A stretch of DNA of 64,000 nucleotides from Gemmatimonadota bacterium (GTDB lineage: Bacteria > JAAXHH01). The translations under genes were made by a program, and so were the position numbers. The stretch lies in contig JAPPBT010000065.1 in NCBI GenBank assembly GCA_026702745.1, positions 1 to 64,000 of the forward strand, read 5' to 3'. The notes beneath the pieces were generated by a model. The model did not search any database, was not told the origin of the DNA, and was given only the letters and a program-made list of their open reading frames with translations. This document shows positions 1-64,000 of this stretch, one piece after another (position 1 is the first letter of the stretch; each line of letters opens with the position of its first letter).

Positions 1-542
1 CCCTGTGCGGGGTCCGCGTCGCCGCGGTAGGCTGCGCCACGGCCGGCGCGCTGCGAAGTCGCGGGATCGAAGCGGATGATAAACCGGAAGTCTTCCGGGC
101 TGAAAAGCTCGTGGAAGCCCTGGCCTGGGGCCGCGATCTGCCGAACGCGCGGATCCTCTTCCCCGCGGCGGACATCGCGGGTCCCGCCGTAGAGGAGGGA
201 CTGACCGCCGCCGGCGCGTCCGTGACCCGGGTGACGGTCTACCGCACGGTCCTTGCAGCGGGCATGCCGGGCGACATAGCGTCCATGCTGGAAGACGGGA
301 AGATCCATCTGGCCGTGTTCGCCAGTTCGTCGGCCGTGTCGGCGTTCGCGAAGACCGCGGGGCCGGACGGCCCGCAACGCTGGACCCGTGGCGTACGCAT
401 CGCGTGTATCGGTCCATCGACGGCGCAAACCGCCGCGGAGGCGGGCCTGTCCGTGGATATCATACCCAACCAGGCGACGGTCCCCGCGCTCGTGGACGCG
501 ATCGTGCGTGACCGGCTGGCCGCGGGGGAGCGACTCGAATAA
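1..542 (+). CDS. hemD: Uroporphyrinogen-III synthase, C-terminal part (5' end outside window)
   Basis: Open from the left edge (reading frame begins at base 3) to TAA at 540-542. About 179 residues are visible; the whole family is about 250, so the N-terminal domain is missing. The visible part begins with the end of one Rossmann-like lobe (GVRVAAVGCATAGALRSRG) and continues with the second (ARILFPAAD, VTVYRTVL, HLAVFASSSAVSAF, ACIGPSTAQTA). The enzyme cyclises hydroxymethylbilane to uroporphyrinogen III in the cytoplasm. hemB and hemL downstream support the call. The last codons and stop lie inside a 43-bp tandem duplication, so a frameshifted copy of the C-terminus follows the stop. Confidence 0.88.
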   Translation, partial: LCGVRVAAVGCATAGALRSRGIEADDKPEVFRAEKLVEALAWGRDLPNARILFPAADIAGPAVEEGLTAAGASVTRVTVYRTVLAAGMPGDIASMLEDGKIHLAVFASSSAVSAFAKTAGPDGPQRWTRGVRIACIGPSTAQTAAEAGLSVDIIPNQATVPALVDAIVRDRLAAGERLE

Positions 543-575
543 CATCGTGCGCGACCGGCTGGCCGCGGGGGAGCG
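501..575 (+). repeat. 43-bp tandem duplication of the hemD 3' end
   Basis: Bases 501-532 recur at 544-575 with 31 of 32 identical. The first copy runs through the hemD TAA at 540-542. The second copy lies in another frame and ends in two consecutive TAA codons (582-587). Both copies encode IVRDRLAAGER in their own frame. Confidence 0.9.
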
Positions 576-658
576 GCCCGCGTAATAACGATTGCCCTGA
601 AATGACGCCCCGGTATATATTTGTCCGGCGTGAGTTCGGTTAACAAAAAGCAATTACT

Positions 659-1279
659 ATGCCTTTCTGTCCGGAATGCGAATGCGAATACGCCCAGGGG
701 GTCGAGCAGTGCCCTATCTGCGCGTCACCCCTGGTCGAAACGTTGAACGAGGCGTCGACCTGGGTCTGCGATGAGTGCAAAGAGGAGATCCCGGGAGATG
801 CGCGGTTTTGCCCGGTCTGCGGGACGGCCTTCGTCGACGACCTGCGCTGCCTGACCCAACCGGACCAGCCCGCCCACGGACGATGCGTCGTCTGCGGACA
901 GCACGTATGCGGAGACTGCGGCATCCGCCGGCAGGGCCGGTATTTCTGTGAAAGACACGGGCTGGAAGAGGAATCTCCGGTCGAGGAAGAGATCCTCTAC
1001 CGGGCCGAAGACCGGGAAGCGCTGAACTACCGGCGCTACCTTGCGCAGCAGGGCGTGGATTGCCGGGTGTTCTCGGCCGAACAGGACGCCGGCCTCCTCC
1101 TGGACACGCGATCGGTCGACGAGGCCAGAATCATCGTGCCTTCGAAACACCGGGCGCCGGTGCGGGATTGGATGGTTTCACGGTCCATCGACACCGGGCA
1201 TGTCCTGTTCCAGTGTGAACGCTGCAGCGCCCTGAACGGATTCGACGGCGGTGGTTGCGCCAACTGCGGCGGGTCCTGA
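659..1279 (+). CDS. Multi-zinc-ribbon protein with DUF2007-like C-terminal region
   Basis: 206 residues, cytoplasmic, no signal peptide. The N-terminus carries two zinc ribbons (CPECECEYAQGVEQCPIC; CDECKEEIPGDARFCPVC). A B-box-like cysteine/histidine stretch follows (CVVCGQHVCGDCGIR, then CERH). A middle segment of about 60 residues (YRAEDREALNYRRYLAQQG...VPSKHRAPVRDWM) resembles the DUF2007 'putative signal transducing' fold, and the C-terminus ends in another ribbon (CERCSALNGF...CANC). Function is unknown; protein or nucleic-acid binding is likely from the ribbons. It sits between hemD and hemB in the same direction, but no link with haem synthesis can be shown. No strong Shine-Dalgarno precedes the ATG. 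Confidence 0.7.
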   Translation: MPFCPECECEYAQGVEQCPICASPLVETLNEASTWVCDECKEEIPGDARFCPVCGTAFVDDLRCLTQPDQPAHGRCVVCGQHVCGDCGIRRQGRYFCERHGLEEESPVEEEILYRAEDREALNYRRYLAQQGVDCRVFSAEQDAGLLLDTRSVDEARIIVPSKHRAPVRDWMVSRSIDTGHVLFQCERCSALNGFDGGGCANCGGS

Positions 1280-1319
1280 CACCCCCATAACGGGCTACGA
1301 CAGCTAACCGAGAAACCTG

Positions 1320-2297
1320 ATGGCATTTCCCGTACACAGACTGCGACGATTGCGCCGCACCGAAAGTCTGCGCAGGATGGTCGGCGAGACCCGGCTTTCC
1401 GTGGACGACCTGATCTACCCCCTGTTTATATGCCCGGGAGAAGGTGTCCGGGCTCCGGTGGATTCCATGCCCGGCGTGGAGCGGCTGTCGGTGGACCAGG
1501 GCGCGGAGGTCTGCCGCGAAGTCTCGGACCTGGGCATACCGGCCGTCATGCTCTTCGGCATCCCGGAACACAAGGACGCCTACGGTGGCGGCGCTTACGC
1601 GGACGACGGCATTGTCCAAAGGGCCATCCGCGCGATCAAGCAGGCGGCGCCGGGACTCACCGTCATCGGCGACGTGTGCCTCTGCGAGTACACCGATCAC
1701 GGCCACTGCGGTGTCATCAAAGAAGACGACGTGGCGAACGACCCCACCCTTCGGCTGCTCGTCCGGACCGCGCTTTCGCAGGCGAAGGCCGGCGCCGACC
1801 TGGTCGCGCCGTCGGACATGATGGACGGCCGCGTGGGTGCGATACGGGAGGCCCTCGACGGCGAGCAGCTCACACACATCCCGATCATGGCCTATTCCGC
1901 CAAGTACGCTTCGGCCTACTACGGGCCCTTTCGCGACGCCGCGGACTCGGTCCCGCAGTTCGGCGACCGCCGTTCCTACCAGATGGACCCGGCGAACTCC
2001 AACGAGGCGCTCCGGGAAGTGGAGCTGGATCTCGAGGAAGGCGCCGATATCGTCATGGTCAAGCCGGCCCTGGCCTATCTCGACGTGATACACCGGGTGA
2101 AATCGACCTTTGAAGTGCCGGTGGCCGCCTACAACGTGAGCGGGGAATACGCCATGATCAAGGCGGCGGGACAGATGGGATGGATCGATGAAGAACAGGT
2201 CGTTTTGGAGTCGCTGACCGCCATAAAGCGCGCAGGCGCCGACATGATCCTCACCTACTTCGCGCGGGAGGTCGCGCGCGGACTCCAATCCGAATAA
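1320..2297 (+). CDS. hemB: Porphobilinogen synthase (delta-aminolevulinic acid dehydratase), zinc type
   Basis: 325 residues, full length for the family. It condenses two 5-aminolevulinate molecules to porphobilinogen in the cytoplasm. Schiff-base lysines are visible at K195 ([17 protein letters not shown]) and K248 ([12 protein letters not shown]). The zinc ligands are present as C120, C122 and C130 in [12 protein letters not shown], which marks the zinc-dependent rather than the magnesium-only type. The C-terminal substrate motif [12 protein letters not shown] is intact. It is followed after 32 bases by hemL, with hemD upstream, so this is a haem/tetrapyrrole operon. Its stop codon is the first unit of a 9-bp repeat that fills the whole hemB-hemL spacer. 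Confidence 0.97.
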
Positions 2298-2337
2298 GCC
2301 GAACGAACCGAACGAACCGAAAGGACCGAATGAACCG
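2290..2337 (+). repeat. 9-bp tandem repeat joining hemB stop to hemL start
   Basis: Five consecutive 9-mers of the form CCGAANNAN run from 2290 to 2334, followed by CCG: CCGAATAAG, CCGAACGAA (twice), CCGAAAGGA, CCGAATGAA. The first holds the hemB TAA and the fifth holds the hemL ATG (2330-2332). The fourth unit contains AAAGGA, the only Shine-Dalgarno-like sequence before hemL. Confidence 0.9.
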
Positions 2338-3619
2338 TTCCCGATCCAGCACGCTCTTCGACCAGGCGCAGCGATCCATGCCCGGCGGGGTGAACAGCCC
2401 CGTGCGCAATTTCGGCCGGGTCGGCGGCCGGCCCGTCTTCATGGAACGGGGCGCGGGGTCGAGGGTCTACGACGTGGACGGTAACGCGTACATCGACTAC
2501 CTGGGATCCTGGGGACCGCTGATCCTGGGCCACGGCCATCCCGCCGTGGTCGAAGCCCTGAAGACTGCCTGCGAGCGCGGCACGAGTTTCGGCACGCCCA
2601 CGGAAGCCGAGATCGGGCTGGCGGAACTGGTTAAGACCGCATTCCCGTCTATCGAACTGATTCGCATGGTCAACTCCGGCACGGAAGCGACCATGAGCGC
2701 CCTGCGCGTGGCTCGCGGATACACGGGACGCGACCTGGCGGTCAAGTTCGAGGCGGGGTATCATGGCCACGGAGACAGCTTTCTCATCCAGGCCGGGTCG
2801 GGCGCCGCCACGTTCGGCATCCCCGACAGCCCCGGCGTGCCCGCGGACCTGGCGAAGATGACCCTAAACCTTCCGTACAACGACATCGGGGCCGTCCGGA
2901 CCGCCCTGTCGGAGCGGGGCGACGACATCGCCTGCGTGATCGTCGAGCCCGTCGCCGGCAACATGGGCATGATCCCGCCGGCCGAGGGCTTTCTCGAAAC
3001 CATCCGGGAAGAAACGAAAAGGCGGGGCATCATCCTGATTTTCGACGAGATTATCACCGGATTCAGGATTGCTTTCGGCGGCGCGCAGGAACGGTTCGGC
3101 ATCACGGCCGACATGACCTGCCTGGGCAAGATCATCGGCGGGGGCCTCCCCGTCGGCGCCTACGGCGGGCGCAGGGAGATCATGGAAACCGTGGCGCCCG
3201 TCGGTGCGGTATACCAGGCCGGCACGCTCTCGGGCAACCCGCTGGCCATGACCGCGGGGTATGAGACGGTGCGGCAGCTCCAGGAACCCGGGGTCTACGA
3301 ACGGCTCGAAAACCTGGCTTCCCGGCTCGGCGACGGCCTCCGCGCCGCGGCGGCAGAGGCCCGTGTTCCCGCGTACTTGACGCGCGTCGGATCCATGATG
3401 TGTACCTTCTTCACCGACCAGCCCGTCGATGACTTCGATGCCGCCTCCACTTCGGACGCGGATACGTACGGACGGTACTTCTGGAACATGCTGGACCGGG
3501 GCGTCTACCTGGCACCTTCGCGCCTCGAAACAGGCTTTGTGTCCCTGGCCCACACCGAAGAGGACATCGACCGGACCCTCGAAGCGGCCCGGGAGAGCAT
3601 GAATCATTTGTATTCGTAG
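2330..3619 (+). CDS. hemL: Glutamate-1-semialdehyde 2,1-aminomutase
   Basis: 429 residues, usual length. A PLP-dependent class III aminotransferase fold that converts glutamate-1-semialdehyde to 5-aminolevulinate, the substrate of HemB next door, which implies the C5 route from glutamyl-tRNA. Visible marks are the N-terminal GGVNSPVRNFG, MVNSGTEATMSALRVARG (PLP phosphate contact), the aspartate of IFDEIITGFR and the PLP lysine K267 in LGKIIGGGLPVGAYGG. The start at 2330 is supported by AAAGGA four bases upstream, which lies inside the 9-bp repeat tract. An AT-rich stretch after the stop marks the end of the cluster. Confidence 0.97.
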   Translation: MNRSRSSTLFDQAQRSMPGGVNSPVRNFGRVGGRPVFMERGAGSRVYDVDGNAYIDYLGSWGPLILGHGHPAVVEALKTACERGTSFGTPTEAEIGLAELVKTAFPSIELIRMVNSGTEATMSALRVARGYTGRDLAVKFEAGYHGHGDSFLIQAGSGAATFGIPDSPGVPADLAKMTLNLPYNDIGAVRTALSERGDDIACVIVEPVAGNMGMIPPAEGFLETIREETKRRGIILIFDEIITGFRIAFGGAQERFGITADMTCLGKIIGGGLPVGAYGGRREIMETVAPVGAVYQAGTLSGNPLAMTAGYETVRQLQEPGVYERLENLASRLGDGLRAAAAEARVPAYLTRVGSMMCTFFTDQPVDDFDAASTSDADTYGRYFWNMLDRGVYLAPSRLETGFVSLAHTEEDIDRTLEAARESMNHLYS

Positions 3620-3734
3620 ATTATTTAAGACATATACAGTTATAAACATAGACTATCCTAATCCAATCCATTAAGATCACGTGCGGATGATTCACACGAA
3701 CCGCATTATCGTCCATATCCGAGAGGAGTCCATC

Positions 3735-5300
3735 GTGATTCGCCCATATAGCCGTGCGTTCGTCATGATCACGGCTTCCATTTACTTCATGATCCTTGCA
3801 GGATGCGGCGGCGGGGACAGCAGCCCGACGAGCCCCACGCCGTCCACGCCGACACCCCCGGCGCCGCCCCCGACACCCGTGGCGACGAGCCTCACCGTCA
3901 CGCCTTCTTCCCACACGCTCGCGACAATCGGCGCGACCGTGCAGCTGTCAGCTACGGTGAGGGACCAGAACAACAACCCCATGTCCGGCCAGACCGTGAC
4001 CTGGACGAGCAGCAACACCGGTGTGGCGACGGTCAGCGGTAATGGACTGGTGACGGCGGTGAGCAATGGTACGACCCAGATTACGGCGCGTTCCGGAAAC
4101 GCGTCGGGCACCTCGAACATCACGGTGGCCGAACCGGTGCCGACCCGGATCGCGGTAACGCCCTCCTCGCATACGCTGGAGGAGATCGGAGAAACGGTAC
4201 AACTCAGGGCGACGGTACGAGATCAGCGGAACAACGCCATGTCCGGCCAGACCATCACCTGGTCGAGCGGGGACGAAGCCGTGGCGACCGTGGACGGCAA
4301 CGGCCTTGTGACCGCGGTGAGCGACGGCATGGCGGAGATCACGGCCAAATCCGGCAACCTGTCTGCCAATGCGACCATAACCGTCGCGAGTCCGGTGCCG
4401 ACAACTGTAACGATCGAGCCTGCGGCACACACGTTCGAGGCGATCGGGGACACCTTGCAGCTCGCGGCCGTCGTGCTGGACCAGCGCGAGAACGCGATGA
4501 TGGACGTGACCGTGACCTGGTCGAGCGGAGACGAAGCCGTGGCGACCGTGGACGAGAACGGCCTGGTCACCGCGGTGGATAACGGCATGGCGGAGATCAC
4601 GGCCGAGGCCGGAGACGCCATGGGTACCGCGGCGATCACCGTCTCCCAGGTTCCGGCGAACATCAGCATCGAGGTTGACGCCGAAGCCACCACCCTGACC
4701 GAGATCGGACAGACCCTGCAGCTCATGGTCTCCGTCAGCGACGCGAACGAAGAACCGATCTCCGAACCATCCGTCACTTGGATGAGCAGTGACGAAGCCG
4801 TGGTTACCGTGGACGAGGATGGACTGGTGGAAGCGGTGGGTAACGGCATGGCTGATGTCATGGCAGCGTCAGGTGATGTATCGGATATGGTGAGCATTAC
4901 GGTGATGGATCCGGATGCAGTCGAAGAAGGGGATGACGAAGAAGAGGTTCCTGATGAAGAAGTCGACGAGATCGTCTATGAACCGTGGGTTGGCGTGAAG
5001 GTATATCGCGGCCGATTGGAGTTCACGGTACCAGGGCTGGGTACCTTGCCTCTGACGGGGTGTTCTCCAACCCTGAATGGCTTTTCGTTTGGAGGTACGA
5101 CTATTACCGTCCATTACTCCATATGGCAGCGAAGAGACGATATGAACAGTCCATGGGAAGACATCGAGGACACAAGGGAGACTTTCAAGGCTTGTGCATA
5201 CGATTCAGATATCCCTGGTGAGTACAGACTGGTTGGTGAGGTGACGCTCGACGGCGTAACGAGTTTACGCGCCAGCGAAAACACGTTCGTCGTTCCCTGA
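3735..5300 (+). CDS. Lipoprotein with four bacterial Ig-like (BIG2) domains
   Basis: 521 residues from a GTG preceded by GAGAGGAG. An earlier in-frame GTG at 3681 has no ribosome site and would bury the signal peptide. The signal peptide ends in the lipobox LAGC (ITASIYFMILAGC), so the protein is lipid-anchored. A Ser/Pro/Thr linker (about residues 30-50) leads to four BIG2 repeats of about 85 residues, each with a W(T/S)SS(D/N)-type strand and VATV..NGLVTAV..G.A.ITA. An acidic spacer and a unique C-terminal domain of about 110 residues with two cysteines follow. The role is probably cell-surface adhesion or matrix; the repeats bind nothing that can be named from sequence. Confidence 0.85.
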   Translation: MIRPYSRAFVMITASIYFMILAGCGGGDSSPTSPTPSTPTPPAPPPTPVATSLTVTPSSHTLATIGATVQLSATVRDQNNNPMSGQTVTWTSSNTGVATVSGNGLVTAVSNGTTQITARSGNASGTSNITVAEPVPTRIAVTPSSHTLEEIGETVQLRATVRDQRNNAMSGQTITWSSGDEAVATVDGNGLVTAVSDGMAEITAKSGNLSANATITVASPVPTTVTIEPAAHTFEAIGDTLQLAAVVLDQRENAMMDVTVTWSSGDEAVATVDENGLVTAVDNGMAEITAEAGDAMGTAAITVSQVPANISIEVDAEATTLTEIGQTLQLMVSVSDANEEPISEPSVTWMSSDEAVVTVDEDGLVEAVGNGMADVMAASGDVSDMVSITVMDPDAVEEGDDEEEVPDEEVDEIVYEPWVGVKVYRGRLEFTVPGLGTLPLTGCSPTLNGFSFGGTTITVHYSIWQRRDDMNSPWEDIEDTRETFKACAYDSDIPGEYRLVGEVTLDGVTSLRASENTFVVP

Positions 5301-5366
5301 TCGCCACGAACGCGTATCAGCGTATCGGAAGTTCTGAATCGTAACAGTTACCAACATGCAACCTTC

Positions 5367-5404
5367 AAGGGGATCGGCGGGTCGAAACCGTAGATCCCCT
5401 TTTT
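5367..5404 (+). terminator. Rho-independent terminator after the Ig-like lipoprotein
   Basis: A 9-bp perfect stem AAGGGGATC (5367-5375) / GATCCCCTT (5393-5401) with a 17-base loop is followed directly by further T residues. It lies 66 bases after the lipoprotein stop and before the FtsX-type gene. Confidence 0.8.
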
Positions 5405-5479
5405 CATCCCACCGGGAATGTGGTCCCCCTGGTGAGTGATTACAGTATGCGGCCGTGAGACCCGGGAGTGGGTGTGGCC

Positions 5480-7861
5480 ATGCTGAAAAACCATCTTGTC
5501 ATCGCGCTGCGGCATCTCTTCGCCAACAAGGGCTACTTCCTCATCAACACGCTGGGTCTTTCCACCGGCATCGCCTGCAGCCTGCTCGTATTCCTCTTCG
5601 TACGCCAGGAGTGGACCTTCGATACCTTTCACGAGAAAGCGGACCGGATTTACCGTGTGAACGTGTCTGGGCAGGGATTCGACGGCACGCCTTTCCGCAC
5701 CGCGATTACACCGATTCCGCTCGCACCGGCGCTGAAACGCCAGTTCCCCGGGGTGGTCGAAACGGTCAGGATTCGACAGTTCGGGGGTGGTTTGGTGGTG
5801 CGTGTCGGGGACGACACCTTCAGGGAAGATCGCATGCTAACCTGCGATCCCTCGTTCTTCCAGGTGTTTTCGTTTCCGCTTATCGAAGGAGATCCCGAAA
5901 CCGTATTCGCCGACTTCAACGCCCTGGTGATCAGTCGGTCCATTGCGGAGAAGTACTTTGGCGGGGAAAGCGCACTGGACCGGCAACTCACGATCAGGGA
6001 TGATCCGTTTACCGTGACCGGCGTGACGGAGGACAACCCGGGCAATTCCAGTATTCAGTTCGATTTCCTGCTTCCCTTCGAGCGGACGATCGGCATGAAC
6101 CCCTTTCTCGCCGATGCCGTTGACAGCTGGAACTACTCGGTCACTTCCACGTACGCGGAATTGTCGGATCCTCAACAGGCCGATCTGCTCACGGAGCAGT
6201 TTCCCGATTTCTCCAGGGCCCATTTCTCGGGGCAGATGTCCAGGATGCTGGAAATCCAGGCGCTCACGGACACCCACCTGGACCCGGGCGTAGGGAACGG
6301 CCTGGGTACCGCCAGCGATCCGAACAGGTCCTACATACTGATCAGCGTCGCGCTGCTCGTCCTTTTCATAGCGTGCGTCAACTTCACGAACCTGGCCATA
6401 TGCCGTTCCTCGACCCGCGCGAAGGAGGTCGGTCTCCGCAAGGTGTTCGGCGCGCAGCAGTCGCAGATCGCGGGGCAGCACCTGGGCGAATCGCTGGTGC
6501 TGAGTTGCTTCGCCCTCGTGCTCGGGGTGATCCTGGCCCATCTCTTCCTGCCTATCTTCAACTCGTTGGCGGGGTGTTCACTCGTCCTCGACTACCTTTC
6601 CAGCGGTTCCACGCTGGCCGCACTCCTGGCGTTCACCTTGCTGGTCGCATTCGTATCCGGCAGCTACCCGTCCCTGGTCCTTTCCAGGTTCAATCCGGTC
6701 GCCATCTTCCAGCGGCGGATCCAGGTCGGCGGGCCGAATCTGCTCATCCGGGGCCTCATGGTCGTGCAGTTCGGACTGTCCGCGGCACTCGTCGTCTCCA
6801 TTCTGGTCATGACGCGGCAGCTGGATTTCGCCCGGACCGGGGACCTTGGATACAACGCCGAGAACATCGTCGTAATCGAGAAAGACCAGGATTCCGGCAG
6901 CCTGGATGTTTTCAGGAATAGGGTGAAATCCTACGAGGGCGTGCTGGACGTGACCGGAGTATCAAACTCCTTCGGTCCGAACCGGGGACTGGCCCAGGCC
7001 GCGTATGCCGACACGGCCGGTAACCGGTTGGAAGCGTTCATGTATACCGTGGACTACGACTACGTGAAGACCCTGGAACTCAACCTCGTCTCCGGTCGCG
7101 ATTTCTCGAGGGAGTTCGGGGGTGACGAATCGGGATCATGCATCATCAACGAGGCCGCGGCCAGGTCGATGGGATGGGAAGATCCTGTGGGCCGCACGCT
7201 GCCGCACGGCGTCACGGTCGTCGGCGTGGTGGAAGACTACCATTACCGGTCCATGCACCACGAGATCGAACCCGTCATACTCACCCTGAATCCGGTGGTG
7301 TTCGGGGATGATGATATGGATCGGATCAATTTTTTCATGGTGCGCGTCAGCGAGCGGGGCCTGCCCGCCACGCTGGATCTGCTGAGAGAAGCATGGGCCG
7401 AAGTGGCGCCGGGATCGCCCTTCGGGTACTTCTTCCTGGATGACGACCTTGCCCGTTTCTACGTGGAAGAGACCAACCTGGCGCGGATCTTTACCTATTC
7501 GGCGGTCTTCGCCCTGCTGATCGCCTGCCTGGGTGTATACGGCCTGGTTTCCCTGGAGGTCGTCCGACGTACACGGGAGGTCGGCATCCGCAAGGTGATG
7601 GGCGCCGCCGTATCGGACATCATGGGCCTGCTGTCGAAACAGTTCGTCTTTCTCGTCCTCATCGCGAACGTACTCGCCTGGCCGGCGGCCTGGTGGCTCA
7701 TGAACCAATGGCTGGCCGACTTCGCCTACCGCGCCGAGTTCGGCGTGGGGCCGTTTATCCTGGCAGGTCTCGCGGTACTGGCCATTACCCTGGTCACCGT
7801 CAGCCTGCAGACCTTCCGAAGCGCCCTGATCAATCCGGCGGACACCCTGCGCCGCGAGTAG
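5480..7861 (+). CDS. FtsX/MacB-type ABC transporter permease, double-module
   Basis: 793 residues from ATG 5480; in-frame GTGs at 5468 and 5474 are alternatives, GGGAG at 5464 being nearer those. It opens with LKNHLVIALRHLFANKGY and a first membrane segment, the usual start of this group. A periplasmic MacB-like domain follows (about residues 50-280). Then come three membrane segments with the FtsX motif RSSTRAKEVGLRKVFGA, a second module with its own leading membrane segment and periplasmic domain, and a second three-segment FtsX motif (VVRRTREVGIRKVMGA). These permeases extrude peptides, lipids or drugs, or work as mechanotransmitters with a separate ATPase. No ATPase or membrane-fusion partner is adjacent, so the substrate cannot be assigned. 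Confidence 0.88.
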   Translation: MLKNHLVIALRHLFANKGYFLINTLGLSTGIACSLLVFLFVRQEWTFDTFHEKADRIYRVNVSGQGFDGTPFRTAITPIPLAPALKRQFPGVVETVRIRQFGGGLVVRVGDDTFREDRMLTCDPSFFQVFSFPLIEGDPETVFADFNALVISRSIAEKYFGGESALDRQLTIRDDPFTVTGVTEDNPGNSSIQFDFLLPFERTIGMNPFLADAVDSWNYSVTSTYAELSDPQQADLLTEQFPDFSRAHFSGQMSRMLEIQALTDTHLDPGVGNGLGTASDPNRSYILISVALLVLFIACVNFTNLAICRSSTRAKEVGLRKVFGAQQSQIAGQHLGESLVLSCFALVLGVILAHLFLPIFNSLAGCSLVLDYLSSGSTLAALLAFTLLVAFVSGSYPSLVLSRFNPVAIFQRRIQVGGPNLLIRGLMVVQFGLSAALVVSILVMTRQLDFARTGDLGYNAENIVVIEKDQDSGSLDVFRNRVKSYEGVLDVTGVSNSFGPNRGLAQAAYADTAGNRLEAFMYTVDYDYVKTLELNLVSGRDFSREFGGDESGSCIINEAAARSMGWEDPVGRTLPHGVTVVGVVEDYHYRSMHHEIEPVILTLNPVVFGDDDMDRINFFMVRVSERGLPATLDLLREAWAEVAPGSPFGYFFLDDDLARFYVEETNLARIFTYSAVFALLIACLGVYGLVSLEVVRRTREVGIRKVMGAAVSDIMGLLSKQFVFLVLIANVLAWPAAWWLMNQWLADFAYRAEFGVGPFILAGLAVLAITLVTVSLQTFRSALINPADTLRRE

Positions 7862-7973
7862 ACGGTTTTTGTTGACCGCCTCTGCGACAGTCTGTACGTT
7901 TCCAGCATACCGTAAAACAACGATGGAGTTTCCGACCTCAGGCAGCAGTGCCCGCCCATTACACCACTTTCCC

Positions 7974-10460
7974 ATGTCCAAAAATTGCGTACTGCTCGTT
8001 GCGGCCCTGGTGATGTGTGCATCGCAGCGTCCTGTCCAAGCCCTGCCCTCGACTTCGCCTTCGTCTGCACCTGCACCCGAATCCTCAACCTCGTCCGTGT
8101 CGCCCACGCCTGCGAGTCCCATACCTGAGAATCTCCATGATACTTCCCTGGAAGCGGGCAAGGCGCATTACGAAGCCGAACGGTTCCGGGAAGCACTGGC
8201 GCTGTTTCAGCAGGCGGTAAAGGAGGACGGAGGTTCCGCATCGGCGTACTATTGGCGGGGAATGGCTCAGTACGCATTGGAAGAATACCGTAAGGCGGCA
8301 AATTCGTTCAAGCGAACGGTCGAACTGGACGAGAAGTGGGCATCGGGCTACGTGGGGCTGGGCAAGGCCTACCTGCAGATCAAATACCGGAGACTGGACG
8401 CTCGCAACGCCTTGCGCAGTGCGGCGCGATTGTTGCCCAACGACCCAGAAGTCCAGTATCACCTGGGCATGGCCCATATGAACCCGCGCAAGACCGACCG
8501 GATTGTCGGCGGCGACTGGGACGGCCGGACTTTCTTCCTCAAGGCGACAGTATTAGATCCTTCCCATCCCGATGCTTTTTACCAGATCGGCCGTTGTTAC
8601 GAACGACCCGAGTCGCCCGGTCCGCCCGAATTCGACATTGCGATGGCGGCCTATTTCTCGCAGTACAGGGTTAATCCCGATCATTACGACGCACTCGGCC
8701 GTTTCGTCTACCTGGCCCTTCTTTCCGAAAGGTATGGACTGGCCGTTGAGTTAATCGATCGGGCTACCGATGATCTGGGAGCAACGGGATCAGCGATCGT
8801 CCAGGCCCTTCGGAAGCATTTCAGCACGCTTTCCGAAGCTGCAAAACCACGGCCCGACGTATTGCATGAGGTGATTGAGACCTACTTTTCCCTTATTGAA
8901 CCTGACGAAAAAGAAGTCTACCGGGACCTGACGCACGTAGCCCCTCCGGACGAACTGGCGTCCTGGCAGGAAGCCGAAGGCAGCGAACGCGATGCGCGCT
9001 GGCACGCCTTCTGGAACGCCAGGGACTCGAATCCCGTCACGGTGGTGAATGAACGCCTCGTGGAGCATTACCGGCGGGTCATGTTCGCCCGGTACCATTT
9101 CTCGCAGGGGCAGCACCCCTATGACCGCCGCGGCGAGATGCACGTCCGCTTCGGCGCACCGGAAGACCGCCGCAACGACGTCCATATAGCGGATCGAAAC
9201 GCCTACAGGTCGGCCGCGATTTCCAATGATCCGGTCGTCGACGCGATCCGGGAGCAGAATGACCGGTACGGTTATCGATTGCGTGTCGACCGGGGCCGCA
9301 TGACGATCGTCCCGCCCGAGGGAATGACTGAAGAAGAAATCAATGATGCCGGCGAATTGCTGGCCGGCGGGATCGTCGCATCATCCGGACAACTGACCAT
9401 GCAGGATGAGAGAAAGTTGATGGGGCATGGATACGCCACCGAAAGCTGGGTATACGCCCGGTATGGCCTGGAACTGTTCTTCGTCGACCAGTTCGGCGGG
9501 GGCCGGTTCGATTACCCGTGGGGAAATCTCCTGACCAGCCAGCAGGAAATGGTCCGGCAGGAACGGTTCAGTCCCCGGCGGCTGGCCGAGGAACTGATCG
9601 CCAATGCGCCCGAGGAATACCTGCATGACCTCGGCGGGGAACATCTCGAGTACGCTTTCGACGCCGTGAGCTTCCGTGCGGACAACGGCGCGACGGAGCT
9701 GGACCTGTCCTACAGCATCCCCGTCTGGCAGTTCGGCGACGTATCGGACGGCCGGGGGATCCGTACCCGGCTCGAACACCAAATCACTCTGCGCGATTCG
9801 GCCATGAGCCCGCGGTTCACCCACGCCTTCGGATTCGGCCCCTTCGAACGGCCGAAGCGGAAGATGGCCGAAAGCCACGTGAAAGTCCCGGTGTATACCT
9901 TGCCCGAGAGTGTCGTGGCGCCGCCGGGAAGCTTCACGATGGCGGTCCAGGTGCGGGACGAAACGTCGCAAAAAACCGGGGTGTATCTAAGGCCGGTCAC
10001 GCTGTCGGATTACAGCGGGGAAGAACTGCTCATCAGCGACCTCAAACTGGCCACCCTGATCACGCCGTCCGGCGTGCAGGGCCCCTTCGTGCGCAACGGA
10101 CTGAACATCACGCCCAATCCGGGACGGCTCTACATCCGGGAAAACCCTGTTTACGTCTACTACGAGGTTTACAATCTCAGCCTGGACAGGGAGAGGAAGA
10201 CGGCGTACGAAATCCTCTACGAGATCAGCCCCCGGGGAGGCAGCGCGCGGCGCGGCTGGACGGCTCGCAGACAACGGGACATGCAGACGGTGATGATGGC
10301 TTTCTCGGGAGAAGGATATTCGACCGAGGACCGGGAGTACACGTCGCTGGATACCTCCGGCTTGCCGGCGGGTGAGTACGTGCTCAACGTCACGTTGACC
10401 GACCTGAATGCGGGGAGCAGTGTCACCCGCTCGGCCAACTTCCTGGTCATGGTGCGGTAG
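7974..10460 (+). CDS. Exported TPR and GWxTD-domain protein
   Basis: 828 residues from ATG 7974, chosen because it begins a signal peptide (MSKNCVLLVAALVMCASQ, cleavage near VQA). Longer in-frame starts exist at 7923 and 7869 but would bury it. A Ser/Pro spacer is followed by tetratricopeptide repeats (about residues 45-200: AHYEAERFREALALFQQAV, ASAYYWRGMAQYALEEYRKA). The middle has a GWxTD-like region (WHAFWNARDSNP, NERLVEHYRRVMFARYHFS, DRRGEMHVRFGAPEDRR) in which the GW residues are replaced. The C-terminal half is beta-rich. GWxTD proteins are common in Gemmatimonadota, Acidobacteria and Latescibacterota; their role is undetermined, probably periplasmic or surface assembly. Confidence 0.8.
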   Translation: MSKNCVLLVAALVMCASQRPVQALPSTSPSSAPAPESSTSSVSPTPASPIPENLHDTSLEAGKAHYEAERFREALALFQQAVKEDGGSASAYYWRGMAQYALEEYRKAANSFKRTVELDEKWASGYVGLGKAYLQIKYRRLDARNALRSAARLLPNDPEVQYHLGMAHMNPRKTDRIVGGDWDGRTFFLKATVLDPSHPDAFYQIGRCYERPESPGPPEFDIAMAAYFSQYRVNPDHYDALGRFVYLALLSERYGLAVELIDRATDDLGATGSAIVQALRKHFSTLSEAAKPRPDVLHEVIETYFSLIEPDEKEVYRDLTHVAPPDELASWQEAEGSERDARWHAFWNARDSNPVTVVNERLVEHYRRVMFARYHFSQGQHPYDRRGEMHVRFGAPEDRRNDVHIADRNAYRSAAISNDPVVDAIREQNDRYGYRLRVDRGRMTIVPPEGMTEEEINDAGELLAGGIVASSGQLTMQDERKLMGHGYATESWVYARYGLELFFVDQFGGGRFDYPWGNLLTSQQEMVRQERFSPRRLAEELIANAPEEYLHDLGGEHLEYAFDAVSFRADNGATELDLSYSIPVWQFGDVSDGRGIRTRLEHQITLRDSAMSPRFTHAFGFGPFERPKRKMAESHVKVPVYTLPESVVAPPGSFTMAVQVRDETSQKTGVYLRPVTLSDYSGEELLISDLKLATLITPSGVQGPFVRNGLNITPNPGRLYIRENPVYVYYEVYNLSLDRERKTAYEILYEISPRGGSARRGWTARRQRDMQTVMMAFSGEGYSTEDREYTSLDTSGLPAGEYVLNVTLTDLNAGSSVTRSANFLVMVR

Positions 10461-10490
10461 CAGTCGAAGGTCCGCGGCAGGAAGCCCGGT

Positions 10491-10558
10491 TCACTTCCGC
10501 CGTTCCGCCACATCCGCCACTCCGTCACTTCCGCCGCTCCGTTACTTCAATCGCTCCG
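10491..10558 (-). repeat. Four 17-bp tandem repeats over the M29 peptidase stop codon
   Basis: Units at 10542-10558, 10525-10541, 10508-10524 and 10491-10507. Read on the minus strand they are CGGAGCGATTGAAGTAA (last codons and TAA stop of the peptidase), CGGAGCGGCGGAAGTGA, CGGAGTGGCGGATGTGG and CGGAACGGCGGAAGTGA. Unit 2 and unit 4 keep a stop-like TGA where unit 1 has TAA. Confidence 0.9.
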
Positions 10559-11657
10559 GGTTCAGGTCCTCCAGTTCCGGAACGACGAACCGCCCGTCCC
10601 TCCGGATCACTTCCCCGTCGAACTCGATGGTCCCGCCGCCGAATTCCGGCGTCTGGATCATGACCATGTCCCAGTGGACGGCGGACCGGTTGCCGTTGTC
10701 GGCTTCTTCGTAGGCCTGCCCAGGCGTGAAGTGGAAGGACCCGGCGATCTTCTCGTCGAAGAGGATGTCCAGCATGGGCGCGGTGATGTGGGGGTTGAAG
10801 CCGATGGCGAACTCGCCGATGTAGCGCGCCCCCTCGTCGGTGTCGAAGATCTCGTTGAGCTTCTCCGCCCGGTTGCCCGTGGCCCCGGTGATCCTGCCCT
10901 CCTCGAATCTCAATTCCACGTCCGTGAAAGTCACGCCGTGGTACAGCGTCGGCGTGTTGAACCGGATGACGCCGTTGACCGAGTCGCGCACCGGCGCGGT
11001 AAAGCACTCGCCGTCGGGGATGTTGCGGTCGCCCGAGCATCCCACGGTGGGGATGCCGCGGATGCTGAAGGCCAGGTCGGTGCCCGGACCCGTGATCCGG
11101 ACGCGATCGGTGCGGTCCATGCGCTCCTTCAGTGGCGCGAGCGCTCGTTCCATCTTCCCGTAGTCCAGGGTGCACACGTCGAAGAAGAAGTCCTCGAAGG
11201 CCTCGGTGCTCATGCCGGCCTGCTGCGCCATGGACGGCGTCGGCCAGCGCAGCACCACCCACCGGGTCTTCGGCACTCGCACATCGAAGTGCACAGGCTT
11301 GAGCCAGCGTTGCTCGTAGAGCCGCATGGCGTCGCCCGGCACGTCCGACATCTCCATCACGTTCCGGCTGCCCCGCAGGGCCATGTAAGCCTGCACCCGC
11401 TCCATGCGATGGGTTTCATGGGCGCCGGCGGCTTCCATGGCGTCCTCGTCCCCGGCGCGGACCAGCTCCCGCATGACGCGCTGGTGCTTGATGGAGACCA
11501 GCGGCACACCGCCCGCCTCCCGGATCGCGCGGATCAGAGAGATCACCATGTCGTCGGGCACGTCGAAGACCTCGACGAGCACCCGGTCCCCGGTCTCAAT
11601 CTTCGTCGAATGTCCGGTGAGCACTTTCGCCAGGTCGTCGTATCGTGGGTCGCGCAT
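10542..11657 (-). CDS. Aminopeptidase, peptidase family M29
   Basis: 371 residues, family-typical length. M29 enzymes (aminopeptidase T, AmpS) are cytoplasmic dimeric metallopeptidases that remove N-terminal residues. The conserved metal-site segments are all present in order: the glutamate of DGECFTAPVRDSVNG, the glutamate of YIGEFAIGFNPH, the histidine of SFHFTPGQAYEEADNGN and HWDMVMIQ near the end. The N-terminal half (GDRVLVEVFDVPDDMVISLIRAIREAGG) is the usual alpha/beta domain. It converges on the GWxTD gene, with its last codons in a 17-bp repeat array. No signal peptide. Confidence 0.9.
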   Translation of the reverse strand: MRDPRYDDLAKVLTGHSTKIETGDRVLVEVFDVPDDMVISLIRAIREAGGVPLVSIKHQRVMRELVRAGDEDAMEAAGAHETHRMERVQAYMALRGSRNVMEMSDVPGDAMRLYEQRWLKPVHFDVRVPKTRWVVLRWPTPSMAQQAGMSTEAFEDFFFDVCTLDYGKMERALAPLKERMDRTDRVRITGPGTDLAFSIRGIPTVGCSGDRNIPDGECFTAPVRDSVNGVIRFNTPTLYHGVTFTDVELRFEEGRITGATGNRAEKLNEIFDTDEGARYIGEFAIGFNPHITAPMLDILFDEKIAGSFHFTPGQAYEEADNGNRSAVHWDMVMIQTPEFGGGTIEFDGEVIRRDGRFVVPELEDLNPERLK

Positions 11658-11803
11658 TGGGTTGAAGTCTCCGTGGGCTTGGTATTGTAATTACTCAGGT
11701 TGAGCGTCTGGACGTGCGACTCACTCGAGAATATGGCCGGTGGAGTGACGCCAGCCCGTGTCCGCCACTTGCACACGCCAGCCCGTCATCCGAGCCTGCC
11801 GTG

Positions 11804-13648
11804 TCAATCATCGACGTGCCCCGGCGTCACTTCCACCGCGCCGGACGCCGATACTCTGACCAGCATGGCGTCTTCGGGTTCGAAGGCCAGGCGCACCGTC
11901 CGCTCCCGGCCGTTGACGTGCAGGACCACCTCCCGCTCGACCATGCGGGTGGAACGCCAGCCCTCGTAGGCCATGGGGTACCGGATCCGCTTCGTATCGG
12001 GATGGGCAAAGAAGACGTGGTAGTCGCCATCGACCTCCCGGCACCAGAACTCGGGCGCGTCCCGGCCGCTGACTAGGGGAGGATGGCGAAGCGCGACGCC
12101 CGGATCCGCGGTGACCGACGCTTGGCTCATCAGTTCCCCCAGCCGATCCGCGTAATCCGCTGGCGGACGGTGGCCGGGAACGGAGGGCCGGCGCGGAATG
12201 CAGACCCGGGCGCCCTCCCGGGCGAGGCGAAGCAGGGCCGAAAGGCCTTCGCCGTCCAGCCAATCCACGTCAACGTAGATCGTCGAAAACGCCGCCTCTC
12301 CGTATCGCACGCGCCCGTCCTCCACCACCGCATCCTCCAGGAAGGGCGTCGAGATCCACAGGGGATGGTAGCCGAGCAGGCTGCCGGGCCGATCAACGGT
12401 CTGCAGCTCCCAGTAGTAGTTGGCGGCTGGTCCGCGCCGGTCCTCGGGCAGCATGTGGCGCATCCAGTGGTCTTCCAGCGGAAGGTACACCGCCACGTCC
12501 GTGTAGGTCCTGCCCTGCTTGACGAAATCGGCCGACTCCGCCAGGTAGGCGTTGAAGGCCGGAAGCCGGCCGGCGAACCCGCTGTCCGGACCGACGTGCG
12601 TGGTCGCGTAGAAGGTGTTGGTCCCGCCGGGCGCGTTGTACGGCATGCCGTGCCAGACGATGTGGTTGACGCCGTTGGCGAACACCGCGTCCGCCATGAG
12701 CTTCAGGTCCTCCACCTTCTCCTCGCCGTGATGGGGCGACGGTGCGGGCCACGGCTCGTAGCCGTAGATACAGGTGAAGGTCTCGCAGGTCACGACGGGC
12801 CGCGCGCCCAGGGCCGCCGCCGACCCGGGGATGGCCGAGAAGAAGGTCTCGAACAGCAGGGCCTCGGATTCCGGGACGTCCACGAGTGCGAAGGCTTCCA
12901 GCAGGTCCGCTGGCGCCCCGTGGCACTGCACGCGGCTCACGGCGCCGAGGCGGCGGCAGATGTCGGCGTAGGGCCTGAAGAAGCCCTCGATCGCCGCGTC
13001 CGACAGGATCTTCCGGTAGTCGTACCGTACATCGGGATGCTGGTCGATCGATGCCTTGAAGGGTTCAAGGTCATACCTGAAGCGATCCCGGAAGACCGGA
13101 TCCAGGTGGGCGCTCCAGAGCCCCTCCGGAAATACCTCCCACGAATCGGAGAACAGCGCCGAAGTAGTGCCTCGCAGAGCCGGTTTCAGCGCGCCGCCGA
13201 CGTGGCCGGCGTACCGCTCCAGCGCGTCCGGGTCCAGGTGGTTCAGGATCCGGCCCTGGCCGTAGTAGGACAGCTCCCACGACTTCTCGAGCCGCTGGTC
13301 CGACGGTCCGTCGAATACTTGTCCCGCATCCTCCTCCGGTACGATCGACCCGCCAAAGGGCCAGGAGGTGCTGAAAGTGAAGTCGCACCCGATGCCCAGC
13401 CGGTCCGCCTCCTCCTTGGCGCCGGCGACCAGGCCAGACCACGCCTCGCTCAGCCAGCGGGGTCCTTCTCCGGCCCCGGGCTGCGGGTACATGAAGGCGA
13501 TCTCCACCCCTCCGAACCCCTGGTCCCGCACCCATTTGAGCTGCGTCCGGACGTCTTCCATTCTGATGTCGTCGTAGAACCACCACCAGCGCGTGTAGGG
13601 ACGGGCGTCCGAAAAGGGCCGGTAGGTCCTGGTCAGTTCGTTCGACAT
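11804..13648 (-). CDS. Glycoside hydrolase, GH106 (alpha-L-rhamnosidase)-like
   Basis: 614 residues from ATG 13648, which has GGGGAG five bases upstream; a longer in-frame opening to 14047 overlaps the divergent gene and is not believed. The N-terminus (PYTRWWWFYDDIRMEDVRTQ, QGFGGVEIAFMYP) is the characteristic TIM-barrel opening of GH106-like proteins. SWPFGGSIVPEEDAGQ, LFSDSWEVFPEGLW and RVQCHGAPADLLEAF follow. It is shorter than most characterised GH106 members (roughly 800-1100 residues) and has no signal peptide, so it probably acts on oligosaccharides inside the cell. Catalytic residues cannot be assigned firmly. Diverges from the 13764 gene. Confidence 0.72.
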   Translation of the reverse strand: MSNELTRTYRPFSDARPYTRWWWFYDDIRMEDVRTQLKWVRDQGFGGVEIAFMYPQPGAGEGPRWLSEAWSGLVAGAKEEADRLGIGCDFTFSTSWPFGGSIVPEEDAGQVFDGPSDQRLEKSWELSYYGQGRILNHLDPDALERYAGHVGGALKPALRGTTSALFSDSWEVFPEGLWSAHLDPVFRDRFRYDLEPFKASIDQHPDVRYDYRKILSDAAIEGFFRPYADICRRLGAVSRVQCHGAPADLLEAFALVDVPESEALLFETFFSAIPGSAAALGARPVVTCETFTCIYGYEPWPAPSPHHGEEKVEDLKLMADAVFANGVNHIVWHGMPYNAPGGTNTFYATTHVGPDSGFAGRLPAFNAYLAESADFVKQGRTYTDVAVYLPLEDHWMRHMLPEDRRGPAANYYWELQTVDRPGSLLGYHPLWISTPFLEDAVVEDGRVRYGEAAFSTIYVDVDWLDGEGLSALLRLAREGARVCIPRRPSVPGHRPPADYADRLGELMSQASVTADPGVALRHPPLVSGRDAPEFWCREVDGDYHVFFAHPDTKRIRYPMAYEGWRSTRMVEREVVLHVNGRERTVRLAFEPEDAMLVRVSASGAVEVTPGHVDD

Positions 13649-13763
13649 GACTGCTCCCCGTGTCGATGATTTCGCCATGCATAATCTATACCGGAATCCC
13701 GATGGGAACACTATATTATGCGGGACCCGGACACACCGTGTTCCGTACACTTTCGGGGGACCC

Positions 13764-14546
13764 ATGCAGACCATTGATTTCGCGCGTTCAACCTTTACTT
13801 TCCGGGTGGATTCCGAGAAGAAGCCACCCAAGACCGTGACCCGGAAGGTGCCGTATTCTCTGAACAACGCCCGCATACCGATAGAAGCCGCCCTGACCGT
13901 GACCGCGAAGGACGGCGGATTCCGGGAAGAGTACGTCCTCGGAGTGAGTTGCAAGACCGAACAGGTCGGGGTGGAGCGGGATATCTGGCACATCCCCAAC
14001 GCGGACTTCAAGCCGATCTTCTCGTCGGACACCTTCATGGCCATCAAGACCTACGAAGTGGCCGACCGGGGCGCCACGCTCTACCCGCCCTCCCTCGGCG
14101 AGCAGCCTGAACGGCAGATCGTGGCCATCGAGGAAACTTTCGAGGACGTCCGGATCGACCTGTCCCGTGTCGACGGACGAGTCCTGGAGACGCCGCGGGC
14201 CATCGTGGAGGCCGTCCTCGGCAATGTCCCTCTGAACGCCCGGACGACCATCGGGAACGACCGGTACGCCGCGTTGCTCGAGTACCCGGTCAAGACGATC
14301 AATGCCAACGAGCGGGACTGGATCTATCAGCCGGACACGGGCCCGGTGCTGCTGCCGGACCTGTCCCGCGACCCGGAAGACATGATAGAAGGGATCGAAC
14401 TGGCCTTTGCGGCGTTCAATACACCGGACTGGGTGGAGTTCATCGTCCGGGTTCCCACGCCCGTCGCCGAGGGCGTCAATGTGTACCACTACGCGGAACC
14501 CGTGCGGATGAACTGCGTTAACGAAGTGGTGGTCCCGCGGCACTGA
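13764..14546 (+). CDS. Conserved-looking hypothetical protein, 260 residues
   Basis: Start at ATG 13764 with GGGGGA three bases upstream; begins MQTIDFARSTFTFRVDSEKK. No signal peptide, membrane segment or known motif was recognised. The protein is rich in beta-type segments with acidic and aromatic residues (ERDIWHIPNADFKPIF, ANERDWIYQPDTGPVLLPD, TPDWVEFIVRVPTPVAEGV). It ends VVVPRH, with the stop codon at the start of a 9-bp repeat tract. It diverges from the GH106-like gene across 115 bases, which hints at shared regulation, but no function can be proposed from sequence. Confidence 0.65.
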   Translation: MQTIDFARSTFTFRVDSEKKPPKTVTRKVPYSLNNARIPIEAALTVTAKDGGFREEYVLGVSCKTEQVGVERDIWHIPNADFKPIFSSDTFMAIKTYEVADRGATLYPPSLGEQPERQIVAIEETFEDVRIDLSRVDGRVLETPRAIVEAVLGNVPLNARTTIGNDRYAALLEYPVKTINANERDWIYQPDTGPVLLPDLSRDPEDMIEGIELAFAAFNTPDWVEFIVRVPTPVAEGVNVYHYAEPVRMNCVNEVVVPRH

Positions 14547-14630
14547 GCGCATCTGGCGCACTTAGCACACCGAGTGATCATGCGCGCCGAACGCACTGAG
14601 CGCACTGAGGCACACTGAGCATACTGGGAG
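14541..14630 (+). repeat. 9-bp tandem repeat (CACTGAGCG type) from a stop codon into the next gene's leader
   Basis: Unit CACTGAGCG begins at 14541, inside the last codon and TGA stop (14544-14546) of the hypothetical gene. It continues as degenerate 9-mers to 14576, is interrupted for 17 bases, and resumes at 14594 as CACTGAGCG, CACTGAGGC and CACTGAGCA. The array ends in GGGAGAAGG, the ribosome-site region of the gene starting at 14643. Confidence 0.85.
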
Positions 14631-14642
14631 AAGGTCGGCGTC

Positions 14643-16343
14643 ATGCGGTTTTCCTCGAACTGTTTTTTCACGTGGCTGTGTGGTGCAGGCATCCTGTTTT
14701 TGATGGCCACCGCGATGGTGGCGGGCACACCGTACACGGTATGCGCGCAAGACGCCGCCTACGCGCAGGGGACGCGGGGCAGTGTAACCGGCAGCGCGGG
14801 AAATCCGGGCGCGGAAGAGGCCGTGGAAGAGGATCCTGTGCAGCGCGTGCTGCGGGAACGCGTCGACGATTACGGCCAGACGGTGGGCGTCGTCGCCGGG
14901 ATCATCCGCGGCATCAACCGGTACGTCTACGCCCACGGCACGCTCAACCGCGGCACGATCCGGCGCGTGAGTGGCATGACGGTCTTCGAGATCGGGCAGT
15001 TGAGCAGCCTGTACACCACGGCCATGCTGTCCCTCATGGTCCAGCGGGGCGACGTAAACCTGACCGACGAGGTGTCCGCCTATCTCCCGGAGACGGTGAC
15101 CGTCCCGACCACGCGTGCAGGAAACCCCATCCTGATCGAGCACCTCGCCACCCACACCTCGGGACTGCCCCGCCTGCCGGACAACCTGGTTTCTGACGAC
15201 CCGGACGATCCGCTGAAGGGGTATTCGGTGGAACTGATGTACGCGTTTCTCGATCGGTACGCGGAAACACAGCGCGACGGGCACGCGTTTCCGTTCGATT
15301 TCGAAGATCCGGACAGCGAAGATCCTATGGATCGGGAAGGCGAAAGTCCCCTGGCTCCGGATAGCGAAGGTTCACTCGGTCGGAAAGCCGAAGACCGTTC
15401 GGATACGCCGGGCCGAAATGTACCGGAGTACCGCGACGGTATGGAGGGCGTTATCGGGACGGAAGACCGCTACGCCTATTCCGATCTCGGCATGGGGCTC
15501 CTGGGACACGTGCTCGAACGCGCGGCCGGCGAATCCTATGACCAATTGATCCGGGTATTGCTCGGCGATCCGCTCAAGCTGGCCAACACGGCCAATGCGT
15601 CTACGCCGTCCATGCGGACGTACCTGGCGACCGGACACGACGACGCCCGCAGGCCCGTTCCCTCCTGGTCCGACACGACCCTCGTGGGCGGTACGGGTCT
15701 TCGGTCCAACCTCCTGGACATGATGACCCTGGTGTCGGCCAGCATGGGGATCATCTACGCCCTGCCGGAAGATTTCACCGAAGACGATTCGACTCGCTAC
15801 CACGCGTCCTTCGACAGCCTCATCGTGGCCCGGCATCCCACGGACGAGGAGGACGTCCAGACCGCGCTGGGCTGGAAAGTGCGCCAGGACGAGCGAGGCC
15901 GCGACATCCACTGGCTCACCGGCCGGACCAATGGGTTCTACGCCTTCGCCGCCTTTCTCAAGCAGTGGCGCAAGGGCGTCGTGGTCCTGTCCAACAGCTC
16001 GGCCAGCGTCGAGGACATCGGGTTCCACCTGCTGAGCGCCCGGAACCCCCTGGCGCCGCCCCCGAGGAAGGTCGTGCACCTGACCGAGGACGCCTACGTG
16101 GCCTGCACAGGCACCTACGCCTTTTCCCCCGAATTCACCGTGGAAATCACCTACAGCGACGGCATGCTCTACGGCCAGCCGCCCGGCCAGCCCCGGAGCG
16201 AACTCGTCCTCGAATCGTCAGGTGATTTCTACCTGGAAGAAGAGGATGCCCGGATCACCTTCGTCCCGGACGAAGAGGGAAACGTCGACCACTTCCTCTT
16301 TCTCCAGGACGGGCAAACTCACCGGGCGGAACGGGTGAGGTAG
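14643..16343 (+). CDS. Exported serine beta-lactamase-fold protein lacking the SxxK catalytic pair
   Basis: 566 residues with an N-terminal signal peptide (LCGAGILFLMATAMVAG). The fold is that of PF00144 (class C beta-lactamase, esterase, D-aminopeptidase): LIEHLATHTSGLPRLP, YAYSDLGMGLLGHVLE (YxN position altered to YSD), WSDTTLVGGTGLRSNLLDM, HWLTGRTNGFYAF. At the place of the nucleophile, where family members read (E)IGSxxK, this protein reads FEIGQLSSLYTT, so both Ser and Lys of SxxK are replaced. An acidic insert (about residues 218-250, DPDSEDPMDREGE) and a C-terminal lipocalin-like tail complete it. It is therefore likely non-catalytic, or uses other residues. Confidence 0.8.
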   Translation: MRFSSNCFFTWLCGAGILFLMATAMVAGTPYTVCAQDAAYAQGTRGSVTGSAGNPGAEEAVEEDPVQRVLRERVDDYGQTVGVVAGIIRGINRYVYAHGTLNRGTIRRVSGMTVFEIGQLSSLYTTAMLSLMVQRGDVNLTDEVSAYLPETVTVPTTRAGNPILIEHLATHTSGLPRLPDNLVSDDPDDPLKGYSVELMYAFLDRYAETQRDGHAFPFDFEDPDSEDPMDREGESPLAPDSEGSLGRKAEDRSDTPGRNVPEYRDGMEGVIGTEDRYAYSDLGMGLLGHVLERAAGESYDQLIRVLLGDPLKLANTANASTPSMRTYLATGHDDARRPVPSWSDTTLVGGTGLRSNLLDMMTLVSASMGIIYALPEDFTEDDSTRYHASFDSLIVARHPTDEEDVQTALGWKVRQDERGRDIHWLTGRTNGFYAFAAFLKQWRKGVVVLSNSSASVEDIGFHLLSARNPLAPPPRKVVHLTEDAYVACTGTYAFSPEFTVEITYSDGMLYGQPPGQPRSELVLESSGDFYLEEEDARITFVPDEEGNVDHFLFLQDGQTHRAERVR

Positions 16344-16376
16344 GACCTGAAACGCCGCTATAACCCGCATAATGCG

Positions 16377-16405
16377 ACATGAGAGGTACGAACATGAGGG
16401 TTCGA
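16377..16405 (+). repeat. 15-bp tandem duplication of a start codon region
   Basis: ACATGAGAGGTACGA (16377-16391) is followed directly by ACATGAGGGTTCGA (16392-16405). Both contain an in-frame ATG (16379 and 16394). The GAGAGG of the first copy is correctly placed to act as the ribosome-binding site of the second. Confidence 0.8.
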
Positions 16406-17668
16406 TGGCCTGGCGTACTGGTGCTGGCGCCGTTGTTGGCAATGGCGATGGCATTGGCGGTGGCACTGGTGGTGGCCGCGTGCGGTAACGAAGATCCGAC
16501 GGGACCTGATCCCACGACGATGCCGGTACCGAAACCCATCGTGCTTGGAGCGGCTGTGGCCGAGACCGGTCGCCTCAGCACGCCCGGGGCAGAGGTCAGC
16601 CGCGGCTATCGGCTTGCCGTTGAACTGCTGAACGAGCAGGGCGGGATCGGCGGGCGGAAGGTGCAGTTGGTGATTCACGACGATGGAAGCGACGCGGACG
16701 CGAGCGTTCGCCTTTACCAGGAGATGATCGCCTCGGATTCCATCACCGCCTTTCTGGGCCCTTACGGCAGTGGGATCACCGAACCTGTGATCAGCGTGAC
16801 GGAATCGGCCGGCATCCCGCTCGTTGCCTCGGCGGCAGCGGCTCCCGAGATCTGGGCGAATCGAGGTCGGCAGTGGAGCGTGCAGATGTCGAATCCGGGC
16901 CCGACTTATCTCGAGGGTTCCGTGGAACTGGCCGCGCAGGCCGGTGCGCGCACGGTGGCCCTGGTCTGGGAGGATACGGCCTTTCCAACGGCGGTGGCCC
17001 AGGGCATTCGCGATGCGGCCCGGACCCGGGGCCTCGACCTCGTGATGGAGCAGGCCTACGCGGCGGGCGGCGCGGACCACGAGGCCCTGGCGGCCATGGC
17101 GCGGGATGCGGGCGCCGATCTGTTCATCGGCGGAGGGTATTCCGACGACGCGATCGCGTTCGCGAGGGCCGTGACCGCCGTGGAATACAGACCGCTCCTG
17201 ACGTCCCTTCTCCTGGCGAGCGGAGCATCCTTCATAGGCGAGGCGGGCGCGGCCGGGCGTTGCGTCATCGGCAACGCGGCCTGGGATCCATCGATCCGCA
17301 CGGAGGGATACATCACCACGAACGATACGTTCATTCGACGCTACGAAGCGGCCTACAACAAGATGCCGGACTACCAGGCCGCATCGGGTTTCGGCGCCGT
17401 GGAACTTCTGGCGGAGGGCATCAACCGGGCCGCCACGCTCACCGGGGAAATCGACCGCGCGTCAATCCGCGACTTTTTATTCGCGACCTCCAAACAGACC
17501 GTACTGGGACCCTTTGGCGTCTATCCGCTAGGTGACGCCCAGGCCGGTGCGCAGCGCGACCTGAAGGGCATACAGATCCAGTGGCAGGACGACGGGGCGG
17601 GGGGCCTGGTCAGTCGCATCGTACATCCGCCGGAGGTCAGCCAGGCGTCTTTGTGCTTCACGCGCTGA
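16394..17668 (+). CDS. Branched-chain amino-acid-type ABC substrate-binding lipoprotein, orphan
   Basis: 424 residues from ATG 16394, preferred over ATG 16379 because GAGAGG lies seven bases upstream. The signal peptide is long and hydrophobic (VLAPLLAMAMALAVALVVAAC) with lipobox VAAC. The mature part is a periplasmic-binding-protein type 6 fold (LivJ/LivK, urea or amide-binding group): VLGAAVAETGRLSTPG, RGYRLAVELLNEQGGIGGRK, AFLGPYGSGITEPV, VALVWEDTAFPTAVAQG, YQAASGFGAVELLAEGI. No permease or ATPase gene is adjacent, so it is an orphan receptor whose ligand cannot be read from sequence. Confidence 0.87.
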   Translation: MRVRWPGVLVLAPLLAMAMALAVALVVAACGNEDPTGPDPTTMPVPKPIVLGAAVAETGRLSTPGAEVSRGYRLAVELLNEQGGIGGRKVQLVIHDDGSDADASVRLYQEMIASDSITAFLGPYGSGITEPVISVTESAGIPLVASAAAAPEIWANRGRQWSVQMSNPGPTYLEGSVELAAQAGARTVALVWEDTAFPTAVAQGIRDAARTRGLDLVMEQAYAAGGADHEALAAMARDAGADLFIGGGYSDDAIAFARAVTAVEYRPLLTSLLLASGASFIGEAGAAGRCVIGNAAWDPSIRTEGYITTNDTFIRRYEAAYNKMPDYQAASGFGAVELLAEGINRAATLTGEIDRASIRDFLFATSKQTVLGPFGVYPLGDAQAGAQRDLKGIQIQWQDDGAGGLVSRIVHPPEVSQASLCFTR

Positions 17669-17715
17669 ATTCATCGTTGCCAGGAATCGCCAAACCATAC
17701 AGGGGAGCAACTTCA

Positions 17716-18036
17716 ATGCCTGCTTATGTCATCTCCATGATGTCCGTCCACGATCCCGGTACCTACCGGAAATACACCGACCGGACCCCTCCCATCGTCA
17801 AGAAATACGGGGGCAGGTTCCTGACGCGGGGCGAGGAAATCGCCTGTGTCGAGGGCAGGGATTACGACGGACGGATGGTGATTTTGGAGTTTCCCAGCAG
17901 GGCGCATGCAGAGGCGTGGTACAACGATCCGGCTTACCAGGAGGCGATGAAGTTCCGTCAGGCCGCGTCGACGATGAACTATCTGTTGATTCAGGCGGGT
18001 GGTGAGAATACCCGTGATCCGGACCCGAAGTTGTGA
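17716..18036 (+). CDS. DUF1330 family protein
   Basis: 106 residues from ATG 17716 preceded by AGGGGAG. Dimeric alpha/beta-barrel (ferredoxin-like) fold typical of DUF1330: AYVISMMSVHDPGTYRKYTD, KKYGGRFLTRGEE, VILEFPSRAHAEAWYNDPAY. Family members are small cytoplasmic proteins without an established reaction, related in fold to antibiotic-synthesis monooxygenases. The stop is followed by AT-richer DNA and the toxin-antitoxin cluster. Single gene, no evident operon. Confidence 0.85.
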   Translation: MPAYVISMMSVHDPGTYRKYTDRTPPIVKKYGGRFLTRGEEIACVEGRDYDGRMVILEFPSRAHAEAWYNDPAYQEAMKFRQAASTMNYLLIQAGGENTRDPDPKL

Positions 18037-18121
18037 TGGGGCGATTCTGAATCACTGTCATACGGGGATCAATGGTGACCCATACCAGACAGTACGCTTC
18101 CGGAATTGTTCTTCGTATTCC

Positions 18122-18283
18122 CTATTTTCGACGATCTTCCAGTACTAGCGTAATGGCTTTGTCTAGACTATCGAGGGCTTCATCCACGGTCCGGCCCTGA
18201 CCATTTGCTCCGGGTATTTCATCACAATAAGCGATGTACCAACCGTCGTCCCTCTCGATTATCGCCTTATATTTGTTTCTCAT
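18122..18283 (-). CDS. HicB-family antitoxin-like protein, solitary
   Basis: 53 residues, translated here directly from the minus strand: starts MRNKYKAIIERDDGWYIAYC, then DEIPGANGQGRTVDEALDSL, ends VLEDRRK. This is the HicB half-barrel (degraded RNase-H-like) pattern, in which antitoxins read xxxxDxDGxxxAxxPExPGxxxxGxTxxEAxxN. HicB neutralises the HicA ribonuclease. No HicA double-stranded-RNA-binding-like frame was found on either side, and the C-terminal DNA-binding domain of longer HicB proteins is absent, so it is probably an orphan or a relic. It lies just downstream of the HEPN-MNT pair on the same strand. Confidence 0.7.
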   Translation of the reverse strand: MRNKYKAIIERDDGWYIAYCDEIPGANGQGRTVDEALDSLDKAITLVLEDRRK

Positions 18284-18368
18284 CGTACACTCGTCCCGTC
18301 ATGTCGTTCGACGAGTCTCCATAGTCCAATAAACAAAACAAGGTTGAATCTGGCTGATCGTGTTTTTC

Positions 18369-18758
18369 TTAAGCCGTATTCTGCTCTATTTGTTCCCATA
18401 TACCTCTAGCAACATCGCACATCCTACGGGATAGTTCTATTGGCGGCTTGCCGCCTGGAAGCAACCCCAAATCGGAAGGATATCGTGCGTCGACGTACAG
18501 TTCATTCAATTGGAACAGAAGATCAGAATTTAAGTCGAGTTCTATGTGTTTTTCAATCTTGTTTCTCAATGTAATCAGGTCATGGACCTTTGGCGTAGAA
18601 CGCTCGTATTCTTCAAGGATGGCTTTGAATGATTTTTCGATCGCTTGCTGACAGTGGAAGGCAACCATATGAGTCAGGTCCTCACGATCTATGATCTCTT
18701 CCGCGACCTCCAAGTCATCACGGGCCAATTCCAACCAAGCTTTAGCCTGTTTTCTCAT
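18369..18758 (-). CDS. HEPN-domain protein of a HEPN-MNT toxin-antitoxin pair
   Basis: 129 residues, all-alpha, matching COG2250-type HEPN: AKAWLELARDDLEVAEEII, MVAFHCQQAIEKSFKAIL, KVHDLITLRNKI, ELYVDARYPSD. Its start overlaps the end of the upstream nucleotidyltransferase gene by 17 bases, the classic arrangement. In characterised pairs the HEPN protein is an RNase toxin and the MNT partner adds nucleotides to inactivate it. The canonical Rx4-6H RNase motif is not placed clearly here. An REDLTH run exists near residue 25 but lies before the helix where the motif usually falls, so RNase activity is uncertain. Confidence 0.85.
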   Translation of the reverse strand: MRKQAKAWLELARDDLEVAEEIIDREDLTHMVAFHCQQAIEKSFKAILEEYERSTPKVHDLITLRNKIEKHIELDLNSDLLFQLNELYVDARYPSDLGLLPGGKPPIELSRRMCDVARGIWEQIEQNTA

Positions 18759-19083
18759 ATACGGTTTTTCCCGATTTCTCTATTTCATTTAGAAACGATA
18801 CTCCTTGATGCAATAGGTATTCGTACTCAGCCCTGGTATAGACCAGGAGATCAATGGGAATCTCCTTGTTGATCTCCTCTATACAGTGTCTCGCCGAGAT
18901 TTTCTTGTCTATTCTCTCCTCGTAAGTCTGCGAGATGATCTCAGAGTCTAAGATGACCAAAAGGTCGACATCACTCTCCAGATGTTCTCTATCCATTGCA
19001 TGGGATCCGAAAAGCACAATCCGGTACGGGTCGAGCGTCAACAGGCGCGTAACAATGTTGTTCACGGTATTGGTTTGAGCCAC
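18742..19083 (-). CDS. Minimal nucleotidyltransferase (MntA-like) of the HEPN-MNT pair
   Basis: 113 residues. The pol-beta nucleotidyltransferase signature is intact: YRIVLFGSHAMDREHLESD, then VDLLVIL, giving GSx(10)DxD with two metal-binding aspartates. A third acidic strand is seen at IPIDLLVYT. In type VII systems this protein acts as antitoxin by transferring AMP to the HEPN toxin. It is first in the two-gene operon and overlaps the HEPN gene by 17 bases. Upstream lies an AT-rich 176-base region shared with the divergent AbiEi gene. Confidence 0.88.
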   Translation of the reverse strand: MAQTNTVNNIVTRLLTLDPYRIVLFGSHAMDREHLESDVDLLVILDSEIISQTYEERIDKKISARHCIEEINKEIPIDLLVYTRAEYEYLLHQGVSFLNEIEKSGKTVYEKTG

Positions 19084-19259
19084 TATCTTTCCTCCGGTTG
19101 CTGGACTTTATTGTAGTCAGCATCCGATGGGCTATCGTGTCTTCATCCCAGTACAATCACATCAATATCATGAAGATCTCTTGATTAGGAAAGACCCGAT
19201 GCTTGATCGGTCAAATTCAATATATTATATTTTCATTAATTCACATTAATTGAGATATT

Positions 19260-20066
19260 ATGAAGACAAAAAGTACTCCTGATAGTAAACGAGCATACCC
19301 AATCGGAAGGCAGAGGCTTTCAACTGTACTACGGGACGCGGACGATGTCATCGGAACGGACGATGTGGTCAGAACGCTACTGGTAACCCGGATAGAAGCA
19401 TCCAAGCTACTTTCCAGATGGACCAGTCAAGGATGGTTGACACGCATAGGCCGCGGGGCGTACGTACCCGTTCCTTTGGAACTGCTTGGCAACCGCTATG
19501 TACTGGACGATCACTGGGTACTGGTGCCAGTGCTCTACGGATTATCCTATATCGGCGGTTGGACCGCTGCAGAATACTGGGAACTGACGGAACAAATGTT
19601 TAAAGACACGGTCGTATTGACGTCGAATCCGGTGCGTAAAAAACACCAGGTACGTCATGGAGCCCGGTTTTGGTTGTCTCATATTCACAAACGCAAGGTG
19701 TTCGGTACCAAGGCAGTCTGGCGCGGTAACACCAGGGTACTTGTCTCAGATATTCACCGAACCATAATCGACATACTGGACAACCCAAAGCTGGGTGGTG
19801 GCATCCAGCATGTATCGGATTGCCTGGCCGTCTACTTGAAGAATCCGGACCGAAGTGATGTAACGCTCATTGAATATGCGGAGAATCTAGGCAATGGTGC
19901 CGTGATGAAGCGCTTGGGCTACTTGGTGGATAGGCTCTCTGGCCCATCGAAACTTTCGATATCGTGCCGAGAACGAATGACTGCAGGTAATGCCAAACTT
20001 GATTCCGCACTCAAATGTACGCGCCTGATAACCAGATGGCGGTTGTGGGTTCCACCAAATTGGTAA
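19260..20066 (+). CDS. AbiEi-family antitoxin/regulator, partner apparently missing
   Basis: 268 residues. The N-terminal winged helix is seen in DVVRTLLVTRIEASKLLSRW followed by GWLTRIGRGAYVPVPLELL, the standard AbiEi_4 opening. The core continues SYIGGWTAAEYWELTEQMF and TRVLVSDIHRTIIDILDNP. AbiEi represses its own operon and antagonises the AbiEii nucleotidyltransferase toxin in type IV systems. No AbiEii gene follows: 39 bases after the stop the convergent AbrB gene begins. It is therefore a solitary regulator, or the toxin was lost. The near-palindrome TTGATCGGTCAA (19203-19214) in the AT-rich leader could be an operator. Clearly lower GC than the flanking genes. Confidence 0.82.
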   Translation: MKTKSTPDSKRAYPIGRQRLSTVLRDADDVIGTDDVVRTLLVTRIEASKLLSRWTSQGWLTRIGRGAYVPVPLELLGNRYVLDDHWVLVPVLYGLSYIGGWTAAEYWELTEQMFKDTVVLTSNPVRKKHQVRHGARFWLSHIHKRKVFGTKAVWRGNTRVLVSDIHRTIIDILDNPKLGGGIQHVSDCLAVYLKNPDRSDVTLIEYAENLGNGAVMKRLGYLVDRLSGPSKLSISCRERMTAGNAKLDSALKCTRLITRWRLWVPPNW

Positions 20067-20105
20067 GAGGAGGATTTATTCACGAGTTAGGCACGCACCG
20101 CAGCA

Positions 20106-20351
20106 TCAATCTCTAAGCGACGGATCAAAAGGCTGCTCGCGGAAGGCTTGAATATCGAACGTACCATGGCCACGTCTGAGTTTATCCCTCAAAGTCCCCA
20201 GACTGGAATAGTCAATTCGCCTTGGTGGCCTGAGGATGTACCCATCCGGCCCTTCGGTGATTTCGATCTGGTCACCGGGACCCACGCCGAGGGCGTCCAG
20301 AACACTTGTCGGCAAGGTGACCTGTCCTTCTGAATCAATCCTAATAAACAT
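20106..20351 (-). CDS. AbrB/SpoVT-type antitoxin-like DNA-binding protein
   Basis: 81 residues from ATG 20351, chosen because AAGAGG lies six bases upstream; an in-frame ATG at 20408 gives 100 residues but has no ribosome site. The swapped-hairpin AbrB domain is MFIRIDSEGQVTLPTSVLD, then ALGVGPGDQIEITEGPDGY. The tail ends GTFDIQAFREQPFDPSLRD, the kind of segment that wraps a VapC/PIN toxin in VapB antitoxins. No PIN-domain gene is adjacent, so the toxin is missing or encoded elsewhere. Converges on the AbiEi gene. Confidence 0.8.
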   Translation of the reverse strand: MFIRIDSEGQVTLPTSVLDALGVGPGDQIEITEGPDGYILRPPRRIDYSSLGTLRDKLRRGHGTFDIQAFREQPFDPSLRD

Positions 20352-20466
20352 TTCGAACCTCTTACCGTTAGCTGCCTGAGCGGTACGTTCGCGACTGGGA
20401 TTATTCATAAAATATAGATCTGCCGGGAAACTTAGTTACGCATTAATCGGGATAACCCTACGAAAC

Positions 20467-21702
20467 CTAGTACTCCCATCCACACAACCCCGGCACGGGC
20501 AGGCGCAGGGTCCGGTCCAGTGCGGACAGCAGTTCGGGGGGACCGTCGAGGTCGTCGGTGACGGCCAGGCCCGTGGCGGGACGGACACCGAGCCACATGC
20601 GGGTGAAGGCGCCCACCGAGGCGGTCAGCGTGGGAAGGGCGGGGTCAGTGCCGGATTCGGCGGTGGATTCCGGGCCGAGCGTAACAACGTACTCGCCGCT
20701 CAGTCCGCGCCAGGGCGCGTCCGCGTCCAGGTACTTCTCGATCGGGTCCTTCAGAACGAGGTTGAACCGCGCCGTCGACCCGTCCAGATGGGTTTTGGCC
20801 ATGCAGGCTTCCAGGTCGCAGATCCGGGCCTGCCAGTAGCCATCACCCCGAATCAGGGTGTTGAAGGATCCCTTTTCGGACACCATCCTGGCTCGGAAGG
20901 GCTGTTTGATCAGGTCCTGGAGCTGCACGTCGGGGGGTTCGACCATCTGGAAGAGCCGGATCTGGTCGCCAAGCGATCTCATGAGCGCGAGCAGTTCCAG
21001 AAACTGGTCGTGGTCCTGGTAGGCCATCATGTAGATATAGCTGGGACCGTGTTCCTCGTGGTCGCTGGCCCAGAAGAAGTGGGTCAGTTCGCCGCCGGGA
21101 CCATCGCAATACCCCAGGAGGAAGGATTTCTCCGCATGATTCAGCTCGACCTGCAACAACTCGGCCGGATATAATCTGCAGCCGCCGTGCGTCAGCCTGC
21201 GGTTTATCATGGCGGCGTGGATCATCTCCCAGTCGTCGGCCTTCAGGCGCCTGGGAACCCGAAACGGACGGTCTATCGTGAGGTCGGCGGGATCGAAGCG
21301 TACCCTGTGTCCATAGGGACCCGTGCCGAACCCCATCAGGTCGTAGAATCCCTGTTCGAACATGGTCAGCGTGCAGATCTCCACGCCGTTCGCCGCGTCC
21401 TGGCCGATACGGTGCGCGGTGACCCGCTGGGCCAGGCGCTGTTTCCGGGCGATCCGGCTGGTCGTCACCCCCACGATGGCGGACATGGTGAGGTCTTCGT
21501 CCAGGTACCGGAACGTGCCGTCGGTCGAAGAGGCCTGGCACTCCGCCTCACCGTTCACTTCGGCCACGTCGGTCCGGGCTTTCTCCATGAACTGAGGCGC
21601 CCACTTGGCCTGCTCGTCGTTCGTGATCCAGTGCACTTCGCGCCAGATCCGTATAATCGCGTCGCGGTCGCGCTCAGTGTCATAGGGCCGGATGATCGCC
21701 AT
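20467..21702 (-). CDS. Eis-like GNAT N-acetyltransferase
   Basis: 411 residues, the length of the Eis group. Architecture is an N-terminal GNAT domain (MAIIRPYDTERDRDAIIRIW, LTMSAIVGVTTSRIARKQ with the pyrophosphate-loop-like RIARKQRLAQRV), a second GNAT-like domain in the middle and a C-terminal SCP2-like domain (LVLKDPIEKYLD, GEYVVTLGPES). It ends LPVPGLCGWEY; a free C-terminal carboxylate acts as base in Eis enzymes. Known members acetylate amines such as aminoglycosides or lysine side chains using acetyl-CoA. The substrate here is unknown. Cytoplasmic, single gene. Confidence 0.82.
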   Translation of the reverse strand: MAIIRPYDTERDRDAIIRIWREVHWITNDEQAKWAPQFMEKARTDVAEVNGEAECQASSTDGTFRYLDEDLTMSAIVGVTTSRIARKQRLAQRVTAHRIGQDAANGVEICTLTMFEQGFYDLMGFGTGPYGHRVRFDPADLTIDRPFRVPRRLKADDWEMIHAAMINRRLTHGGCRLYPAELLQVELNHAEKSFLLGYCDGPGGELTHFFWASDHEEHGPSYIYMMAYQDHDQFLELLALMRSLGDQIRLFQMVEPPDVQLQDLIKQPFRARMVSEKGSFNTLIRGDGYWQARICDLEACMAKTHLDGSTARFNLVLKDPIEKYLDADAPWRGLSGEYVVTLGPESTAESGTDPALPTLTASVGAFTRMWLGVRPATGLAVTDDLDGPPELLSALDRTLRLPVPGLCGWEY

Positions 21703-21762
21703 TTCTGTTCCTTAAACTCCTCAACCTTATGCCATTCGCCGTGGAATTCAACGTGCCCCGAG

Positions 21763-21808
21763 CTACTCCTCGCCCCGAGCTACTCCTCGAATGCTACTCT
21801 TCGCCCCG
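21763..21808 (-). repeat. Triplicated 3' end and stop of the VOC lipoprotein gene
   Basis: CTACTCYTCG occurs at 21794 (the end of the VOC gene with its TAG stop), 21780 and 21763, followed twice by GCCCCG. Spacings are 14 and 17 bases. Read on the minus strand each copy gives CGARGAGTAG. Confidence 0.85.
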
Positions 21809-22783
21809 CAGCATCCGGTGGAGGGTCTCGTTGTCCGGCGCGTCCTTGAAGACGTTCCACTCGAGATAGTAGCCCTCCGGGTCATAGGCGACGAAGGCGC
21901 GGTACCGGTCCGTTTCCTCGACCTTCTCCGACCGCATCTCGAAGGAACCGTGGTTGCTGACGTAGGCGTACCAGTCGTCGATGCGGTCCGTCCAGAAGGA
22001 CATGGTGACGGCCTTCTTCTCCGTGAAGTTGTGCATGCCGCGCGTTTCGTCCACGAGGCCCATGTAGCCCGAGGGCGATATGCGGTAGATCTTGGTCCAT
22101 CCCTGGTCCACGATCAGTTCGAAGCCCATGACGTCCTCGTAGAAGGCCTGGATCGCGGGCATGTCCTTGTAGTAGAACCACACCACCGTCGCCTTGAACC
22201 CCAGTCCCGGAGGCACGTCGGACGCCCCTTCGGCGGGGTAGATGGTCTCGGTCTCGTTCAGCACCGGAGTCAGCAACTCGTTCTCGGGGTGATCATTGAA
22301 CCGCTCGAACTCCAGGAGATAGCCTTCCGGGTCGATGGCCACGAAGCCGTGATGGGGGCGTCCCTCTACCGGGTTGTACGGGAAGCGCATCTCCACGTCC
22401 TGGTCCTTCATGTACTCCCACCACTCGTCGAGCTGGTCCGTGATGAGGGCGATGGCGACGGTCTTGGGATCGCTGGCGCTGTGCATGCCCATCTCTTCGT
22501 CGACGAGCGTGATGAAGGAACTCGGCCCCACGCGGAGGATCTTGGCGAACCCGTAATCGGCCGCCACGGCGAAGCCCAGGGTGCGGGTGTAGAACGTCGT
22601 CGCCGCTTCCACGTCGGCGTAGTACAGGAAAACATTGCTGGCCGTCATACCGTATTCGTTCATCGGATTCACGGGTGCGGACTCCTCTTCGGGCGGCGCG
22701 GGTGCTTCGGACGGATCGGATTGGCCGCACGCCGCGGCTATGAGCGCCGCGCAGGCCAGCGCGGCGGTGATCTGGCGAATCAT
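21794..22783 (-). CDS. VOC-superfamily (glyoxalase-fold) lipoprotein with two modules
   Basis: 329 residues from ATG 22783 with AAGGAGG upstream; an earlier in-frame ATG at 22813 lacks one. The signal peptide ends in lipobox IAAAC (residues about 14-18), so it is a membrane-anchored periplasmic protein. Two glyoxalase/bleomycin-resistance modules follow: SNVFLYYADVEAATTFYTRT with GFVAIDPEGYLLEFERF, and WFYYKDMPAIQAFYEDVMGF with AFVAYDPEGYYLEWNVF. The terminal E of each module matches the usual metal-ligand position. VOC proteins are metal-dependent isomerases, dioxygenases or binding proteins. An exported lipidated one is less common and the substrate is unknown. Confidence 0.85.
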   Translation of the reverse strand: MIRQITAALACAALIAAACGQSDPSEAPAPPEEESAPVNPMNEYGMTASNVFLYYADVEAATTFYTRTLGFAVAADYGFAKILRVGPSSFITLVDEEMGMHSASDPKTVAIALITDQLDEWWEYMKDQDVEMRFPYNPVEGRPHHGFVAIDPEGYLLEFERFNDHPENELLTPVLNETETIYPAEGASDVPPGLGFKATVVWFYYKDMPAIQAFYEDVMGFELIVDQGWTKIYRISPSGYMGLVDETRGMHNFTEKKAVTMSFWTDRIDDWYAYVSNHGSFEMRSEKVEETDRYRAFVAYDPEGYYLEWNVFKDAPDNETLHRMLRGEE

Positions 22784-22843
22784 GATTCCTCCTTGCCGGG
22801 GTGATATGCGCAACCACGTCTCGTTGCGCGTCCTCGCCGGGGT

Positions 22844-23314
22844 TTACGGATCGGCCGGGTACTGGCAGTTGTAATGGCAGACGCCGCAGGTAATGTTCAG
22901 GTCCTGCAGCGCCGAGTCGGCCTCAATGGCGGAACCGGTCTCCGCGGCGGCAATAAGCGTCTCGGCCCGTATCTGGAAGTCGGAGGCGTAGAACCCGTAT
23001 CTCGAGGAGTCATACCGCGGCGGCATCGTCGAAACCTCTTCCATGATTTCCTTGAGACTGCTCACGTCGGCCCCGATCGTCCCCAGAGCACCATTCTCTA
23101 CCGCCGCGGCGATCCCTTCGCAGAGCCGGGCGATCTCTCTCATGTGCTCCTGACGGGCCTCCGTATTGGGATCGGGCGCTTCGATTTCGGCCGGTTCCGC
23201 TCCGTGGTCCTGGCTATCGCCGCCGTCTTCGCCACCGCAACCCGCCACGGCCCAGCCGGCGATCAGGAAGCAGGCCAGCGCGGACGTCATGATCCGATTG
23301 AAAGGACGTTTCAT
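22844..23314 (-). CDS. Lipoprotein cytochrome c (c'/c556-like) with one C-terminal haem motif
   Basis: 156 residues. The signal peptide and lipobox VAGC (residues about 22-25) are followed by an acidic linker and a helical domain (ARQEHMREIARLCEGIAAAV, DVSSLKEIMEEVSTMP, FQIRAETLIAAAETGS). A single haem-attachment motif CGVCH lies near the C-terminus. A helical bundle with a C-terminal CxxCH is the class II (c'/c556) layout. It probably binds haem in the periplasm for electron transfer or gas sensing. A good candidate promoter lies upstream (TTGACA at 23510-23505). The VOC gene follows on the same strand after 60 bases, so the two may be cotranscribed. Confidence 0.8.
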   Translation of the reverse strand: MKRPFNRIMTSALACFLIAGWAVAGCGGEDGGDSQDHGAEPAEIEAPDPNTEARQEHMREIARLCEGIAAAVENGALGTIGADVSSLKEIMEEVSTMPPRYDSSRYGFYASDFQIRAETLIAAAETGSAIEADSALQDLNITCGVCHYNCQYPADP

Positions 23315-23482
23315 GGGTGTTCCTCTTGTGGGGTCTCGTAAGGAGACAGGGGGTGTTGCCCGGATGTTCCCGCCGAATACCCTGGCCGAAATTACCCGGA
23401 AACAAAAGCGCGTTCAGTCCGGAACCGGCTGTACAGACCGCTCGTTTCGCCTGTGGACGTGCAGGTCCGATCTTTTTTCGAC

Positions 23483-23510
23483 ATGGTAACCCGAACCGAT
23501 GAATTGTCAA
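23483..23510 (-). promoter_or_regulatory. Candidate sigma-70-type promoter of the cytochrome c gene
   Basis: On the minus strand TTGACA (23510-23505) is separated by 16 bases from TACCAT (23488-23483). The leader to the ATG at 23314 would be about 160 bases. Consensus match only. Confidence 0.35.
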
Positions 23511-23562
23511 CCTGTTTCGATGGATGAAGGAAGCGGTGTGGCGCGATAAGGAAGGCTACCGA

Positions 23563-23613
23563 TATATGCCAAAATGGCAGTTCATGGCGCCAATACTGCC
23601 AAATTGGCATATA
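23563..23613 (+). promoter_or_regulatory. Double palindrome upstream of lon, possible operator
   Basis: Two 13-bp palindromes TGCCA-NNN-TGGCA lie at 23567-23579 and 23597-23609, exactly 30 bp apart. A third palindrome TGGCGCCA (23585-23592) sits between them. The two outer copies are also mutually inverted: 18-base arms 23563-23580 and 23596-23613 match at 16 of 18 positions. This could be a repressor site on one DNA face or an RNA hairpin. It lies 320 bases before the lon ATG. Confidence 0.6.
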
Positions 23614-23934
23614 CCAGTGAATGCATGTCCTGCCGGTGATCGGAAACACCCTGAATTCGTCGAGCCGGTACCCCAAACTCATCCCGCACAGGCCCGGAAT
23701 CGCCGTGGCATGATGTTTGCGCCTTCCATCTATGCATTACGGCACGAACTTCCGGTCCAAATGAAGCGAACAGGCCGGTTCGTGCGTATAAAGAGGGTAA
23801 GCAGCCACGAGGGCGGCCGGTCGTCCGCCGACTTGGCGCACCACAGGGTGGTACGTGCAACCGGCCGACCGTCTCCCGAGCGGCCGGTCGTCTCTCGAGG
23901 ACGCAAAGCAAGGCGGAGAAAGCGAGGCACAAGC

Positions 23935-26412
23935 ATGGTCGAGGTCAAGGCACTCCAGGAAATCCAGACGAACCTTCAGGAAGATTCGGTAATCGAGTCC
24001 ATCGCCGTGCTGCCCGTGCGCAACCTGGTCGTGTATCCCCACATGGCCGCCGCGCTGGTGGCCGACCGGCCGGGTTCCGTCAAGGCGCTGGACGAGGCGT
24101 TGCAGCAGGACAAGGTGGTCCTGATTCTGGCGCAGCGGGACCCCGAGACCGACCGGCCTACGCCGGACGATCTCTACGAATACGGAACGCTGGTTCGTAT
24201 CTACAAGATGATGAAGCTGCCGGAAGACAGTCTCCACGCCGTCGTCCACGGCGTGTCCCGCGCCCGGGTGCTGGAAGTGCTCGAAACCGAGCCCGTCATG
24301 CGTGCCCGGGTGGAGCTCCAGGCTGAGCGGAAGAACGAGTCCATGGAAGGCAAGGCCCTGGCCCACAACCTGGCGGAACAGTTCCAAAGGCTGATCGAAC
24401 TGGTCCCGACCATGTCCGAGGAGTTGCGGATTCCCCTGCTGAACCTGGAGGACCAGCCCTCCAAGATGGCCGATTTCGTCGCCTTCAACCTGAGGATCTC
24501 CCTCGAAGACCAGCAGGCCATGCTGGAATTGAGTGACGTCAAGGACCGGCTGAAGGCGTTGACGTTCCTGATCGCCCAGGAAGTCGAAGTGGCGGAGACG
24601 GGCAGCCGCATCCAGTCGCAGGTCGAGGACAAGATGGGCAAGGCCCAGCGCGAGTACTATCTCCGCGAGCAGATGAAGGCCATCCGGCGGGAACTCGGCG
24701 AAGACGGCGAAGACGGCGAAGGCCAGGGCGAGGACCTGTCCGGTCTGCGCGAGAAGATCGACGAAGCGGGCCTTCCGGATCTGGCCCGGGTGGAGGCCGA
24801 GCGCGAGCTCCAGCGCCTGGAACGCATCCCGTCCATCTCACCCGAGTATTCGACGCTGCGGACCTACCTCGAGTGGCTGTCGGAACTGCCCTGGTCGGTC
24901 TCGTCGGAGGATCAGCTGGACATCGAGCGCGCCCGGGAGATCCTGGACGAAGACCACTACGGCCTGGAGAAGATCAAGGACCGCATCCTCGAACACCTGG
25001 CCGTGCGCAGCCTGAAACCGGACCTGAAGGGTTCCATCCTGTGCTTCGTCGGACCACCGGGGGTAGGCAAGACCTCGCTGGGCAAATCCATCGCCCGCGC
25101 CCTGGGCCGCCAGTTCGTGCGCATTTCGCTGGGCGGCGTGCATGACGAGGCGGAGATCAGGGGACACCGCAGGACCTACATCGGCGCCCTGCCCGGCCGC
25201 ATCATCCAGAGTATCCGCAAGGCGGGCACCAACAACCCGGTCTTCATGCTGGACGAGATCGACAAGCTCGGACGGGACTTCCGGGGAGATCCCTCCTCGG
25301 CGCTGCTCGAAGTGCTCGACCCGGAGCAGAACGACACCTTCACCGACCACTACATCGATCTGCCCTTCGACCTGTCCAATGTCATGTTCGTGACCACGGC
25401 CAACATGCTGGCCGGCATTCCGGAGCCGCTGCGCGACCGCATGGAGGTCATCGAACTCTCGGGATACACGGAAGAGGAGAAGATCGAGATCGCCCGGCGC
25501 TACCTCGTCCCACGGGAACTGGAAACGCACGGGCTGTCCACCGAGGACGTGGTCTTCGACGACCGGTCGGTCGGCCGGATCATCGCCGACTATACCAGGG
25601 AAGCGGGCCTGCGCAACCTGGAACGCAAGATCCGCACGGTGGCCCGCAAGTCGGCCCGTTCGGTCGCCGAAGGGCAGGCGCCCCCCTTCCCAGTCTCGGA
25701 AGACGATCTGCACCGGTACCTCGGACCGCCGGAGTACTTCTCGGAAACCGCGGAACGCACCGGCGAACCCGGTGTGGCCATCGGCCTGGCGTGGACCCCC
25801 GCCGGTGGCGAGATCATGTTCGTGGAAGCCAGCAAGATGTCCGGCGGCAAGGGACTGACGCTCACGGGCCAACTGGGCGACGTGATGAAGGAATCCGCCC
25901 GGGCCGCGCTCACGTACGTGCGGTCGCATGCCGCGGACTGGCAGATCGACCCGGCGTTCTTCGGCGCGCACGACATCCACATCCATCTGCCCGTGGGCGC
26001 CATTCCCAAGGACGGACCCTCCGCCGGCGTAGCGCTCGTGACAGTGCTCACCTCCCTGTTCACGGGCCGGCCCGTGAGGAACGACCTGGCCATGACCGGC
26101 GAGGTCACCCTCCGCGGCAAGGTCATGCCCGTGGGCGGCATCAAGGAGAAGGTCCTCGGGGCGATGCGGGCCGGCATCACCACCATCATCCTGCCCCGCC
26201 GGAACGAGAAAGACCTGGCCGACGTGCCCGCGGCCGTCAAGGAGAAGCTCGGATTCTGCCTGGTCGACCACATCGACCAGGTCCTGGAACTGGCGCTCAT
26301 GGACGGACGGGTCGAAGACGAACCCGTCGACGCGCCGGAAAGCGACGAGGCGTGGGCGGAGAGCCTGGAAGGCGGCGTGGCGGTTGCGCCTCGCGACGCG
26401 AATCTGAACTGA
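23935..26412 (+). CDS. lon: ATP-dependent protease Lon
   Basis: 825 residues from ATG 23935 (GCGAGG ten bases upstream). The N-terminal substrate-binding LON domain (IAVLPVRNLVVYPHMAAALV onward) is followed by a helical coiled region (QREYYLREQMKAIRRELGED). The AAA+ domain has Walker A GPPGVGKTSLGKS near residue 373 and Walker B VFMLDEIDKLG near 438. The C-terminal protease domain has the nucleophile S696 in KDGPSAGVAL and the lysine of the dyad in GGIKEKVLGAMRAG. Lon degrades misfolded and regulatory proteins in the cytoplasm. A striking dyad region upstream may regulate it. The DegP/HtrA protease gene follows immediately but has its own promoter. Confidence 0.97.
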   Translation: MVEVKALQEIQTNLQEDSVIESIAVLPVRNLVVYPHMAAALVADRPGSVKALDEALQQDKVVLILAQRDPETDRPTPDDLYEYGTLVRIYKMMKLPEDSLHAVVHGVSRARVLEVLETEPVMRARVELQAERKNESMEGKALAHNLAEQFQRLIELVPTMSEELRIPLLNLEDQPSKMADFVAFNLRISLEDQQAMLELSDVKDRLKALTFLIAQEVEVAETGSRIQSQVEDKMGKAQREYYLREQMKAIRRELGEDGEDGEGQGEDLSGLREKIDEAGLPDLARVEAERELQRLERIPSISPEYSTLRTYLEWLSELPWSVSSEDQLDIERAREILDEDHYGLEKIKDRILEHLAVRSLKPDLKGSILCFVGPPGVGKTSLGKSIARALGRQFVRISLGGVHDEAEIRGHRRTYIGALPGRIIQSIRKAGTNNPVFMLDEIDKLGRDFRGDPSSALLEVLDPEQNDTFTDHYIDLPFDLSNVMFVTTANMLAGIPEPLRDRMEVIELSGYTEEEKIEIARRYLVPRELETHGLSTEDVVFDDRSVGRIIADYTREAGLRNLERKIRTVARKSARSVAEGQAPPFPVSEDDLHRYLGPPEYFSETAERTGEPGVAIGLAWTPAGGEIMFVEASKMSGGKGLTLTGQLGDVMKESARAALTYVRSHAADWQIDPAFFGAHDIHIHLPVGAIPKDGPSAGVALVTVLTSLFTGRPVRNDLAMTGEVTLRGKVMPVGGIKEKVLGAMRAGITTIILPRRNEKDLADVPAAVKEKLGFCLVDHIDQVLELALMDGRVEDEPVDAPESDEAWAESLEGGVAVAPRDANLN

Positions 26413-26421
26413 GGTAAACGA

Positions 26422-26450
26422 TTGACGCCGGGTCGCGCGCCCGGTATTAT
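26422..26450 (+). promoter_or_regulatory. Sigma-70-type promoter of the htrA gene
   Basis: TTGACG (26422-26427), 17-base spacer, TATTAT (26445-26450): five of six bases match consensus in each box. The predicted start gives a leader of about 45 bases with AAGGGGAG before the ATG. The spacer is GC-rich and begins CCGGG and ends CCCGG. Confidence 0.65.
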
Positions 26451-26501
26451 GCATAGTTGGATCAAGTTGGTTCCAGCCCAATAAAGAAGGGGAGATCGAG
26501 T

Positions 26502-27986
26502 ATGAAGGAGAAAAGGAAGTTCGGGGGCCTGGCCGCCGCGGCGCTGCTCGTCACGGGCATGGTGCTCGGAGCACTGTTCATTTCCAACTGGGACGCATCC
26601 GTCGCCGAACGGGATGAATACAGATCGATCACGCCGGTCGTGGCCGCGGACCAACGATCACTTGAGGATTTCAGTGAGACCTTTGCCACCATAGCCGAGA
26701 GAGTGAAGCCCGCTGTGGTTCTCATAAAAAGCGAACGAGTGGTCAGACAGACGCAGCAGCGGTTCTGGCGACCCTTCGAGGAATTTTTTGGCGGCAGGCA
26801 ACCGCCGGATGTCCAACCCCGTCCTTTCCGGGGTGTGGGTTCCGGGGTCATCGTATCGGAGGACGGCTACATTCTGACGAACAATCACGTGGTGGAAGAC
26901 GCCGACGAGTTGGAGGTCCAGCTGTCGGACGAGCGCGTGGCGAAGGCCGAAATCATCGGGTTGGATCCCAGGACGGACCTGGCCGTCATCAAAGTCGATT
27001 TCGATGATCTTCCCGTGCTGCCCTTCGGCGATTCCGACAAGCTGCGCGTGGGCGAATGGGTCATGGCCGTAGGCAATCCCTTCGGGCTGAACCACACCGT
27101 CACGGCGGGCATCGTCAGCGCCAAGGGCAGGGGCGGGGTGCTGGCCCAGAACTCCTATGAGAATTTCATCCAGACGGACGCGGCCATCAACCCCGGGAAC
27201 AGCGGAGGCGCCCTGGTCGACCTGGAAGGAAACCTCATGGGCATCAACACGGCCATATCGACCCGGACCGGCGGATACCAGGGTGTTGGGTTCGCGGTTC
27301 CGGCGAACATGGCTCGGAATATCATGACCCGGCTGGTCGAAGACGGACGTGTTACGCGCGGTTACCTGGGTGTTATGATCAGTAATCTCGATGAGGTCGT
27401 AGCGGAGTCCATGGGGCTTGAAAACTCGGACGGGGTGCTCATCGAAGGGATCACGGACGACGGTCCGGCGAGAGATTCCGACCTCCAGCAGGAGGACGTG
27501 GTCGTTGCCCTGAACGGAAATGAAGTGGAGGATACGGACGACCTGCGCAACCGGATCGCGGATTTAGCGCCGGGTACGGTAGTGGAACTCAATGTGATCC
27601 GGGACGGCGAACCCGTAACGGTCGCGATCGCACTGGGCGAATTGCCGGACGGAGATCCCACGCGTACCGCGTCGAGAGAGGAACCGAAGGAAAGAAGTCC
27701 CGCGAGCAACCTTGGTATCGATGTCATGGATATTACCCGTGAATGGAGCCGTTTCTACGAATCGGGTTCGGGCGTGGTAATCGCACAGGTGCGTTCAGGC
27801 AGCGTGGCCGAGGACCGGGGACTCCAGCGGGGCGATCTGATCCGCGAGGTGAACGGCGATCCGGTGTCCAGCGTCCAGGAATTCCTCGGAATCGTCCGGC
27901 AATTCGATGCCGGACAGGCCATCCGCTTCAGGATTCAGCGCGGCAACGCGCAATTTCTGGTGGGACTTCGGATTCCCGAAGAGTAA
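26502..27986 (+). CDS. Periplasmic serine endoprotease, DegP/HtrA family
   Basis: 494 residues from ATG 26502 (AAGGGGAG upstream). An N-terminal membrane anchor or signal (LAAAALLVTGMVLGALFIS) exports it. The trypsin-like domain has H129 (NNHVVEDADE), D159 (DPRTDLAVIKVD) and S234 (NPGNSGGALVD), with the spacing of E. coli DegP (30 and 75 residues). Two PDZ domains follow (GYLGVMISNLDEVVAESMG; SGSVAEDRGLQRGDLIREV). It degrades or refolds damaged envelope proteins. It stands behind lon but with its own promoter, so the pair covers cytoplasmic and envelope protein quality control. Ends before a 19-bp repeat and a terminator. Confidence 0.95.
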   Translation: MKEKRKFGGLAAAALLVTGMVLGALFISNWDASVAERDEYRSITPVVAADQRSLEDFSETFATIAERVKPAVVLIKSERVVRQTQQRFWRPFEEFFGGRQPPDVQPRPFRGVGSGVIVSEDGYILTNNHVVEDADELEVQLSDERVAKAEIIGLDPRTDLAVIKVDFDDLPVLPFGDSDKLRVGEWVMAVGNPFGLNHTVTAGIVSAKGRGGVLAQNSYENFIQTDAAINPGNSGGALVDLEGNLMGINTAISTRTGGYQGVGFAVPANMARNIMTRLVEDGRVTRGYLGVMISNLDEVVAESMGLENSDGVLIEGITDDGPARDSDLQQEDVVVALNGNEVEDTDDLRNRIADLAPGTVVELNVIRDGEPVTVAIALGELPDGDPTRTASREEPKERSPASNLGIDVMDITREWSRFYESGSGVVIAQVRSGSVAEDRGLQRGDLIREVNGDPVSSVQEFLGIVRQFDAGQAIRFRIQRGNAQFLVGLRIPEE

Positions 27987-28020
27987 ACTGTAGTATGAAC
28001 GCGAGACGCTGAAGCCGCGT

Positions 28021-28067
28021 CCGGCACACCGCCGCGCGCCCGGCACACCGCCGCGCGTCCGGCATCC
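28021..28067 (+). repeat. 19-bp tandem repeat after htrA
   Basis: CCGGCACACCGCCGCGCGC (28021-28039) and CCGGCACACCGCCGCGCGT (28040-28058), then the partial unit CCGGCATCC. It lies between the htrA stop and the terminator hairpin. Confidence 0.9.
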
Positions 28068-28089
28068 AGGAACATCGTTTAACTCATCA

Positions 28090-28120
28090 GAAAACGCGGA
28101 GCGCCTTCCGCGTTTTCTTC
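28090..28120 (+). terminator. Rho-independent terminator after htrA
   Basis: Perfect 11-bp stem GAAAACGCGGA (28090-28100) / TCCGCGTTTTC (28107-28117), six-base loop, T-rich 3' side. The A/T arms would allow it to work on either strand, but only the plus-strand gene ends here. Confidence 0.85.
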
Positions 28121-28187
28121 ATAATGGGCCTTTTGGCCGACGGGTATCGGGCACCCGAATCCATAAGGCCGGTGTACGTACTTCCAG

Positions 28188-29933
28188 ATGAATGCTCCCG
28201 TCGCACTGATCATCCTGGACGGCTGGGGCATCGCCCCCCGCGGCGATGCCAATGCCGTTCTGCTGGCGAATACACCGAACTTCGACAGGCTGTGGCAGCA
28301 TTATCCCCATACCATGCTGAGCGCATCGGGCGAGGACGTCGGTCTTCCGCCCGGGATCATGGGCAATTCGGAAGTCGGCCACCTCAATCTGGGCGCCGGG
28401 CGGGTGGTCCGCCAGGAAGTCAGCCGGATCAACGAGGCCATCGACAACGGCTCATTCTACGAGAACGCCGCGCTCGTCGAAATCCTGGAACGGCTTAGGG
28501 GAACGGGTGGCCGGCTGCATCTGATGGGACTCACGTCGGACGGACTGGTCCACAGTGCCGAGAAGCATTACCTGGCGCTACTCGAAACAGCCCATCGCCG
28601 GGGCTTGGCCGGCGATCGCGTCCTGGTGCACGCCATCCTGGACGGCCGGGATACGGCACCCCGGAGTGCGCCGGCCTATCTCGATACACTGCAGAAGGCC
28701 ACCGAGCGACTCGGCGTGGGCCGCATCGCCACCGTGACCGGAAGGTACTACGCCATGGACCGGGATAACCGGTGGGAGCGGGTGCGCAGGGCCTATGAGC
28801 TCTTTACCGCAGGAAAGGGGTACCAGGCCGGCACCGCGGCGGAAGCCATTCAAGCGGCGTACGACCGGGGTGAAACAGACGAGTTCGTATCGCCCACTGT
28901 GATCGCGCCGGCGCCGGACGGGCCCGCCAACTCGGCGCCGGACGGGCCCGCCAGGACGACGACAGCTGACCGTACCAGCGCAGGATCGACCAGTCCCGCC
29001 GGTGCAACGACAGCTAGCCCTACCAGCGCAACGCCGGCCGGTCCCGCCACGGCGATTTCGGACGGCGATGCGGTAATCGTCTTCAATTTCCGGGCGGACC
29101 GGGGACGCCAGATCGTCCGGGCCTTCATCGAACGGGATTTCGACGGATTCGACCGCGGGGCGGTACCGGACATACGCATCGCCACCATGACGCCCTACGA
29201 TGCGCGTTTCGATGTACCCTGCGCCTTTCGTCCCCCGGAACGCATGCGCGAAATCCTGGGAGAAACGATCAGCCTGGCCGGCAGGCGTCAGCTGCGCGTG
29301 GCGGAAACGGAAAAGTATCCTCACGTCACCTATTTCTTCAATGGCGGCGATGAGCGGCCCTTCGATGGCGAAGACCGGATCCTGGTCCCCTCGCCGCGGG
29401 ACGTGGCCACCTACGACGAGAAGCCCGAAATGAGCGCACCCGAGGTCGCGGCTCGGGTGGCCGATGCCCTGCGCGGAGGGAAGTACGATTTCGTGCTGGT
29501 GAATTTCGCCAATCCGGACATGGTGGGCCACACGGGTTCGCTTCCGGCGGCGGTCGCTGCCGTGGAGACGGCCGACCGGTGCCTGGGAGCGGTGATGGAC
29601 GCGGTCCGGTCGGCCGGCGGCGGGGCGATCGTGACGGCGGACCACGGCAACGCGGAGATGATGGTGGATCCCGATACCGCCGCGCCCCACACGGCGCACA
29701 CGACGAATCTCGTGCCGCTCATCCTCGTGGATGATAAGCGGGAAGACGCACCCTTGCGCACCGGCGGGCGGCTGGCGGACGTGGCGCCGACCGTGCTGTC
29801 CATGATGGGCATTCCCCGTCCGGAATCCATGACGGGCGCGGACCTTGCGGTGCTGGACGATCCGGTCGAACCTGTCGATCACGCCAATCCAGATGATCGA
29901 GCCAATCCGACCGGAAGCTCGGAGCTGGTATGA
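28188..29933 (+). CDS. gpmI: 2,3-bisphosphoglycerate-independent phosphoglycerate mutase with a low-complexity insert
   Basis: 581 residues against about 510-550 for the family. It interconverts 3- and 2-phosphoglycerate in glycolysis. The metal and nucleophile segments are intact: LIILDGWGIAPRGDANAV, the catalytic serine S61 in GIMGNSEVGHLNLGAGR, LVHAILDGRDTAPRS, VIVFNFRADRGRQ, NFANPDMVGHTG, VTADHGNAEMM. Between TVI and GDAVIVFNF (about residues 240-288) is a Pro/Ala/Thr/Ser insert built from DNA repeats. The C-terminus has an extra tail with DHANP/DRANP repeats. The insert lies where the phosphatase and transferase lobes meet, so it is probably a surface loop. The stop overlaps the ROK kinase start (ATGA). 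Confidence 0.94.
   Translation: MNAPVALIILDGWGIAPRGDANAVLLANTPNFDRLWQHYPHTMLSASGEDVGLPPGIMGNSEVGHLNLGAGRVVRQEVSRINEAIDNGSFYENAALVEILERLRGTGGRLHLMGLTSDGLVHSAEKHYLALLETAHRRGLAGDRVLVHAILDGRDTAPRSAPAYLDTLQKATERLGVGRIATVTGRYYAMDRDNRWERVRRAYELFTAGKGYQAGTAAEAIQAAYDRGETDEFVSPTVIAPAPDGPANSAPDGPARTTTADRTSAGSTSPAGATTASPTSATPAGPATAISDGDAVIVFNFRADRGRQIVRAFIERDFDGFDRGAVPDIRIATMTPYDARFDVPCAFRPPERMREILGETISLAGRRQLRVAETEKYPHVTYFFNGGDERPFDGEDRILVPSPRDVATYDEKPEMSAPEVAARVADALRGGKYDFVLVNFANPDMVGHTGSLPAAVAAVETADRCLGAVMDAVRSAGGGAIVTADHGNAEMMVDPDTAAPHTAHTTNLVPLILVDDKREDAPLRTGGRLADVAPTVLSMMGIPRPESMTGADLAVLDDPVEPVDHANPDDRANPTGSSELV
28911..28953 (+). repeat. 24-bp direct repeat inside the gpmI insert
   Basis: GCGCCGGACGGGCCCGCCA at 28911-28929 and again at 28935-28953, encoding APDGPA twice. 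The rest of the insert also contains a near-duplicate (ACGACAGCT..CC.TACCAGCGCA, twice, about 60 bases apart). Confidence 0.85.
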
Positions 29934-30895
29934 AGCGAGACCTGGTCATAGGCGTCGACCTGGGCGGGACCAACGTCAACAGCGCCGTCGTGGATGACGG
30001 CGGCCGCATTACCCACCGGGCCTGGCAGTCCATATTGGGCAGCCGGACCGCCGGGGAGGTGATCGACCGTTTGGTGGCCTGCGTCGAGACGACCATGGAT
30101 TCCTGCGGACGGGACCGCGTGGCGGGCGTGGGCGTGGGTACGCCGGGATTGATCCCCGAGGGTTCAGGCACCGTGGTCTACGCGCCGAACGTGCCGGAAT
30201 GGGTGGATCTCCCGCTCCAGTCGCTGCTCCGGGAACGCCTGGGGCTTCCGGTGGCGATCGAGAACGACGCCAACGCGGCGGCCATCGGGGAGCACTGGGT
30301 GGGAGGTGCCGCCGGTTACGCCAATATCGTATGCATCACCCTCGGGACGGGCGTCGGCGGCGCGATCATCATGAATCACGAAGTCTGGCGCGGTTCCAAC
30401 GGCGCGGGCGGCGAGATCGGCCATATGACCGTGGTGGAGAACGGCAGACTGTGCGGCTGCGGTGCGCTGGGGTGCCTGGAAGCCTATGCCTCGGCGACGG
30501 CCATCGCCGAACAGGCGCGGGAACTGTTGCGGGATGGGTGTACGAGCTTATTGAAAGAACTGGCCGGCGGCGATCCCGGCCGCATCGACGCCGCGATGAT
30601 CGCCGAGGCGGCCAATCGCGGCGACGAGACGGCGCGCAAGGTGATGCACCGGTCCGCCACGCTCCTGGGCACGGCCGTCTCCAGTCTCACCAACCTACTG
30701 AATCCTGAAATGATCGTCATAGGCGGGGGCGTCATCAAGGCGGGCGATCTGATCTTCGGCCCCGTCCGCGCGGAGGTGGCGCGGCGCGCCTACAAGTGGT
30801 CCGCCAGCATCCTCGAAATTGTGCCTGCCAAACTCGGCGACGACGCCGGCATCATCGGTGCCGCGCGGCACTTCATGCTGACCCGTACCACGTAA
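29930..30895 (+). CDS. ROK-family sugar kinase, probably glucokinase
   Basis: 321 residues, usual ROK length. The phosphate loops are LVIGVDLGGTNVNSAVVDD and CITLGTGVGGAIIMN. The sugar-contact glutamate and histidine lie in GAGGEIGHMTV, and the structural zinc motif is CGCGALGCLEAYAS. It phosphorylates glucose or a related hexose with ATP in the cytoplasm. It overlaps gpmI by four bases (ATGA), so the two are translationally coupled glycolytic genes. ROK repressors carry an N-terminal helix-turn-helix that is absent here, which supports kinase. The exact hexose cannot be fixed by sequence alone. Confidence 0.9.
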   Translation: MKRDLVIGVDLGGTNVNSAVVDDGGRITHRAWQSILGSRTAGEVIDRLVACVETTMDSCGRDRVAGVGVGTPGLIPEGSGTVVYAPNVPEWVDLPLQSLLRERLGLPVAIENDANAAAIGEHWVGGAAGYANIVCITLGTGVGGAIIMNHEVWRGSNGAGGEIGHMTVVENGRLCGCGALGCLEAYASATAIAEQARELLRDGCTSLLKELAGGDPGRIDAAMIAEAANRGDETARKVMHRSATLLGTAVSSLTNLLNPEMIVIGGGVIKAGDLIFGPVRAEVARRAYKWSASILEIVPAKLGDDAGIIGAARHFMLTRTT

Positions 30896-30945
30896 CTTCA
30901 GTAATTTAATCGGTTGTTCGTGTGAGGCAAAAAGGCAGGCTGGGA

Positions 30946-31431
30946 CTACTCGTTGGCCCTGGACGAAACGCCGGACTGAACGATCTCCTTATGGGTCCGC
31001 AAGATCAGTTCCAGTGCGTTGACCACGGATTCCAATTGCTCCTGGTCCCACTTTCCGGCAACCCTCAGTGCCGCCTCCCGGGCGACACGCCAGAATCGCT
31101 CCGTGGCTTTCTGTCCCTCTTCCGTCAGTTCGCAGATGACCACTCTTCGGTCTTCTGGATCCTTGGTCCGAACCACCAGGCTTTTTTTCTCCAGGCGGTC
31201 TACGATCGATGTCGTGGCAGCCAGCGTGTTCTTCAGGTAGTAGGAGATCATCCCCATCCGCATGGAGCCCATCTGCTTCAGCATGACCAGGGTATTGAAC
31301 TGGGAAATCGAGAGGTCCATTCCCTGCCATTCATGCAAACGGCCGCTGTACATGATCCGGTTGATTTCTTCCACGGAATTCAGGTAGCGGTCTGAGATAT
31401 CCTGTCGGCGTTCGTTGTTCAAATCGGTCAC
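30946..31431 (-). CDS. MarR-family transcriptional regulator
   Basis: 161 residues from a GTG start. The winged helix is plain: LSISQFNTLVMLKQMGSMRM, MISYYLKNTLAATTSIVDRL (recognition helix), KSLVVRTKDPEDRRVVICEL (wing with the conserved DxRR), followed by the C-terminal dimerisation helices. MarR proteins repress genes until they bind a small ligand; target unknown. It converges on the ROK gene. A second MarR gene of similar length and tail (VAGKWDQEQLESVV against VAEKWDFKQFESVV) lies 870 bases upstream on the same strand, so the two are probably paralogues from an old tandem duplication. Confidence 0.92.
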   Translation of the reverse strand: MTDLNNERRQDISDRYLNSVEEINRIMYSGRLHEWQGMDLSISQFNTLVMLKQMGSMRMGMISYYLKNTLAATTSIVDRLEKKSLVVRTKDPEDRRVVICELTEEGQKATERFWRVAREAALRVAGKWDQEQLESVVNALELILRTHKEIVQSGVSSRANE

Positions 31432-31646
31432 CTGGGGTAAATCGAGCGGTTAGAAAAGCAACTTTTCTGCGGGATCGAATGGTTCCGTTTCTCAATCAAC
31501 AATCCCGGGAACGGTCGATCCATCCGGGAAGGCAACTGAGGTAATTCCTTCGTGTCTCTCGGGTCGTTCCAGCGCCAGGTTCAGCCGAATGCTCCGGGGC
31601 GGAGAATGTCCCGAGAAAAATCACACATTTCAACAAAACTTATAAG

Positions 31647-31677
31647 AAACTATCCAGCAAATTAACATTTGTCAAAT
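31647..31677 (-). promoter_or_regulatory. Possible promoter with overlapping palindrome for the marR gene
   Basis: On the minus strand TTGACA (31675-31670), 17-base spacer, TAGTTT (31652-31647). The -35 box is inside the palindrome ATTTG-T-CAAAT (31667-31677), a plausible MarR self-operator. The leader would be about 210 bases, and the -10 match is weak. Confidence 0.3.
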
Positions 31678-32052
31678 CAAACTTTACTTCTGCTAAGTTA
31701 TTCTCCAGGTCCTTTGGTGTGCGCTGCCTGGCTTGTGCCGCCACGGTCCGGCGTCGGAGCGATTCGCCGGGATTCTGCACGCCAAGCTGAATCCGTCCGT
31801 ATGTGAAGGGTCCGATTCAGGGAGCGGTAAGATTCGGACCGAAGGGCAAACGACGGCGGATGGCGGCGACGATCACCTTGAAGAGATCAAGGCCTGTAGA
31901 TTGAGGGGGTGTTAGTGTGGCGGCGATTGCCTTGGGGGAGCATGAATTCGGCGACCGCGGGCGAGTGGCAGGCACCGATCACCGGAATAGAACGTATGCG
32001 TTGATTACGGGACGGAGAAGTACGGTGCCCTGGCGGGGTTGGCGTCCCGGGC

Positions 32053-32120
32053 GGGACTGGCACGCTGGTGTGGGACTGGCACGCTGGTGTGGGACCGGCA
32101 CGCTGGTGTGGGACTGGAAC
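32053..32120 (+). repeat. 19-bp tandem repeat between marR genes
   Basis: GGGACTGGCACGCTGGTGT at 32053 and 32072, GGGACCGGCACGCTGGTGT at 32091, and a degenerate fourth unit from 32110. The period equals that of the array after htrA, but the sequence is unrelated. Confidence 0.9.
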
Positions 32121-32261
32121 ACCGGCTCGGTCGAGCAACCGGGACGAGAGGTTGGCGTCCCGGCGTTGATGGTCGTCCCGACCCGCCTGGGTAATCGGGT
32201 GCGGGGTTAGCGAACTGGCGCAGACTATCGCCACGGCACGGTCGGGCAGGACCGCCTTAAT

Positions 32262-32292
32262 CCGGCCAGCGGGACGTTTCCCGCTGGTCCGG
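32262..32292. terminator. Hairpin next to the end of the upstream marR gene
   Basis: CCGGCCAGCGGG (32262-32273) pairs with CCCGCTGG-T-CCGG (32280-32292), with one bulged base and a six-base loop. It lies six bases beyond the stop of the 32298-32804 gene, with weak A/T flanks on both sides, so it may terminate that gene. Confidence 0.5.
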
Positions 32293-32297
32293 CTTTA

Positions 32298-32804
32298 TTA
32301 CATCTTGTTGAACAGCCTCTCTTTGTTTGGCTCCGAAACGATGCCGAAAGACCTTTCCTCGTCTGTGCTCCATAATGATTCCAGCGACTCGACCACGGAC
32401 TCGAATTGCTTGAAGTCCCACTTTTCGGCCACTTTTTTCGCGCGAATCCTCGTGTGATTTATGATCCGCTGCGTAGCCTTCCTGCCGTCATCGGTAAATT
32501 CGCAGATCACCACCCTGCGATCGCTCGGGTCCGAACTTCGCTGCAGGTAACCCTTGCCAACCAGGTGATCTACGATGATGGACATATGCGGCAGCTTGCT
32601 GCCCAGGTAGTTTGCCAGGGCACCCATCCTGGTGGGTCCGCGGTGGTACAACATCAGCAGTGTATTTGCCTGGTGCGCATTCAATCCGAGTTTCTTCAGC
32701 TCGCCAATACGGTCGTTGTGCATCAGTCGACTCAGATGTTGTATCGCACAGACAAACCGGTCCGTCAACTCTCCTCTGACACCTTCTCCCATTGCACCGT
32801 TCAT
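32298..32804 (-). CDS. MarR-family transcriptional regulator, paralogue of the 30946 gene
   Basis: 168 residues from ATG 32804 with GGGGAAGG upstream. Winged-helix segments: LNAHQANTLLMLYHRGPTRM, LANYLGSKLPHMSIIVDHLV, GYLQRSSDPSDRRVVICEFT. The DRRVVICE wing and the C-terminal KWDFKQFESVVESLESL match the neighbour at 30946 closely. No efflux or enzyme gene is directly adjacent, so the regulated target cannot be named. The 866-base spacer between the two regulators has no convincing gene. Confidence 0.92.
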   Translation of the reverse strand: MNGAMGEGVRGELTDRFVCAIQHLSRLMHNDRIGELKKLGLNAHQANTLLMLYHRGPTRMGALANYLGSKLPHMSIIVDHLVGKGYLQRSSDPSDRRVVICEFTDDGRKATQRIINHTRIRAKKVAEKWDFKQFESVVESLESLWSTDEERSFGIVSEPNKERLFNKM

Positions 32805-33118
32805 GAGCGCCTTCCCCGAAATACGTGATTAAAGTGCTGTATATACGGCCGGTGGTCCAATGTCTATAAGGTGACGATGACTCAGGCTCTGGAAGTGCGT
32901 CGGTCCAAAACCGCCCATTCTACCCGAGTATAACGGAAAAAGTGTGACCGGTGTGTGAACAATTGGCGTTGAAAAAGGATAATTGTGCGAATATTTCGGG
33001 TAATGGCCGCCCATCATCCTCTTCGAACGGTATCCTGCATCGTCGAGGGCGGGTTTCGCGCAACGATCCTTGCCGGCATCTCCCCAAAGCCCGGGAATAC
33101 GGATCCTTCGCGTTTTAC
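32805..33118. other. Intergenic region upstream of vapC
   Basis: About 310 bases between the divergent marR and vapC genes. Short frames exist but none has a ribosome site or recognisable product. AT-rich near 32930-33000. I see no RNA gene or clear repeat. Confidence 0.5.
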
Positions 33119-33146
33119 TTGACACAGTAATGTACAATTGTACAAT
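33119..33146 (+). promoter_or_regulatory. Promoter of the vapC-phd operon with a perfect 14-bp palindrome
   Basis: TTGACA (33119-33124), 16-base spacer, TACAAT (33141-33146). The palindrome TGTACAATTGTACA (33131-33144) covers the end of the spacer and most of the -10 box, so a bound repressor would block polymerase. Autoregulation by the toxin-antitoxin complex is the expected mechanism in this family. AAAGGAGG precedes the vapC ATG. Confidence 0.75.
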
Positions 33147-33166
33147 ACCAGAAAGGAGGTTACTGC

Positions 33167-33574
33167 ATGAATATAGTCATCGATACATCGGCGATTATCG
33201 CATCCGTCATGCGGGGTCCCGAACGGGATGCCCTTGCCGAAGCGGCTTCGGGCCATGTCCTCATCGCGCCGGGATTCGTCCGGTGGGAAGTCTGCCAGGC
33301 CTTGTCCGTCATGATTCGGCAGAAAGGTATAGACGTCGTGGAAGCGCGAAGAGGGATGGAGATCCTGGATAACATCCCCTTGCGTTACGTGGACGTGGAC
33401 ATGGCCCAGGTGCTTTCGATCGCGTCTCGAATGAAGGGAGTGGCGGCCGACGCGTTTTTACTGGAGACCGCCATCAGGTACAACGCGCCGCTGTTGACCC
33501 TGGACCGGTCGTTGGGCCGCGCCGCGGAGTCACTCGGCATTGACGTGGTGCGTTTGGAAGATGAGGGGGGCTGA
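33167..33574 (+). CDS. PIN-domain ribonuclease toxin, VapC type
   Basis: 135 residues with a strong ribosome site (AAAGGAGG). PIN-domain acidic residues are visible at D6 (VIDTSAIIASVM), the glutamate of RWEVCQAL, D105 (GVAADAFLLETAI) and the late aspartate in LLTLDRSLG. VapC toxins cleave specific tRNAs or rRNA using Mg2+. Its antitoxin gene follows after seven bases, so the order is toxin first. The usual VapBC order is antitoxin first. A promoter with an overlapping perfect palindrome lies directly upstream. Confidence 0.9.
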   Translation: MNIVIDTSAIIASVMRGPERDALAEAASGHVLIAPGFVRWEVCQALSVMIRQKGIDVVEARRGMEILDNIPLRYVDVDMAQVLSIASRMKGVAADAFLLETAIRYNAPLLTLDRSLGRAAESLGIDVVRLEDEGG

Positions 33575-33581
33575 CTACGCC

Positions 33582-33821
33582 ATGGATGTATATACTTATT
33601 CCGAAGCGAGGCAACATCTGTCGAGTTTGCTCGACGAAGCGGAATCGACCGGCAAGGTCATCATTCGCAGGAAAGATGGCAGGAGATACGCCGTCGTCCC
33701 CGAGCTGTCTCCCGTATCGCCGCTGGATATACCGACGGTCGAGACGAGCATCACGGTCAAGGAGGTGGTCAAGCTCGTCAGGCGCCAGCGCGTCAGAGGT
33801 AAAAAGCGGGGTTCCGAGTGA
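33582..33821 (+). CDS. Phd/YefM-type antitoxin
   Basis: 79 residues from ATG 33582; an in-frame ATG at 33561 would overlap vapC and is a less likely alternative. The opening MDVYTYSEARQHLSSLLDEA, then GKVIIRRKDGRRYAVVP, is the Phd/YefM fold in which the N-terminus binds DNA as a dimer. The basic C-terminal tail (VVKLVRRQRVRGKKRG) should bind and block the VapC neighbour. Second gene of a two-gene operon. A GC-rich palindrome follows the stop. Confidence 0.85.
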   Translation: MDVYTYSEARQHLSSLLDEAESTGKVIIRRKDGRRYAVVPELSPVSPLDIPTVETSITVKEVVKLVRRQRVRGKKRGSE

Positions 33822-33849
33822 GAAAAGCAAGTCTCGGCGGAAACCGGGC

Positions 33850-33865
33850 CGGCCCCGCGCGGGGC
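33850..33865. terminator. GC palindrome after the toxin-antitoxin operon
   Basis: GGCCCCGCGCGGGGCC is a perfect 16-bp palindrome 28 bases after the antitoxin stop. A T-rich stretch (GGTTTTCGTTT) begins ten bases later, so termination is possible but not textbook. Confidence 0.4.
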
Positions 33866-33953
33866 CCGATGTGCTGGTTTTCGTTTGCGATTTCACCGGG
33901 ATGTGCGTAGATTCCACTTATCGATCGTCGTAGATTCCCGGGAGTCTCCGTTC

Positions 33954-34409
33954 ATGATCAGGTTGTTCAGACTGACCAGGCAATTAACTGTCCTCACGCT
34001 TGCCCTCTCGCTGTCGTCGCCGTCCCTGGCGGCCACGGCTGCGGTCGGCGCGTGCATCACGGCGAAGTCCCCGGCGTCCGAAGCGACTCCGTCCGGCGGT
34101 GCCCACGCTTGTTGCGCGACGGCCCCTAAACCGGAATCCTGCGCGACAACCCATACCCCGGAAACATGCACCGCGGGAATGCTGGCCATGTCCTGCTGCG
34201 GCATTGAGCCGGCGCCTTACCGGCAAGCAGAGACCGGCGCGCTGCCCTTGTCCGCTTCCGTTCAACCGGATCAACTGGACCTGACCACACCGCTGCGGGG
34301 ATTTCACGTGGATGAGCCGGTGGTCCATGTCACACGTCGGTCTTCTGACATCGAAGCCAGCCGGTCTCCGCCCCCTTTGCGCGCACTCTTCTGCACCTAC
34401 CTCATTTAA
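33954..34409 (+). CDS. Small Cys-rich exported protein heading the Cu/Ag efflux cluster
   Basis: 151 residues from ATG 33954 (GGGAG upstream). The signal peptide (LTVLTLALSLSSPSLAATA) targets the periplasm. The mature part holds seven cysteines within about 65 residues, including two CC pairs (AHACCATAPK, LAMSCCGIE), then a hydrophilic tail. No family was recognised. Its position 220 bases before tolC-cusB-cusA, on the same strand, suggests a periplasmic copper or silver binding protein, but that rests on context and cysteine content only. Confidence 0.6.
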   Translation: MIRLFRLTRQLTVLTLALSLSSPSLAATAAVGACITAKSPASEATPSGGAHACCATAPKPESCATTHTPETCTAGMLAMSCCGIEPAPYRQAETGALPLSASVQPDQLDLTTPLRGFHVDEPVVHVTRRSSDIEASRSPPPLRALFCTYLI

Positions 34410-34628
34410 TACCCCTTACTCCTTAAAGTACCAACAGGCCGTGAACGTATTCCGCGACGCGTAACCGTGTTGTTTCGGCGCGTCCCGTCGCAATGCAGCT
34501 TGTCCGGTCCGGAATTCGACGCGTCCGGTCCGCAATGCGGCACGGTACCCCGTCGGGACCGCCTTTTCCGCTCGCACGGCCGTGATCAATGGCAACCATT
34601 CATTTGTATCTAATTGAGGAAGAAGCCC

Positions 34629-35909
34629 ATGTCCGTATTTCAACGATACGCGGGCGTTCTGATCGTGTTTCCAGCTCTGTCTTTCGCACTGACGTTTGCC
34701 GTTCAACCGGCCCGGGCGCAGATGCCCCGTCTCGATGCGCTGGTCGCCGAGGCCCTGGACCGCAGCGCGGCCCTTCAGGCGGCCCATCAGCGCCGGACCG
34801 CGGCGGAGTACCGGCGGCCGCAGGTAGCATCCTACCCGGACCCGGCGCTTTCGTACACGCGGTGGCTGTCCTCGCCGGAAACACGCGTCGGACCTCAGCG
34901 GAACGTGCTGGCCTTCGGTCAGACGATCCCCTATCCGGGCAAACTGAGCCTGCGCGGTGATATGTCCGGGGAAGAGTCGGCGGTCGAAACGGCCGGTATC
35001 GAGTCCATTGCCCGCGATATCGCCTACGAAGTGAAGTCCGTCTACTACGATCTGTACCGGGTCGACGGGTCTCTGCAAATCCTCGAGGACTACCTGGTGC
35101 TGCTGGAGACCTTCACCGCTGCCGCGGAGGAAAAGTACGCCACCGGGAGCGGTTCACAGGCCGACGTGCTCAAGTCCCACGTGGAAGCATCGGAGATCCT
35201 GAAGCAGCGCATTTCGCTGGAAGGCGAGCGCAGCGCCCTCGCGGCCCGCCTCAACGGCGCGCTGAGCCGGCCGTTTGATTCGCCGGTCGATCCGGTGGCT
35301 GTCATTGACACCACGAGATACGCGCAGCCCGAGTCCATGGTCGTCGAACGGGCGCTGGCCGCCCGGCAGGAGCTGGATGCGGTCGACGCCCGGATCCGGC
35401 AATACGAACTGGGCGTCCGCCTCGCCCGCCTCGCCAACCGGCCGGACTTCATGGTGCAAGGTTCCTACATCACCGTGCCGAAGGTCGGAAGTAATCCGGC
35501 TTCTGACGCGGGGAAAGACGCATTCGGCGTCATGCTGAGTGTGAATCTGCCCGTGTTCAGGAGCCGCACCCGGGCCGAAGTGCAGGAAGCCATGGCGCGG
35601 GTGAAAGAAAGCCGGCATGCCAGGCAGCGCATCCGGGATGCCGTCGCGGCGGAAGTCGCGGGAGCCTACGGGCGGCTCAGCCATTCCGGGCGGGCCCTCG
35701 ACGTCTATGAGCAGGGCCTGATCGTCCAGGCGGAAAGCAGCGTGCTGGCGACGCTGGCCGCCTACCAGACGGGGCAGATGGACTTTCTCGACTTGCTCGA
35801 CGCGGAGCGCATGGTGCTGCGTACCCGGCTCGGGTACGTGGCGGAAACGGCAAACTACCGCATTTACCTCAGCCAGCTGGAACGGGCCGCCGGAGGAACG
35901 CTCCCGTAA
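34629..35909 (+). CDS. TolC-family outer-membrane channel of the Cu/Ag efflux system (CusC-like)
   Basis: 426 residues from ATG 34629 (GAGGA eight bases upstream). A signal peptide (IVFPALSFALTFAVQPARAQ) is followed by the two long coiled-coil repeats of outer-membrane efflux proteins: DALVAEALDRSAALQAAHQR, VLAFGQTIPYPGKLSLRGDM, VKSVYYDLYRVDGSLQIL, YATGSGSQADVLKSHVE, then LDAVDARIRQYELGVRLARL and SVLATLAAYQTGQMDFLDLL. It forms the trimeric exit duct for the CusBA pair downstream. CusB starts 16 bases after its stop, so they form one operon. No N-terminal lipobox. Confidence 0.92.
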   Translation: MSVFQRYAGVLIVFPALSFALTFAVQPARAQMPRLDALVAEALDRSAALQAAHQRRTAAEYRRPQVASYPDPALSYTRWLSSPETRVGPQRNVLAFGQTIPYPGKLSLRGDMSGEESAVETAGIESIARDIAYEVKSVYYDLYRVDGSLQILEDYLVLLETFTAAAEEKYATGSGSQADVLKSHVEASEILKQRISLEGERSALAARLNGALSRPFDSPVDPVAVIDTTRYAQPESMVVERALAARQELDAVDARIRQYELGVRLARLANRPDFMVQGSYITVPKVGSNPASDAGKDAFGVMLSVNLPVFRSRTRAEVQEAMARVKESRHARQRIRDAVAAEVAGAYGRLSHSGRALDVYEQGLIVQAESSVLATLAAYQTGQMDFLDLLDAERMVLRTRLGYVAETANYRIYLSQLERAAGGTLP

Positions 35910-35925
35910 CCACAGGAGGACCATC

Positions 35926-37491
35926 ATGGGATACAACAATCAATCAAGCCGGGGGGTGTCTCGGTTACTTATCTTTCTGTGGCTGGCCGCCGCGCTGGCC
36001 ATTGCGCCGGCCCTGTTGCTCGCCGGATGCGGCGACCCGGAGTCGACGGGGTCATCCGATGGCAGTGAAACGGCGCAGGTCCAGCTCTGGACATGCGGGA
36101 TGCACCCGAACGTGATCTCCGAAGAGCCCGGCCAGTGCCCGATCTGCGGGATGAACCTGACGCCGTTGAAGCGTACCGCCGAAGCGGACGAGTTGGCCGC
36201 GGGCGACCAGGCCGTGCACGGGCATCTGCACGAGGCCGGGGATGAAGGGGCCGCGCACGGGCATGTGCACGAGGCCGGGGATGAAGGGGCCGCGGACGGG
36301 CATGTGCACGAGGTCGGGGATGAGGAGGCCGCGCACGGACATGTGCACGAGGCCGGGGATGAAGGGGCCGCGCACACGGCACGCGAGACCGAAATGGAAC
36401 ACGAGCACGCGGATGGCGATATGTCCGTGGCGACCACGGACGAATCCGCGAGTGCATCCAGCGGCGCCGCCATCGTGATCGACCCGGTCACCATACAGAA
36501 TATCGGCGTTCAGACCGCGACCGTACAGAAACGGCCGCTGACCCGGTCCATACGGACGGTCGGCCACCTGGACTACAACGAGGAGATGTTCTCCCGGATC
36601 AACGTAAAGTACGCCGGGTGGATCGAGAAACTGTACGTGAACGAGACCGGCCAGCAGGTCGCCAAGGGCGATCCGATGCTGGACATCTACTCGCCGGAAC
36701 TCGTCGCGGCACAGGAAGAATACCTGCTGGCATTCCAGAACCTCAGAAACCTGGAAGGCAGCGCATTCGAGACCATCGCGAAAGGCGCGGAGTCGCTGCT
36801 GGACGCCTCGCGGCGGCGGTTGCTCTACTGGGACGTAACCGAAGCGCAGATCGGGGAGTTGGAAGCGCGCGGCGAAATCGCCCGTACGCTGACCATCTAC
36901 GCGCCGTCTAACGGAATCGTGGTGGAACGCATGGCCGAACTGGGCATGCGGGTCACGCCCGGCATGGACATGTACCGCATGGCCGACCTGTCCACCATCT
37001 GGGCCTTCGCCCACGTCTACGACGCGGACACCCCATGGCTGAGTCCGGGGCTGGCGGCCGAAATGGAACTTCCCTACAATCCCGGCAAGGTCTATCGCGG
37101 CAGGATCGATTACATCTATCCCTACCTTGACCAGGCATCCAGGGATATAAAGATCCGGCTGGTGTTCCCCAACCGGAATCTTGAACTGAAACCCCAGATG
37201 TACGCCAATATACGGCTTTCCGCACGCGGAGATCGGCCCGTGCTCGTCATCCCGGGCAGTTCGGTCATCCGCAGCGGCGAGCGCGACGTGGTCTTCGTCG
37301 CCCTCGACGGCGGGCGTTTCGAGCCGCGCGAGGTGACCCTCGGCATGGAGGGGGAGGATGGCTACGTACAGGCCGCGAGCGGCGTCAGCGAGGGGGAGCA
37401 GGTCGTGACTTCGGCCCAGTTCCTCATCGATTCGGAAAGCCGGCTCCAGGAGGCGATTCAGAAGATGCTCGACCACCGGATGATGCACTGA
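35926..37491 (+). CDS. cusB: Efflux RND periplasmic adaptor (CusB-like) with metal-binding domain and His repeats
   Basis: 521 residues with AGGAGG upstream. Lipoprotein-type signal ending LAGC. Residues about 54-81 form a heavy-metal-binding domain (WTCGMHPNVISEEPGQCP, then ICGMNLTPL). Residues about 90-150 are a His-rich array of 13-residue repeats (HGHVHEAGDEGAA). The adaptor body follows: TIQNIGVQTATVQKRPLTRS, a barrel-sandwich hybrid domain (GWIEKLYVNETGQQVAKGDP), alpha-hairpin and beta-barrel (IYAPSNGIVVERMAELGMRV). It links the CusA pump to the outer-membrane duct and collects Cu(I)/Ag(I). Its 3' end is tandemly repeated past the stop. Confidence 0.93.
   Translation: MGYNNQSSRGVSRLLIFLWLAAALAIAPALLLAGCGDPESTGSSDGSETAQVQLWTCGMHPNVISEEPGQCPICGMNLTPLKRTAEADELAAGDQAVHGHLHEAGDEGAAHGHVHEAGDEGAADGHVHEVGDEEAAHGHVHEAGDEGAAHTARETEMEHEHADGDMSVATTDESASASSGAAIVIDPVTIQNIGVQTATVQKRPLTRSIRTVGHLDYNEEMFSRINVKYAGWIEKLYVNETGQQVAKGDPMLDIYSPELVAAQEEYLLAFQNLRNLEGSAFETIAKGAESLLDASRRRLLYWDVTEAQIGELEARGEIARTLTIYAPSNGIVVERMAELGMRVTPGMDMYRMADLSTIWAFAHVYDADTPWLSPGLAAEMELPYNPGKVYRGRIDYIYPYLDQASRDIKIRLVFPNRNLELKPQMYANIRLSARGDRPVLVIPGSSVIRSGERDVVFVALDGGRFEPREVTLGMEGEDGYVQAASGVSEGEQVVTSAQFLIDSESRLQEAIQKMLDHRMMH
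36193..36375 (+). repeat. 39-bp in-frame tandem repeat encoding a His-rich linker in cusB
   Basis: Full units at 36232-36270, 36271-36309 and 36310-36348, a partial unit at 36349-36375 and a degenerate unit before 36232. Each encodes EAGDEGAAHGHVH or a close variant (one D for H, one V for A). Confidence 0.93.
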
Positions 37492-37555
37492 CCGGGTGGC
37501 CGGAGCGCCCGGATGATGCACCGACCGGGACGTCCGGAGCGCCCGGATTGTCCGG
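37476..37555 (+). repeat. 33/34-bp tandem duplication of the cusB 3' end and stop
   Basis: Copy 1 (37476-37508) begins CCGGATGATGCACTGACCGG and includes the cusB TGA (37489-37491). Copy 2 (37509-37542) begins CCGGATGATGCACCGACCGG, in which the stop is changed. A third partial copy starts CCGGATTGTCCGG at 37543. Confidence 0.9.
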
Positions 37556-37591
37556 CTCGACAGGTCGGCCCGGAACTTAAAGGAATCCATC

Positions 37592-40500
37592 ATGTTGCAA
37601 CGCATAATCGAATACTCCGTCAGGAACCGGTTCCTGGTGATCCTGGTCACGTTGCTGCTGATCGCGGGCGGTACCGTGGCCCTGGTGGAGATCCCGCTCG
37701 ACGCCATACCGGACCTCTCGGACGTGCAGGTGATCGTCCTGACCGAGTATCCCGGCCAGGCGCCCCAGGTGGTGGAGGACCAGGTGACCTACCCCCTGAC
37801 CACGGCCATGCTCGCGGTGCCCTACGCGGAGACGGTCCGCGGCTACAGTTTCTTCGGGCTCAGTTTCGTGTACATCATTTTCGAGGACGGCACGGATATC
37901 TACTGGGCGCGCAGCCGCGTGCTGGAGTACCTGAGCTACGTGACCGACCGCCTGCCGCCGGGCGTAAACCCCAGTCTCGGACCCGACGCCACGGGCGTGG
38001 GCTGGGTCTACCAATACGTGCTCCGGAGCGACCGGCACAACCTGGCGGAACTGCGGAGCATCCAGGACTGGTTCCTCCGGTACGAACTCACCTCGGTCGA
38101 CGGCGTGTCCGAGGTCGCCAGCATCGGCGGGTTCGTCAAGCAGTACCAGGTGGAGGTCGACCCCAACAAGCTGCTGATCTACGACATACCGCTCAACCGG
38201 ATCAAGACGGCGATCCAGCGAAGCAACAACGACGTGGGCGGCCGGGTCGTGGAAATGGCGGAGACCGAGTACATGGTCCGCGGGCTGGGCTACATCGAGT
38301 CCGTGGAGGACCTGGAGAACGTGCCCCTGGGCGTCGACGGATTCGGGACGCCCGTCCTCCTTCACCAGGTCGCCCGGGTCACGACGGGACCGGAGCTGCG
38401 GCGGGGACTGGCGGAGTGGGACGGCGAAGGCGAGATCGTCGGCGGCATCATCGTCATGCGGTACGGCGAGAACGCCATGGAGGTCATCCGGAACGTCGAG
38501 GAGAAGCTGGAGTCGCTCAAGTCGGGCCTGCCGGAGGGCGTGGAGATCATTACGGCCTATGACCGGTCGAGCCTCATCGAACGGGCCATCGACAATCTGG
38601 GCGACAAGTTGCTGGTGGAAAGCCTCATCGTCGCCCTGGTCTGCATCATCTTCCTGATCCACTTCCGTTCGGCACTGGTGGTCATCCTCACCCTGCCGAT
38701 CAGCGTGCTCGCCGCCTTCCTGGTCATGTCCTGGCAGGGGATCAACGCCAACATCATGTCCCTGGGCGGGATCGCCATCGCCATCGGCACGCTGGTGGAC
38801 GCCGCCATCGTCATGATCGAGAACACCCACAAACACATGGAGCGGGACCGCGGGAAGAAGGACCATTGGCGGATCGTGCTCGACGCCACGAAGGAAGTAG
38901 GGCCGTCCCTCTTCTACTCGCTGCTGATCATCACGCTCTCCTTCGCGCCGATCTTCGCCCTGCAGGCCCAGGAGGGCCGGCTCTTCAAGCCGCTGGCCTT
39001 TACCAAGACGTACACCATGGCCGCGGCCGCCCTGCTGGCCATCACCTTCGTGCCGGTGGTGACGGGATACCTGGTACGGGGCCGCCTGCTGCCGGAGCGC
39101 AGGAACCCCTTGAGCCGGCTGCTCGTCTTCCTCTACCGGCCCGTGATCCGGGTGGCGATCCGCCTGCGGTGGCTGGCTCTCGCCGCAGCGGTGATTGTAC
39201 TTTCCGCGACCTGGTATCCCCTGCAGCGTATTGGATCCGAGTTCATGCCGCCCCTCTACGAAGGCGACCTGCTCTACATGCCCACCACGGACCCGGGCAT
39301 ATCGATCACCAAGGCCCGCCAGCTCCTGCAGCAGACCGACAAGATCATCCGTTCCTTCCCGGAAGTGGACCGGGTCTTCGGAAAAGTGGGCAGGGCGGAC
39401 ACGGCGACCGATCCCGCGCCGCTGTCCATGATCGAGACCACCATCATGCTCAGGCCCGAGGAGGACTGGCGGCCGGGCATGACCCGCGAAGGACTCGTGG
39501 AAGCGCTCAACGACGCCATCCAGTTCCCGGGGCTGACCAACGCGTGGACCATGCCCATCCGCACGCGGATCGACATGCTGTCCACGGGGATCCGCACCCC
39601 GGTCGGCATCAAGATCATGGGGGACGACCTGGCCGTGCTGTCGGACCTGGCCCAGCAGGTCGCCGTCGAGCTGCAGGGACTGCCCGGCACGCTCAGCGCC
39701 TTCCCCGAGAAGACCCTGGGCGGCAACTACCTCGACTTCGAGATCGACCGCGTCGAGGCGGCGCGCTACGGGATGACCGTGGGCGACGTGCAGGACATCA
39801 TCATGTCGGCGGTGGGTGGCGTGGACGTGACCTACACGGTTGAAGGTCTGGCGCGCTACCCGGTGAACATCCGCTACGCCCGGGAACTGCGCGACGAGGT
39901 GTCGGACTTGAGGCGCATCCTGATCCCCACGCCCTCGGGGGCGCAGATCCCCATCAGCCAGGTGGCCGATATCCGGATCCGAAAAGGACCGTCGGGGATC
40001 AAGTCGGAGAACGCCCGGCCCACGGCCTGGGTGTACGTGGACCTCCAGGATACGGACATCGGTGCCTACGTCGAATCCGCCCGTCGGCTCGTCGCGGAGC
40101 GGGTCTCGCTGCCCGTGGGTTACAGCATGGTCTGGAGCGGACAGTACGAGTACCTGGAACGGGCGCAGCGGCGCCTGCAGATCGTCGTGCCGGTCACCCT
40201 GGCCATCATTCTCCTGCTCCTCTATATGAACTTCCGCAACGTCGCGGACAGCCTGATCGTCATGCTGTCGCTGCCCTTCGCGCTGGTCGGGGGCGTATGG
40301 CTGATGTACCTGCTGGACTACGACTTCAGCATCGCGGTTGGGGTCGGCTTCATCGCCCTGGCCGGCGTGGCGGCGGAGACGGGGGTCGTCATGCTGCTCT
40401 ATCTCAAGCAGGCGTACCAGGAACGGGTGAGCCGCAACACGCTGAACACGCGCCAGGACCTCTACGAGGTCGTCATGCACGGGGCGGTGGAACGGGTGCG

Positions 40501-40696
40501 ACCCAAGATGATGACGGTGGCGGCCACCATCGCCGCCCTGATGCCCATCATGTGGGGCACGGGCACGGGATCGGAGGTCATGCAGCGCATCGCCGCGCCT
40601 ATGGTGGGCGGCATGGTGACGTCCACGGTGCTTACCCTCGTGGTCATCCCGGTCATCTATTACATGGTCAGGTCATGGGGGTTAAGGAAGGCGTAG
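37592..40696 (+). CDS. cusA: Heavy-metal RND efflux pump, CusA-type (Cu+/Ag+)
   Basis: 1034 residues, full length. Twelve membrane segments and two large periplasmic loops in the RND plan. It begins MLQRIIEYSVRNRFLVILVT and has IPLDAIPDLSDVQVIVLTEY after the first segment. Proton-relay residues in segment 4 are D403 and E410 (LVDAAIVMIENTHKHME), at the CusA positions and unlike the DxxxD...E of CzcA divalent-metal pumps, so a monovalent metal is the better guess. It uses the proton gradient to expel metal through the CusB-CusC assembly. AAAGGA precedes the ATG; the spacer from cusB contains the repeated cusB tail. Confidence 0.94.
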   Translation: MLQRIIEYSVRNRFLVILVTLLLIAGGTVALVEIPLDAIPDLSDVQVIVLTEYPGQAPQVVEDQVTYPLTTAMLAVPYAETVRGYSFFGLSFVYIIFEDGTDIYWARSRVLEYLSYVTDRLPPGVNPSLGPDATGVGWVYQYVLRSDRHNLAELRSIQDWFLRYELTSVDGVSEVASIGGFVKQYQVEVDPNKLLIYDIPLNRIKTAIQRSNNDVGGRVVEMAETEYMVRGLGYIESVEDLENVPLGVDGFGTPVLLHQVARVTTGPELRRGLAEWDGEGEIVGGIIVMRYGENAMEVIRNVEEKLESLKSGLPEGVEIITAYDRSSLIERAIDNLGDKLLVESLIVALVCIIFLIHFRSALVVILTLPISVLAAFLVMSWQGINANIMSLGGIAIAIGTLVDAAIVMIENTHKHMERDRGKKDHWRIVLDATKEVGPSLFYSLLIITLSFAPIFALQAQEGRLFKPLAFTKTYTMAAAALLAITFVPVVTGYLVRGRLLPERRNPLSRLLVFLYRPVIRVAIRLRWLALAAAVIVLSATWYPLQRIGSEFMPPLYEGDLLYMPTTDPGISITKARQLLQQTDKIIRSFPEVDRVFGKVGRADTATDPAPLSMIETTIMLRPEEDWRPGMTREGLVEALNDAIQFPGLTNAWTMPIRTRIDMLSTGIRTPVGIKIMGDDLAVLSDLAQQVAVELQGLPGTLSAFPEKTLGGNYLDFEIDRVEAARYGMTVGDVQDIIMSAVGGVDVTYTVEGLARYPVNIRYARELRDEVSDLRRILIPTPSGAQIPISQVADIRIRKGPSGIKSENARPTAWVYVDLQDTDIGAYVESARRLVAERVSLPVGYSMVWSGQYEYLERAQRRLQIVVPVTLAIILLLLYMNFRNVADSLIVMLSLPFALVGGVWLMYLLDYDFSIAVGVGFIALAGVAAETGVVMLLYLKQAYQERVSRNTLNTRQDLYEVVMHGAVERVRPKMMTVAATIAALMPIMWGTGTGSEVMQRIAAPMVGGMVTSTVLTLVVIPVIYYMVRSWGLRKA

Positions 40697-40707
40697 GGGA
40701 AAGGAAC

Positions 40708-41127
40708 TCACCCCCGCCCGCGGACGTAGTCCTGGAACTCGAGGTGGCGCAGGTAGACCTCGATGCACCGCCGGCCGGTGACGCAGAGGTCCAGTTCGGC
40801 CAGCGCCCGCTCGGGGTCCATGTACCGGATGGCCTGCCCTTCGCCCAGCACCAGGTCGTCTATGGGGACGTCGATCGGTACGAGAAAGAGGTGGCGCACG
40901 TCGGCGCCGTCGAAGAAGGTCGCCAGGGGATAGTGTTCGTCCAGCCGGTAGCCGATCTCCTCCTCCACTTCCCGGACCAGGCCTTCTTCGGGACTCTCGC
41001 CCGCCTCCACGTGGCCCCCGATGAGGCTCCATAGGTTCGGGAAGATGATCCGGGGATCGTCGTCTCGCAAGTTGACGAGGATGTCGCCGTCGGGATTGAC
41101 GAGCATGGCGGAAGAGATGATGGACAT
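40708..41127 (-). CDS. Nudix hydrolase
   Basis: 139 residues. The Nudix box is complete: GGHVEAGESPEEG followed by LVREVEEEIG, fitting GX5EX7REVXEEXGU. It hydrolyses a nucleoside diphosphate linked to some moiety using Mg2+; the specific substrate cannot be read. The gene starts two bases after the mutS stop (TAG-CC-ATG), so it is translated from the mutS message, and a role in nucleotide-pool sanitation beside mismatch repair is a reasonable inference. It converges on cusA. No signal peptide. Confidence 0.92.
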   Translation of the reverse strand: MSIISSAMLVNPDGDILVNLRDDDPRIIFPNLWSLIGGHVEAGESPEEGLVREVEEEIGYRLDEHYPLATFFDGADVRHLFLVPIDVPIDDLVLGEGQAIRYMDPERALAELDLCVTGRRCIEVYLRHLEFQDYVRGRG

Positions 41128-41129
41128 GG

Positions 41130-43940
41130 CTACGCACCGTCGGGATCGGAGTCGGCGGCCTTCTGCTGAAGCCGGTACAGGGCGTTCATGGCTTCGACCG
41201 GGGTCATCAGGTCAAGGTCAAGTTCCTTGATGTCCTCGACGACCGGATGGTCCGCCGGCAGGAACAGGCTGAGCTGGTATTCGGGGCTTTCCGCCGTCGG
41301 TTTTCCGTGACGCGCCGGACCCGGTCCACGCAGACGCCCGGAAGCGCCGCCCGATACGCCTGCTGCGCCGCCCGTCCCGTCCGCGCCGTCCACACCGTCC
41401 ATACCACCCCCGCCGTCCCCAGCGGCGTACGCGCCGTCCACGCCATCCGGCGCAAGATCTTCGTCCTCCAGGTCGGCCAGGATGACCCGGGCCCGTTCGA
41501 CCACGCTGCGCGGCAGTCCGGCCATGCGCGCCACCTGGATCCCGTAACTGCGGTCGCTCCCGCCGGGCATCACCTTCCGCAGGAACACGATCTGGTCGTC
41601 CTGTTCCCGGATGGCCACGTTGTAGTTGGCGATGCGGTCGAGGCTCGACGCCAGTTCGATCAGCTCGTGGTAGTGCGTGGCGAAGAGCGTCTTGGCCGCT
41701 CGTTCCGGCGTGTTGTGGAGGAATTCCGTAACCGCCCAGGCGATGCTCAGGCCGTCGAAGGTGCTCGTGCCCCGGCCGATCTCGTCGAGGAGGACGAGGC
41801 TCTGGGGTGTCGCATTGTTGAGGATGTTCGCGGTCTCGTTCATCTCGACGAGGAAGGTGCTTTCTCCCCGGGCCAGGTTGTCGGAGGCGCCCACGCGGGT
41901 GAAGATGCGGTCCACGATGCCGATCTTCGCGGAGCGCGCCGGGACGAAGGAACCGATCTGGGCCATGAGGACGATGAGGCCCACCTGGCGGAGGTAGGTG
42001 CTCTTGCCGGCCATGTTCGGCCCTGTGATCAGGGCGATCTGTTTCGTCCGGTTATCGAGTTGTGTATCGTTGGGCACGAAGGCCTCGCCCTGCAGCAGTT
42101 GTTCCACCACCGGGTGGCGGCCGTCGTCGATTCCCAGGACCGGACCGTCCACGATTTCCGGGGCCACGTAGTCGTTCTGCACGGCCAGTTCCGCCAGCGC
42201 GGTCAGGAAGTCCAGCTGCGCGATCGCCCGCGCGTTGCCCTGAATCTCGCCCAGGCTCGCGGCCACCTCCTCCCGCAGTTCAAGGAAGAGGGTGTATTCC
42301 AGTTCGCCGATCTTCTCCTCGGCGCCCAGGATCTTCTCCTCGTATTCTTTGAGCTCCGGCGTGATGAACCGCTCCGCGTTGCGCATGGTCTGCTTGCGGA
42401 TGTACTCGCCTTCCAGACGGTGCAAGTTCGGTTTCGTGACCTCGATGTAGTAGCCGAAAACGCGGTTGTAGTCCACCTTGAGGGACTGGATCCCCGTGCG
42501 CTCGCGCTCCTTCTGCTGCAGTTCGGCGATCCAGCGCTTTCCGCCCGAACTGATCACGCGCAGGTCGTCGAGGTCCTCGTTGTATCCCGAGCGGATGAGC
42601 CCGCCGTCCGTCAGCGAGAGGGGCGGATCGTCCACCAGGGCCCGCTCGAGTTTCTCCGCCAGCGGCCTGAGCTCCTGCAGCCCGTCCCGGAGTCCGGCGG
42701 ACAACCCGGCCTTCAGGCCCGCGAGCTTCTCCTTGATGACCGGGATGACGTGCAGGGCGGTCTTCAGCGCGATCAGGTCGCGGGCATTGGCGCGCTCCGA
42801 CCCGACGCGGGCGGCCAGCCGTTCCATGTCCCCCATGGACTTGAGCAGGCCGGCGAATTCGTCCCGCGCCCCGTGTTCCCCGTGGAGTTCGCCCACCGCT
42901 TCCTGGCGGGCCAGGACGGCCTCTACGGAGACCAGCGGCCGGGTGATGGCCTGGCGCATGTAACGGGCGCCCATGGGCGTGTACGTCCGGTCCATCACGG
43001 AAAGGAGCGTCCCATCGCGGCCGCCGTCCCGCAGCGAGGTGATCAGCTCCAGGTTGCGCTGCGTCGCCGAATCCATGAGCATCGCGTCTGCGACGTCATG
43101 GCGCGCCATCGTCTTCAGGTGGGCCAGCCGGTTCTTCTGGGTCTCCCGCAGGTAGACCAGCATGCCGCCTGCCGCGCAGACGCCCGCGGTCATTTCATCG
43201 CATCCGAAGCCCTTGAGCGTCAGCACTTCGAAATGACCGAGCAGGGCCTGGTGCGCCTGGTCGAAGACGAAGGCCCACTCCTCGAGCCGGCTGATGGCGA
43301 TGTCGGGGAAACGGGGCTTGAGGAGCGCCTCGGCCTGCTCCGCCCGGTCGTAGGACACGATCGCCTCGGCGGGGTCGAGGCGGCTCAACTCGCTGAGCAG
43401 GTCGTCTTCGCTGAGTTCCGCGGTCCGGAACTCGCCCGTGGACAGGTCGAGAAAGGCCAGGCCGCAGGCGTCTTCGTCGAAGGCGAGGGCGACCATGTAG
43501 TTGTTCTCGACGGGATCGAGGGTCTGCGCCAGCATGGTCGTCCCCGGCGTGACGACCTCCACCACATCCCGCTTGACCACGCCGCGGGCCTTCTTCGGGT
43601 CTTCGACCTGTTCGCAGACGGCCACCTTGTATCCCGATCCCACGAGTTCGGCGATGTACTTCTCCACCGCGTGGTAAGGCACGCCGGCCAGCGGCGTCTT
43701 CTCCGCGCCGCCGGTACCGGAATTGCGGGCGGTCAGCGTGATGCCCAGGACGCGGGAGACCAGCCTGGCGTCGTCGTCGAAGGTCTCGTAGAAATCCCCC
43801 ATGCGGAAGAAGAGAATCGCATCCTTGTGCCGATCCTTCATCCTGGCGTATTGCGCCATGGCGGGGGTCAGCGTTCCTTTGGATCGGGGCATGGGCGGGA
43901 TGGGGTTTTCTGGCTGGCGGTCGGCTTCCGTCCGGTGCAT
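41130..43940 (-). CDS. mutS: DNA mismatch repair protein MutS with Gly-rich C-terminal insert
   Basis: 936 residues against about 850-880 usual. Mismatch-binding domain I has the Phe-x-Glu motif in ILFFRMGDFYETFDDDARL. The clamp and lever domains follow. The ATPase has Walker A ITGPNMAGKSTYLRQVG near residue 640, the Walker B region VLLDEIGRGTSTFDGLS and ATHYHELIELA. Between EDEDLAPDGVDG and PEYQLSLFLP (about residues 830-880) is a Gly/Asp/Ala-rich insert. SPEYQLSLF beyond it resembles a beta-clamp binding peptide, and the C-terminal helices DLMTPVEAMNALYRLQ follow. A shorter start at 43892 is possible. The Nudix gene follows two bases after the stop. Confidence 0.96.
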   Translation of the reverse strand: MHRTEADRQPENPIPPMPRSKGTLTPAMAQYARMKDRHKDAILFFRMGDFYETFDDDARLVSRVLGITLTARNSGTGGAEKTPLAGVPYHAVEKYIAELVGSGYKVAVCEQVEDPKKARGVVKRDVVEVVTPGTTMLAQTLDPVENNYMVALAFDEDACGLAFLDLSTGEFRTAELSEDDLLSELSRLDPAEAIVSYDRAEQAEALLKPRFPDIAISRLEEWAFVFDQAHQALLGHFEVLTLKGFGCDEMTAGVCAAGGMLVYLRETQKNRLAHLKTMARHDVADAMLMDSATQRNLELITSLRDGGRDGTLLSVMDRTYTPMGARYMRQAITRPLVSVEAVLARQEAVGELHGEHGARDEFAGLLKSMGDMERLAARVGSERANARDLIALKTALHVIPVIKEKLAGLKAGLSAGLRDGLQELRPLAEKLERALVDDPPLSLTDGGLIRSGYNEDLDDLRVISSGGKRWIAELQQKERERTGIQSLKVDYNRVFGYYIEVTKPNLHRLEGEYIRKQTMRNAERFITPELKEYEEKILGAEEKIGELEYTLFLELREEVAASLGEIQGNARAIAQLDFLTALAELAVQNDYVAPEIVDGPVLGIDDGRHPVVEQLLQGEAFVPNDTQLDNRTKQIALITGPNMAGKSTYLRQVGLIVLMAQIGSFVPARSAKIGIVDRIFTRVGASDNLARGESTFLVEMNETANILNNATPQSLVLLDEIGRGTSTFDGLSIAWAVTEFLHNTPERAAKTLFATHYHELIELASSLDRIANYNVAIREQDDQIVFLRKVMPGGSDRSYGIQVARMAGLPRSVVERARVILADLEDEDLAPDGVDGAYAAGDGGGGMDGVDGADGTGGAAGVSGGASGRLRGPGPARHGKPTAESPEYQLSLFLPADHPVVEDIKELDLDLMTPVEAMNALYRLQQKAADSDPDGA

Positions 43941-44075
43941 TTACAATGTTGAAACGATAGCCATGCCAGGCCCTTTCGTCAAGGTGTTTCTCCCTCGCGA
44001 AACCGGCTGGAAAGGCCTTGCGCGAAGGGGAGAAACGGCTGATCGGAACGGCGCCGCCGGGTGTTCAATCCGCCC

Positions 44076-44104
44076 TTGACTTCCGAGGCTTGAAACGCGA
44101 CTAT
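44076..44104 (+). promoter_or_regulatory. Possible promoter directly before the FMN reductase start
   Basis: TTGACT (44076-44081), 17-base spacer, GACTAT (44099-44104). The predicted +1 coincides with the ATG at 44110, which would make the transcript leaderless. The -10 match is only three of six. Confidence 0.3.
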
Positions 44105-44109
44105 TCATT

Positions 44110-44700
44110 ATGACCTATGTGCCCAGGATACTCGCGTTTGCAGGCAGTGCTCGAACCGGGTCTTTCAACCGGAAACTGGTCGATATCGCGGCGCGCGGCG
44201 CGGAGGAAGCCGGGGCCGAAGTCGACCTGGTCGACCTGCGCGACTATCCCATGCCGCTGTACGACGGCGACCTGGAAGAACGGGAAGGGCTACCGGAAAA
44301 CGCGGTCCGCTTCAAAGCGCTGATGATGGCCAGCCAGGGTCTGCTGATCGCCGCGCCGGAATACAACAGCTCCATCACGCCCCTCCTCAAGAACACGATC
44401 GACTGGGCATCGAGGCCCGCACCGGGCGAGGAGAGGCTGGCGGTCTTCCGGAACAAGACGGCCGCGCTGATGAGCACTTCGCCAGGGTCGTTGGGCGGCC
44501 TGCGCGGACTCGTGCACGTTCGATCGATCCTGAGCAACATCCACGTGATGGTCCTGCCGGACCAGCTGGCGCTGCCGGGCGCGCACGGCGCGTTTACGGA
44601 AGACGGGCGATTGAAAGACGAAAGGCGCCAGGCAGCTGTGGAGGGACTGGGACGTAACCTGGCGGAGACGCTCGGGAGACTGCACGGGGCGGGAAGGTGA
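44110..44700 (+). CDS. NADPH-dependent FMN reductase (flavodoxin-like quinone/azo/chromate reductase group)
   Basis: 196 residues. The flavin phosphate loop is ILAFAGSARTGSFNRKLVD, with APEYNSSITPLLKNTIDWAS as the second conserved segment (family consensus PEYNxSxPxxLKNxxDW). KTAALMSTSPGSLGGLRGL is the third. These dimeric cytoplasmic flavoproteins reduce FMN, quinones, azo dyes or chromate with NAD(P)H; the exact acceptor is unknown. No ribosome site precedes the ATG, and a promoter-like pair ends just before it. Single gene. Confidence 0.92.
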   Translation: MTYVPRILAFAGSARTGSFNRKLVDIAARGAEEAGAEVDLVDLRDYPMPLYDGDLEEREGLPENAVRFKALMMASQGLLIAAPEYNSSITPLLKNTIDWASRPAPGEERLAVFRNKTAALMSTSPGSLGGLRGLVHVRSILSNIHVMVLPDQLALPGAHGAFTEDGRLKDERRQAAVEGLGRNLAETLGRLHGAGR

Positions 44701-44805
44701 AATCACAGCGCGCCGCGCAACAACGGATCGAATACAGTAGAAGGCTGGCGTCCCGCAGCCGGAGTTTCTCGGAGGTATTGCCGGCGTCCCGCAGCCGAAC
44801 GTGAC

Positions 44806-45372
44806 CTAGTTCGCCAGCAGGGGAAGCACGGCGGATTCGAGGTTCTCGTAGGACATGTAGCCTACGTGCTTCTTCCGGACCATCCCTTCTCGGTCGATGA
44901 TGAAGGTGGTCGGAATGCCGTAGATCCCGCCGAACTCGGTGGCGGCCTTCTGCGTGGTGTCGATGAGGGACAGGTAGGTCATGTTCATTTCCTCGACGAA
45001 GGGCTCCACGATTTCCGCGCCTTGCTCGTCGAGGGCGATGCCGATGATCTTGACGCCCTGATCTTCATATTTTTCATGGAACGCCTGGAAGTCGGGTATC
45101 TCGTCGAGGCACGGTGGGCACCAGGTGGCCCAGAAATTGACGACCCGGACCTGGCCCTCGAACTGGGCGATGGTGTATTCGTTCTCGTCGGCGTCCATCA
45201 GGGCGAATTCCAGATCGACCGAATAGGGATTCGCGGACATGGGGTTGTCCGCATCGTAGATCACAGCCACTTCAGGCGATCTCATTTCGGCCACGATGGC
45301 CGAGATCAGTCCGGCCAGGATCAGGATCGCGGCGAGGGCGTAGATGATGCTGCCGCGGGGTTTCGTTTCCAT
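44806..45372 (-). CDS. TlpA/ResA-type membrane-anchored thiol-disulfide oxidoreductase
   Basis: 188 residues. An uncleaved N-terminal anchor (IIYALAAILILAGLISAIVA) leads to a periplasmic thioredoxin fold with active site WCPPC (VVNFWATWCPPCLDEIPDF), the cis-proline segment YGIPTTFIIDREG and the extra insertion of the AhpC/TSA-type TlpA group (VKIIGIALDEQGAEIVEPF). Such proteins reduce disulfides in exported proteins, for example apocytochromes c before haem attachment. A cytochrome c gene is present at 22.8 kb but not linked. Diverges from the DUF547 gene. Direct repeats of GGCGTCCCGCAGCCG lie beyond its stop (near 44746 and 44781). Confidence 0.93.
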   Translation of the reverse strand: METKPRGSIIYALAAILILAGLISAIVAEMRSPEVAVIYDADNPMSANPYSVDLEFALMDADENEYTIAQFEGQVRVVNFWATWCPPCLDEIPDFQAFHEKYEDQGVKIIGIALDEQGAEIVEPFVEEMNMTYLSLIDTTQKAATEFGGIYGIPTTFIIDREGMVRKKHVGYMSYENLESAVLPLLAN

Positions 45373-45482
45373 GGTTTCTTACCGCCTGGGAAGGGTGAAT
45401 CCGGTGCGCGAATCGTCAGCGGAAGTCAATAAAATATAGCAGGAATTCCCATGCGGAGCAAGGGAAATAGGGGACACGAGCG

Positions 45483-45605
45483 ATGCGTACAAGACAGATG
45501 CGTTCAAGACCATGGAAGTCCATGATGGTCGTCGCGCTGACGGCAGTCATGTATACGGGAATGGCCTTTGCGCTGACGGCGGCCATGTACGCCGGGACGG
45601 CCGAA
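45483..45605 (+). repeat. Two tandem duplications in the start and signal-peptide region of the DUF547 gene
   Basis: ATGCGTACAAGACAG (45483-45497) and ATGCGTTCAAGACCA (45498-45512) match at 12 of 15 bases, including both ATGs. A second, 36-bp duplication encodes the doubled signal-peptide core (45534-45569 and 45570-45605). Confidence 0.85.
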
Positions 45606-46346
45606 GCGCAGGCTGGAAGAGGGACGGCCGAAGCGGAGGGAGGCGGTATGGTGGATCACTCCGTATACGACGGTCTGCTGAAGAAATACGTGGACGACCG
45701 GGGCATGATCGACTACCGGACCTGGAAAGCCCGCGACGTGGGCACGCTGGACGGCTACCTGGAGATGATCAAGAGTGTGGACCCCGCTGGACTGAAGGAC
45801 CGGAACGAGGTCTTCGCCTACTGGATCAATACGTACAACGCGCTCACGATCCGCGGGATGCTGCACTTCTATCCCACGAGCAGCATCAGGGATCACGTCA
45901 GCGTGCTCGGGTACAGCATCTGGAAGGATTACAAGATCGAGATCCAGGGCCGGGAATACTCGCTGGATGACATCGAGCACAACATCCTGCGCAAGATGGA
46001 CGAACCCCTGGTCCATTTCGCCCTCGTGTGCGCCTCTATCGGATGCCCGCCGCTCATGACCGAAGCGTTCACCGCGGAGGACGTGCAGCGGCAGATGAAG
46101 GCGAATACCCTTGTCTTTTTCGCCGATCCCAGTAAGTTCCGAGCCGATCCGGAGGATAACACCGTCTGGCTTTCGCCCATCATGGACTGGTACAAGGACG
46201 ACTTCGGGAAGAACCAGCGTGAGGTCCTGGATTACATCGCCCCCTACGTGCCGGATGACGCGGCCCGCGCGCTGCTGAAGCGCGAAGACGTGGACGTGGA
46301 TTACCTGCACTACGACTGGGGCATCAACGAACAGCCTGCGGACTAA
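45483..46346 (+). CDS. Exported DUF547-domain protein
   Basis: 287 residues from ATG 45483. The signal region carries a 12-residue duplication (ALTAVMYTGMAF, ALTAAMYAGTAE), and the start region itself is a 15-bp tandem duplication (MRTRQ/MRSRP). The mature DUF547 domain has the conserved FAYWINTYNALTIRGMLHFY, then DDIEHNILR, ALVCASIGCPPL and YLHYDWGIN. DUF547 resembles a papain-like fold with a conserved Cys in the CASxGCPP motif and nearby His, but no reaction is established. Often found beside thioredoxin-like proteins, as here (divergent TlpA). Periplasmic. Confidence 0.88.
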   Translation: MRTRQMRSRPWKSMMVVALTAVMYTGMAFALTAAMYAGTAEAQAGRGTAEAEGGGMVDHSVYDGLLKKYVDDRGMIDYRTWKARDVGTLDGYLEMIKSVDPAGLKDRNEVFAYWINTYNALTIRGMLHFYPTSSIRDHVSVLGYSIWKDYKIEIQGREYSLDDIEHNILRKMDEPLVHFALVCASIGCPPLMTEAFTAEDVQRQMKANTLVFFADPSKFRADPEDNTVWLSPIMDWYKDDFGKNQREVLDYIAPYVPDDAARALLKREDVDVDYLHYDWGINEQPAD

Positions 46347-46386
46347 GCGCACGGATTAATGAATCCATGAAAAAACCAAACGCGCC

Positions 46387-47217
46387 GTGTCGCAATTAGA
46401 CCCCGGCGGGGGAACCGGCGAAGGTACAGTCGAGGGAACCGGCGAAGCCGCTGCCGAGAACGCAGGCGAGGGCGCTGTCGAGGCCACAGTAGAGACCTCC
46501 GGCCGGAAGCGACAACTCGTCAAGCCGGTCATCCTGCTCGCGATCGCCTTGTCCGGCTTTGTGGCCTACAGCTTTACACCCCTGGGCAACTATCTCCAGC
46601 CCGTGGTGATGGAGAGGTTCTTCGATTCGATCGAGGGATTCTGGTGGGCGCCGCTGGTGTTTATCGGCGTCTACGTCGTCCTCACCGTGCTGGGCTTGCC
46701 GATGGTGATCCTGACCTTCTTCGCGGGTTTCACCTTCGGCGCCCTGGAAGGCGCGCTGTACGTCATGATCGGCGCGAACATCGGCGCCAACCTCGCCTTC
46801 GACCTGGCCCGGTACCTGGGCCGCGATTTCGTATCCCGCTACATAAAGGGTCCCATTGACCGGATCGACCGTCGACTCCGGAAGAAGGGGTTCCTGCGCA
46901 TGCTCCAGCTCCGGCTGATCCCGGTCATCCCCTTCAACGTGCTGAACTTCGCCGCCGGACTCTCCGGCCTGCGCAAGCTTCATTTCGCACTGGCGACCAT
47001 GATCGGGATCACACCGGGCACCTTCATCTACGCCTATACCGCGGCGTCGCTGATGCAGGTCTACCTGGCCGGCGCCGAACTCGACGAAGTGACGCGCGCT
47101 GCCCTGCGCTCCTCTGCCCTGACCAACCTGGTCATCGCCCTCGTCCTGCTCATCACCATCTCCATGGCCCCGGCCATCTACCGGAAGCTTCGCGGAAAAC
47201 CGATCCAGGCGGATTAG
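46387..47217 (+). CDS. TVP38/TMEM64-family membrane protein
   Basis: 276 residues from GTG 46387 (no good ribosome site; the true start may be later). The first 40 residues are a Gly/Glu/Ala repeat tail (GGGTGEGTVEGTGEAAAENA). The membrane domain has the SNARE-associated (DedA-like) core: VLTVLGLPMVILTFFAGFTF, GANIGANLAFDLARYLGRDF, LIPVIPFNVLNFAAGLSGL, FALATMIGITPGTFIYAYTA. The family is implicated in lipid scrambling and undecaprenyl-phosphate or membrane homeostasis; the substrate here is unknown. The end converges on the glycosidase-like gene across a GC-rich repeat spacer. Confidence 0.88.
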   Translation: MSQLDPGGGTGEGTVEGTGEAAAENAGEGAVEATVETSGRKRQLVKPVILLAIALSGFVAYSFTPLGNYLQPVVMERFFDSIEGFWWAPLVFIGVYVVLTVLGLPMVILTFFAGFTFGALEGALYVMIGANIGANLAFDLARYLGRDFVSRYIKGPIDRIDRRLRKKGFLRMLQLRLIPVIPFNVLNFAAGLSGLRKLHFALATMIGITPGTFIYAYTAASLMQVYLAGAELDEVTRAALRSSALTNLVIALVLLITISMAPAIYRKLRGKPIQAD

Positions 47218-47232
47218 GGCGTCGGGCCGAAA

Positions 47233-47300
47233 GTCGTCGGCCCGGTCAGCGTCGTCGGCCAGTCACTGGTGGCGGGCCGTCAGGCACTAAGGGCCGGTCA
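47233..47300 (-). repeat. Degenerate repeats spanning the stop of the glycosidase-like gene
   Basis: GTCGTCGGCCCGGTCAGC (47233-47250) is followed by GTCGTCGGCCAGTCAC (47251-47266). Further GGGCCGTCAGG and GGGCCGGTCAGG copies lie toward the stop (47298-47300). On the minus strand each has CTGAC-GGCC, matching the gene's own TGA context. More diverged than the other arrays. Confidence 0.6.
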
Positions 47301-48755
47301 GGAATCCCCGAACCTGACAGAGAACAGGTCAGCGTCCTTCAGCACGAAGCGCAGGCGGACCGGCGTCCCGTTCAGGCGGGACAGGTTGACCATGCTGGAA
47401 AGGCCGGCCGTGCCGCCTTCGCCATCGCCCGGGCCACCACTCGGTGCGCCGCCCTGTCCACCGCCCCCGCGCCACGCGACCGGGGCGTCGAGATCGTCGC
47501 CGAACACCGGTTCCATGTCCTTCGCGGCAAATCCATCCAGGGGACGGCCCTCCGCATCCTGGATTTCCACCGACACGCTGCCCACGGCCGACGTCGAGTA
47601 GTTGATAAACAACGTCGATCCGGTGAAGGTCACTGGCTTCGTGAGGAACTCCCCGCCGTGGTAGCCTGCCCGTACCGAGGCGAAGCCGTGGGGGCGGACC
47701 GTCACCCGCCGCACGGCGTTGGTGTTCCAGCCGTAGTGTTCGGCGACGTACATGGACCACTCGTCCGGCGCAGTCGGAATGATCCCCGCGGCCGGCGTCT
47801 GGTTGCGATGGGTCCAGTTTCGCTGGTCCAGGCCGGCCCTCAGCCAGGCGTCCATGAACGTGCGATCCCAGTGGACGCCGTCCCGGCTGGTCATGAACAC
47901 CGCGTCGGAGATTCCGCCGCCGGGATAGTCCATGCCTTTCGTATCCTTCGTACGCTCCGGCACGAACCGCATGGGGAAGGACAGCAGGATGTGTTCCGCC
48001 CCGGGGCATAGCGTGGTGGCGTTGGTGTAAAAATGCTCGAACGGGACGCCTTCGTCGTACACGTGATGCTCGGGCGAGGTCCAGTGGATGAAATCATCCG
48101 AGGTGCAGCTCTGTATAGCCCGGACCCCGACGCCTTCATCCCCGGTCTGTTCGAAGTACCGGCTGAAGATGCGGTAGCAACCCACGTAGTCGTCCCACAA
48201 GGGTACGTTCACCGAATCGAAGGCGCCCTCGATCTTGAGGGGGCCGTCCACGATGGATTCCCAGACGAGCCCGTCGGGAGAAGTAAACCCGAACAGCATG
48301 TTTCTGCCCTCTCCGCCGATGGCCTTGAAACGCTGTTCGGGCGGCGCGGACGGATTGCCGTCCAGAAAGACGCAGAAGTTGTGCGCCTGGGCGCCCCGGA
48401 TGAGGATGTTGTTGTCCGTGGACCCCTCCGCCTCCACCAGACCCAGGTCGGGCCGATCGAAATGGATGCCGTCGTCGCTGACCAGCAGGTTCGTCGTCTG
48501 CGTCTGCGCCCAACCCTCGGGCAGCTCCTCGTGCTTGCCCGTAGGGTGATAGCCGCGGTAGTACACCAGGATCTTTCCGTCGGCCTGGACCAGGTTGTAG
48601 CAGCCCGTGCAGGCGTTCTCCAGGGGTTCGATTACGCGGAACACCGTCTCCTTTCGAACGGGTTCGTGCAGGTGCAGACGAGTGCCGGAAAGGGTGTCGA
48701 TCAGGTAGGGATCTACAAAGAGTTCACGTTGCGATCCCAAAGCGATGGGGTTCAT
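47298..48755 (-). CDS. Beta-propeller glycosidase-like protein (GH32/GH43/GH130-like fold)
   Basis: 485 residues with AAGGA before the ATG. Repeated propeller-blade signatures are seen: LLVSDDGIHFDRPDLGL, MLFGFTSPDGLVWESIVDG, AIQSCTSDDFIHWTSPEH and VFMTSRDGVHWDRTFMD, each with a D/DG(I/V)HW-type turn. No signal peptide, so it would act on imported saccharides or their phosphates. Family-specific catalytic acids could not be assigned, so the activity is open. Near the C-terminus is a Gly/Ala/Pro-rich insert (about residues 437-456, GGGGQGGAPSGGPGDGEGG). Proteins of this type are common in Latescibacterota and Planctomycetes. Confidence 0.75.
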   Translation of the reverse strand: MNPIALGSQRELFVDPYLIDTLSGTRLHLHEPVRKETVFRVIEPLENACTGCYNLVQADGKILVYYRGYHPTGKHEELPEGWAQTQTTNLLVSDDGIHFDRPDLGLVEAEGSTDNNILIRGAQAHNFCVFLDGNPSAPPEQRFKAIGGEGRNMLFGFTSPDGLVWESIVDGPLKIEGAFDSVNVPLWDDYVGCYRIFSRYFEQTGDEGVGVRAIQSCTSDDFIHWTSPEHHVYDEGVPFEHFYTNATTLCPGAEHILLSFPMRFVPERTKDTKGMDYPGGGISDAVFMTSRDGVHWDRTFMDAWLRAGLDQRNWTHRNQTPAAGIIPTAPDEWSMYVAEHYGWNTNAVRRVTVRPHGFASVRAGYHGGEFLTKPVTFTGSTLFINYSTSAVGSVSVEIQDAEGRPLDGFAAKDMEPVFGDDLDAPVAWRGGGGQGGAPSGGPGDGEGGTAGLSSMVNLSRLNGTPVRLRFVLKDADLFSVRFGDS

Positions 48756-48802
48756 GGGTGGTCCTTTGTGGGTGATATCTTAAGTGGTGCGCATTATCGG
48801 TT

Positions 48803-49045
48803 TTAGATGGAACGGGTCTCGGTAAGCATTGACCTATCGTCGCACTCAAAATCAGGCGGATCGCGCATGGATTCGCGTGGTGGAATTTCCAATTCTACAC
48901 AACCCAATGGTGCAAAACGAGCACGGATCGCCTCTGCAAGGTTGGCTGGGGGATTGTCTTCGCCAACGTCATTGTTTGGTTTTTTGTTCGTAATGTAGCT
49001 CCCATTAAGGATGTATTCCACAAACTCGTCAACATCGCCAGACAA
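48803..49045 (-). CDS. Small hypothetical protein downstream of mcrC
   Basis: 80 residues from TTG 49045, six bases beyond the mcrC stop. Acidic, no membrane segment or motif recognised (MSGDVDEFVEYILNGSYITN, PPANLAEAIRARFAPLGCVE). Base composition resembles mcrB and mcrC rather than the GC-rich flank, and the tight spacing suggests it belongs to the mcrBC operon. It could be a third subunit, a regulator or a chance frame; the TTG start lowers confidence. Confidence 0.4.
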   Translation of the reverse strand: MSGDVDEFVEYILNGSYITNKKPNNDVGEDNPPANLAEAIRARFAPLGCVELEIPPRESMRDPPDFECDDRSMLTETRSI

Positions 49046-49051
49046 GTAAAC

Positions 49052-50173
49052 TCATACTTGAATAGCATTCAACAGTTGCAATCTGATGGTCTGTGTGTCA
49101 GCCGCAAGATCAACGGTTTTAAATTGGATTCGATGACCTTGAATAACTACCCATTCATCGAACATCTCGCCAACCGATGGATGGAGAAACATCCCTTCTG
49201 CATGTAAATCAAGCGGATTGCCACTCTCTTCCTGAGACCTCAAGTATGCATAAATCTGATACATGTATCCGCTTCTTATACCTTCATTTCTATACCATCC
49301 ACTAGATAAAACTGAGTTGAATTTCGTGTCTATAACTATACGACGGGTTTTTGCAGCGTGGTCCAACACAATATCGGTACGCATGGTAGGGAGTACCTCG
49401 TGAATCCGCGGACTCATGTCTGTCGTGGGCCATCTGATTCTCGTTCCAGAATTCACCTTCCACCCGTATTTGGAAAGCACCACATCATAGAATCCTGCAA
49501 TACCTTTCTCAAAGAGTCTGCGTATCCAGTTTAAATCACGGTCCGGCAGTGGCAGGTGCCTTGAGCCGGTCTGCTCGGTCGGAATGGCCATTTCGAAGGC
49601 GAGACGAGCTGCATCCACCATCTTGCGATCTACCGCGTCATGTCTGCCGTATCGTTCTACAGAAGTTTCCTCGCGTCCCGGTCGTTCACCCACAACACCT
49701 TGGCGCCTAAGGCTTCCCACGAGCACTCGACACCGATGAGCCAACTCTTTCTTATGTACAAACTTGGAGATCGCCTCGAGCGCGGATCGAACGTACCTGT
49801 TTCTCGGGGTGTCAATCGTCAGCTCGTCGAATCGACAGGCGACCATGCCCCGTTGCAGTAGTTGATGTGCTTCGGTTTGGAGTAGGTCTATACGTCCTCG
49901 AACACGTCCGAGTACATCGTGACGGAACTGGTAACCGTAACTCAGATTTCGTCTTAATCGTCGCTCGACTTCATGAGAAAGGATTTCGGCAACCAGATCG
50001 GGTAGGTCATCTGGATTATTTTCGTAAGATCGGTTTCCTGATGCATCGAGTTGTCTGAAAAGATCTGAGGCGTAAAGCATCAACAGCCAAAGATTACGTA
50101 CGGGGATACGACCGATATGGCCAGACTGCTCATCCGTCCGATCAGCAGTGCTAACTATTGGACCATAATCCAC
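49052..50173 (-). CDS. mcrC: McrC-family nuclease subunit of a type IV restriction system
   Basis: 373 residues from GTG 50173, whose G is the last base of the mcrB TAG stop (TAGTG). A longer frame to 50284 lies inside mcrB and is rejected. McrC features: GRIPVRNLWLLMLYASDLFR, LLQRGMVACRFDELTIDTP and FEKGIAGFYDVVLSKYGW. The C-terminal PD-(D/E)xK nuclease core is seen in RTDIVLDHAAKTRRIVIDTK (D and DxK). McrC cuts DNA containing modified cytosines when assembled with the McrB motor. The one-base overlap implies coupled translation. Lower GC than the rest of the window. Confidence 0.92.
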   Translation of the reverse strand: MDYGPIVSTADRTDEQSGHIGRIPVRNLWLLMLYASDLFRQLDASGNRSYENNPDDLPDLVAEILSHEVERRLRRNLSYGYQFRHDVLGRVRGRIDLLQTEAHQLLQRGMVACRFDELTIDTPRNRYVRSALEAISKFVHKKELAHRCRVLVGSLRRQGVVGERPGREETSVERYGRHDAVDRKMVDAARLAFEMAIPTEQTGSRHLPLPDRDLNWIRRLFEKGIAGFYDVVLSKYGWKVNSGTRIRWPTTDMSPRIHEVLPTMRTDIVLDHAAKTRRIVIDTKFNSVLSSGWYRNEGIRSGYMYQIYAYLRSQEESGNPLDLHAEGMFLHPSVGEMFDEWVVIQGHRIQFKTVDLAADTQTIRLQLLNAIQV

Positions 50174-52350
50174 TAGAAGCCTTCCAGAAGTTTCTGCTTT
50201 GCATTTTCTGATTTCTCGAGGTCTTCGAACCAATATTCGTCGAGTAACGGTCCGATTTCCGTATCGACCACATCCCGGTACCACTTTCGACCGTCGTCAA
50301 TTGGTTGTTCAAATGGTGGTGTAACATAACTGTGTCCCAAACGAAATTGTGAACCAAGACTGGCGTCATCAGCGATCGTTTGGTTCAGATTACCGATGCG
50401 ATGCTCAATTTCAGTGAGTGTCTCTATATCTATCTTGTTCTTCTGGTGGACCCATTTACGCCAGGGCTCGCCCAGGGTAGGCTCAAGGTCGATAAAGGCA
50501 AACCTACGACGAAGCGCCAGGTCTACAAGAGCAAGGGATCGGTCGGCGATATTCATCGTACCAATTACGAAGAGATTGTTGGGAATAAAGAATCGTTCGT
50601 CACTAGACCTCGGATAAACCAGTCTCAAGGCCTCATTTGGAGTTCGCTTGTCAGTCTCAAGTAGAGTCAACATTTCACCTAGAATCTGTGCTGGATTACC
50701 TCTGTTTATCTCCTCGATTACTAAGACATACCTAGCATTGTGATCTTTCTCCGCCTCATCCCTTATGGTTATGAAGGGACCGTCAACAAGCGTGAGTTTA
50801 CCATCTCCTGCTGGACGCCATCCACGTACGAAATCTTCGTAGGAAAGATTAGGATGAAACTGTACAGAACGTACCTTGCTTTCGTCTCGTTCACCGATTA
50901 ATGCAAAGGCTAACTTTCTGGCCAGCCAAGTTTTACCGGTTCCCGGAGGGCCTTGAAGTATGAGGTTTTTCTTGGTACGAAGGCGATTGAGTATTGACTC
51001 GAGTTTCTTTCTGCCAATAAAACACCCATCGTTTACGATGTTATCGAGTGAATATGGATCATTTGGTAACAAAGGATCCGGACCATTTGTTGGCGGCCCA
51101 ACCGAGCCACTATATTTGTACAGCCAGGCTTCACGGGATAGTTCCGGAAAAGAGCGGACTGGGTACGTGTCTTCATGAAACCTAGTCGTCAGCGTTTCAT
51201 GAACCTTAAGATAATCGTTAGCACTACAAAACCTCTTATTTGGCACATTCAAACCGATTTCTACATTCAGTTTTACATCTAAGTATTGACGGACTTGTTT
51301 ATCTAGGGCTGGGAAATCCCATGGTCGAATCCAGTGAAGTCCAATTGTAAGGGACCAACCTACAAAGAGACGGCCCGCAGCATCGTTGAAGGATGATATA
51401 AAATGATCTCGTGCATTTTCATCATCAGAATCTGTGAGTTCGATCGCTCGCGTAAAAACTTCCCAAAGAGAATCGATGTCATCCGGCCGTCTGTCTTTCT
51501 CGAAACCAAATAACCAAGAACTCTGATTGTTGAGAACGGGAATCCCATCTAGGGATGCAGGGAATGTTCCTGTGATATTCAGTAATTTTGCCAGTTCGGT
51601 ACCTATGACTTTCCGATTGGTATGTGAGATACCACGATTAAAAAGGCCCATAGTCGTAAATGGACAAATGTCCTTCAATGGTCCAGTAGTGCCGTCGTTA
51701 AACCGATCACCATGAACAAGGGTCATCCCGTCTACTCTCGAAGCGATTTCATGTATCCCCGAGATTAACTCAGTTCGACGGTTTTTGAAGGCTAGTAATC
51801 CATCTGCAAAAGCCTCATAAAAACCTGTCCATTCGTAGTGTTTTTTGTCGCCTGTATAGTCCCCGAACCTGTCTCGCCAATATGGAGCGTTCCGAAACCT
51901 ATCGATCTCCTGCGGTGTGTTTTCAAATGCAAATGCAATCAGGGCATCGATATGCCAATTATCTCCTGGTAACACCCGCCATACAGTTCCTCGAAAGGTG
52001 AAGAAGTACCATTCACGCACGGGATCGACTTTATGCCAATCTACTTTGACTGTGTGACCATCGCCAAGATTGGCTGTGATTGTACCAATAGCCTTGATCG
52101 CCATTACTGATACAAAATGATCTCGACTGTCAAACGGCAGATCGTGTTTGCGAACGAAATTCGATTTTATCGCAATTCGATCACCAGGCTGCATGGTTTT
52201 GGTCATCGCAACAGTCGGATGATCTTCATCGAAGTTGTTCTTCCAAATTCCTTCTTTCAGGAACTGCTCAGTCTGGTCGTTTACTCTTCCGAAACTCGCG
52301 CCTACAAACCAACAGGGTCTGGCGCTGGTCTCTTCTGATGTCAAATTCAT
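50173..52350 (-). CDS. mcrB: McrB-family AAA+ GTPase with an N-terminal recognition region
   Basis: 725 residues. The C-terminal motor has Walker A LILQGPPGTGKTWLARKL, VQFHPNLSYEDFVRGWRP, Walker B YVLVIEEINRGNPAQILGE and the McrB GTPase signature TMNIADRSLALVD. The N-terminal part (CWFVGASFGRVNDQTEQFL, TKTMQPGDRIAIKSNF, about residues 10-120) looks like an EVE/PUA-type modified-base reader. A helical middle region ending WIRPWDFPALDKQVRQYL follows. GGAG lies eight bases before the ATG. McrB recognises methylated or hydroxymethylated DNA and translocates it for McrC to cut. The EVE assignment is by pattern only. Confidence 0.92.
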   Translation of the reverse strand: MNLTSEETSARPCWFVGASFGRVNDQTEQFLKEGIWKNNFDEDHPTVAMTKTMQPGDRIAIKSNFVRKHDLPFDSRDHFVSVMAIKAIGTITANLGDGHTVKVDWHKVDPVREWYFFTFRGTVWRVLPGDNWHIDALIAFAFENTPQEIDRFRNAPYWRDRFGDYTGDKKHYEWTGFYEAFADGLLAFKNRRTELISGIHEIASRVDGMTLVHGDRFNDGTTGPLKDICPFTTMGLFNRGISHTNRKVIGTELAKLLNITGTFPASLDGIPVLNNQSSWLFGFEKDRRPDDIDSLWEVFTRAIELTDSDDENARDHFISSFNDAAGRLFVGWSLTIGLHWIRPWDFPALDKQVRQYLDVKLNVEIGLNVPNKRFCSANDYLKVHETLTTRFHEDTYPVRSFPELSREAWLYKYSGSVGPPTNGPDPLLPNDPYSLDNIVNDGCFIGRKKLESILNRLRTKKNLILQGPPGTGKTWLARKLAFALIGERDESKVRSVQFHPNLSYEDFVRGWRPAGDGKLTLVDGPFITIRDEAEKDHNARYVLVIEEINRGNPAQILGEMLTLLETDKRTPNEALRLVYPRSSDERFFIPNNLFVIGTMNIADRSLALVDLALRRRFAFIDLEPTLGEPWRKWVHQKNKIDIETLTEIEHRIGNLNQTIADDASLGSQFRLGHSYVTPPFEQPIDDGRKWYRDVVDTEIGPLLDEYWFEDLEKSENAKQKLLEGF

Positions 52351-52752
52351 AGATTGTGCTCCATATCCTCATCTCCCATACAGGCGAATCTTAGTCAGTC
52401 TCGCACTGTTTAGATGATGGGAGACGGTCGCCGATTCTGATTTCGAATGGAGGTCGAAAGAGTTTGAACATGTGCAGTGGTTTGTCTGCACTCTTGATTG
52501 TGTAAACGTGTGGATTTGTAGACTCGATTGCATTAAACAGACTGAGCCGCGTACAAACCGAAACAGTGGTGAATGACGGTTTGTGTTTAAATTACCACGC
52601 AACTTAGCAGGGATATTCTAACTAGGTTAGTTGCAGAAATCGTTTCTAAGTACTGAGGAACCGTGCCTGAGAGCGAGATTTAAAGTATAGTGAGGTAGAA
52701 CCTTAACATCGCCTGCGGAGGCCTAGTAAACTTGGCAGATTAACGGTACTAC
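52351..52752. other. AT-rich gap between mcrB and the HsdR_N-type gene
   Basis: 402 bases with no credible gene. It holds the mcrB promoter region and one inverted repeat: ACAAACCG (52553-52560) and CGGTTTGT (52577-52584) with a 16-base loop. No recombination site or transposase remnant was recognised. Confidence 0.5.
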
Positions 52753-53700
52753 CTATTCGGATTCCTTAAGGTAAATCTTCTCTGCTCCTATTTTGTATTT
52801 TTTAAGCAGATTCTTAGTACTAGCCCGTACTTGACGAGCATTTAGGTTTACGTTTACAAACAACACCGAGTTTCCGATTTCTTTGTAGCTGTAAAACTCT
52901 TTACCAGTCGGATGAATCGGTTGTGTATGTATGCTATAGATCTTCGGAGACCATTGTATCGGAGCATGTTCGACTCTAAGTACCGAGTCTTCGTACAGTT
53001 TTTCGGCGACGATAGTAAGTACTTCATACCAATGATTCACCTGTCGTTCTGTGTTATCCCATAACCTCAAAGCAATTGGCGCGGACGTATTTGCAGGTGG
53101 TTCGTAGTCCGATAAAACCTTCCAATTTGACGATGGTGGGTCCGGAGGTGGAGGTGGTGTTGGACCACTGTTCTGAATGTCGACTAGGACGGGTTCATTC
53201 GCTGTCACTGTGTTAGTGGAGTCTAAGTTACAGCGCCAGAGTAACAGTAGCTTCAAAGCAATCTCGTGGGAGTGTTTATCCAATATGGAAACATCCAAGA
53301 TCTTTTTTTCCTCCATTGGCACCGGTTCGAAAACATTGTATATCTCCCAGTGATTGCCATTCGTCAACCCAGTATACGGGATACCCAACTCAATCGCGTA
53401 TTTTAACATCTGAGCACGGTGTGTGGACTTCAAAAATTCATCCAGTTTTTTTGCTTCCACCATAGCAGCAGGTTTCCCATCATCTCGTAACAAAGCATAG
53501 TCAGCCCAACCATCGGACACTTTGTATTCCGGTACAACATACTGCGGATCGGAGACATCCCAGCCTAGCACACGTAACAGAGGATCTATCAACTGCATTC
53601 GAGTACGAGTTTCACTTTCATTTATTGAGTTACGGTACTTAGAAATCCGTTCCTTCAGATCATCGATACATCCTACCAATTCGTCAAGCATCGGTGGCAT
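52753..53700 (-). CDS. Restriction-endonuclease-like protein with HsdR_N-type nuclease domain
   Basis: 315 residues with AGGAG just before the ATG. Residues about 1-150 match the type I restriction R-subunit N-terminal region: DDLKERISKYRNSINESETR, RMQLIDPLLRVLGWDVSDP, then the PD-(D/E)xK core VSDGWADYALL and AAMVEAKKL (D, E and K visible). A proline-rich linker (GPTPPPPPDPPSS) joins a C-terminal domain of about 120 residues (ALRLWDNTERQVNHWYEVLT, FVNVNLNARQVRASTKNLLK) of unknown fold. No helicase is attached, so it is not a complete HsdR. Next to mcrBC it probably belongs to the same defence island. Confidence 0.8.
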   Translation of the reverse strand: MPPMLDELVGCIDDLKERISKYRNSINESETRTRMQLIDPLLRVLGWDVSDPQYVVPEYKVSDGWADYALLRDDGKPAAMVEAKKLDEFLKSTHRAQMLKYAIELGIPYTGLTNGNHWEIYNVFEPVPMEEKKILDVSILDKHSHEIALKLLLLWRCNLDSTNTVTANEPVLVDIQNSGPTPPPPPDPPSSNWKVLSDYEPPANTSAPIALRLWDNTERQVNHWYEVLTIVAEKLYEDSVLRVEHAPIQWSPKIYSIHTQPIHPTGKEFYSYKEIGNSVLFVNVNLNARQVRASTKNLLKKYKIGAEKIYLKESE

Positions 53701-54164
53701 TTCTCCTGACAGTGATTATTAAATTTGAAATTGTAAGAATGGAGGAATAGTTCTATTGACGCAACCGCCTTTCAAGCAATCTATTGCGTCATTTGTCGTT
53801 TGTACATAGGAAGTTACAATTACTGGGCTTTACTCGATATTTAGCACAGTAGATAAATGTTCTGTCGAAAAACACTCCACATACTTTATGAATATCCACT
53901 CTCTCCATCCCAAATTTAACGGGAACACAGTTCGAAGGTAAGGCCGGGAATCTGTGGTCAAGATCACGTCCGTATAGTCTTTCAACTGGGAACGATACTG
54001 CTCATACTAATTTTCGAGAATTTTAAATACATATCGACCACTTGATCCAAGGCAGTCATTACGACTATCGTGACGTCCACCGGTGACCTCACGATCCAGT
54101 AACCTATATGCTGCATTTATGTTGGCGAAAGACTGGCTGGTCTACCGAGTTACGTAAAGCCCAC
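53701..54164. other. AT-rich non-coding flank of the defence island
   Basis: 464 bases, visibly poorer in GC than the oxygenase gene that follows. No gene, tRNA, transposase or clear direct repeat marking an island end was seen. Base composition changes sharply near 54170. Confidence 0.5.
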
Positions 54165-54923
54165 CTACACAACCACTCCAGGCTTAAACCGCTGCCCGTA
54201 CCTGGCGTTCGGTGCTTCGAGGATCTGCTGCTGCCGTTCCGTCAGTCCCTCGTACTTTTCGGCTTCGTAGTACTCCGCGTACCAGGATACCGAATTGGGT
54301 GAGTACTTGTAGAAGAGGGTGCGGCGTTCGTCACCGTGCCAGGGCATGGTGCCGTGGGTCAGCGCTTCGGTGAAGATGACGGCGGTGCCGGCCTTGCCGG
54401 TCACGGCGCGGATGAAGGGCTGGTCGGTCTTGAGGTTGCGCCACTCGTCGGGGAACCGGAAGTTGGCCTTGTGGCTGCCGGGCACGCAGCCGAAGCCGCC
54501 GTCGCCGGGGTTCACGTCCTTCAGGTTGTAGGCGACCACGGACAGGCCGCAACGGATCTCCTGGTTGACGCAGGTGTAGGAATACAGCGGGTCGAAGGGG
54601 ATGGCGCCGCCGTGAAGGGTCGTGCCGATGGGGCCGTCGCCCTTACGGATGATGTCGGCGTAGTCGTGGTCCAGCCGGAACCGCGGTCCGACGATGTGCT
54701 CCATGTAGGGGACGATGCACGGGTTGTCGATCAGGTCGCGGTAGGCGGGTCCCCAGTCGAGCAGGGTGAAGCCGAACCGGTGCGTGGTCGCGCCGGGTTC
54801 CATGGCCTCCTCGATCTTTTCGTCGAGGATGCGGTTCAACTCGGTGAGCTGTCCGGCGTCGAGGGCGTCCGGGACCGCGATGAAGCCCTGCAGGTCAAAG
54901 AGGTACTGCTCGTGGGGGGTCAT
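54165..54923 (-). CDS. Phytanoyl-CoA dioxygenase (PhyH) family protein
   Basis: 252 residues with AAAGGG before the ATG. The Fe(II)/2-oxoglutarate PhyH fold is recognised from FDLQGFIAVPDALDAGQLTE at the start, TTLHGGAIPFDP and NPGDGGFGCVPGSHKANF. The distal histidine lies in ALTHGTMPWHGDERRTLFYK, with its arginine for 2-oxoglutarate. The first histidine is probably that of TLHGG; the usual HxD is not perfectly kept, so iron binding is likely but not certain. These enzymes hydroxylate diverse small molecules; the family is greatly expanded in Poribacteria and Latescibacterota. Substrate unknown. It neighbours a second 2OG oxygenase gene on the same strand. Confidence 0.85.
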   Translation of the reverse strand: MTPHEQYLFDLQGFIAVPDALDAGQLTELNRILDEKIEEAMEPGATTHRFGFTLLDWGPAYRDLIDNPCIVPYMEHIVGPRFRLDHDYADIIRKGDGPIGTTLHGGAIPFDPLYSYTCVNQEIRCGLSVVAYNLKDVNPGDGGFGCVPGSHKANFRFPDEWRNLKTDQPFIRAVTGKAGTAVIFTEALTHGTMPWHGDERRTLFYKYSPNSVSWYAEYYEAEKYEGLTERQQQILEAPNARYGQRFKPGVVV

Positions 54924-54987
54924 GCGCCGCCCTTTCCTGGGTCCGTTTCTTGTTCGCGGCCTCTTGCGTCAGCCTCTCCGTGTGTTC

Positions 54988-55022
54988 TCAGTCATCGTCC
55001 ACCCGTCAGTCATCATCCACCG
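54988..55022 (-). repeat. 18-bp tandem duplication of an oxygenase gene 3' end and stop
   Basis: TCAGTCATCATCCACCG (55006-55022, with the TGA stop of the oxygenase as TCA 55006-55008) and TCAGTCATCGTCCACCCG (54988-55005). Read on the minus strand both give GTGGAYGATGACTGA, that is the codons for VDDD and a stop. Confidence 0.9.
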
Positions 55023-56094
55023 CATAGTCGTCGCCGTAGTACTTGCTCGTGGTCCGGGTGTGGAACTGGACGGCCGAGATGGGTTCGTACTTGGGCTCGC
55101 CTGTGTTGGGCAGCACCTCGAGCATCTCCTCCTCCCAGACGTAGACCGCCATGGGGATGCTGACGCGGGCGGAGCCGAAGAGGCTGGCGTCCTGCGGCTT
55201 GCTGACCCGGTGCGTGGTGGAGGGCAGGCGGTCGTTGGTGATCCGCTGCATGTAGTCGCCCGTGTTGATGATGATGCTGCCTTCCGGGGGATTGAGGCGG
55301 ATCCACTTCATGTTCTCGCGGTTGAGCACCTGCAGTCCGTCCACCCCGTGGGAGGGCAGGATGGTGAACAGGTCCACGTCCTCGTGGCCCAGCATGCGGC
55401 CGGCCCCGGACTCATCGTCCTCTTTGGTGATGGGGGGGTAGTAGTTGAGCCGGAAGCCGAAGTTCGTCCGCGTAAGCTTCTCGTCGTAGAGGGACGGATC
55501 GCAGCCCAGGTAGGCGAGGATGCTCTGCATGAGAGGCAGGATCAACATCTCGTGTTGCTGGATGACCTGCCGGAAGAACGGTTCGTATCCAGCCGCGGGC
55601 CAGTAGTCCGTCTCGCGGTAGTCCGGGTTCTCGCCCAGGTTGAAGGCCCTGCGGCAGAAGACCCAGCCTTCGACGAGGTCGGGATGCATCCGGCTGGTCT
55701 GCTTGATGGGGAAGTAGCCCTGGTTGACCGAACCGTGCCGCTCCGCCTCGTACCTCATCTTGTCGGCCATGGGCGTGTCCGTGAAGAACTCGGCCACCTT
55801 GCGCTCGGCCTCCTCGTACAGGTCGGGCGGGATATCGTGGTTCTCGAGGATCACGAAACCGATGCCCTCCATGGCCTCGCCGATGTCCCGGGCGAACTGC
55901 GCCCTGCCCTCCGGGCCGCCGTGGAGGAAGAGGCTCATGTCGCAGGTCCGGATCCGCGTTTCCTCGTCGAATTCCTCCTCCGCCGCGCCTTCGGCCAAGT
56001 TGTAGGTCTGTTCCTTTTCCACCTGGTCGTACTGCGTGTATTCCTGGTTAACCGCCTTAATGCCGTGTTCCTGTTTGGCCTGATCGGTGCTCAT
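55006..56094 (-). CDS. Fe(II)/2-oxoglutarate oxygenase, isopenicillin-N-synthase-like
   Basis: 362 residues from ATG 56094 (GGGAG eight bases upstream); the frame is open further to 56349 but without a ribosome site. The fold shows an N-terminal DIOX_N region (IGFVILENHDIPPDLYEEAE, VNQGYFPIKQTS) and the double-stranded beta-helix core with HxD in MLGHEDVDLFTIL, the distal histidine in LPSTTHRVSKP and the arginine of the RxS motif (ARVSIP). NTGDYMQRITND is also typical. It should use Fe(II), O2 and probably 2-oxoglutarate to hydroxylate or cyclise an unknown small molecule. The C-terminus DDYAVDDD and stop are tandemly repeated. Confidence 0.88.
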   Translation of the reverse strand: MSTDQAKQEHGIKAVNQEYTQYDQVEKEQTYNLAEGAAEEEFDEETRIRTCDMSLFLHGGPEGRAQFARDIGEAMEGIGFVILENHDIPPDLYEEAERKVAEFFTDTPMADKMRYEAERHGSVNQGYFPIKQTSRMHPDLVEGWVFCRRAFNLGENPDYRETDYWPAAGYEPFFRQVIQQHEMLILPLMQSILAYLGCDPSLYDEKLTRTNFGFRLNYYPPITKEDDESGAGRMLGHEDVDLFTILPSHGVDGLQVLNRENMKWIRLNPPEGSIIINTGDYMQRITNDRLPSTTHRVSKPQDASLFGSARVSIPMAVYVWEEEMLEVLPNTGEPKYEPISAVQFHTRTTSKYYGDDYAVDDD

Positions 56095-56293
56095 GACCGT
56101 ACTCCCGGCCCGGCCGGCCGCTGTTCCGCGCCGCCGCGAGCCCTGCTGTTGTCGATCGCCTGACTGACTCGGTTTATACCCCCAATATCTCATTTCTCCG
56201 CGGGGTCTGGCAAGGGTAAAATGGCCGCGGGGAGCGCCGTGGGGAGCGCCACGGATGGTGCCGCGGAACGCCGGCAGACGGCCTACAAAACAG

Positions 56294-56323
56294 TTGACAC
56301 ATCGGCCGCGCGCCGGATACATA
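56294..56323 (+). promoter_or_regulatory. Possible promoter directly before pruA
   Basis: Perfect -35 TTGACA (56294-56299) and a -10-like GATACATA (56316-56323). The ATG at 56330 would be at or near +1, so the message may be leaderless. No proper ribosome site is present other than GGAG almost touching the ATG. Confidence 0.35.
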
Positions 56324-56329
56324 TGGAGC

Positions 56330-57961
<1,632 letters not shown>

Positions 57962-58023
57962 AGCGGCCACCGATGGGATGTCCTGACCCAATCGATTCAC
58001 GGAAAGTTCAACCGGAGGAACCA

Positions 58024-58821
58024 ATGAGCGAGGGAAGACCATTGAAGGTGCACGTAACAGGTGCGTACGGACTGATCGGCAACCTGACCTACCGGCATCT
58101 GAGCGGAAAGGATGATTACGAAGTCTACGGCAGCGGCCGGCGGACGGCTTCTTCGGACCGGATCGACGACGAGGACCTCCTTCGCATACCGGACGACCGC
58201 TTCTCACTGGCCGACCTGACCGACCGGGATTCCGTGTCCCGGGCGCTGTCGGGCATGGACGCGGTGGTCCATCTCGGCGCGGTTCCCGACCCCGGCGCCT
58301 CCTTCGAGACCATCCTTGAAAGCAATATCCGGGGTACCTACAACGTACTGGAAGTCTGCCGGGAGGAGGGCATCCGGCGGCTGATCTACGCGAGTTCGGT
58401 CATGGCGAGCTGGGGGTACGGGCAGTTCTCCGAACCCTACAAGTCGCTCAACGAAGGCCGCCTCGAAGGGCTGCCCGACCCCATGCCCATCGTCAAGGTC
58501 ACCGATCCGCCCCGTCCCACGGAACCCTATTCGGCCAGCAAGGTCTGGGGCGAAGGCATCTGCCGCACCTACCACGACGCCCATGGCTTCTCCGTCGTCT
58601 GCCTGCGCATCGGCTGGGTCAACAAGGACAACGAGGCCACCGAGCCCTTCCTGCGTTCGGTCTGGTGCAGCCAGGAAGACATTACGCAGATCATCGAACT
58701 GGCCCTCAAGGCCACGGAAAACCCGGTGTACGAGGTCTGCTACGCCGTGACCGACGGGCCGCACCGCTGGGTGGACCTGGAGCATACCCGGGACCGGCTC
58801 GGGCACGATATCACGGGCTGA
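58024..58821 (+). CDS. NAD-dependent epimerase/dehydratase (SDR extended family, uronate-dehydrogenase-like)
   Basis: 265 residues from ATG 58024 with GGAGG before it; an earlier in-frame ATG at 57973 lacks one. Rossmann nucleotide loop VTGAYGLIGNLTYRHL (GxxGxxG), AVVHLGAVPDP, YASSVMASWGYG and the catalytic YxxxK in EPYSASKVWGEG, then VVCLRIGWVN. The size and short C-terminus resemble uronate or galacturonate dehydrogenases and related sugar-acid enzymes more than nucleotide-sugar epimerases, but specificity is not certain. It lies between pruA and a ferredoxin gene on the same strand. Its stop region is duplicated 31 bp downstream. Confidence 0.88.
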   Translation: MSEGRPLKVHVTGAYGLIGNLTYRHLSGKDDYEVYGSGRRTASSDRIDDEDLLRIPDDRFSLADLTDRDSVSRALSGMDAVVHLGAVPDPGASFETILESNIRGTYNVLEVCREEGIRRLIYASSVMASWGYGQFSEPYKSLNEGRLEGLPDPMPIVKVTDPPRPTEPYSASKVWGEGICRTYHDAHGFSVVCLRIGWVNKDNEATEPFLRSVWCSQEDITQIIELALKATENPVYEVCYAVTDGPHRWVDLEHTRDRLGHDITG

Positions 58822-58864
58822 TCGGACCGGTTGCGCGCCGGCTACAGGCTGATCGCGCCGGCTG
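58816..58864 (+). repeat. 31-bp tandem duplication across the epimerase stop codon
   Basis: GGCTGATCGGACCGG (58816, containing the TGA at 58819-58821) recurs as GGCTGATCGCGCCGG at 58847. CGCGCCGGCT also repeats within the period. Confidence 0.75.
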
Positions 58865-58894
58865 CCGGTGGAGGTTTTAACGACGTTTAATACA

Positions 58895-58910
58895 TTGTCA
58901 ACATTGACAA
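58895..58910 (+). promoter_or_regulatory. Inverted repeat before the ferredoxin gene, possible operator
   Basis: TTGTCA-ACAT-TGACAA: perfect 6-bp arms around four bases, 23 bases before the ATG at 58933. TTGACA inside it could double as a -35 box, but no -10 box fits before the start codon. Confidence 0.5.
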
Positions 58911-58932
58911 CCCTTGAAAGGAGCGTGTCACC

Positions 58933-59292
58933 ATGCCGAAACTCACGGTAAACGGCGTAGAGCACGAGGTGGAATCGGGACAGCGTCTCGTGCTGGCGAT
59001 CGAGGGTACGGGTGTGAACATCGGCCATCGCTGCGGGGGCAACGCCAAGTGCACGACCTGCCGCGTGCATTTCGTCTCGGGCGAACCGGACACGATGACT
59101 GAGGCCGAACGCGACGTACTGACCGAGAAAGGCGCACTCGGCGAGATACGGCTGTCCTGCCAGATCCGCTGCGATCACGACATGTCGGTTGAGCCGGGCT
59201 TCCTGCTGGAGAACGAACCGGAATGGGACGACACCGGTCCCACGCCGGAAACGAGCATCACGCCCGAACCGGTCTGGATCGCGAAGCCGTAG
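58933..59292 (+). CDS. [2Fe-2S] ferredoxin, plant/adrenodoxin-like fold
   Basis: 119 residues with AAAGGAG upstream. The cluster ligands are GHRCGGNAKCTTCRVHF (C-x5-C-x2-C) and the fourth cysteine in EIRLSCQIRCDHD. Opening PKLTVNGVEHEVESGQRLVL is the beta-grasp. It carries one electron in the cytoplasm; partners could be an oxygenase or reductase, but none is directly in the operon. A 25-residue acidic/proline tail follows the fold. The inverted repeat upstream suggests its own control. It converges on the ABC permease gene. Confidence 0.93.
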   Translation: MPKLTVNGVEHEVESGQRLVLAIEGTGVNIGHRCGGNAKCTTCRVHFVSGEPDTMTEAERDVLTEKGALGEIRLSCQIRCDHDMSVEPGFLLENEPEWDDTGPTPETSITPEPVWIAKP

Positions 59293-59296
59293 TTTC

Positions 59297-59369
59297 GCGC
59301 GTCACCTCTCGGGCGCGTCACCTCTCGGGCGCCCCACCAGTAGTTACCAGGCGTCACCCCTTCAGCGCC
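59297..59369 (-). repeat. Repeats between ferredoxin and the ABC permease, including the permease stop
   Basis: GCGCGTCACCTCTCGG twice (59297-59312, 59313-59328, period 16), then the permease end GCGTCACCCCTTCAGCGCC (59351-59369) with its TGA stop as TCA 59354-59356. On the minus strand each copy carries GGTGACGC. Confidence 0.75.
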
Positions 59370-60238
59370 CCTACCGTGATCCCCTTCGTCACCTGGCGCT
59401 GGAGCAGGGCGTAGACCGCCATGGTGGGCAGCATCATGAGCACCAGGCCGGCGAAAGCCATGCCCCAGTCGCTGCGGTACTGGCTCACGATGGTGATGTT
59501 GGCCAGGCCGAGGGGAAGGGTGCGCAGGCTTTCGGCGTTCTCGCCCGACAGGAACATGAAGGCCATGAAGAACTCGTTCCATGTGCCCAGGAAGGCGAAG
59601 ATGCCGACGGTGACCAGGGCGGGCTTGGCCAGCGGCAGCATGATGTGCCAGAAGGCCCGCAGTTCGCCGGCGCCATCCATCAGGGCCGACTCGTGGAGTC
59701 CGGACGGCAGCGACTTGAAGAAACCCGCCAGGATGAAGATGGCGAAGGGCATGCCGAAGGCGATGTAGACGAGCAGCAATCCCAGCCGGGAATTGAGCAG
59801 CATCAGGTCTTTCATCTGGAAGAACAGCGGCACGATGGCCAGCTGAAGCGGCACCATCAGGCCGGCCAGGAAGAAGAAGAACAGGGGCCGCGCCCCGAAG
59901 AAGCGGAACCGCGACAGGGCATAGGCCGCCATGGCCGCGAAGAGCAGCGACAGGATCACCGTCAGGACCGTCAGCATCGCGCTGTTCAGGAAGTAGTCCC
60001 CGAACTGCCCCACCGTCCAAGCCCGCGAGAAATTGATCCACTGCAGGTCCGCCCAGTCCGGCAGCGTGAAGGGCGCCAGGAAGATCTCCCGGTCCGTCTT
60101 GAGCGACGTGTACAGCAGCCAGGCCATCGGGTAGACCACGATGACCAGGTAACCGAGCAGGACCGGATAGATCACGATATTCCAGGCCGACGTCCTGCTC
60201 TTCAAGTCCGACGGGCTCGTTTGGCTCGTCCGCGTCAT
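59354..60238 (-). CDS. Carbohydrate ABC transporter permease (MalG/LacG-like)
   Basis: 294 residues from ATG 60238, whose A is the last base of the upstream TGA stop (TGATG). Six membrane segments (IVIYPVLLGYLVIVVYPMAW, AMLTVLTVILSLLFAAMAAY, ARPLFFFFLAGLMVPLQLAI and others). The EAA loop that docks the ATPase is HESALMDGAGELRAFWHIML. YSLK-type opening YTSLKTDREIF is typical of CUT1 permeases. It pairs with the fused binding protein-permease upstream. No ATPase gene follows, so a shared (MsiK-like) ATPase encoded elsewhere is likely. Confidence 0.93.
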   Translation of the reverse strand: MTRTSQTSPSDLKSRTSAWNIVIYPVLLGYLVIVVYPMAWLLYTSLKTDREIFLAPFTLPDWADLQWINFSRAWTVGQFGDYFLNSAMLTVLTVILSLLFAAMAAYALSRFRFFGARPLFFFFLAGLMVPLQLAIVPLFFQMKDLMLLNSRLGLLLVYIAFGMPFAIFILAGFFKSLPSGLHESALMDGAGELRAFWHIMLPLAKPALVTVGIFAFLGTWNEFFMAFMFLSGENAESLRTLPLGLANITIVSQYRSDWGMAFAGLVLMMLPTMAVYALLQRQVTKGITVGALKG

Positions 60239-62598
60239 CAGAACTCCACCGTTTCCCTTCGCATGAGCCGCAGCGTGGCGGCCGTGCCGAAGAAGACCAT
60301 GATGAACAGCAGCACCGCGATGGCCGTGGCCTCGCCGATCTTGAACTCGGTGAACATATCCTGTACCATGAGCGTGCCGATGACGTGCACCTGCGTGGTG
60401 GGCGTCTGGTTGGTCAGGAGCCAGATGGTCTCGAAGGCCTTCATCCCGCCGATGACCATGAACACGATGGAGATGGACAGCACCTCCCAGATCAGCGGCA
60501 GGGTGATGGTCCAGAACTGCCGCCACGACGAGGCCCCGTCGATGTCCGCCGCTTCGTAGAGGCTCTGGGGAATGCTCTCCATGGCGGCCAGGAAGAGGAT
60601 CATGTTGAAGCCGCAGGCGCCCCAGATGGACATGGGGATGAGCGCCCAGTACAGGTTGGACTGCGACAGCCAGGCGAATCCTTCCATGGCCTGCAGCCAG
60701 CTTCCCGCGCTCTCGAAGCCTAACGCGGACAGGATCAGGCCGAGTCCCACCAGCGCGGCGTTGATCGGTCCGCCCTGGGGGTTGTAGAGGTGCATCCAGA
60801 GGAGCGTCGCGGCCACGGCCCCGAGGATGTTCGGGAAGAAGAAGGCGATGCGGAAGAACTTCGACCCCCGGATCTGCCGGCTGATGCACACGGCCAGGAA
60901 CAGGGAAAGGGGAATGACGAACAGCGGGATGACGAACATGATGAACAGGTTGTTGTTCAGCGCGATCCAGAACCCGTCGCTTTCGAAGAGCAGCCGGCCG
61001 AAGTTGAGCAGGCCCGTGAAGCGCATGTCGGTCAGCCCGTCCCATTCGTTCAGGCTCCAGAGGAACGATTTCGCGCTCGGGATGATTACGAACACCGCGT
61101 AGAGCAGCAGGGCGGGCGCGATGAAAATGATCCGGTCGGTGCGCCCGAGGAAGGGGAGGCCGGCGACGTGTGATTTCCCCGCGCGGCGCCGCTCCCGGTA
61201 GCGTTTGTAGGTCGTGGCCGACCAGTAGCCGATGGCCAGGGCCATGAGGCCGATCAGCAGGCTGGGTTTCCAGACGTGCCGGATGTTGATCTCGTCCGGC
61301 GCGATGGCCTGCCTGCGAACGACAGTGGCGGCGGCTTCCAGTTCCGCGGCGGCCTCGGCGGGCGTGGTCTGGCCGGTGATCACCCTGAACCGGGCGTCGA
61401 TCCAGTACTGTGTCATGGCCGGATAGCCCTCGCCGGGCGGCGTGCCGTAGGTGACGGCCGCGTTCTTCAGCATGTCCGCCAGGTCCGCCATGTCCTCGGT
61501 CAGGTTCGCTTCGGATACGCCGGCCACGGACACGGGGATGTCGCGCATCCGGGCGAACAGGCCGGCCATGCGCCGCGAAGTCATGAAGCGCAGGAACTCG
61601 ACCCCGGCCAGCGGGTTCTCGCTGTCCTTCAGGACGAAATAGTACCCGGACCCGCCGTAGACGGCCGTGGGATCCGCCCTGCCGGTCGGCGCCACCGGGA
61701 TGTTGAAGGACCCCAGCCGGAAATCGTCCGGGATTTTCCCCAGCATCTCGCTTTTGAGCCACGAACCGCAGAAGATCATGGCCGTATGCCCCAGGAAGAA
61801 CTCGAGCTGGGATTCGGTGTGGCTCATGCCCATGGCGCCCGGCTGGAAGTAGTTCAGCGCGATCCGCTGCGCGTTGGACAGGGCCTCGATGAACTCGGGG
61901 TTGTCGAAGCTGCCAGGCACCAGGTTTTTCTGGTCGTTGTAACGGTCAGGTCCGGCGAGGTGGTAGTAGCCGTGATCGATCACGACCTGTACGTAGCCCG
62001 GGTACCGGCCCTGGAAGGCGAGAGGCCACATCCCGGCGGCCTTGATCTCCTCGCACAGGGCGATGAACTCCTCCCAGGTCGTCGCCGGCTCCCAGCCGTT
62101 TTCCTCGAACATGTTCTTGTTGTACCAGACGGCGTATGCCGAGGCCATCAGGGGGATGCCGTAGGTCTTTCCCTTGTGGGTGTACTGGGCCAGGGTCCCG
62201 GGCAGGAACGATTCGCGCCAGGCGCGGTCGCCCTCCCAGTTGGGCTGGTCGAGGAACTCGTCCAGGGGCAGCAGGTCGCCGTTGCGGATGAGCGCCCAGT
62301 AGTTGAGGCGTGCGTTGGTGACCTCGGGGAAGGACCGTTCCAGGATGCGCACCCGCACCTTGTCGTGGATGCGCGGATCGCCGTAGAGGTCGATCACCAC
62401 GCCTTCGTGCTCCTGTTCGTAGGTCCGGGCGCACGCGAGGAAGAACTCCAGTCCCTGGCCGCCCTCGAAGAGGGGGACCTCGACACGGATCGGGGGCTGC
62501 GCCTGCGGTGCCCGATCCTGCCGCTGGTCCTGCGCTTCGGCAACAGCCGCTAATGACGTGAGTGTACTGAACAGCAGGAGGAATCGGAACAGGATCAT
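60238..62598 (-). CDS. Sugar ABC transporter: binding protein fused to MalF-like permease
   Basis: 786 residues in one frame. Residues 1-23 are a signal peptide (MILFRFLLLFSTLTSLAAVA). Residues about 35-430 are a family 1 extracellular solute-binding protein (RVEVPLFEGGQGLEFFLACA, YGIPLMASAYAVWYNKNMFE, MIFCGSWLKSEM, ATAVYGGSG-like loop). Residues about 440-458 form a membrane span (KPSLLIGLMALAIGYWSATT) with a basic cytoplasmic stretch (KRYRERRRAGK). Residues about 485-786 are a six-segment CUT1 permease with EAA loop YEAADIDGASSWRQFWTITL. Topology is consistent: periplasmic receptor, span, cytoplasmic loop, permease. It couples by TGATG to the second permease. Substrate is probably a glycan fragment. 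Confidence 0.93.
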   Translation of the reverse strand: MILFRFLLLFSTLTSLAAVAEAQDQRQDRAPQAQPPIRVEVPLFEGGQGLEFFLACARTYEQEHEGVVIDLYGDPRIHDKVRVRILERSFPEVTNARLNYWALIRNGDLLPLDEFLDQPNWEGDRAWRESFLPGTLAQYTHKGKTYGIPLMASAYAVWYNKNMFEENGWEPATTWEEFIALCEEIKAAGMWPLAFQGRYPGYVQVVIDHGYYHLAGPDRYNDQKNLVPGSFDNPEFIEALSNAQRIALNYFQPGAMGMSHTESQLEFFLGHTAMIFCGSWLKSEMLGKIPDDFRLGSFNIPVAPTGRADPTAVYGGSGYYFVLKDSENPLAGVEFLRFMTSRRMAGLFARMRDIPVSVAGVSEANLTEDMADLADMLKNAAVTYGTPPGEGYPAMTQYWIDARFRVITGQTTPAEAAAELEAAATVVRRQAIAPDEINIRHVWKPSLLIGLMALAIGYWSATTYKRYRERRRAGKSHVAGLPFLGRTDRIIFIAPALLLYAVFVIIPSAKSFLWSLNEWDGLTDMRFTGLLNFGRLLFESDGFWIALNNNLFIMFVIPLFVIPLSLFLAVCISRQIRGSKFFRIAFFFPNILGAVAATLLWMHLYNPQGGPINAALVGLGLILSALGFESAGSWLQAMEGFAWLSQSNLYWALIPMSIWGACGFNMILFLAAMESIPQSLYEAADIDGASSWRQFWTITLPLIWEVLSISIVFMVIGGMKAFETIWLLTNQTPTTQVHVIGTLMVQDMFTEFKIGEATAIAVLLFIMVFFGTAATLRLMRRETVEF

Positions 62599-62926
62599 GG
62601 TTGAATAGCCGATGGATGCGACCTACAGGGTCAGGTAGGATCAATGTAGGATGCGCTGAATATCCTGTCAACGCCACCCACGTTGTCCCGTAGTTCGCGC
62701 TCCGGGTCCTCTCCGGTCCTTCCCTGATCCGCTCGCGGTCCGCCCCCATCCGCCCCCGGTCCGCCCTGGTGGCCGCCTCGCTAAGCTCCCGCTTACGCCC
62801 CAGACCCACGCAGAACCGGTTGACAGGCACGGGACGGCCGTTCTACATTCCGAGGTCGACATACCTGTGCATCGAGAATCTGAAATACCCACAACGGCGG
62901 AACCGCCACCTTACAGGAGCAGGTCC
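62599..62926. other. Divergent intergenic region between the ABC operon and the aminotransferase
   Basis: 328 bases. The middle (about 62690-62790) is C-rich on the plus strand, with several CCGCCCCC/CGGTCCGC near-repeats. It should hold promoters for both operons, but no convincing pair of boxes was found. No gene is seen. Confidence 0.4.
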
Positions 62927-64000
62927 ATGCGTGAGATTAATTTCGGCGCGGGGAGACCCGATCCGCTGTCCTTCCCTTCGGACGCGCTGGCGGAGGCCGC
63001 CGCGAAAGTCATCAGGGCCCGGGGCCCGGAACTGGTGAATTACCCGGACGGCCGCGGTTACGAACCCTTGCGGGCCATCGCGTCGGAGCGCTTCGAACGC
63101 GGCGGTGGCCGGGCGGTGCCCCTGGAAGAGATCGTGCTGACGTCCGGTTCCATGCAGGCGCTCCAGTTGATCACGGAGGCCTTCGCGTCGCAGGGAGATA
63201 CGATCGTCGCGGAAGCCTTCACCTACGGCGGATCGCTGAGCGTGTTCCGGAGCCGGCAGGTGCGCATCGCGCCGGCGCCTGTCGACGATCAGGGGCTCGT
63301 GCCGGATGAACTGGAGACCGTGCTCAAAGGGCTTGTCGAGGCGGGCACGCCGCCGAAGTTCATCTACACCATCCCCACCCATCACAATCCCACCGGCTCC
63401 ATCCTGTCCCTGGAGCGTCGCAAGCGCCTCCTCGAACTGGCGGGGGAGTTCGACACGCTGGTCGTCGAAGACCACTGTTACGCCGATCTCGTTTTCCAGT
63501 CCGATCCGGTGCCGCCGAACCTGTACCACCTCGATGAAGACGGCCGGGTCGTATACGTCGGCTCCTTTTCCAAGATCCTCGGACCGGGCGTCCGGCAGGG
63601 CTACTTCATGGCGCCGGAGGCACTGCAGCAGCGGATCATGGCGAACAAGATGGACGGCGGGACCAACGCGCTGGCGAGCATGATCGTGGCCGAATACCTG
63701 GGCGATCATCTCTGGGATCACATCCGCGAAGTGAACGAGGTCATGAAGGCGCGCAAGGACGCCCTGGTCGAATCACTGGCGACCCACTTCAGTGATCTGG
63801 GCGAGGAGGTGTGGTGGACGGATCCGCCCGGCGGCATGTTCGTATGGGTGCGCATCCCCTCGGCGACGGACACGCGGAAAGCGCTGCAACTGGCGGCAGG
63901 GCGCGGGGTTTACTACAGTCTCGGACAGTCCTTCAGCGCCGCGAACGAGGACATCCCTTACCTGCGCATTGCATTCGGGTTCCCCACGATCGAGGATATC
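62927..64000 (+). CDS. PLP-dependent class I/II aminotransferase, 3' end outside window
   Basis: Open from ATG 62927 (AGGAG eight bases upstream) to the right edge, 358 residues visible. It begins MREINFGAGRPDPLSFPSD, then LVNYPDGRGYEPLRAIASER, VLTSGSMQALQLITEAF, IYTIPTHHNPTGSILSLE (aspartate-aminotransferase-fold asparagine), VVEDHCYADL and the PLP lysine in GSFSKILGPGVRQGYF. GMFVWVRIPS and LRIAFGFPT near the edge are the C-terminal domain, so only a few dozen residues are missing. No MocR helix-turn-helix precedes it. It resembles the LysN/KAT-type aminotransferases for amino acids; specificity unknown. Confidence 0.93.
   Translation, partial: MREINFGAGRPDPLSFPSDALAEAAAKVIRARGPELVNYPDGRGYEPLRAIASERFERGGGRAVPLEEIVLTSGSMQALQLITEAFASQGDTIVAEAFTYGGSLSVFRSRQVRIAPAPVDDQGLVPDELETVLKGLVEAGTPPKFIYTIPTHHNPTGSILSLERRKRLLELAGEFDTLVVEDHCYADLVFQSDPVPPNLYHLDEDGRVVYVGSFSKILGPGVRQGYFMAPEALQQRIMANKMDGGTNALASMIVAEYLGDHLWDHIREVNEVMKARKDALVESLATHFSDLGEEVWWTDPPGGMFVWVRIPSATDTRKALQLAAGRGVYYSLGQSFSAANEDIPYLRIAFGFPTIEDI

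Follow-up and report, generated by a model that had tools for sequence, protein, structure and literature searches.

The 64,000-nt window analysed here, i.e. positions 1 to 64,000 of contig JAPPBT010000065.1 from a Gemmatimonadota bacterium (assembly GCA_026702745.1), contains at 14643-16343 an ORF whose product matches the PF00144 profile (E 1.4e-38; 133 bits against a cut-off of 27) and, at its C-terminal end, DUF3471 (E 3.7e-7; a scan that covered the window protein only). The gene, its parts and the two genes discussed with it are as follows.

11804-13669, reverse strand: divergent gene for a GH106 (alpha-L-rhamnosidase)-like protein, the third member of the gene trio described below (E 1.7e-17)
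13764-14546, forward strand: orphan gene directly upstream of the PF00144 gene, 260 amino acids from a conserved Met (orthologue search, profile scans)
14643-16343, forward strand: putative pseudo-beta-lactamase gene, 566 amino acids plus stop (ORF, domain matches, orthologues)
14643-14753, forward strand: signal-peptide-like N-terminus, approximately residues 1-37 (by eye)
14997-15008, forward strand: former SxxK motif, now Q119-L-S-S122 (alignment with relatives)
15153-15170, forward strand: retained HTSGLP, residues 171-176 (HISGLP in one orthologue)
15255-15467, forward strand: acidic, length-variable linker, approximately residues 205-275 (alignment, substitution rates, pLDDT)
15477-15485, forward strand: former YxN motif, now Y279-S-D281 (alignment)
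15909-15923, forward strand: former HxG strand, now H423-W-L425-T-G427 (alignment)
16080-16298, forward strand: C-terminal DUF3471 domain, residues 480-552 matched (Pfam match)

Both the profile match and the predicted structure place the protein in the beta-lactamase-fold family, and none of the motifs SxxK, YxN and [KH]xG was found in it. About 110 residues remain after the PF00144 match, and these carry the one DUF3471 match. Orthologues from the window's genus have the acidic linker and those of genomes G001 and G014 lack it; most of it has a pLDDT below 50 in the second structural model described below. No lipobox was seen by eye in the N-termini of the window protein or its orthologues. 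In the window's genome (3.88 Mb in 102 contigs), one further PF00144 protein was found. In another PF00144 family of these genomes, which carries SLSK, the gene is interrupted by TAG in G008 (L055, 1393-2556) and split between frames in G011 (L061).

Alignment with relatives judged active from their motifs places Q119 (14997-14999), within the segment FEIGQLSSLYTT (residues 115-126), at the nucleophilic Ser and S122 (15006-15008) at the Lys of SxxK, D281 at the Asn of YxN, and L425 at the His of HxG. Since L425 (15915-15917) occupies the position of the catalytic H/K of [KH]xG, which is H in all 36 related hydrolases compared, motif 3 is lost too, except its Gly; Tyr279 and Gly427 are still present. 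W424 anchors an ungapped stretch of the alignment in which H423 falls two residues upstream of the motif position; the equivalent of H423 in the same relatives is V (33 of 36), Y (2) or I (1). HTSGLP or near variants of it are present across the relatives. The first-pass annotation of this DNA, made from the letters alone, had read Q and S in place of the catalytic Ser and Lys, YSD (residues 279-281) in place of YxN, and a surviving HTSGLP at residues 171-176; these readings were borne out, with Ser and Lys absent and Asn replaced in every orthologue identified. Its claim that an HxG-like motif is kept in HWLTGRTNG was mistaken, as L425 holds the catalytic position and H423 stands two residues upstream of it.

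Of the 16 sampled genomes of the phylum, 13 have an orthologue, and these 13 represent three genera and two families: 11 of the 12 genomes of the window's genus, one from a second genus of the same family (G001) and one from a second family (G014). No orthologue was found at E 1e-20 in G012, G013 and G015, and the G012 assembly (520 contigs) may miss it. The survey of close homologues proposed with the first-pass annotation thus found Ser, Lys and Asn replaced in all 13 proteins and the motif 3 His/Lys in 12 of them. The Ser position is occupied by Q (11 orthologues), P (1) or A (1), and the Lys position by S (12) or, in the most distant orthologue, G. In the YxN motif, Tyr is kept throughout and Asn is replaced by D (11) or E (2), while the His position of motif 3 is L in 12 orthologues, the window protein included, and K in one. 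This last protein, from G014, has KRG at [KH]xG and so keeps the Lys that active members of the wider PF00144 family also use at motif 3; the loss of this motif is therefore not alike everywhere in the clade.

Among the other PF00144 proteins of the phylum that were fetched and have a readable motif 1, SxxK is present in 42 of 42, many of which are orthologues of one another. These counts were obtained after identical or contained ORFs had been collapsed to 64, namely the 13 orthologues, five proteins from outside the phylum, the 42 with motif 1 and four fragments without it; three PF00144 places (G001:C334, G001:C34 and G012:C391) were left out. Chance and sequencing or assembly error were considered as explanations for the missing residues and rejected, because the replacement of Ser, Lys and Asn is common to 13 orthologues from 13 genomes whereas all 42 other proteins have SxxK. 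Outside the phylum, all 36 related hydrolases that were compared have retained Ser, Lys, Tyr, Asn, His and Gly, and they are presumed from these motifs to be active. These 36 were chosen by similarity and not by motif; 29 of them come from a sample of 249 genomes belonging to one phylum, and the others are L115, L116, L064-L067 and L011; 13 further matching genomes of that sample were left out of the comparison. Of eight matching loci in the named collection, seven encode close relatives and belong to metagenome-assembled genomes labelled Candidatus Latescibacterota or Gemmatimonadetes, and the eighth (Marivirga) is distant. Protein scans of the viral-contig collection found no relative, and two degenerate motif scans found PF00144-like proteins on contigs of that collection.

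In an IQ-TREE analysis of 49 proteins (midpoint-rooted, the root falling on the long branch of L011), the 13 orthologues form one clade that has 100/100 support and sits on a stem branch 0.81 changes per site long. The clade is nested among SxxK proteins, the nearest being L115 and L183, followed by L178 and L192; the fork that joins it to L115 and L183 is unstarred, with a support of 94/87, which leaves the identity of the closest sister uncertain. A single loss before the two families split is the simplest reading of this tree.

The pseudoenzyme gene is under purifying selection. Its frame is free of internal stops in all 13 orthologues, and dN/dS between the window gene and its ten congeners is 0.195-0.368; against G001 and G014, dS is 2.3-2.8, i.e. 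near saturation. In the region round the former active site, six pairs gave a pN of 0.000-0.041 and a pS of 0.100-0.251; the acidic linker evolves far more quickly (pN 0.14-0.42, pS 0.24-0.72). In five pairs, dN/dS was 0.20-0.32 for the pseudoenzyme, 0.06-0.21 for four neighbouring genes and 0.13-0.22 for an active PF00144 paralogue, which indicates a looser constraint on the pseudoenzyme.

The structure was predicted twice. The first model, built with eight orthologues 79-90% identical to the window protein, had a pLDDT of 29 and was discarded. The second, covering residues 62-566, used 18 sequences, nine of which are distant PF00144-like proteins from viral-collection contigs, and reached a mean pLDDT of 62.4 and a pTM of 0.63; of its 505 residues, 228 score at least 70 and 168 below 50. 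Its C-terminal part is poor (residues 462-505 below 50), and the predicted fold may lean on the nine viral-collection rows of the alignment. Its best VIA-align match was 2qmi (Z 34.5, rmsd 2.9, 324 residues, 20% identity), and the top Foldseek match was the esterase 7spn (E 2.3e-23). Superposition on AmpC had been proposed together with the structure prediction as a check; the predicted core superposes on many class C enzymes at Z of about 31-32. According to this model, the core of the window protein is a beta-lactamase fold.

Class C-like serine hydrolases of the DUF3471 type align colinearly with the window protein into the C-terminal part, and L115 (the protein of G265) matches it over most of its length with 254.8 bits; hydrolases of the L115, L183, L178 and L192 type keep SxxK, YxN and HxG, which the window protein does not. 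The top NCBIfam model is AmpH (NF007943; D-Ala-D-Ala carboxypeptidase/endopeptidase; E 1.6e-26), but the score of 92.9 bits falls short of the cut-off of 266 and the catalytic residues are absent from the window protein. The top structural match, 2qmi, is an octameric penicillin-binding-protein homologue from Pyrococcus abyssi, which we take to be Pab87 and, unlike the window protein, an active serine peptidase.

The clade has gained residues as well as lost them. All 13 orthologues have R336, H423, P514, E534 and an acid at position 281, and none of the 36 relatives does; H550, likewise fixed in the clade, occurs once among the relatives. The conserved residues lost in addition to the catalytic ones include G351, present in 35 of the 36 relatives; it belongs to the loop before LRS, which probably corresponds to the Tyr221 wall of AmpC. 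These gains, together with the loss of G351, fit with a remodelled groove. Several of the fixed residues, e.g. P514, E534 and H550, lie in the DUF3471 domain.

The reading that we favour, with a probability of roughly 0.6, is that the gene encodes an exported, non-catalytic descendant of an AmpH/class C-like hydrolase, most likely with a binding, sensing or scaffold role exercised through the old groove or through a partner. The ancestor would have been a DUF3471-bearing serine hydrolase of this type, and one ancestor within the phylum would have lost both the nucleophilic Ser and the general-base Lys, along with the YxN Asn and the HxG His. The fold would have been kept and the groove remodelled by the change of Asn to an acid (D/E281) and by the new invariant His423 and Arg336, with the Ser position turning into Q, P or A. 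As a periplasmic protein, the product would then bind a ligand in the former substrate groove, or a partner, and may act alongside the co-inherited GH106-like and orphan genes. Intact retention despite catalytic loss suggests binding, not cutting. Some observations weigh against this reading: the looser constraint on the gene, the Lys kept at motif 3 in G014, the possible separation of the trio's products into different compartments, and the variation of the Ser position among genera, which suits a site open to everything except Ser more than a single new contact there. The loss of the catalytic set, the single clade, the purifying selection and the conserved gene trio are observed directly, and export and the binding role are inferred. 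The 'exported pseudoenzyme' of the first-pass annotation is well supported in its second word by the loss of Ser, Lys and Asn in all 13 orthologues and of the motif 3 H/K in 12, and by the purifying selection; for its first word, the signal-like stretch was recognized by eye. The binding of peptidoglycan or D-amino acids that it put forward is a possible, putative role.

Of the alternatives, the strongest, although still unlikely, is that the groove has been rebuilt as a new non-serine active site from acid 281 (D/E), Tyr279, His423 and Arg336. The presence of the acid, His423 and Arg336 in every orthologue and in none of the 36 relatives would be expected of such a site, as would the very low rate of non-synonymous change round the former active site; however, no known enzyme with this constellation was identified here, and fixed residues could equally serve binding or folding. 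It is more improbable that the protein is a pure structural scaffold, with a vestigial groove and a functional surface or DUF3471 domain. The clade-specific fixed residues of the C-terminal domain (P514, E534, H550 and L552-L554) would suit a scaffold, but the former groove motifs are among the best-conserved stretches within the genus.

A shifted serine nucleophile, i.e. S121, S122 or an SxxK elsewhere that keeps the hydrolase active, is very improbable. Every orthologue has S121, but its position is not new, being T (27) or S (9) in the 36 relatives, and S122 is G in one orthologue. An SDGK or SGGK string is found in the C-terminal domain of eight of the 13; the window protein, which contains no SxxK string at all, has SDGM there (residues 505-508), and the string is missing from five orthologues in total. 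The G001 and G014 orthologues have unrelated SxxK strings of their own, no replacement SxxK is common to all 13, and the only invariant lysines, K312 and K440, are far from the motif in sequence. The first-pass annotation had suggested a shifted nucleophile in QLSSL, which is disfavoured by the Gly that replaces S122 in the most distant orthologue, by the Thr or Ser that active relatives have at the position of S121 and by the lack of SxxK in the window protein; another Ser-Lys pair, which it had named as the finding that would overturn the pseudoenzyme, was not found in sequence, as no SxxK pair is common to the clade. Decay of a gene without present function is scarcely credible: the catalytic motifs are gone and dN/dS is above that of the neighbours, but the 13 frames lack internal stops, dN/dS is low, the former active site is nearly unchanged within the genus, and the gene has been kept over two families and three genera in a fixed gene trio.

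A limited literature search yielded one individual description of a protein that has a beta-lactamase fold and no SxxK, MipB of Pseudomonas aeruginosa. By that description (mBio 2024, PMC10936184), MipB is a lipoprotein whose beta-lactamase fold lacks SxxK, has degenerate motifs 2 and 3 and is accompanied by two eight-stranded barrels at the C-terminus; it co-purifies with MipA, an outer-membrane barrel, and the two are described together as sensors of polymyxin. Set beside MipB by that description, the window protein is similar in having a serine beta-lactamase fold without SxxK, degenerate motifs 2 and 3, a putative envelope location, extra C-terminal domain(s) and a gene neighbour or operon. 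It differs in having one DUF3471 match in about 110 extra residues, as against two barrels in about 220 in the MipB account; and in having no adjacent mipA (OmpV-type barrel) gene, its window neighbours being the orphan gene and a Peripla_BP_6 gene. MipB is a lipoprotein; in the window protein, no lipobox was seen by eye. MipB is a precedent for a protein of this kind. Among 966 serine proteases from five families, one of them PF00144, 42 putative inactive homologues are reported (PMC2605481). The conserved pseudoenzyme clade is real, and the kind of protein is one already known through MipB.

The pseudoenzyme, a close orthologue of the orphan gene (>500 bits) and the GH106-like gene share their distribution, each occurring in the same set of 13 genomes out of 16. 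At the thresholds used, none of the three was found in G012, G013 and G015, which contain a weaker relative of the orphan gene. The orphan product has no Pfam or NCBIfam match, a search of the PDB up to E 1 gave a single match at E 0.35, and no relatives outside the phylum were found at E 0.001 in 272 genomes. The orphan gene adjoins the pseudoenzyme gene in nine of nine mapped loci, lying about 1 kb away in G001, and the GH106-like gene adjoins the orphan gene in eight of nine, lying about 2.7 kb off in L007. On its other side in the window, the pseudoenzyme gene is followed by a gene for a Peripla_BP_6 binding protein, which is found at five of the seven loci that were mapped within the window's genus. 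A sulfatase-like gene lies 3' of the pseudoenzyme gene in the more distant G001 and G014 (L068, 6919-8367; L069, 4840-6294) and was found at none of those seven loci. Since neither the orphan product nor the GH106-like product has an obvious signal peptide by eye, the products of the trio may lie in different compartments and not be direct partners. A more far-reaching reading, in which the site was erased once, was rebuilt as a ligand-binding or catalytic site round acid 281, His423 and Arg336 and now serves a phylum-specific three-gene carbohydrate or envelope module, is doubtful.

These data tie a pseudoenzyme to two co-inherited genes in a phylum of which 16 genomes were sampled. Since the clade is well bounded, the single loss can be placed on the tree and presumably active sisters exist, the replacement of catalysis can be tested position by position. 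They also advise caution in annotation: the PF00144 match alone should not earn this protein the label beta-lactamase or 'serine hydrolase'.

Several minor observations concern the surroundings of these genes. The gap between the orphan and pseudoenzyme genes (14541-14626) contains five degenerate CACTGAGCGCA-like direct repeats; GCRCACTGAG-like sites are not enriched in the window as a whole, where 10 were found and 8.4 are expected by chance. No tRNA genes were found within the window. A further match, confined to the final 51 positions of the pseudoenzyme profile, occurs at locus L034 (G002:C49:65395-65547), about 4.8 kb past the full gene. Farther downstream in the window, the ORFs at 18369-20066 encode what we take, by eye from their translations, to be a HEPN/nucleotidyltransferase-like pair and an AbiEi-like protein.
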